From: a virus
DNA: 21,684 nt
Strand: one strand, 5' to 3'
IMG/VR virus record: IMGVR_UViG_3300050120_000013
Coordinates: 1 to 21,684 of that record
The notes beneath the pieces are model-generated. The model was not told the DNA's origin. It did no database searches and saw only the letters and a list, made by a program, of their open reading frames with translations. How positions within the stretch are numbered: position 1 is the first letter of the stretch; each line of letters opens with the position of its first letter. Below, one piece after another: positions 1 through 21,684 of this stretch. A program made the translations under genes and the position numbers.

Positions 1-97
1 CAACGGTCGCGTCAACGATGGAAGTCGCCGATGCCTGCACCGCCGCGACGTTACTGCTGACGAAGCTGGTAAATCCCTGCCATGAGATGGCTGCCAT
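1..97 (-). CDS. Baseplate J-like protein, N-terminal fragment (cut by window edge)
   Basis: The reading frame opens with ATG at 97 on the minus strand, 7 bases after the TAG stop of the gp25-like gene, and is preceded by AGGAAACAA, a good ribosome-binding site. It stays open to base 1, giving 32 residues that begin MAAISWQGFTSFV and continue with an Ala/Ser-rich helix ending SIVDATV. Phage baseplate J-like (Mu gp47/P2 gpJ) proteins typically start this way, with a short aromatic segment, an Ala-rich helix, then a D-x-TVGSxxR-type motif. The position directly after a gp25-like wedge gene is the canonical W-J order of contractile-tail baseplates. The family name is inference from this short N-terminus plus synteny; the catalogue-defining part of the protein lies outside the window. 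Confidence 0.7.
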   Translation of the reverse strand, partial: MAAISWQGFTSFVSSNVAAVQASATSIVDATV

Positions 98-104
98 TTG
101 TTTC

Positions 105-476
105 CTAAGCCAGATCGAAGCCGAATGATTGCGGAGTGCCGCTCAGGTCCGTGTAGCGGACGTTGAGCGTGGTAACGCCTGTTCCTTGAGCGGTAGTGAC
201 CGTGACGGTGGGAAGCGGCTTTCGCGACACCGTGGGCTCAACGAGCAACTGCGAAAGCACGATTGCCTGCACTTGATTCGGATCGAGCTCTTCTTCGCCG
301 ATCTTTTGCAATAGGCCGGCGCCATACCCCTGCACCCAGATGTACCCAGCGGTTAGCAGTCGCCGGATCACGCGCTGCACTGTCCGGTTGTGGTTGCTGA
401 CGACAGCGATGTCACCCGAGGGGGTCGTGCCCAGATCCTCACCGTAGAGGTGGTCGATGTCACAAAGGTCTGCCAT
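105..476 (-). CDS. Baseplate wedge protein, gp25/gpW-like (Mu gp46-type)
   Basis: This 123-residue protein would be a sheath-initiating wedge component of the baseplate. It starts MADLCDIDHLYGEDL, has a central segment with V-V-S-N-H-N-R and Q-R-V-I-R-R-L-L-T-A-G-Y near residues 26-45, then an acidic GEEELDPNQ stretch and a beta-rich C-terminus around residues 85-123. The size and the N-x-R-x-V-x-R-x-L pattern suit the GPW/gp25 and Mu gp46-type wedge proteins. It lies 13 bases after the stop of the upstream gene and 7 bases before the J-like gene, as expected in a V-...-W-J baseplate operon. The start has no strong Shine-Dalgarno site, so translation may depend on the upstream gene. The assignment rests on synteny as much as on sequence. 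Confidence 0.65.
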   Translation of the reverse strand: MADLCDIDHLYGEDLGTTPSGDIAVVSNHNRTVQRVIRRLLTAGYIWVQGYGAGLLQKIGEEELDPNQVQAIVLSQLLVEPTVSRKPLPTVTVTTAQGTGVTTLNVRYTDLSGTPQSFGFDLA

Positions 477-489
477 ATTCAGATCGCGC

Positions 490-1194
490 TCATGGGATTA
501 CCGACACGGTTTGCAGAATTGCAATGTTCGGAGCAGACATAACGGCTTGAATTAAGGAAAGCGCAGCCGCGTTCTTGGTGTTGGTGGGGGCCGCAAAAGA
601 CAGGAAAGCCGACGCCTGCGCAACATCGTTCACGACCGACATATAGGCATTGCTGTCGTTGCTCACATAGTTGTTCAGTACTGTCGTGTAGCCATTCAGA
701 GCCGTTTCTGCTGCAGCCGGCAGAATCGTCAAATTCGTGAGGCCTGCGACCAGCGCATTGACATACGCATCAATCGGGGCGATCGCTGATGCGCAGCCAA
801 GCGCCGTATACATCGTGGGCAGTAAGGCTGCGGATGAGCCGAAATAGCCCGACATGTAATTGTCGAGCGCCCCGGCCATACCGACCACGCCGTTCAGCGT
901 CGGTTGCCCCGGTTGCGTGGCCGCAGCGATACCACTGAGCCGGTTGGTATGGGCAAGCATCGCCGACACGGCCGCGCCCAAGTTCGTCAATGCCTGCTGA
1001 ACTGCGGCTAAGTTCGGTGACGCTATTCCAGTGATGGGGTCGGGCGCACCTATTCCTGTTGAGGGGAGAAGGCCGTAAGCCGTGTTGATGTCGTTTCCCA
1101 GTGTCGTCACGATTGCGCCGACAGGGTTGGTCACCACGGCAGATGCGCCGTTGGCCATGTAATTGGCAAACAGGGTTTGTGCTGGCGTGGACAT
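490..1194 (-). CDS. Hypothetical Ala-rich structural protein in the baseplate operon
   Basis: I do not recognise this 234-residue protein. It is very rich in Ala, Leu, Asn and Thr, has almost no charged residues, begins MSTPAQTLFANYMANG and reads as a run of amphipathic helices, with several N/A-rich repeats of the type A-L-x-N-L or A-L-x-x-Y. There is no signal peptide and no clear membrane segment. It starts 3 bases after the stop of the preceding gene (1198-1764) and is followed by the gp25-like gene, so it is co-translated with baseplate parts. A role as an accessory baseplate or tail-tip component, or as a chaperone for one, is inferred only from position. Low charge and high Ala resemble other virion accessory proteins. 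Confidence 0.6.
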   Translation of the reverse strand: MSTPAQTLFANYMANGASAVVTNPVGAIVTTLGNDINTAYGLLPSTGIGAPDPITGIASPNLAAVQQALTNLGAAVSAMLAHTNRLSGIAAATQPGQPTLNGVVGMAGALDNYMSGYFGSSAALLPTMYTALGCASAIAPIDAYVNALVAGLTNLTILPAAAETALNGYTTVLNNYVSNDSNAYMSVVNDVAQASAFLSFAAPTNTKNAAALSLIQAVMSAPNIAILQTVSVIP

Positions 1195-1197
1195 GAG

Positions 1198-1764
1198 TTA
1201 ATCCACTCCCAGAGTTATGGTGCAGTCTGTGATGGTGGCTGCCTTGGCCATGATGGCGCTTTCCAGCGAGGCAAGTCGCGCTGGAAGGTCAGTCAGCATC
1301 GCCGTCAAAGACTCTATCTGGCGCTCTAGGCGGTTAAATGCCAGCACTACCTGAATCAACTCTTGAGCCAGAGCGAGAGCTTCTTGTATAAAAGACGATG
1401 TCCCTGCGATCCCGAGATTCATCGTCACTGCCGCCTGCGCGTGTAAATACGCAATTGCAGAGCCAATATCAACGACCGCTCCGACCGTCAGCGACTGTGT
1501 AGCCAGCGCGGTAAATCCCACCTGCGATCCGGCGAGTGTGGCGATGTGATTCTCTAGCGTAGATATTCTTACGGCCAACTGATTGTAATCAGATTGAATC
1601 AGAGCCAATTGCGTCGTCACAGCGGCGATCGTGCCATTTACGGAATTGGCCGCCTGGGTCATGATCTTCTGGAGACCGTCACAGGTGACCGTGGCGGAAA
1701 CTCGCGTATTCAGGCTATCAAAATACCCCTGATTAAACGCTGACTCTCCTTGCGGATAAGACAT
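1198..1764 (-). CDS. Hypothetical helical/coiled-coil protein in the baseplate operon
   Basis: This 188-residue protein is not recognised. After MSYPQGESAFNQGYFDSLN it contains a long helical segment (about residues 35-75) with heptad-like spacing of Ile/Leu (I-A-A-V-T-T-Q-L-A-L-I ... L-E-N-H-I-A-T-L) and a second one near residues 130-170 (L-A-L-A-Q-E-L-I-Q-V-V-L ... L-E-R-Q-I-E-S-L), suggesting two coiled coils. An AGGGGCG ribosome-binding site sits 5 bases before the ATG, formed partly by the end of the spike gene, whose stop lies 9 bases upstream. It pairs with the next unknown gene between spike gpV and the gp25-like wedge gene. A trimeric structural or tail-fibre-adaptor role is possible but unproven. 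Confidence 0.6.
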   Translation of the reverse strand: MSYPQGESAFNQGYFDSLNTRVSATVTCDGLQKIMTQAANSVNGTIAAVTTQLALIQSDYNQLAVRISTLENHIATLAGSQVGFTALATQSLTVGAVVDIGSAIAYLHAQAAVTMNLGIAGTSSFIQEALALAQELIQVVLAFNRLERQIESLTAMLTDLPARLASLESAIMAKAATITDCTITLGVD

Positions 1765-1773
1765 GAAGCGCCC

Positions 1774-2337
1774 CTAGTAAATGTTGGTGACAATGCCGTC
1801 CTGCACCGTGACGGTGATGCCTTCAATAGTCGTGAAAGACCCGCTTGCCCCAGTGCCGACCGTGACGTTTCCCGTCACATCCAAACTTCCCGTAACGCTT
1901 GTTTCTGCGGTAATTGACAGTGCGAGGCCATTGAGCGAGACGTTCCCGTCATTGGTGAACTTGAAGAAAGCACCTGACGCGTGGACCATCCAGAATTCGC
2001 CGCTCTGCACCGCCAGCGGCAGATGCGAGGCGTCATACACACGCCCAATTATCTGGCCCGAACCAGCATCGCCCTCAGCGTGCGCGACAAACACCTGATC
2101 GCCTACTGTCGGCGGGCAGTACACACCCCAGCCCGGTCCCGACCAGATGGTCTGCACTGGAATCCAGCCGCTTTCGCCGGACTCGCCCTCAGCCGGGAAC
2201 GCGCCCTCTGGCATGATCTGGACCTTGCAGGCGTATTGCGCCGGGTCGTAGCTCGTCACAATGCCCATGCGCGAGTCGGCAATAAGCTGCGCCTGCCGTG
2301 CGGCTTGCGCGCGCACTGCATTGTTGAATCCTTCCAT
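1774..2337 (-). CDS. Baseplate spike/assembly protein gpV (OB-fold, Mu gp45/P2 gpV-like)
   Basis: This protein forms the membrane-piercing spike below the tail hub. I place the start at ATG 2337 (MEGFNNAVRAQAARQ, 187 aa), 4 bases after the TGA of the hub gene. A longer frame begins with GTG at 2382 but has no ribosome-binding site and overlaps the hub gene by 41 bases. Residues about 25-110 fit the OB-fold core: M-G-I-V-T-S-Y-D, V-Q-I-M-P-E-G, G-W-I-P-V-Q, P-P-T-V-G-D-Q-V-F-V, then G-Q-I-I-G-R-V-Y-D. The C-terminus repeats short beta strands (T-G-N-V-T-V-G-T-G, G-I-T-V-T-V-Q-D-G), typical of a triple-stranded beta-helix spike. Family assignment is strong from these motifs and from the neighbours (hub upstream, wedge genes downstream). 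Confidence 0.88.
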   Translation of the reverse strand: MEGFNNAVRAQAARQAQLIADSRMGIVTSYDPAQYACKVQIMPEGAFPAEGESGESGWIPVQTIWSGPGWGVYCPPTVGDQVFVAHAEGDAGSGQIIGRVYDASHLPLAVQSGEFWMVHASGAFFKFTNDGNVSLNGLALSITAETSVTGSLDVTGNVTVGTGASGSFTTIEGITVTVQDGIVTNIY

Positions 2338-2341
2338 GGGA

Positions 2342-3457
2342 TCAGACTTCCGGGTTGGTCTCGGTCGAGTGGTTCTTGCCACTGAAAGTCATCACGAAGC
2401 CGCCCTCAAAATCGAGCGTGCGCGTAATCTGCTGAATGTAGTAAGACTGATCGAATGAGGTCTGCGTGCCTTGGATGACGGCCTTGTTCTGCGTTGTAAG
2501 CAGCGGGCCGCCCTCTACCGTCGCATCAAACGTGCGCTCGAATTTGGTGACGTCGACCAGCGTCTGATTCGCGAGGTTCTGCGCCTGCTGCTGCGTCAGG
2601 TTGGGTCGCCTGATGATGTACGACTGCACCTTTTCCGCGCCCTTTGATGCTGACGAGTTCGCCGACTTCTTGCCGGCGCGCGTCGCGACTGCCTTGATCG
2701 ACTTGCCGGATGCCACGTTATGGCTGAGCACCGTCACCGAGACGTCCTGAGCCAGCGTCAACGAGCGACGAAGCTTGAGGCGGACGGCATTCGACTCGAT
2801 GATGGCGCCATTCTTCTGCACCGTGACCACGGTCGGGCTCGCGTCGCTATCGGCCTGCGGTGGCCCGAAATACAGCGTGTTGCCGCGAACGTAGCAGTCG
2901 AACCCTTCCTGCTGCGCGAGGAAAACGAGCAGATCCCACGTCGGAATGTCGCGCGAGATGCTGGCGTATGCCTGGTTGTAGTACTGCCCTACCGGCGTCG
3001 TGGTCGGCGTGACGTTGGGCACCAGATTGAACTGTTGCGCGATCGTCGTCGCGATCCACGATGACACGTGATCGGGGTACTTGTTCGTTGTCTTCGTGTC
3101 GATCAGTTGCGCAGAGAGGTCGCGGCCAGAAATGACCAGCGAGTCTGCATCGAGCGGATCAATGTCGACGTCATCAACCTGTCCGAGAATGATCGACGTC
3201 TGGTTGCCGGCCGCCGAACTCACATCCGAGCCGGGCGCGATCGATCCAAACAGGATTTCGACCTGCACGTCCGTGACGTCAGCCCAGTACGCCATGCCGT
3301 AGCCTTCTGGCTGATTCCACGCCTCGAGGTTCACCGTCCACGTGTCGGCCGCGAAGTGCGATTTGCTGGTAACGCTCGCCTTCAGGAAGCTGATCGGTAC
3401 GCCATTAACCTTGACGATGCCGCGCGGCCGGCGCGCAGATGAGGTGCGAGTTGTCAT
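2342..3457 (-). CDS. Baseplate hub protein, gpD-like (Mu gp44/T4 gp27 type)
   Basis: This is the central hub that joins the tail tube to the spike. The 371-residue protein carries hub-family hallmarks: an N-terminal beta domain, then L-V-I-S-G-R-D-L-S-A-Q-L near residue 110, a segment W-D-L-L-V-F-L-A-Q-Q-E-G-F-D around residues 180-193 followed by G-N-T-L-Y-F-G-P, and a C-terminal domain ending with I-Q-Q-I-T-R-T-L-D-F-E-G-G-F. This order is typical of the phage late-control D family. The start overlaps the end of the LysM-like gene by an ATGA-type junction, and the stop is 4 bases before the spike start. The gene therefore sits in a tightly coupled X-D-V baseplate block. No odd features were seen. 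Confidence 0.88.
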   Translation of the reverse strand: MTTRTSSARRPRGIVKVNGVPISFLKASVTSKSHFAADTWTVNLEAWNQPEGYGMAYWADVTDVQVEILFGSIAPGSDVSSAAGNQTSIILGQVDDVDIDPLDADSLVISGRDLSAQLIDTKTTNKYPDHVSSWIATTIAQQFNLVPNVTPTTTPVGQYYNQAYASISRDIPTWDLLVFLAQQEGFDCYVRGNTLYFGPPQADSDASPTVVTVQKNGAIIESNAVRLKLRRSLTLAQDVSVTVLSHNVASGKSIKAVATRAGKKSANSSASKGAEKVQSYIIRRPNLTQQQAQNLANQTLVDVTKFERTFDATVEGGPLLTTQNKAVIQGTQTSFDQSYYIQQITRTLDFEGGFVMTFSGKNHSTETNPEV

Positions 3458-3654
3458 TGCGAGGCGAGAATCCCGTCGTTGGCCTGAGCCGCGTTATAGG
3501 CCGGAATGACAAGCGTCGAATCCGTATCGATCAGCGGATCAGTGAGCCCATTCGCACGTGCGATGAGTGTCCATGCCGTTGCGTCTCCGTAATACTGCGA
3601 GGCGAGCCGATACAGGTCATCGCCAGGCGAGACCGTGACTGATGTGATTGCCAT
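3454..3654 (-). CDS. LysM-like tail protein (gpX type)
   Basis: This 66-residue protein is essentially one LysM-like fold. It shows V-S-P-G-D-D-L-Y-R-L-A-S-Q-Y-Y-G-D-A, then W-T-L-I-A-R-A-N-G-L and L-V-I-P, the three conserved parts of P2 gpX-type proteins (G-D-T/D-L, I-A/ANxL and the hydrophobic I-P end). In contractile tails these proteins bind the hub and help complete the baseplate. The start lies immediately after the TAA of the upstream gene, and the end overlaps the hub start by 4 bases. Small size, motif order and position next to a gpD-like hub make the call secure. The peptidoglycan-binding reading of LysM is probably not its role here. Confidence 0.88.
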   Translation of the reverse strand: MAITSVTVSPGDDLYRLASQYYGDATAWTLIARANGLTDPLIDTDSTLVIPAYNAAQANDGILASQ

Positions 3655-4476
3655 TTAGCTGCCCAGTTGGCCGATGTTGATTGACATGCGCCCGAGGGTG
3701 TTCGAGCAATCGACGTTGGCGGCTAATGCGCTCGACAGGCCTGAGAGGTTCTGCAGGGACGCGATCATGTTTTGTGGCGATGTGCCACTGGCAAATAAAG
3801 CGGGGTTTCCGGCCGCCGTCAAACCTTCGTCCAGCGTCGACTGCAAACCCTGCGAAATATCCATCGCCGCGCCTACCTGCACGCCAAGAGCCGCCTGAGA
3901 ATCCACCGTGCCGCCAGAGATAGATCCGATAGACGCAATCGTGCTGTTCACGCCAGCCACTGCGGTTGACAGGGCGCTAGCCGCGCCGATAATCGGGCTG
4001 GACAAGGTGGCCGAAAGCCCGCCAATCGAGACGCCAATCGTGTCGCAGTAAGTCGTCGCATATCCAACATCGGAAATGGTCTGACTGTCGACGTCCGGCG
4101 CGTAACTTTGCATCGGTTGCGTCTGGTCCTGAACCACCGCTAGCGTGATCGTGTACGGGATCTCCCAGAAACGCCGGAAATCCCACTTGAATTCAGCGAT
4201 AACGACGAGGTACTGATACCCCGCCCACGTCGCCACAACCTGATTGCCTTGACGACGCATTACGTCGAGCTGGGCGCACCGGTCCTGCGCGGTGCCATCC
4301 ATGAAGGTGCCCGACCACGTGATGTCGTCGTCGTCCGGCCCCATCGTATCGATGGTGCGTGCGCCACCCGGGTACTTATGCTTGAACAGCGCCTGCGAAC
4401 CGCCGGCCTTGATGCTGTCCGGGATCTCGAACTCCTGAAAAGCGACCGAGTCCAGGTATAGAGTAAAGTCGCTCAT
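3655..4476 (-). CDS. Baseplate/tail protein with gpU- or DNA-circularisation-like N-terminal domain
   Basis: The 273-residue protein starts MSDFTLYLDSVAFQEFEIPDS. Residues about 20-115 contain K-Y-P-G-G-A-R-T-I-D, D-D-I-T-W-S-G-T-F, A-Q-L-D-V-M-R-R-Q-G and F-W-E-I-P-Y-T-I-T-L-A-V-V, the arrangement found in phage proteins with gpU-like or Mu gp43-type (DNA-circularisation N-terminal) domains. These act between tape measure and hub at the tail tip. The remainder (about 130-273) is Ala/Ser-rich and predicted helical, and I do not recognise it. The start overlaps the tape-measure stop (TGATG) and the stop directly precedes the LysM-like start. Family naming is moderate; a baseplate role is well supported by position. 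Confidence 0.65.
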   Translation of the reverse strand: MSDFTLYLDSVAFQEFEIPDSIKAGGSQALFKHKYPGGARTIDTMGPDDDDITWSGTFMDGTAQDRCAQLDVMRRQGNQVVATWAGYQYLVVIAEFKWDFRRFWEIPYTITLAVVQDQTQPMQSYAPDVDSQTISDVGYATTYCDTIGVSIGGLSATLSSPIIGAASALSTAVAGVNSTIASIGSISGGTVDSQAALGVQVGAAMDISQGLQSTLDEGLTAAGNPALFASGTSPQNMIASLQNLSGLSSALAANVDCSNTLGRMSINIGQLGS

Positions 4477-6884
4477 CAGAATCCGTAGTCAGGTCGAAGT
4501 GGCCCAAGGCGTGTGTCGAAGCCGCTCGTGCCGGTTGAGGGGCGCGACGATTCGCGGTTCAGGTGGTCAAGCATGAAGCTGCCGACGGCGTGGCCGTCCA
4601 GCATGACCTTGGCGCCGCTCATCTTGTCCGCAATCATCGAGGCCAGTTGAGCGTTTGAGTGTCGATCTGCGCCCGCCCCCGCATTACCGCGCGAGACGTC
4701 GGCCGCTGTCGGGCCGCTCGGAGCCGCACCGTTCGGAGCCGCAGGCTTGTCGATCCCGCCGAGCCACGTTGGCAGATGCGACCGGACTGCGCTGACCATA
4801 TTCGATAGCCAGTTCGAAACGGCCGACACGATGCTGGATAGCCAGCCCGTGACATCGGCAAGAAGCCCGGTCCAGTTGATCGCCAGAACGGCAGCTCCAA
4901 TGGCTACGATGCCGGCAGCGATCCCAGCAATTGCCCATGCGACTCCAGTGCTGGCAAGAGCCGCTATCGCACCGATGGCCGCCGCGATAGTGCCAACAAC
5001 GACCAGGATCGAACCGAACACCACAGCGAATGCCGCGAGCGCAGCGACTGCTACCAGGATGCCCTTGGTAATACCCGGATGACGCGTTGCGAATTCCCCG
5101 ATCGCGGTGAACATCGACGTCAGGGATTTCATCGCCGACAGGACCATCGGCATCGCCGCCTTGCCGATCGCCGTCATCATGCTTTCTTCTTGAGCCGAGA
5201 AAGCGCTCTTGATAGTGTTCGGATCGTTCGAGTTAAGCTCGCCGAATCCGCCACCAGCGGTCGCCGCTTGCTTTTGCATGGCGATGTCGCGCTGCATTTG
5301 CTGCTGCTGGGTGACCATTAGCGAAGCTTCGCGCTGCGTCGTCTGCCGTCCGAACAGTCGGATGATGTTGTCCGAAATCTGCTTGTTGTCGAGTCCTGCG
5401 TGCTTCAGCGTGGGAATGAAGACGTTCACCATCCAGTCGAGTGCGCCACCCTCGCCCTTGAACACGTCCTCGCCCTTGATTGCGCCGGGGGCGAGTCGGA
5501 CCCCAGTTCGCGTCTTGGTCACCTTGTGGGTGTCGATGAGACCGTACTTCTCCCAGTCCTCAACCATCCGTTGCGGCATGACACCGCCGACGACCTGCTG
5601 ATTCATCGAGGTCAGTGCGGTACCGGCGCGCTTGCCGCCCATTTCCATGATGAGCGTAGCGTTTTGGCCGATGACCTTTGCCGGGTCCATGTTCTTCACG
5701 ACAGCACTTGCCTGCTGCGCGAAACCGACCCACTCATTCGGGCTGATTTTGCCGTGGCTCATGATTGCGGCCTGCGTGATCGCATCGATCATCTTCGCAG
5801 CGCGCGCCGGGTCCTGCTTCCCGGTCTTCGGGTCGACAGTGCCGCCCATCATTTCGACGGCGCGCAGCGTGCTGTAGGCGAGTCCTTCGGGTGCGTTGCC
5901 GCCGTTCAGCGATCCCATCACCGCATTGAGTTTCGCGACTTGCGGCAGGAAGTGCACCGCCTCGCTGATGCTCAAGTTGACGTCCGGCAGAATCGAGCGA
6001 AGTTCGCCGATCATCTGCAAGTTGGACGTGGCAGTGCTGGTCGTGATGTCGCGCGACGTCTTCCATGCAACGGTTGTCGCGTCTGCAACGTCCTTCGCCG
6101 ACATACCGGCGATTTTCATCAGCTCGAGCTGGTGCGTATATTCGGCTGCGTCCTTGGTGGTCGCGACGAGCGCCCCGCCGATGGTTTCACCGAAGTTCTT
6201 GATCATTCCGCCAGCGTATGCGGCGGCGAAACCGTTCATGCCACCGCCACCGCCACCGCCTGCGCCGCCGCCAGCACCACCACCGCCGCCGCCACCGCCG
6301 CCACCTGATCCGCCGCCGGGAGGAGTGCCGCCAGGTCCACCACCAAAGGGCACGATTCCGCCACCGCCCGACCCGCCACCGCCACCAGAAGGGCCGGGGA
6401 GGAAGGCGCCACCGCGACCGCCGCCAGAGCCACCGCCAGGCGGAACCCAGTACGGATCGACCGTCGAGTGACCGCCTATATCGATAACTCGGCGAGGAGA
6501 CTGATCTCTACCGGGCAGCATGCGCGGGTCTGTCTGATAGCGGGGGCTCTGCACCACTATGCCGCCGCTCGGCGAGCGCATGGGCTGCATCGGCTGCACT
6601 GAACGCTGACTAAGCGTCGCCAGTTCGCGATTCAGGTTGCTCGCCGCAGTCGCTGCCTTGGACGCCCCGGAAGCGAAGTCCGAAAAGGCCGCGTTCTGCT
6701 TCTCGGCGAACTTGCTCGCGCTACCAGACGACTTTTCGAAGACCGTGCCAAGCTTGCTGATGTTCTTTGTCAGCGACGTCATTTCGGCGTTGACCTGCCG
6801 GCCGATCATGGCGATCTTTTCAAGTACGGCGGTGAGCTCGTCCTTGACGGTGAGCGTCGAGGCAATGCTGTAGCTGACGGTCAT
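4476..6884 (-). CDS. Tail tape measure protein with polyglycine hinge
   Basis: This 802-residue protein sets tail length and is threaded through the tube. Residues 1-100 are helical (L-T-A-V-L-E-K-I ... S-N-L-N-R-E-L-A-T-L). Residues about 149-215 are an extreme Gly-rich linker with runs of up to ten Gly. Residues about 216-600 form a tape-measure core (A-Y-A-G-G-M-I, L-E-L-M-K-I-A-G-M, the region around N-Q-Q-V-V-G-G-V-M-P). A hydrophobic stretch at about 608-669 (for example A-V-A-A-L-A-A-F-A-V-V-F) would insert into the host membrane, as in many tape measures. The C-terminus is polar. The gene begins 3 bases after the stop of the gp10-like gene and lies after the tail chaperones, its usual place. 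Length suggests a tail of ordinary to short size. Confidence 0.92.
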   Translation of the reverse strand: MTVSYSIASTLTVKDELTAVLEKIAMIGRQVNAEMTSLTKNISKLGTVFEKSSGSASKFAEKQNAAFSDFASGASKAATAASNLNRELATLSQRSVQPMQPMRSPSGGIVVQSPRYQTDPRMLPGRDQSPRRVIDIGGHSTVDPYWVPPGGGSGGGRGGAFLPGPSGGGGGSGGGGIVPFGGGPGGTPPGGGSGGGGGGGGGGAGGGAGGGGGGGMNGFAAAYAGGMIKNFGETIGGALVATTKDAAEYTHQLELMKIAGMSAKDVADATTVAWKTSRDITTSTATSNLQMIGELRSILPDVNLSISEAVHFLPQVAKLNAVMGSLNGGNAPEGLAYSTLRAVEMMGGTVDPKTGKQDPARAAKMIDAITQAAIMSHGKISPNEWVGFAQQASAVVKNMDPAKVIGQNATLIMEMGGKRAGTALTSMNQQVVGGVMPQRMVEDWEKYGLIDTHKVTKTRTGVRLAPGAIKGEDVFKGEGGALDWMVNVFIPTLKHAGLDNKQISDNIIRLFGRQTTQREASLMVTQQQQMQRDIAMQKQAATAGGGFGELNSNDPNTIKSAFSAQEESMMTAIGKAAMPMVLSAMKSLTSMFTAIGEFATRHPGITKGILVAVAALAAFAVVFGSILVVVGTIAAAIGAIAALASTGVAWAIAGIAAGIVAIGAAVLAINWTGLLADVTGWLSSIVSAVSNWLSNMVSAVRSHLPTWLGGIDKPAAPNGAAPSGPTAADVSRGNAGAGADRHSNAQLASMIADKMSGAKVMLDGHAVGSFMLDHLNRESSRPSTGTSGFDTRLGPLRPDYGF
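6236..6440 (-). repeat. Low-complexity GGT/GGC codon tract (polyglycine linker of the tape measure)
   Basis: On the plus strand this is a purine-poor run of ccaccgcc-type units. On the minus strand it encodes Gly-rich residues of the tape measure, with occasional Ser, Pro, Ala and Arg. The trinucleotide nature makes it prone to slippage in steps of 3, which would change linker length without breaking the frame. It is not a CRISPR array: there are no unique spacers. Confidence 0.85.
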
Positions 6885-6887
6885 TTT

Positions 6888-7376
6888 TTAAACTGCCTTT
6901 GAAAATACATACTCAACCGTTTCACCCAGCAAATCGCGCCCCATCTTCTCGCTTTCGAACATCGCTGGCCCAATCGCTGGCCGAGGAGGAATGGTGTCGG
7001 TGCCCATCTCCTGCCAGTACGCAATCTGTGATTCAGAGCCCACCGATAGCGTGTGCTCGCGCCCGCTCTTCTCGATCGAATGCTTGATGCTGTCCCGCAG
7101 ATCGCCCTTGATCAGCAGTGCGGAGTTCGGCCCGGCATCCGGCGCGGCTTCTCCGTCGACGATTGCCTGTATGTGAACCTGCTGCGTAGCGTCGGCGAGG
7201 TCTGCCCAGCCATTGAACTGGCCTGACGCTTGCTGGATGTGGCCGATCTTGTCTTTGGCGACCTGCTCGACGTGCTTGCCGATCTTTTCGAGTGTCTTGG
7301 CCGTTTCCTTGGGCATCACTTTCGCGACGCGCTCAAGGTGCTTTGCCAGATCCCCGAAAGATTTGAATTCAGGCAT
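6888..7376 (-). CDS. HK97 gp10-like / virion morphogenesis protein
   Basis: The 162-residue protein begins MPEFKSFGDLAKHLERVAK and has a helical N-terminus (A-K-T-L-E-K-I-G-K-H-V-E-Q-V-A-K), a middle part with L-L-I-K-G-D-L-R-D-S-I, and a C-terminal motif A-Y-W-Q-E-M-G-T-D-T-I-P-P-R-P-A-I-G-P-A. This last motif (YxxxxExGT-x-x-x-x-x-RPF/Ax) is the signature of HK97 gp10-like and Mu virion-morphogenesis proteins, which act at the head-tail joint or in tail completion. The start follows the TAG of the frameshifted chaperone by 2 bases, and the stop precedes the tape measure by 3. The place between chaperone and tape measure is unusual, because the family normally lies among neck genes. Confidence 0.75.
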   Translation of the reverse strand: MPEFKSFGDLAKHLERVAKVMPKETAKTLEKIGKHVEQVAKDKIGHIQQASGQFNGWADLADATQQVHIQAIVDGEAAPDAGPNSALLIKGDLRDSIKHSIEKSGREHTLSVGSESQIAYWQEMGTDTIPPRPAIGPAMFESEKMGRDLLGETVEYVFSKAV

Positions 7377-7378
7377 GG

Positions 7379-7941
7379 CTATTTATCCCACTTGAGCGTT
7401 GACCAGTTGAACTGGCCACCGTTGCGCTCGCCAACCATCACGCAAAATGCCATTCGCTCCGCCCGATCCAGACTCATCGCAAACTCCGGATCGAAATTGT
7501 TCATCATGAGCATCGTCAGCTCACGCAACTCGGCGGAGCCAGTTAGTTTTTTGCGTGTTCGGCTTCCTCAGCCGGGCTCGCCCCGCCGCTCAACTCTGCG
7601 ACCGCGTTGCTCACAACGGATAGCCCGTCGTCGTCGAGTTGGCTGATCAGTGCTTCGACAGCACGTGCCGTCATGGGGAATGCTTCGGGCTCGCCATTGA
7701 TTGAAACGACGGAAGCCGCGAGGATCACGTAGCCGAAGTACGTCGGATTGGATGCCCCTTCAGCGCCTGCGATCTTCGACAACCGCATCTTTTCGAGCGC
7801 GTTAAGGCGCTTGACCACGATCGTTCGACCGCCAGCGTCGGTCACTTCCACCTGATTTTTCGCTCGAGCGACGGCTTGCGACGGCGTATCGCCACCTTCG
7901 ACCGCACTGGTGCGCACATTCTTGACTTTGACGTCTGCCAT
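7379..7941 (-). CDS. Tail assembly chaperone, -1 frameshift fusion product (G-GT type)
   Basis: I infer a 187-residue product made by -1 frameshifting at the slippery heptamer at 7552-7546. The first 132 residues are those of the zero-frame chaperone. After the shift the ribosome reads 55 further codons (LTGSAELRELTMLMMNNF, D-P-E-F-A-M-S-L-D-R-A-E-R-M-A-F-C ..., ending Q-F-N-W-S-T-L-K-W-D-K) to a TAG at 7381-7379, just before the next gene. The ending F-N-W-S-T-L-K-W is typical of the T extension of tail chaperones. The gene lies between the tube and tape-measure genes, where lambda G/GT and P2 E/E+E' equivalents occur. The extension has no start or ribosome-binding site of its own. The fusion would bind both tube protein and tape measure during tail assembly. 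Confidence 0.85.
7543..7941 (-). CDS. Tail assembly chaperone, zero-frame product (G type)
   Basis: Unshifted translation gives 132 residues from ATG 7941 (MADVKVKNVRTSAVEGG) to TAA 7545-7543. A longer frame begins at ATG 7959, but AGGAACAG lies just 5 bases before ATG 7941, so I prefer the shorter form. The core includes I-V-V-K-R-L-N-A-L-E-K-M-R-L-S-K near residues 45-60, then A-S-N-P-T-Y-F-G-Y-V-I-L-A-A-S-V and a helix A-R-A-V-E-A-L-I-S-Q-L-D-D-D-G-L. The first of these resembles the R-x-L-x-P-L/A-x-x-x-R motif of phage tail chaperones. The abundant short form probably coats the tape measure while the rare fusion recruits tube protein. The upstream neighbour is the plus-strand zinc-ribbon gene, so this gene may need its own promoter or read-through. 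Confidence 0.82.
   Translation of the reverse strand: MADVKVKNVRTSAVEGGDTPSQAVARAKNQVEVTDAGGRTIVVKRLNALEKMRLSKIAGAEGASNPTYFGYVILAASVVSINGEPEAFPMTARAVEALISQLDDDGLSVVSNAVAELSGGASPAEEAEHAKN
7546..7552 (-). promoter_or_regulatory. -1 ribosomal frameshift slippery heptamer A AAA AAC
   Basis: On the minus strand the zero-frame codons are GCA AAA AAC TAA, so the heptamer is A-AAA-AAC, the most efficient classical -1 slippery sequence in Enterobacteria-like ribosomes. The stop follows the heptamer at once. Slipping by one base opens CTA ACT GGC and a 55-codon extension. A modest hairpin (GGCUC pairing with GAGCU about 13 bases further on) could follow; I did not see a strong one. Confidence 0.88.
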
Positions 7942-7978
7942 ATCTGTTCCTGTCCGCATGGGACGTGAGAGAGGACGC

Positions 7979-8008
7979 TTAGAGTTGAGCGCGTCCTTGG
8001 GGTAAACT
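7979..8008 (+). promoter_or_regulatory. Weak candidate promoter for the zinc-ribbon moron gene
   Basis: TTAGAG at 7979-7984 and TAAACT at 8003-8008 are 18 bases apart and match the sigma70 consensus at 3/6 and 4/6 positions. The gene is alone on the plus strand among minus-strand genes, so it needs its own promoter. The match is weak and could be chance. Confidence 0.25.
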
Positions 8009-8048
8009 GATGCCGAACGAAGATTCGAAAAACAACAGGGGAAGTGCC

Positions 8049-8234
8049 GTGGCTCTAAAAAAATGCAATGAATGCAGCCGGGAAATCAGCACCAGCGCGA
8101 TTACGTGTCCAGGATGCGGGGCCTACTTGCACCGCAAGACCGTGCGGCTCATGCTTCTAGTTTTCTTCGGGCCGATCATTGCTCTCTTCGTCGGGCTGCT
8201 GGGCGTTGCCGCCTGGTACGGAATCGCCGGCTAG
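8049..8234 (+). CDS. Small zinc-ribbon membrane protein (opposite-strand moron)
   Basis: I choose the GTG start at 8049 (61 residues), because AGGGGAAG sits 5-6 bases upstream and related zinc-ribbon proteins begin with M-A-L-x-K-C. A longer frame starts at ATG 8010 without a clear ribosome-binding site. C-x-x-C pairs at residues 6/9 and 20/23 (K-K-C-N-E-C, I-T-C-P-G-C-G-A) form a zinc ribbon. Residues about 30-58 are one hydrophobic membrane segment (L-M-L-L-V-F-F-G-P-I-I-A-L-F-V-G). It is the only plus-strand gene inside the structural region: convergent with the tube gene (stops 3 bases apart) and divergent from the chaperone. That is the layout of a moron, a cargo gene expressed independently. 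Function unknown; similar small proteins occur widely in proteobacteria and phages. Confidence 0.72.
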   Translation: MALKKCNECSREISTSAITCPGCGAYLHRKTVRLMLLVFFGPIIALFVGLLGVAAWYGIAG

Positions 8235-8237
8235 GAC

Positions 8238-8669
8238 TTACTGAACCTTGATCCGGCGTCCGGACTTCCAGCCCACCTTCGGCTCGACCTTCGCATCGCC
8301 CTTGCGCGCACCGATCGAGTCGAGCTTAAGGGCGCAGCGCGGATAGCGATACTTCACCACCGAGCCGTCGACGTTGGTCGTAGTTTCCGTGATGGAGATG
8401 TACGGCTTCGGGAAGCCGTCGTAACGCGCGGCTTCCTTGGCTGCAAAAAAGTCGTCGAGAATCGAATCGGCGCGATCGTACTCGAGCGTGCCCTCCCATC
8501 CCTTCTCGATCTCGTCGTAGCGATTGACGCCGTCGATGCCGGTCGAGTCGAGACTAGCCGTAATCTGGCGGGCTTCGAAGCTGGTAAGAATCGCCGCGCG
8601 CATGATCTGCCCGTTGACGATGAGCGACAGCGTGGTGTCGCTGCCTACGTTGAAATCATTGGCTGACAT
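8238..8669 (-). CDS. Tail tube protein (Mu gp40/P2 FII type)
   Basis: The 143-residue product is the subunit of the inner tube. It starts MSANDFNVGSDTTLSLIVNG and shows alternating beta strands, L-D-S-T-G-I-D-G-V-N-R-Y near residues 40-51, a G-W-E-G-T-L-E-Y-D-R-A-D segment, and Y-I-S-I-T-E-T-T-T followed by Y-R-Y-P-R-C-A-L-K-L and a basic end. The length and the W-x-G-T-x-E-x-x-R pattern match tube proteins of contractile phages. It lies directly downstream of the sheath, the almost universal order, separated by a terminator hairpin. AAGGAACC precedes the start at usual spacing. The stop faces the moron gene end. Confidence 0.85.
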   Translation of the reverse strand: MSANDFNVGSDTTLSLIVNGQIMRAAILTSFEARQITASLDSTGIDGVNRYDEIEKGWEGTLEYDRADSILDDFFAAKEAARYDGFPKPYISITETTTNVDGSVVKYRYPRCALKLDSIGARKGDAKVEPKVGWKSGRRIKVQ

Positions 8670-8695
8670 GAATCAGGTTCCTTGCGATAGGCAAT

Positions 8696-8717
8696 AAAAA
8701 AGCCGCCCGGAGGCGGC
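8696..8717 (-). terminator. Rho-independent terminator between sheath and tube genes
   Basis: On the minus strand a 6-bp GC stem (GCCGCC/GGCGGC, loop of 4) is followed by six T residues (plus-strand aaaaaa at 8696-8701). It follows the sheath stop (8738) by about 20 bases and precedes the tube start (8669). It is probably partial, because tube expression would otherwise need a separate promoter, and I saw no convincing one. Confidence 0.8.
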
Positions 8718-8737
8718 CTGATCTGTGTTGCCGTGGA

Positions 8738-10639
8738 TTACGACGCGGTGGTGAGCGGCGGCACAACGACCGTCGCGCCGGTCTGCATGTTCACGAGGAA
8801 CACGGATGCGATGCCGAAGTACTGGAGATTGACCTGAGCGACGACTGCGCCGATTGCCGTCTGGGTCTGCGGATTGTTCGCCGGTCCGAAGATGACCTGC
8901 GCTGCCTGGATGACCTTGTTGTCGACCAGGTTCTGAGCCCAGTTCAGCAGCATGTCGTAGCCTTCGGTGAAGAAGTCAGGCGTGATGTCCTGCCCGATCA
9001 ACGTGCCGACGCCATTCGGGCCACCTACGCTGCGCGCGAGGAAGTTGGTAAGTACCGGCCAATTATCGGTGTTGCGCGTGGCATCCGATGACGACGTGCG
9101 ACCAATCAAGCTTCCGAAGTACGGACCACCCGGGCACGGCGTACCAATCACATCGATGCTGTTCGACAGCAGTACGCCCAGCTCATCGTTTGCGTAGGCG
9201 TTGCCGGTGCGACTGCGCTGCGTGGACACGACGCCGTAGGTCTGCTTGTTCAGTGTCGACTGCTGCGGCTGGAGCGTCGATTGGAGCGCCGCTTGGAACG
9301 TGGCCGGCGAGACAAGACGCTGCTGACCGTTGAAATTGTCGTTCCAGTAGCACCAGTCGCCCAGCCACCGGCGATACCACGTGTTATTCGTGCCGACTGC
9401 TTGCTTGTTCGTGGCGCCCGACGTTGCGGTTTCGCCCGGGGCGCCGGCGCCATGCACCAGAATGCCCTCGGATTGGCCGAGCGCGATCAGCATCGATTCC
9501 TGCGTGTTGTCGCAAAGGTCGCAGACAGTAGCCACCGCAGCACCGCTGTTGCGCCACGTGTAGATACCAGTGCGAGCGCCCGGAATATCGACACCAACCA
9601 GCATCGCTGACGTCACGGTCGTTGCACCATCCGTACCGCCGCTGAACGTGCCATTGCTGACCGATGCGGCTGCCGTGCTGGCGCCGACGGTAGCCACGAA
9701 GAATTGCGACGCGGGGCGCAGAATCGAGTTGCCGTTGTTGACCGCGGCGACTGCGTTGGCCCAGAACGTCGCGCCCGTGCCGCCGATGTTGTCGTAGACC
9801 TCCGCCGGGTAGCCTGCGACCTGAATCGAAAGCTTCCATGTCGGCGTACTCGGGACTGAACTGGAGCCGGCCGTGATGCTCCACGTTGCGCCGTTGCCGG
9901 TCGTGCCGGTGTATTTGTTCGCGAGCGTCATGCCGACCGTTGCAGCCGTGCCGCCCGACAGCGTAGCGCCGGACACCGTTTCAACGGTGCCTGACTTCGC
10001 CAGCGTCAGCGCGTTGCCCGCGGTGCCCGTTGCAGCAGCAGTCAGATTCAACTGGGTCGCAGTGGCCGAATACGTGAACTTGACGAGGTTCGTATCTGCC
10101 GAGCCTGACAGGAATGCAACTGCATTCGTCAGGGTGGCCGCGAGCGTGCCGCCAATCAGGATCTGGGCGCCGGTCGTCAGCGCGGAAACGAACGTCACCG
10201 CCGTGCCGCCAAGCGTGATGGTGTCGGCCGGGCTCGGTTGACCGGAGAACGCGATATAGCCGGTGGCTGCCGCCGCCGAGACGGGAACAGAGCTGGTCGC
10301 CGCCGCATCAGTGCCGTCCGTGACACGAGTCAGCAGCAAGCCGCCTGCGCCTGCGGCCTGTTGCGCCTGCAGCGCGATCGTCGCATGCGTCACCAGATCC
10401 GAGGTGCGCAGGACCGGATTGCCGAACAGGGAAATCGACGTAGCGCCAGCCTGTGTGGTCGCGCCAACCAGCGTCGACTGATTGACCGGACCATACGATG
10501 CGACGCCAACCATCGCCAGCAGACCGGTCGAGGCTGGCGTGATGACGCCCTGCCCCGGAGGCTGGATGTTGATGTACGCACCGGGCACTCCGAGCGTCGC
10601 GGCGTTGAACGCGCCAGTGAAACTATAGTTTGTTGACAT
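8738..10639 (-). CDS. Tail sheath protein with inserted beta-rich domain
   Basis: This 633-residue protein is the contractile sheath subunit. The N-terminus (G-V-P-G-A-Y-I-N-I-Q-P, T-G-L-L-A-M-V-G-V-A-S-Y-G-P-V-N) is the hallmark of sheaths. The C-terminal part includes F-L-V-N-M-Q-T-G. The usual A-R-T and C-D-L-C-D segments lie between. Residues about 126-234 form a Gly/Ala/Thr-rich beta domain with D-T-I-T-L-G-G-T-A-V-T-F-V and T-G-T-A-G-N-A-L-T-L, not part of the sheath core and probably surface-exposed on the particle. Further Ig-like Ser/Thr-Gly stretches follow to about residue 330. The gene begins with ATG 10639 after the tail-terminator-like gene and is followed by a terminator and the tube gene. 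Confidence 0.9.
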   Translation of the reverse strand: MSTNYSFTGAFNAATLGVPGAYINIQPPGQGVITPASTGLLAMVGVASYGPVNQSTLVGATTQAGATSISLFGNPVLRTSDLVTHATIALQAQQAAGAGGLLLTRVTDGTDAAATSSVPVSAAAATGYIAFSGQPSPADTITLGGTAVTFVSALTTGAQILIGGTLAATLTNAVAFLSGSADTNLVKFTYSATATQLNLTAAATGTAGNALTLAKSGTVETVSGATLSGGTAATVGMTLANKYTGTTGNGATWSITAGSSSVPSTPTWKLSIQVAGYPAEVYDNIGGTGATFWANAVAAVNNGNSILRPASQFFVATVGASTAAASVSNGTFSGGTDGATTVTSAMLVGVDIPGARTGIYTWRNSGAAVATVCDLCDNTQESMLIALGQSEGILVHGAGAPGETATSGATNKQAVGTNNTWYRRWLGDWCYWNDNFNGQQRLVSPATFQAALQSTLQPQQSTLNKQTYGVVSTQRSRTGNAYANDELGVLLSNSIDVIGTPCPGGPYFGSLIGRTSSSDATRNTDNWPVLTNFLARSVGGPNGVGTLIGQDITPDFFTEGYDMLLNWAQNLVDNKVIQAAQVIFGPANNPQTQTAIGAVVAQVNLQYFGIASVFLVNMQTGATVVVPPLTTAS

Positions 10640-10663
10640 GTATGTGCTTCTCCGCTCGGAGCG

Positions 10664-11503
10664 TTAAAAGTTGAAAGAGATACTCGGTGCATCGGTGGGC
10701 AGAGACGATCCGCCGTAGACGTTGACCGTCCAGGTGGTCGCCTGCGGCACCGTGCTTGTTACCGTGGTTGCGTACTCGACCTCGTAGAACAGGTCGTAGC
10801 GATAGAGCAGCGCTTTCTGCGTCTCATCGACCGGCGTGCCATTGCGATAACGCACCCGTGCGCCGAATCCATCCGGCATCGGGATGCGCCGCTTCTGCGC
10901 TAGCCCCGCGCGGATCGCGCCCATGATCGTTTTGCGATTGGCAGGAGTCGAGCACCAGACCGTGATCTGGTAGACCTCCTTCTGCCGCGACCACTCAGCG
11001 GCCACAGTGGATACCGTGCCCACGCGCGCCACAATCGTGGACGAGTTCGGGATGCTGATCACAGCGCCGGCCGATGTGCAGGGCCGGTTGACCACGATCA
11101 ATGCAGCGAGCGCCGCGGCGATGCTTGCCAGCGTGTCAGCCGGTTTCACGCCATACGCATACGCCACGTCATCAACGATGATCGCGACGTTCTGCGGCGT
11201 CGTTACGGTGCCAGAGAGCGTGGCCGTGATGCCGGTCACGTCCCAGTCGAGCGTTGCGGGCGTCGCGCTGATCCGCTGATTTGTGGTCGGGTAGCGCGTC
11301 GTGTTCTGGCCGCCGGGTAGGCAGTAGATCGAAACGTGGCTTTTTGTCGCCCGCAGATCGTTATCGAGCACCGATTGTGTCGGCCAGCCCGGATAGCAGA
11401 TGATGTCGTTGCCGGTTACCGATGGCGCAGACGTGCCGTTCGGATAGACGAACGTCGTCATCAGCGTGGCCAGTTCGGTCATCACATCGAAGGAGTCTGC
11501 CAT
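10664..11503 (-). CDS. Tail-terminator-like neck protein with inserted beta domain
   Basis: The 279-residue protein begins MADSFDVMTELATLMTTFVYP. Residues 1-85 and 169-279 look like one domain of a tail-terminator/neck protein: V-S-I-Y-C-L-P-G-G, then Q-I-T-V-W-C-S-T-P-A-N-R-K-T-I and L-L-Y-R-Y-D-L-F-Y-E-V-E-Y. Position just upstream of the sheath fits such a protein, which caps the tube. Residues about 90-168 are a likely insertion (A-T-L-S-G-T-V, V-A-Y-A-Y-G-V-K-P-A-D-T-L-A-S-I-A-A-A-L) of the kind seen in phage surface domains. The start overlaps the endonuclease stop (TAATG). Family naming is moderate and structure prediction would settle it. Confidence 0.6.
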   Translation of the reverse strand: MADSFDVMTELATLMTTFVYPNGTSAPSVTGNDIICYPGWPTQSVLDNDLRATKSHVSIYCLPGGQNTTRYPTTNQRISATPATLDWDVTGITATLSGTVTTPQNVAIIVDDVAYAYGVKPADTLASIAAALAALIVVNRPCTSAGAVISIPNSSTIVARVGTVSTVAAEWSRQKEVYQITVWCSTPANRKTIMGAIRAGLAQKRRIPMPDGFGARVRYRNGTPVDETQKALLYRYDLFYEVEYATTVTSTVPQATTWTVNVYGGSSLPTDAPSISFNF

Positions 11504-12153
11504 TATGTCTGCGCCGCCTTATCGGCACGCTTGCGAGCCGCAGAAGCCGAAACTTTTGCGCCGATCTTTGCGCGCGTTTCCGGTGACACAGAGCGGCCTT
11601 TTAGAGCTTTCGATAACGTGGCGCAGTGCTCTTCGGTCAATTTCCGCCCCGCCTGAGCTGCCGACATTTTGGCTAGCGTTTCAGGAGAATGCTTCTTTCC
11701 GGCCATTGGTCCGGGGCGCCCTTTCAGGGTGGCTGCGATTTTTGCTCGTGTTTCTTCGCTGTGCGGCTTCCTTGGGTACGGAGCCCTAGCCTTCCCCGCT
11801 GCCGAGATTTTTGCCCTCGTTTCCTCGGTAGGGACGTATCCCCTCTGCCCCTTGCCTCCATTGGAAACATTCAGCAGATCACTTCCGACTTCCACCCGGT
11901 AATGCGCGATCCATCGAATCTCTGCATCTTGCCAACACGATCCATCGGGGACGCGCTCTAATACATGAATCCCGGGCACCATATCGGCATCGATTATTTC
12001 GGCAAGCCAAACGTTCTTTCGGACTCTCTTTTCTCTTTGGGCCTTACACCCGAATATGTGGCTAGCGAGACGCTTTGCTATCGACATATCGGTCTTGCCG
12101 ACGTACCGCACTTGCCCTGTCGTCGGGCATGTCAATGCATAAATGATCGTCAT
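11503..12153 (-). CDS. GIY-YIG homing endonuclease with NUMOD3 repeats
   Basis: I place the start at ATG 12153 (216 residues; MTIIYALTCPTTGQVRYVGK), which overlaps the TGA of the preceding gene by ATGA; the GTG frame from 12183 is an extension into that gene. The catalytic GIY-YIG domain (1-about 100) shows I-I-Y-A-L and R-Y-V-G-K-T, the conserved Arg in K-R-L-A-S-H (about 28), Glu in W-Q-D-A-E-I-R (about 78) and Asn in L-L-N-V-S-N-G-G. The C-terminal half has repeated NUMOD3-type units (S-E-E-T-R-A-K-I, S-P-E-T-L-A-K-M, S-P-E-T-R-A-K-I) which bind DNA. It is a free-standing mobile endonuclease inserted between two neck genes, without its own visible promoter. It likely promotes its own spread among related phages. 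Confidence 0.9.
   Translation of the reverse strand: MTIIYALTCPTTGQVRYVGKTDMSIAKRLASHIFGCKAQREKRVRKNVWLAEIIDADMVPGIHVLERVPDGSCWQDAEIRWIAHYRVEVGSDLLNVSNGGKGQRGYVPTEETRAKISAAGKARAPYPRKPHSEETRAKIAATLKGRPGPMAGKKHSPETLAKMSAAQAGRKLTEEHCATLSKALKGRSVSPETRAKIGAKVSASAARKRADKAAQT
11505..11515 (-). repeat. Flanking short repeat, left copy (endonuclease stop end)
   Basis: ATGTCTGCGCC on the plus strand at 11505-11515 matches ATGTCTGGGCC at 12152-12162 in 10 of 11 bases. On the minus strand each encodes the last residues and stop of a gene (A-Q-T then stop). The two copies bracket the endonuclease gene almost exactly, so this may be the trace of the insertion or of the repair that followed it. Confidence 0.55.
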
Positions 12154-12791
12154 GTCTGGGCCTGAATCGAGGTAAGCCGCCACCCGAGATCAGTAAGTTC
12201 AGCGCTGCTGATGATGTAGCGGCGCGTCAGGTCGTCGGTGATGATGTCGCCGGTGCGCAGTGCGACGCCGGGGAAATAGGGGAACAGGACGGCCCACCAC
12301 GGGTTACGGACGTCGCCCGGCAGATCGGTATCGCCCTTCTCGCCCTTCGTGCCTTGCAGGACAGATGCGGGCCATCCGGTCATCAACACCGTTTCATTGG
12401 CTACCGTGTCGCCGCCGTAGCCAACGGTCCCGGTGCCGGCCAGTTGCTGCGGACGCAGGACGTTGATCGTCCGATTGCACTCCACCGCCAGAATCGGCAG
12501 CAAAGGCTGCATCGCGGCGATGAAGAACGTTCCGCTCGCGCCGATGAGATAGTCGCCGACCGCCGTCAGCCTGCCGTCGACCAGCGCGAACCAAAGCGGC
12601 TTAGCGTACGGATTCGGCTTGCTGTACTTCATGTCCTGCGCGTTGAAGCTGGCGTTCAGCGTGGCGATCGGTGCGCCGGCGACAGGGTTTGTCGCGCTGG
12701 TCGGGCGGAATTGGTTGAACGGGGTGCCGATGTATTGGGCGGACTTGGCGTACCCGTAATAGATCTTGCTCTGGAGAAAGGCGCCGTCCAT
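12150..12791 (-). CDS. Head-closure-like neck protein
   Basis: The 213-residue product starts MDGAFLQSKIYYGYAKSAQYI. It has L-V-D-G-R-L-T-A-V-G-D-Y-L-I and F-F-I-A-A-M-Q-P-L-L-P-I-L-A-V-E-C-N-R-T-I-N-V-L-R-P in the middle and D-I-I-T-D-D-L-T-R-R-Y-I-I-S-S-A-E-L-T-D-L-G-W-R near the end. Such G-D-x-I-T-D-D-x-G-x-R-Y-x-V patterns occur in head-closure (stopper) proteins that join portal to tail. Its place between the adaptor and the tail-terminator-like gene fits this function. It begins 1 base after the 49-aa gene and ends with ATGA onto the endonuclease start. The C-terminal ending A-Q-T is duplicated at the endonuclease end. The specific name is a moderate inference. Confidence 0.6.
   Translation of the reverse strand: MDGAFLQSKIYYGYAKSAQYIGTPFNQFRPTSATNPVAGAPIATLNASFNAQDMKYSKPNPYAKPLWFALVDGRLTAVGDYLIGASGTFFIAAMQPLLPILAVECNRTINVLRPQQLAGTGTVGYGGDTVANETVLMTGWPASVLQGTKGEKGDTDLPGDVRNPWWAVLFPYFPGVALRTGDIITDDLTRRYIISSAELTDLGWRLTSIQAQT
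12152..12162 (-). repeat. Flanking short repeat, right copy (end of head-closure gene)
   Basis: ATGTCTGGGCC on the plus strand is the partner of the copy at 11505-11515 (10 of 11 identical). It covers the final A-Q-T codons of the head-closure gene and the ATG/stop overlap of the endonuclease. Confidence 0.55.
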
Positions 12792-12792
12792 C

Positions 12793-12942
12793 TCAACCCG
12801 CTACCCAGCACTTAGCCGCCGTCCAGTCGTGCGCACGATTTAGCCATTCCGGCCCATCCCAAGGGAATGCGAGCAGCGGATGAATGACGGCGTTGTGGAC
12901 AAACTTCCAGAAATAAAAGCCGAAGTTTCGGTTTGGTTCCAT
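12793..12942 (-). CDS. Small conserved phage protein (49 aa)
   Basis: The gene starts at ATG 12942, overlapping the stop of the Ntn-hydrolase (TGATG), with GGAG 8 bases upstream. A longer frame from 12975 has no support. The product begins MEPNRNFGFYFWKFVHNAVI and ends with H-P-L-L-A-F-P, then a W/L-rich part A-H-D-W-T-A-A-K-C-W. The V-H-N-x-V-x-H-P-L and H-D-W-T-A-x-K motifs are familiar from tiny phage and bacterial proteins of no known role. Its stop lies 1 base before the head-closure gene. Function unknown; possibly a small neck or regulatory factor. Confidence 0.65.
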   Translation of the reverse strand: MEPNRNFGFYFWKFVHNAVIHPLLAFPWDGPEWLNRAHDWTAAKCWVAG

Positions 12943-13370
12943 CAAAGCTCCAGGGTGTCGATGCCGTTCCCGCAACCAGTCTCAAACTGGCAAGCAACAA
13001 GGACCGCATCAGCGGCGCTCCGTCCCAGATACATCGTGGCTATGGCGAAGTCCCTGCCCGAGCCAATGGCATGAAACGGGTCTTCCATCTCAAATGGATA
13101 GGGGCTTTGCGCGTAGATCCATACCGTGCCGTCGTTCCGAACCACGAGCACGCTTTGGTATTCATCCGTCAACTGGAAAGCGGGGATTGTTTCAGGCCGC
13201 GCGCCGCTCTTGATCCATTCGAACATGTGCGCTGCATGCGAGCCTGTCCCGGCCGAGCCGAACAGACCGCCATCGAAGCGCCTTATCTTCGTTGTCGTGC
13301 GGCGCAATCCGGACATGTCGCCGAGTTTGTCAGCCGCGAGCGTGCGGCCATCCCAAGCTACGATCGTCAT
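12942..13370 (-). CDS. Proteasome/HslV-like Ntn-hydrolase (phage)
   Basis: The start is ATG 13370 (142 residues, MTIVAWDGRTLAADKLGD), just after the adaptor stop; a longer frame from 13457 is unsupported. Removal of Met would expose Thr-2 as the N-terminal nucleophile. Matching the HslV/proteasome beta fold: T-I-V at the N-terminus, A-A-D-K near 12-15 (the Asp position), T-K-I-R-R near 27-31 (the catalytic Lys position), F-G-S-A-G-T-G near 37-43, and A-I-G-S-G-R-D-F-A-I-A-T-M in the C-terminal half, like HslV A-I-G-S-G. Such proteins cut peptide bonds in rings. It lies among neck genes of the operon, overlapping the next small gene. It could process a virion protein; the substrate is unknown. 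Confidence 0.8.
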   Translation of the reverse strand: MTIVAWDGRTLAADKLGDMSGLRRTTTKIRRFDGGLFGSAGTGSHAAHMFEWIKSGARPETIPAFQLTDEYQSVLVVRNDGTVWIYAQSPYPFEMEDPFHAIGSGRDFAIATMYLGRSAADAVLVACQFETGCGNGIDTLEL

Positions 13371-13372
13371 AT

Positions 13373-13768
13373 TCAGCCCCGCATTACCGAAATGCTGCCG
13401 CTTCCCAAGCCGGGGCCGGGCGCAAAGCCGATGAATCCACACATGCGACGGCGCCATGAGTCGAAAAGTCTGTCGCGATCTGCTTGCTCACGAGGATTGT
13501 GAGTCCATACCGCAGCGACAGATGTATCGAGGTTTGCGCTCGCGCCCGGAATGGCTGATTCCAGCGTGTATAGATTCGTGAGGTACGTATTGATGAGAAC
13601 GGATTCTTCGCTCGCCGAAAGGGTCGTGAGACGCGTGTACAGCGACATGATGACCATCCCGAACTGGCCGTAGACGAGATCCTGGTCATTCGTGATCGGC
13701 ATCGTCGTACCGGCAAGTTGATAACCCATGAACCGGCGCACGTCCGTCATTTGGGCATCAGTCAGCAT
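13373..13768 (-). CDS. Head-tail adaptor/connector-like protein
   Basis: The 131-residue product begins MLTDAQMTDVRRFMGYQL and contains a mostly helical body (Y-T-R-L-T-T-L-S-A-S-E-E-S-V-L, L-Y-T-L-E-S-A-I-P-G-A-S-A-N-L-D-T). The C-terminal part has A-V-W-T-H-N-P-R-E-Q-A-D-R-D-R-L-F-D-S-W-R-R-R-M-C-G-F and a Gly-rich tail. This layout is common in tailed-phage proteins that sit directly after the capsid and bind the portal underside (adaptor role); the name is inferred from position and helical fold. GGAAG lies 7 bases before the ATG. It lies between the 59-aa gene and the Ntn-hydrolase, with 2-base gaps at both sides. Confidence 0.6.
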   Translation of the reverse strand: MLTDAQMTDVRRFMGYQLAGTTMPITNDQDLVYGQFGMVIMSLYTRLTTLSASEESVLINTYLTNLYTLESAIPGASANLDTSVAAVWTHNPREQADRDRLFDSWRRRMCGFIGFAPGPGLGSGSISVMRG

Positions 13769-13770
13769 GG

Positions 13771-13950
13771 TTATTCTTCCGTTTTCTTCGTGTATTTGCG
13801 CTTTGCAGTCGGCTCTACTGCGGGGGTGTCACTCGAGTTTTCGTCGAAAACCTCATGGTCTTCGTTTAGGTCAGACTCGTTGATCACGATGTAGCCATGC
13901 TGGTTGTCGTCAGAGACTGGCGACACCACCTTTACTGTTGGGCAATGCAT
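13771..13950 (-). CDS. Small acidic phage protein, 59 aa
   Basis: The frame from ATG 13950 to TAA 13773-13771 encodes 59 residues, starting MHCPTVKVVSPVSDDNQHGY, then I-V-I-N-E-S-D-L-N-E-D-H-E-V-F-D-E-N, and ending in a Lys-rich stretch (A-K-R-K-Y-T-K-K-T-E-E). GGAG precedes the start at a spacing of 6-7 bases. Small phage proteins with V-K-V-V ... I-V-I-N-x-S-D-F/L ... E-H/V-x-x occur next to capsid genes in many phages; their role is unknown. It is the first gene after the terminator at 13966-13991 and ends 2 bases before the adaptor start, so it is translated with the neck genes. Confidence 0.72.
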   Translation of the reverse strand: MHCPTVKVVSPVSDDNQHGYIVINESDLNEDHEVFDENSSDTPAVEPTAKRKYTKKTEE

Positions 13951-13965
13951 GTGCGCTCCAATGCG

Positions 13966-13991
13966 AAAAGCCCGCGCTAGGGCGGGCTTTT
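13966..13991 (-). terminator. Rho-independent terminator after the capsid/HNH genes
   Basis: Plus-strand aaaagcccgc (13966-13975), loop gctagg and gcgggctttt (13982-13991) form a perfect 10-bp stem that is symmetrical and so could stop transcription in both directions. It begins about 20 bases after the HNH endonuclease stop and lies just upstream of the 59-aa gene. Confidence 0.85.
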
Positions 13992-14010
13992 GCTGTGTGA
14001 TTTGTGATGC

Positions 14011-14682
14011 TCAGTCTTGCTCTGCTGCTTTCTTTGCGCGCTTCGTTTCCCACGCCTTCAAAGCTCTCGCGCTGCGCTGCTCCTGCGTCTGCGATGCGGC
14101 GAAAGCGGTCAATTTCTCTTTCGTCTCGGCAGAGTGCTTTCTCGCCAACGCGGCGAGACGCATTCTTTCCTTCGTTTCAGGCGAGTGGGTCTTGCCAGTC
14201 ATCGTGCCGGGGCGCCCTTTGTTGGCGGCGATTACTTTGGCGATATGTTCGGGAGACTTGGGCTTGCCCTTAAGACCATGACTGATCTTTTCGCGTTCGT
14301 GCTGAGGAGCCACACGTCCGCGATTTCCAGCCCATATCTTGGCCATCATATCGGGACAGCGCGGGACGCCTTTGCGCGACTCGCTCAGCGCTTGCGCAAT
14401 CAATCTTCTCACCCAGCCGAATGCCTTGTTGCATGGGCGCATTCCACGATTACTCATGGTCATCGCCATCATGCCGAAAACCAGACCACGCTCAGTCGGG
14501 TACATTTTGACGAGCAATTTGTGTGCAACGAAATGCTCTTCCGCCGTCAGACGAACAAGGTTATCTGATTTGTCGGTGCCACCCATGCAGCGCGGAATGA
14601 CGTGATGAATCTCGGTGTATTCAGTGGCGCGCCTATTGGTCGCGCGCGCCATCAACCGATCATAAATCTTCGAGTAATCCAT
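14011..14682 (-). CDS. HNH homing endonuclease with NUMOD3 repeats
   Basis: The start is chosen at ATG 14682 (223 residues, MDYSKIYDRLMARATNRR), the usual beginning of this family; an in-frame ATG at 14721 adds 13 residues. Neither has a strong ribosome-binding site. The HNH motif is clear: E-I-H-H-V-I-P-R-C-M-G-G near residues 24-35, D-N-L-V-R-L-T near 40-46 and E-E-H-F-V-A-H-K-L-L near 48-57. The rest has NUMOD3-type repeats (S-P-E-H-I-A-K-V, S-P-E-T-K-E-R-M, S-A-E-T-K-E-K-L). It sits directly after the capsid gene and before a terminator, a known target zone for such mobile genes. It moves by cutting related phage DNA lacking it; it has no virion role. Confidence 0.9.
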   Translation of the reverse strand: MDYSKIYDRLMARATNRRATEYTEIHHVIPRCMGGTDKSDNLVRLTAEEHFVAHKLLVKMYPTERGLVFGMMAMTMSNRGMRPCNKAFGWVRRLIAQALSESRKGVPRCPDMMAKIWAGNRGRVAPQHEREKISHGLKGKPKSPEHIAKVIAANKGRPGTMTGKTHSPETKERMRLAALARKHSAETKEKLTAFAASQTQEQRSARALKAWETKRAKKAAEQD

Positions 14683-14768
14683 GCGGGAAATGAGAGCCGG
14701 CAGTAGTTTGACGGCCCTCATTGTACCGTCAATTCATGCAAAATAGCACGAATTTATTACAACCAAAA

Positions 14769-16040
14769 TCAGCTGAACAACGTGGCAATATGATTGGATT
14801 TGATGGCTTGAACGCCCCACGCCAATCTCACATGATAAACTAATTGCAAGAATTGGCGATACACGGCCACGTCGAATACGAGTTTCGTCACCGGATCCGT
14901 AACCTGAATCACGTCATCGGCCATATCCATCGCCTGACCATCCGGACCAACCGGCATTGCAGGCGCGCGGGTGATCAATTGAATGGCAGAGCGGGTGAAG
15001 GAAACGTTCGGCGTTGCCGATGCACCTACCGTAACCGCGGTTGCCGAGCCAGCGATGGCCTGACGCAGGCCGGGCGCAGCCAGCGAGATTGCCCCCGGAG
15101 CCGAAATTCCTACCTGCACTACGTACTTGTTTGTGTCGCCAGCGAACGTAACCGTATCGCCAGCGAGAACGGTACCGGTACCGGTGATCAGGTTGATGGT
15201 CTGCGCGCCGACGGCATAACCTGCCGTGTCAGTCGTGTAACTCGCGCCAGTGCCCTTCGTGACGGCCTGAACGGCGTTCGAGTTGTGCAGCATCTGGCCT
15301 TCCAACTCGCCGATGGTGCCTTGGCGGAGCAGTTCGGATGTGCCAGCTTCGTTCACCTTGAACAGCACGTTTTGCTTGCCGCGAAGGTTGGCCATTGCAG
15401 CCGAGCCCATCACCATATGCAGATCAGTCTGCGGCGCGCCGTTATCGTCCAGGATCTTGCGAACCTGTGCGATGTCCGACAGATCGCCAGCCGTGCCGAA
15501 CGGTGCCGTGCCAGGCGTACCATAGGCACGCGAGGAGTTTTGGTATGCAGTCGTCCACAGATCCGTCTCGATCTGGTTTGACAGCGTGCGGAACGCCTGC
15601 GCGAACTGGTTCATCAGCAAGCCGCCGTAGCTGCCTGCGTTGATCAAGCCGCGTTGCTCTTCACCATTCCAGCGGATCGGATAGTGCTTCGACTTGCTGA
15701 TGGTCATGGTCACGTTGCCAACCGTTTCGTCGCCTTCATTCGGCGCGGTAACAGCAGGCGTATTGTCTGCCAGAGCGGCTTGCGGTGCGATCGGGATCAT
15801 GATCGTCTGATTCAGCGCGGCACGTTCGCCCGAGCTATTGCGTGATACTGCAGGGATAAAGCCGACCAGTTCGCGCGAGACGACGTCCAGTGCTTCATAG
15901 ATCGTCGGCACGAGACCGGTCAAGGTGTTCGCGCCCAACACGAGACCTTGACGGGCCATGAAGTTGAACAAGTGCGCATGCGCAATCAGCGCATAGGCAC
16001 GAATGTGCAACTTGACTTTGGAAAGGGAAGACGTTTTCAC
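14769..16040 (-). CDS. Major capsid protein, P22-coat-like
   Basis: The 423-residue product is read from GTG 16040, which has AGGA 7 bases upstream; the later ATG at 15959 lacks a ribosome-binding site. The N-terminal arm is basic (K-V-K-L-H-I-R). The region A-N-T-L-T-G-L-V-P-T-I-Y-E-A-L-D-V-V-S-R-E-L-V-G-F-I-P-A-V is characteristic of P22-coat-like capsids. The body includes M-V-M-G-S-A-A-M-A-N-L-R-G. A Gly/Thr/Val-rich segment (about residues 270-345) could be an I-domain-like insertion. It follows a scaffold gene and precedes the HNH gene. The fold would be the HK97 type. Confidence is high for the role, good for the family. Confidence 0.9.
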   Translation of the reverse strand: MKTSSLSKVKLHIRAYALIAHAHLFNFMARQGLVLGANTLTGLVPTIYEALDVVSRELVGFIPAVSRNSSGERAALNQTIMIPIAPQAALADNTPAVTAPNEGDETVGNVTMTISKSKHYPIRWNGEEQRGLINAGSYGGLLMNQFAQAFRTLSNQIETDLWTTAYQNSSRAYGTPGTAPFGTAGDLSDIAQVRKILDDNGAPQTDLHMVMGSAAMANLRGKQNVLFKVNEAGTSELLRQGTIGELEGQMLHNSNAVQAVTKGTGASYTTDTAGYAVGAQTINLITGTGTVLAGDTVTFAGDTNKYVVQVGISAPGAISLAAPGLRQAIAGSATAVTVGASATPNVSFTRSAIQLITRAPAMPVGPDGQAMDMADDVIQVTDPVTKLVFDVAVYRQFLQLVYHVRLAWGVQAIKSNHIATLFS

Positions 16041-16147
16041 AGGAAAATCCTAAAGTTGAGTGAGATGAATTAGCGAAACAGGTAGGCCATCCAGCCCGAA
16101 GCGCCATTCCTCATCCAAGGTCTGGCCAGATGCTGCGTGATGTGCAA

Positions 16148-16957
16148 TCAGTCGTTGAGCGTTGCTTTGCCGCCGCGTACGTCTGCGGCAACCTGGGCTT
16201 GTCTCGTGGGATCAAACGTGTTGAACTCGGCGCGCGAATACGCTTTCTTGCCGCCCGAGCCGGCGCCACCGCTGGCACCCGACCCGCTCGCGCCCGAGCC
16301 CTTCATGATCTGGTCGCGGTGCGGGTAGTTCTCGACAAGCGTTTCGAGTGCTTCATCGAAATCAGCGAGATCGCCGGGGCGAACGCGGGAGAAAATCTTG
16401 TTGCCGGTCGCGTCATACGCAACCGTTTTTCCTTCTTCAATCTTGAATGCCTTGCCGAAAGCGGCTTTGGCTATGTCGCCGGGAATGGCGAGCTTGTCAG
16501 TGATGAATTTGGACCGATCGAAGCTGCCGCCAATGCGCTCGTCATAAAGCGTGGCTTGCAGGCCATCGCGCTCGGCTTTAGTGCGCGTGAGCTCTTCCGC
16601 ATGCGACTTGTTGGCCGCCGTAACCTGCTCTTCAGCGGCACGTTTGGCTGCGGCCTTGATCTCTTCGACCTTGCTAGCAGTCATCAAGTCGCCATCCTTG
16701 ATGTTCTTAATGGTCTCAAGCGCTTTGCGCGCTGCATCAGCGTCCTCGATGCCATCGAACAACTTGGCGCGCGCCTCGGCAGCTTCCTTGGCTTCTCGAT
16801 GCGTCTTCGCTTCGCCGTTAAGGCGCGAAATGGTGCCGATCGTGCTATCACCGTCGAACGGTGTTTCCTTGCCGTCGGCGTGAACGAAAACCGGCAATTT
16901 CTGGCCGTTTACTTCTTGAATAACGATACGGCCTTCAGCGTCGTACTTAAATGGCAT
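16148..16957 (-). CDS. Capsid scaffold protein (Lys/Glu/Ala-rich)
   Basis: The start is ATG 16957 (269 residues, MPFKYDAEGRIVIQEVNGQK), preceded by AAGGAAAG at good spacing. An in-frame start at 17002 lies in a stretch without a ribosome-binding site. Residues about 50-160 are strongly helical and charged (R-E-A-K-E-A-A-E-A-R-A-K-L, I-K-A-A-A-K-R-A-A-E-E-Q-V), followed by a Ser/Gly-rich linker (G-S-G-A-S-G-S-G) and a C-terminal end rich in basic residues that would bind the capsid protein. This composition and place, between portal and capsid, indicate an internal scaffold. No protease domain is visible. The intergenic 107 bases to the capsid gene (16041-16147) hold nothing clear. Confidence 0.82.
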   Translation of the reverse strand: MPFKYDAEGRIVIQEVNGQKLPVFVHADGKETPFDGDSTIGTISRLNGEAKTHREAKEAAEARAKLFDGIEDADAARKALETIKNIKDGDLMTASKVEEIKAAAKRAAEEQVTAANKSHAEELTRTKAERDGLQATLYDERIGGSFDRSKFITDKLAIPGDIAKAAFGKAFKIEEGKTVAYDATGNKIFSRVRPGDLADFDEALETLVENYPHRDQIMKGSGASGSGASGGAGSGGKKAYSRAEFNTFDPTRQAQVAADVRGGKATLND

Positions 16958-17032
16958 GATCTTTCCTTGGTCATCCGACCGTTTTCGAGCCATCCGGCCC
17001 AATACGCCGTGCCTATCCAGGCGAGCGGCAAT

Positions 17033-17066
17033 AAAAAAGCCGCAGGACCATGAGGTCGTGCGGCTT
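17033..17066 (-). terminator. Rho-independent terminator after the portal gene
   Basis: On the minus strand an 8-bp stem (AAGCCGCA/TGCGGCTT) extended by a GACC/GGTC inner stem with one mismatch is followed by six T residues (plus-strand aaaaaa 17033-17038). It begins 20 bases after the portal stop and lies about 75 bases before the scaffold start, so head genes may be transcribed in separate amounts. Confidence 0.82.
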
Positions 17067-17085
17067 ATGACTACGTTGAAACAGA

Positions 17086-18483
17086 TCAGGTGTCTTTAAT
17101 CTGGACTTGCCCGTTGTTGGCTTTGACAACGTTCTGCCCGATGCGCAATTTTTCGTCGTCCCACTTGCGCTCAGGACTGATCACGCCGCGGCGTTGCGCC
17201 TCGGCAAAGAGCGATTCATCCGAGAACGTGCCGTCAACATTCATGTCTCGCAGCAGTTCGAGTGACGCTTCCGCAAGGGATGCGACTCCAAAATCGTTGA
17301 ATATTTCGACGTGGCCGCCTTCGGCTTCCTTCACCCATTCAGCCATCAGTTGAAGGGCCGCATCCAGCGCATCCTCTTCATCCTGGATGATCCGCTGCAA
17401 GGTGCACATGCCGGCTTCGTTGTCGGCCATTGTGTGCGCGACCGTCATGTTGCCGGGCTTGATCACCAGCAACTCGGCGCCGACCTGACGCATGCGGTCT
17501 TCCATCGCCGCGAGTTCATCGGCGCCTGCTTCGATCGCTTTGCCAGTGTGTTCAACGAACTTAAGGTCGCCGTCTGGATCATCGGATTTGACTGCCGAAG
17601 ACGCGCCGACCGTAATCGGGTTGTCACCCAGCATTTTCGCGAACAGAATCGGGATGCGCGCGACGTGCAGGATCGTCTGCTGATCAGATTTGCTCTGCCA
17701 GTGCTCGACATTCATGTGAGCGAGCTCAACAAGCGGCGGCACAGCCTGCATGAAGCCCGTCCGACGGCCATAGACCGGTACAAACGGGATTTTCTGAATG
17801 GTTGTCTCGCCTTCGTCGTGGAGAACCCAGTCTTTCTTGCCGGATGCATCGGGCTTTTCGGACTCGCGCCAGACTTCCCATTTTCCCGGATAGAGCACAC
17901 GCACCTGTTCGATTTCCACCTCACCGAACGGCCCATCAGGTACCGAAACGACTTCAAGAAATCGAAATTGCGTTAGCGTCTGAACGCCGTTGATGCGCTC
18001 AGCACGCCAGCCGAGAATGCTTTGCGCGTGGATATGGACAAAGTATGGGCGCACCCCGGCAGCGGCTTCGTCAGCCTTTGTTCTCAAGCCGCCCGCATTC
18101 GGGAAGTCGACAAGAATGCCGCACAATCCGTAGGAAATCGCGTGAAAACAGACTGCCGCCGCAAACGCATGCAGGTTGTGTCCCTGCAGATCGATGTCGC
18201 TGGACCATTCAACGATTCGAGGCGGCACATCCTCGCCCAGCGTGACGGGCTTCGAGAAAGGTTTGCCGGTGAGAACCTCACACGTGCGGCCAAAGGCCGG
18301 GAAGAGGGTCGCCGTACTCAGCCGGTTCGTGTACGAATCACTGGTCTCGTTCGGCCACTTCGGCAGATACGTGTTACCGGCCTTGCGCATTGCCGTCGTG
18401 CCGCCAAGCAATGCGGTGATGATTGGATAGTTCTCCGCCATCGCCTCAACTGCTGGCGTTTGATCTCGAACGGTCGATGTCAT
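17086..18483 (-). CDS. Portal protein (DUF4055-like)
   Basis: The 465-residue protein is the DNA entry ring of the head. It begins MTSTVRDQTPAVEAMAENYP and contains G-T-T-A-M-R-K-A-G, F-P-A-F-G-R-T-C-E-V-L-T-G-K-P-F, then Y-G-L-C-G-I-L-V-D-F-P and R-P-Y-F-V-H-I-H-A-Q-S-I-L-G-W-R. These are signatures of the DUF4055 portal family. The C-terminal half includes L-L-V-I-K-P-G-N-M-T-V-A-H-T, with a helical tail. It lies downstream of the large terminase with one small gene between, the usual packaging order. There is a terminator after it. The start has no strong ribosome-binding site (AGG about 11 bases upstream). No abnormalities. Confidence 0.88.
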   Translation of the reverse strand: MTSTVRDQTPAVEAMAENYPIITALLGGTTAMRKAGNTYLPKWPNETSDSYTNRLSTATLFPAFGRTCEVLTGKPFSKPVTLGEDVPPRIVEWSSDIDLQGHNLHAFAAAVCFHAISYGLCGILVDFPNAGGLRTKADEAAAGVRPYFVHIHAQSILGWRAERINGVQTLTQFRFLEVVSVPDGPFGEVEIEQVRVLYPGKWEVWRESEKPDASGKKDWVLHDEGETTIQKIPFVPVYGRRTGFMQAVPPLVELAHMNVEHWQSKSDQQTILHVARIPILFAKMLGDNPITVGASSAVKSDDPDGDLKFVEHTGKAIEAGADELAAMEDRMRQVGAELLVIKPGNMTVAHTMADNEAGMCTLQRIIQDEEDALDAALQLMAEWVKEAEGGHVEIFNDFGVASLAEASLELLRDMNVDGTFSDESLFAEAQRRGVISPERKWDDEKLRIGQNVVKANNGQVQIKDT

Positions 18484-18524
18484 GCGGAATGTGCCTGTTG
18501 ATTACTTCGAAAGCGCAACTAAAT

Positions 18525-18794
18525 TCATTCAACTGACTCGTACGTCAGCGCGAAAATCCCAGGCTTACAGGGATAGAGTTCGCCCTTCACGCCCCGGATG
18601 ATCCAGTCACCCGAGCTTGCGTGCATCACCCCCTCGAGAGTTCGAATATCAGCGCTATTGAACGGCTCGTTGAGTCTGCCGGCATAAGTAACAACCTCAT
18701 TGTCCGAGATAGCCTTGTCCAGCCATTCGGGGATCCATCGACTAGATCCGACCTCAAACGCCTCGATCACAACAGGCTTTTTGCGAAATTTCAT
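18525..18794 (-). CDS. Small conserved phage protein (89 aa)
   Basis: The 89-residue protein starts MKFRKKPVVIEAFEVGSSR and has G-D-W-I-I-R-G-V-K-G-E-L-Y-P-C-K-P-G-I-F near the end. Proteins of this exact pattern (M-K-F-R-K-K-P-V-V-I-E-A ... D-W-I-I-x-G-V-x-G-E-x-Y-P-C-K-P-D/G-I-F) are frequent in tailed phages of many hosts, with no assigned function. GAGG lies 5 bases before the ATG, within the 7-base gap after the large terminase. It seems a genuine gene of the packaging operon rather than an artefact. Suggested roles are not supported by sequence. Confidence 0.85.
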   Translation of the reverse strand: MKFRKKPVVIEAFEVGSSRWIPEWLDKAISDNEVVTYAGRLNEPFNSADIRTLEGVMHASSGDWIIRGVKGELYPCKPGIFALTYESVE

Positions 18795-18801
18795 AAGAAC
18801 C

Positions 18802-20121
18802 TCATGCGCTCAATGGGCGAACGGTTGTGGTGCGCTTGATGCTCGGCCATTCGACGTCCACGCAATAACCAATGGCCGTCGTAATGTGCTGATACTTGTT
18901 CTTTTGGTCTTCCTGAAACGTCGATCCTTCTTGCAACTGGACCGTCGCCAGGCCCTTGTCGCACCACTTGGCGGTTATTGGATTGACGAACAAGCTGCGG
19001 AATCCATCGGCCGTGCAAATCTTTGCTCGCACTGCGTTCTGACGATCCTTGATTGCCGGCGCGGCGGCCTTTACCTTGCGCACGAACTTCCAGTTATGCG
19101 CCTTCAGTACGCCTTCGATGTCCGTGTAATCGGACGCATGGCCGTGTTTCTCGCCAGCTCGCCCAGCAGGATCGCCGTAGATCAATACTTCGCGGTTCTG
19201 ATGATTGACGTACTTTTCAACGAATTCCGTCGCGGACTGCTTCGATATGGCGCTCGTCAGTACTATTTCATCCAACAGATAGAGCCCGTTATTGCGGCGC
19301 ACTCCAATCGCGGAAGACAGCGGCGTAAAGTTCTGGTCGTGCATCCACAGAAGCTGCTCATGCGGCTCAATGCGCGCGTCCGTGTGGTTGGTGCGGTCGT
19401 AGTCCTCGTAGATCCGGCCCGTAGCGGTCTCGAACGACGCTTCGAACTCCTGCCGGAACTGCTTCGCCGACATCGCGCGCTTCATGGCGTCCATGACGTC
19501 TGGCGGCAGAATCTCGGCTGACTTCCAATGAAAGACCCTGAAGTTGGGATCTTCGCCAGACTCAGCCTGCATGCACAGGTCATAGTAATGATTCAGGCCA
19601 TCGGGCACGCCGAGCAGCCAGCACCACGCCCGATAGTCAGGCATGGTCGGGTTGACCGTGTTCAGCGCGGGCAGAATGTTTGCCTCCCAAGCTTCGGGCT
19701 TGATGTCGGCAAATTCATCGATCCCGCCGCCGGTCCAAGGGATACCCTCGATACGCTGCGGTTTATCAAGGCCGATGACGTGGATCTCGCTGCCGTTATC
19801 CAGGTAGATGATCAGGTCAGACTCAGACGGCCTGCGACTGTGCATGCAGCAGAGTGCGAATGCCTTCAGGTCATCCCAAAATATCTTCTTCGCTTGCGCG
19901 TGCGTCGGCGCCGCGGCAAAGTACATGCCGGGGTAGGCAAATGCCTGCTTCGTCAAAAATCGCTTGAACCGCTCAGTTTTTCCGCTTCGGCGCCCGGCGG
20001 GAACGAGCGGGAACCGTATTCCCTGCGCGACAGCAGCAACCAGCGCGAGCTGTACTGGATGATCCTTGAGCGCGTACCAGCGCGCTAGCTGGCGATCCAG
20101 CATCAGGTTGCCGGTGTTCAT
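18802..20121 (-). CDS. terL: Terminase large subunit
   Basis: This ATP-driven motor and nuclease packages DNA into the head. The 439-residue protein has the Walker A motif G-R-R-S-G-K-T at about 43-49, Walker B G-G-I-D-E-F near 132-137, and a nuclease domain with H-D-Q-N-F near 261-265, L-I-Y-G-D-P-A-G-R-A-G near 313-322 and H-I-T-T-A-I-G-Y-C-V-D near 412-422. All key acids of an RNase-H-like nuclease are present. Its start overlaps the small-subunit stop by 4 bases (ATGA), showing translational coupling. It is followed 7 bases later by the 89-aa gene. Length is typical. Confidence is high. Confidence 0.95.
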   Translation of the reverse strand: MNTGNLMLDRQLARWYALKDHPVQLALVAAVAQGIRFPLVPAGRRSGKTERFKRFLTKQAFAYPGMYFAAAPTHAQAKKIFWDDLKAFALCCMHSRRPSESDLIIYLDNGSEIHVIGLDKPQRIEGIPWTGGGIDEFADIKPEAWEANILPALNTVNPTMPDYRAWCWLLGVPDGLNHYYDLCMQAESGEDPNFRVFHWKSAEILPPDVMDAMKRAMSAKQFRQEFEASFETATGRIYEDYDRTNHTDARIEPHEQLLWMHDQNFTPLSSAIGVRRNNGLYLLDEIVLTSAISKQSATEFVEKYVNHQNREVLIYGDPAGRAGEKHGHASDYTDIEGVLKAHNWKFVRKVKAAAPAIKDRQNAVRAKICTADGFRSLFVNPITAKWCDKGLATVQLQEGSTFQEDQKNKYQHITTAIGYCVDVEWPSIKRTTTVRPLSA

Positions 20122-20921
20122 GAGGGCAGCTTCGCTATTAGATCGGCCAATAGTTTGGCGTTCGAGTTTCCGCCGCCCTTCTCGATCAATGCCAACTCAG
20201 CCTTGCGCTTCTCGATCTCCAGAGTCTTGATCTCTTCATCGAGGCTCTTGCGTAGACGGTCGTTCTCAAGCCGCAGCTTCTCGGCAGCAAGTGCTTTGCC
20301 GGTGTCGTCGCGCTTATCGTTGTACAAGCCATAGATGCGAGATATTGCGTCGAGCGCCTTCAGCCGGTCGTCAACGAGCGCCTTCAGTCCATCCTTGCCT
20401 TGATGCACGCCGGCATAGAGTCGCCGCGCCGCACCCTTCAATCGACGCGTATCGTGGACATGCACCTTCCCGCGACCTTCGCCGCCACATTCCGGGCATT
20501 CAGGGTGTGGCTCGCGGCTGAACACGAAGCCGAAGCCACCATCGCAGGACGGAGGCGGCTTGTCGTTCTCGTCAGCGTCGCGCTGTTCCTTCTCGAATTC
20601 CCCGTGCGTCCACTGATATGAATGGTTCTCGCCCCAGCAATGACGGCAGTTGTCGCGCCGATACTCGACGATCTCGTTCACATCGACGTTCGCCAGATCC
20701 CACCAGCGTTGCGCGATCATTTCGGGGGTGATCGCAGTCGATGCCGCGATCTCCTTGCGACGCTGCGCCAGATATTCTTGAACTGGAGTTTTCTGGAGCA
20801 GTTGATACGCCTGCGAATCTGCCCATTTCGGGCTGTACCCGGCCCGGATCGCCGCTTGTGTGGCGTTCAAGTCGACCTGATACTCATCCACGAAGCGGCG
20901 CTGCTTATCAGTCAGCGCCAT
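20118..20921 (-). CDS. terS: Terminase small subunit with zinc-ribbon-like insert
   Basis: This subunit recognises the phage DNA for packaging. The start ATG 20921 is preceded by AGGAAGAG. The N-terminal helix-turn-helix region reads L-T-D-K-Q-R-R-F-V-D-E-Y-Q-V-D-L-N-A-T-Q-A-A-I-R-A-G-Y, the signature of the Terminase_2 family, followed by Y-Q-L-L-Q-K-T-P-V-Q-E-Y-L. Residues about 91-150 contain C-R-H-C-W-G and C-P-E-C-G-G (Cys 92, 95, 142, 145), a likely zinc site. The C-terminus (205-250) is a charged coiled coil (R-L-E-N-D-R-L-R-K-S-L-D-E-E-I). At 267 residues it is longer than the usual 140-180, because of the insert and coiled coil. Followed by terL with ATGA overlap. Confidence 0.9.
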   Translation of the reverse strand: MALTDKQRRFVDEYQVDLNATQAAIRAGYSPKWADSQAYQLLQKTPVQEYLAQRRKEIAASTAITPEMIAQRWWDLANVDVNEIVEYRRDNCRHCWGENHSYQWTHGEFEKEQRDADENDKPPPSCDGGFGFVFSREPHPECPECGGEGRGKVHVHDTRRLKGAARRLYAGVHQGKDGLKALVDDRLKALDAISRIYGLYNDKRDDTGKALAAEKLRLENDRLRKSLDEEIKTLEIEKRKAELALIEKGGGNSNAKLLADLIAKLPS

Positions 20922-20940
20922 GACTCTCTTCCTAAATCAT

Positions 20941-20951
20941 CAATCCGGCAC
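20941..20951. repeat. 11-bp direct repeat CAATCCGGCAC, first copy
   Basis: CAATCCGGCAC at 20941-20951 is repeated exactly at 20984-20994, 43 bases away start to start (about four helical turns). Both copies lie in the divergent intergenic region upstream of the small terminase gene. They may be binding sites for a regulator or for the small terminase. Confidence 0.6.
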
Positions 20952-20958
20952 AGATTGT

Positions 20959-20986
20959 TTTAAAACCCCGCTTTATGGGCTTGCAA
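20959..20986 (-). promoter_or_regulatory. Candidate promoter for the packaging operon
   Basis: Minus-strand TTGCAA (20986-20981) and TTTAAA (20964-20959) are 16 bases apart and match the sigma70 boxes 4/6 each. They point to the small terminase gene. The -35 hexamer is palindromic and shared with the plus-strand promoter candidate. Confidence 0.4.
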
Positions 20987-20994
20987 TCCGGCAC
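20984..20994. repeat. 11-bp direct repeat CAATCCGGCAC, second copy
   Basis: Second exact copy of CAATCCGGCAC (first at 20941-20951). It overlaps the -35 box of the plus-strand promoter candidate and the left arm of the palindrome GGCAC-GGT-GTGCC. Confidence 0.6.
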
Positions 20995-21002
20995 GGTGTG
21001 CC
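20990..21002. promoter_or_regulatory. Candidate operator palindrome GGCACGGTGTGCC
   Basis: Arms of 5 bp (GGCAC/GTGCC) around a 3-bp centre lie between the -35 and -10 boxes of the plus-strand candidate promoter. A repressor bound here would block polymerase. The helix-turn-helix gene at 21285 is a nearby candidate partner. A 5-bp arm palindrome can arise by chance. Confidence 0.4.
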
Positions 21003-21055
21003 TAATAATAGATTCATGCCGCCACACACGTGGAAGGCGAACCCGGAGAAACATC

Positions 21056-21256
21056 ATGAACGCACAAGACATCATCGACGCATCCGTACAGGCCCGCGCC
21101 ATCAAGTTTGTGGAGGCGCATGGCTTCCGCGCTGTGGCACTCACGAGCCGCGCGCTGCTCTGTGAGGACATCTATGGCGGCGAAGGCCCGATGGGCGTCA
21201 ACTGGTCGGTTGTTGCGTGCACCCCGATTGCAGTGCGCGACTGGCTCGGCTATTGA
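21056..21256 (+). CDS. Hypothetical small protein (66 aa)
   Basis: ATG 21056 has GGAG 8 bases upstream and gives 66 residues, starting MNAQDIIDASVQARAIKFVE and ending V-R-D-W-L-G-Y. A longer frame from 20975 crosses the promoter region and is rejected. The protein has a helical start and a beta-rich middle (F-R-A-V-A-L-T-S-R-A-L-L-C-E-D). It is not recognised. It is the first gene of a plus-strand pair with the helix-turn-helix gene, 28 bases apart, read away from the packaging operon and under the promoter candidate at 20981-21009. Confidence 0.6.
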   Translation: MNAQDIIDASVQARAIKFVEAHGFRAVALTSRALLCEDIYGGEGPMGVNWSVVACTPIAVRDWLGY

Positions 21257-21284
21257 AACGCGAGCCGCTACCTACCGAAAGCTC

Positions 21285-21527
21285 ATGACACCTGACGCCA
21301 GAACGTACAACGAAACACTCGAATACTTCCACGACCTCATTGCGCGCATAGACAAGTCGCAGCGGTGGATCGCGGAACGCATCGGCATCAGCGAGCGCCG
21401 CGTGCGTTACCTGATCGCTGGATCTCGCGACATGGAAGGCAAGACGGTACTAGTCACGATGACTTACCCGGAACAGTTCGCGCTTGAAGCACTTGCGAGC
21501 GCCGCGGAAACCATGCGCCAAAAGTAA
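21285..21527 (+). CDS. Helix-turn-helix DNA-binding protein (XRE/Cro-like, 80 aa)
   Basis: The start is ATG 21285 (80 residues, MTPDARTYNETLEYFHDLIA); the longer frame from 21108 overlaps the upstream gene and is unlikely. Residues about 26-45 form a helix-turn-helix: Q-R-W-I-A-E-R-I-G-I-S-E-R-R-V-R-Y-L-I-A-G. The spacing I-A-x-x-I-G-I-S-x-x-x-V-x-x-L-I fits Cro/XRE proteins. The remainder (F-A-L-E-A-L-A-S-A-A-E-T-M) is a C-terminal helix. The ribosome-binding site is weak (GAAAG close to the start). It could regulate the nearby divergent region. Its stop faces a minus-strand partial gene 4 bases away. Confidence 0.7.
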   Translation: MTPDARTYNETLEYFHDLIARIDKSQRWIAERIGISERRVRYLIAGSRDMEGKTVLVTMTYPEQFALEALASAAETMRQK

Positions 21528-21531
21528 CGAT

Positions 21532-21684
21532 TCAAGCCAGCCTCAACGGCAGCGGCTGCAAATTCTCGTACAGCGTCCTACGGAATGACCACTTGCGCGC
21601 TTCCACGAGCATATGGTGATTCATTGCTGCTTCGCGATCCGCTTTCATAGCGGCTGAAATTAGCGCGGCTTTGGTGCTCTGTGC
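21532..21684 (-). CDS. C-terminal fragment of an unknown gene (cut by window edge)
   Basis: The minus-strand frame is open from the right edge to a TGA at 21534-21532, giving the last 50 residues of a protein: A-A-M-K-A-D-R-E-A-A-M-N-H-H-M-L, then R-K-W-S-F-R-R-T-L-Y-E-N-L-Q-P-L-P-L-R-L-A. The composition looks coding, helical with basic residues. Internal ATG codons could give a shorter protein. It is not recognised; being convergent with the helix-turn-helix gene it belongs to another transcript, possibly of early or lysis genes to the right. Confidence 0.45.
   Translation of the reverse strand, partial: AQSTKAALISAAMKADREAAMNHHMLVEARKWSFRRTLYENLQPLPLRLA

Follow-up and report, generated by a model that had tools for sequence, protein, structure and literature searches.

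A PPH-type proteasome homologue carried as an optional gene between adaptor and head-closure genes of a phage with a P22-type coat

Gene order around the proteasome homologue

The stretch of viral DNA analysed here (the window; 21,684 nucleotides, IMG/VR record IMGVR_UViG_3300050120_000013) carries, in the order of transcription, genes for the small and large terminase subunits, a portal protein (phrog_145), a scaffold-like protein, a P22-type coat protein and an HNH homing endonuclease. These are followed by genes for an adaptor-type protein, a protein with a Met-Thr start that we assign to the PPH family of proteasome homologues, a 49-residue open reading frame (ORF), a closure-type protein, a GIY-YIG homing endonuclease, a further neck or tail protein and the sheath (Table 1). 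The preliminary description had located the PPH gene between the adaptor and head-closure genes, which holds true except that the 49-residue ORF intervenes before the closure gene; this ORF had no family match and was not found in related loci. The closure-type protein matched the folds of XkdH, the Chi neck protein and the Pam3 neck protein, albeit weakly (E about 0.01-0.04, probability 1.00). No hslU partner was recognised among the window proteins that were examined, and a DNA-level search for the neck region in phages gave no match.

The translation of the PPH gene reads MTIVAWDGRTLAADK...TKIRRF...AIGSGRDFAIA...CGNGIDTLEL*. Because the longer in-frame starts (ORF 12942-13457) would run into the adaptor gene, because the adaptor stop codon lies 2 nt ahead of the PPH start, and because an ATG is present at the aligned Met in 89 of 94 non-redundant homologues, we take the annotated ATG to be the correct start.

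Two further features of the window deserve mention. The adaptor, PPH and closure genes are flanked by two NUMOD3 homing endonuclease genes that interrupt the gene string, and such endonucleases may help to mobilise neighbouring genes. A lone plus-strand ORF of 74 residues lies among tail genes of the opposite strand; with its zinc-ribbon-like start (CxxC...CxxC) and a hydrophobic C-terminal stretch, it looks like a moron.

Table 1. Coordinates and family matches of features in the window.
Feature	Coordinates	Strand	Family	Remarks
Scaffold-like protein	16148..17002	-	phrog_784, weaker phrog_206; DUF6651	
Major capsid protein	14769..16040	-	P22 coat family (phrog_283, PF11651)	
HNH homing endonuclease	14011..14721	-	HNH/NUMOD3	Inserted between capsid and adaptor genes
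Head-tail adaptor-like protein	13373..13768	-	phrog_14539 (unknown function in PHROGs)	Role from gene order
PPH-type proteasome homologue	12942..13370	-	phrog_1040	142 aa; T2, D14, K28; oxyanion-type G41; GSG 103-105
49-aa ORF	12793..12942	-		ATG overlaps PPH stop codon (TGATGG)
Head-closure/neck protein	12150..12791	-	phrog_14605	Weak fold resemblance to neck stoppers of phages
GIY-YIG homing endonuclease	11503..12183	-	GIY-YIG/NUMOD3	Inserted past head-closure gene
Lone ORF, moron-like	8010..8234	+		74 aa

Family, fold and catalytic residues

The preliminary description regarded the protein as HslV-like. Among the profile families, the phrog_1040 'peptidase HslV family' matched over residues 1-141 of 142 (E=3.3e-27). 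Searches with the single sequence gave no match in Pfam, a weak match to HslV in the set of PDB proteins (E=0.06), and a sub-threshold match to the NCBIfam HslV equivalog TIGR03692 (E=0.14). Because the latter reached 11.9 bits versus a cut-off of 157.75, the protein is judged not to be HslV itself. When a family profile was used instead, the solved structures of BPH, the proteasome beta subunit and HslV were all matched at 3e-7 to 1e-5, the top match being BPH (5ovs, 2.9e-7). At E<=1e-3 we found 184 records of phage relatives, many of which are already labelled HslV-like protease, and at least 276 stretches of viral contigs contain a PPH. It should be noted here that a scan of genome contigs with the single PPH protein gave no relative, while an alignment-based scan did find relatives, mostly on proteobacterial contigs.

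The family PPH was described by Fuchs, Alva and Lupas as a proteasome homologue of about 140 residues that occurs in phages (Caudovirales) and their hosts, that has neither helix H2 nor a propeptide, and whose genomic context gave no functional clue (PMC8665760). Our assignment of the window protein to this known but functionally uncharacterised family is based on shared features (about 140 residues, no propeptide, a Thr after the Met, occurrence in Caudoviricetes and proteobacteria) and on the phrog_1040 match rather than on the PPH alignment of Fuchs et al. The resemblance to HslV noted beforehand thus stands for the fold and the catalytic triad, but not for HslV proper, since the protein belongs to a compact phage family without H2. 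That the protein is little studied was borne out, as the open-licence literature searched contained no functional study of a PPH. Longer variants exist as well: in large Vibrio, Klebsiella and Aeromonas phages we observed PPHs with a C-terminal extension of about 130 residues (L015:5001-5831, L016:3974-4888, L018:3974-4846, with L numbers denoting our loci), and these resemble the RPC class of Fuchs et al.

The fold prediction that the preliminary description had proposed as a check recovered the Ntn fold. An AlphaFold model built from a 97-sequence alignment reached a pLDDT of 97.7 and a pTM of 0.91, and the best Foldseek matches in the PDB were HslV, the archaeal proteasome beta subunit and BPH (E about 1e-8, probability 1.00). 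In the model, helix H1 (residues 43-54) is followed only by a four-residue helix (64-67) ahead of the strand at 73-78, and in the profile alignment HslV has an insertion in this region; helix H2 is accordingly missing from the modelled protein. The profile alignment also places D14 and K28 on Asp17 and Lys33 of HslV, so that the Asp, the Lys and the A-I-G-S-G motif (GSG 103-105) indeed occupy the places expected from HslV, and alignment, model and Foldseek together place equivalents of Thr1, Asp17 and Lys33 within an Ntn fold. Conservation was assessed in 94 relatives that are less than 70% identical (the nr70 set). Asp14 is present in all 94, the Lys28 column holds a Lys in 93 (the exception, L014, has an adjacent Lys), and position 2 is a Thr in 92 and a Ser in 2, which confirms the previously noted Met-Thr start. 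The family moreover has a conserved C-terminal region of its own (C133, G134, D138). A codon comparison of the window PPH with its closest relatives gave dN values of 0.14-0.26 against saturated dS, as expected for a protein under strong purifying selection. Taken together, the identification as a proteasome homologue stands well above what chance would give. We predict that the window PPH is very probably an active relative of the proteasome.

Presence, absence and placement among related phages

To define related loci, viral contigs were searched with the closure protein and with the adaptor, and 128 loci holding both were retained; a search with one Ad1 adaptor returned only near-copies. 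A PPH gene lies between adaptor and closure genes in 29 of the 128 loci, or in 13 of 87 when near-copies are removed, and in most loci without PPH in this slot the adaptor and closure genes are within about 14 nt of each other. Three pairs of near-identical phages differ at the slot by one PPH cistron only, with adaptor and closure unchanged: L186/L184 (flanks 91% identical upstream and 88% downstream), L102/L104 (96% and 89%) and L003/L113 (90% and 96%). Among 41 whole records with an empty slot, 31 were without any PPH and 10 had one elsewhere; since records may be fragments, single absences are soft and some are possibly false, but the paired comparisons are unaffected by such incompleteness as far as the slot itself is concerned. 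PPH is an optional, dispensable accessory gene, being absent from sister phages whose head and neck genes are the same. The pairs thus present a strictly conserved enzyme core that is carried as an optional gene.

All 10 displaced PPH genes share the strand of the head region and lie immediately upstream of that region as fetched; in the four records that were examined, terL or the portal gene follows at a distance of some 1.2-2.5 kb. This site upstream of the terminase region (records of L127, L137, L141, L142, L156, L158, L159, L160, L163 and L170) is a second preferred location of PPH.

The gene also occupies the same junction in phages with other necks. In the nr70 set, which is biased towards the nearest relatives of the query, 9 of the 94 PPHs follow the adaptor family phrog_14539, 8 of these being seen directly before phrog_14605, and 12 come directly after phrog_477 (the Ad1 family), of which 11 are immediately followed by phrog_161 (the Hc1 family). 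The adaptor–closure junction thus houses 21 of the 94 across two neck families, and the other 73 are found in different contexts. As no homology was detectable between the two adaptor families or between the two closure families, PPH has repeatedly settled at a junction that is structurally the same although the necks are unrelated. Elsewhere, PPH genes were found beside the holin/endolysin genes in phiSD1, inside the tail genes but on the other strand in Jedunavirus and PEi21, between terL and the portal gene in Sinorhizobium phage phiM5, and, in large phages, close to PhoH and RIIA; other neighbours are tRNAs and NAD synthesis genes. The PPH gene moves between genomic places. On the tree of adaptor plus closure sequences (87 distinct rows) presence changes at least 9 times, 6 of the changes being forced by well supported branches, and on the PPH tree at least 20 changes among three slot states are needed, although such counts do not tell gains from losses. 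A single old insertion that was inherited vertically was rejected, given at least 6 forced changes in the adaptor and neck tree and at least 3 for the slot in the PPH tree.

In one lineage (L212-L216; L212:5372-5743), the same junction holds a different protein of 124 residues with the HExxH motif VHEATHVWQ, which belongs to phrog_882/phrog_1365 of unknown function. Relatives that keep the motif occur in the head gene strings of the P22-coat phages Synechococcus phage Ssp-JY42 and Pasteurella phage Pm86. The idea that PPH and the HExxH protein replace each other genome-wide was discarded, as phrog_882 was present in only 1 of 30 records, and this one had been chosen for carrying it.

Possible functions and comparison with known systems

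The preliminary description had suggested that the protein might process a virion or host protein, no canonical prohead protease being present in the window. Its placement among the head and neck genes, with which it is tightly spaced, would suit a maturation protease whose trimming target is a neck, scaffold or tape-measure protein, as would the use of one junction in two unrelated necks and the presence of the HExxH protein at that junction in one lineage. However, the coat of the window phage is of the P22 type. Capsids of this type mature without scaffold cleavage, the P22 scaffold leaving intact and being reused (PMC3185693), so that no prohead protease is expected and its absence calls for no substitute. 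Phages that share the head and neck genes can do without PPH, as is evident from the filled and empty pairs and from its absence in most relatives with the same adaptor and closure genes. In addition, many PPH genes are far from head genes, and in the phiM5 record the portal, scaffold and capsid proteins are flagged as detected in particles, but PPH is not. The P22-type coat, the sister phages without PPH and the mobility of the gene together make a maturation role quite unlikely. That PPH has landed repeatedly at one late gene boundary may reflect either selection for late expression or a genuine link with the neck; late expression from a permissive boundary could explain the recurrence equally well as a neck-linked role, and the dispensability of PPH argues against an obligatory one. 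It is highly doubtful that the junction is a recurrent peptidase slot, filled by PPH, independently in phages with unrelated necks, or in at least one lineage by the unrelated metallopeptidase-like HExxH protein, that provides a conditional proteolytic step at the head-tail joint or late in infection in some hosts only.

Two other readings concern the biochemistry of the protein. PPH could borrow HslU, the AAA+ unfoldase of the host, for which it would serve as proteolytic subunit, so that ATP-dependent degradation is redirected. This would agree with its HslV-like fold and active site, and the occurrence of PPH in phages without an HslU gene (PMC7823757) is compatible with the use of host HslU. 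The H2 region with the basic cluster at the pore entrance of HslV (Arg86/Arg89/Lys90, PMC5777263) is missing in PPH, however, and the sister protein BPH functions without HslU (PMC5777263), and we therefore consider such borrowing very unlikely. A non-protease Ntn hydrolase, that is, an amidohydrolase or a connectase-like peptide ligase that is perhaps monomeric and has a small molecule or one specific peptide as its substrate, is suggested by the unusually compact core of PPH and by the inclusion of the monomeric ligase connectase among the proteasome homologues (PMC8665760), as well as by the conserved PPH-specific C-terminal region, which has no known role. Yet the triad and the GSG motif match those of the proteolytic members and the closest solved relatives are peptidases, so that this option seems unlikely.

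The reading that we favour, and hold to be reasonably probable, is that PPH is an HslU-independent, late-expressed accessory hydrolase that acts on a host or intracellular target. In this mechanism, the host methionine aminopeptidase would remove Met1 and expose Thr2, which would serve as the nucleophile together with Lys28 and Asp14 in subunits that assemble as a ring. The protein would be translated late, together with the packaging and head proteins, and would probably work without HslU because the H2 region is lost and because BPH sets a precedent. Its target may be a host or intracellular protein or peptide, which would make PPH an accessory (cargo) function rather than an obligatory factor of virion maturation, and most plausibly it would eliminate a defence or stress factor of the host. 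PADLOC, which covers defence rather than counter-defence, gave no defence link for PPH. Because the gene is optional, a knockout should be viable, and comparisons of hosts, rather than of virions, can be used to look for the substrate. If PPH removes host defence proteins, this would be a new viral use of the proteasome fold, in a family of which PPH has been termed the first true viral branch.

With HslV (ClpQ), PPH has the fold, the triad and the GSG motif in common, but the two are only 18-20% identical and H2 is absent in PPH. The prohead proteases (S78/U9/U35-type) are, like PPH, encoded in the late head gene string, but differ from it in fold and position. P22-type capsids do without them (PMC3185693). 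BPH, like PPH, has no propeptide and no known unfoldase, but it has retained H1/H2 along with a pore loop that is long and acidic (PMC5777263), whereas PPH is without H2. The PPHs described previously (PMC8665760) and the member in the window are alike in their length of about 140 residues, the missing H2, the lack of a propeptide, the Thr/Asp/Lys triad, and the Caudoviricetes and proteobacterial prophage context, and as a protein the latter has nothing to distinguish it. Neither the pairs with and without the gene nor its repeated placement between adaptor and closure was found described in the open-licence literature searched, including the text of PMC8665760. New here are the recurrence of PPH between the adaptor and closure genes of two unrelated neck families and the pairs of phages in which this junction is filled or empty.
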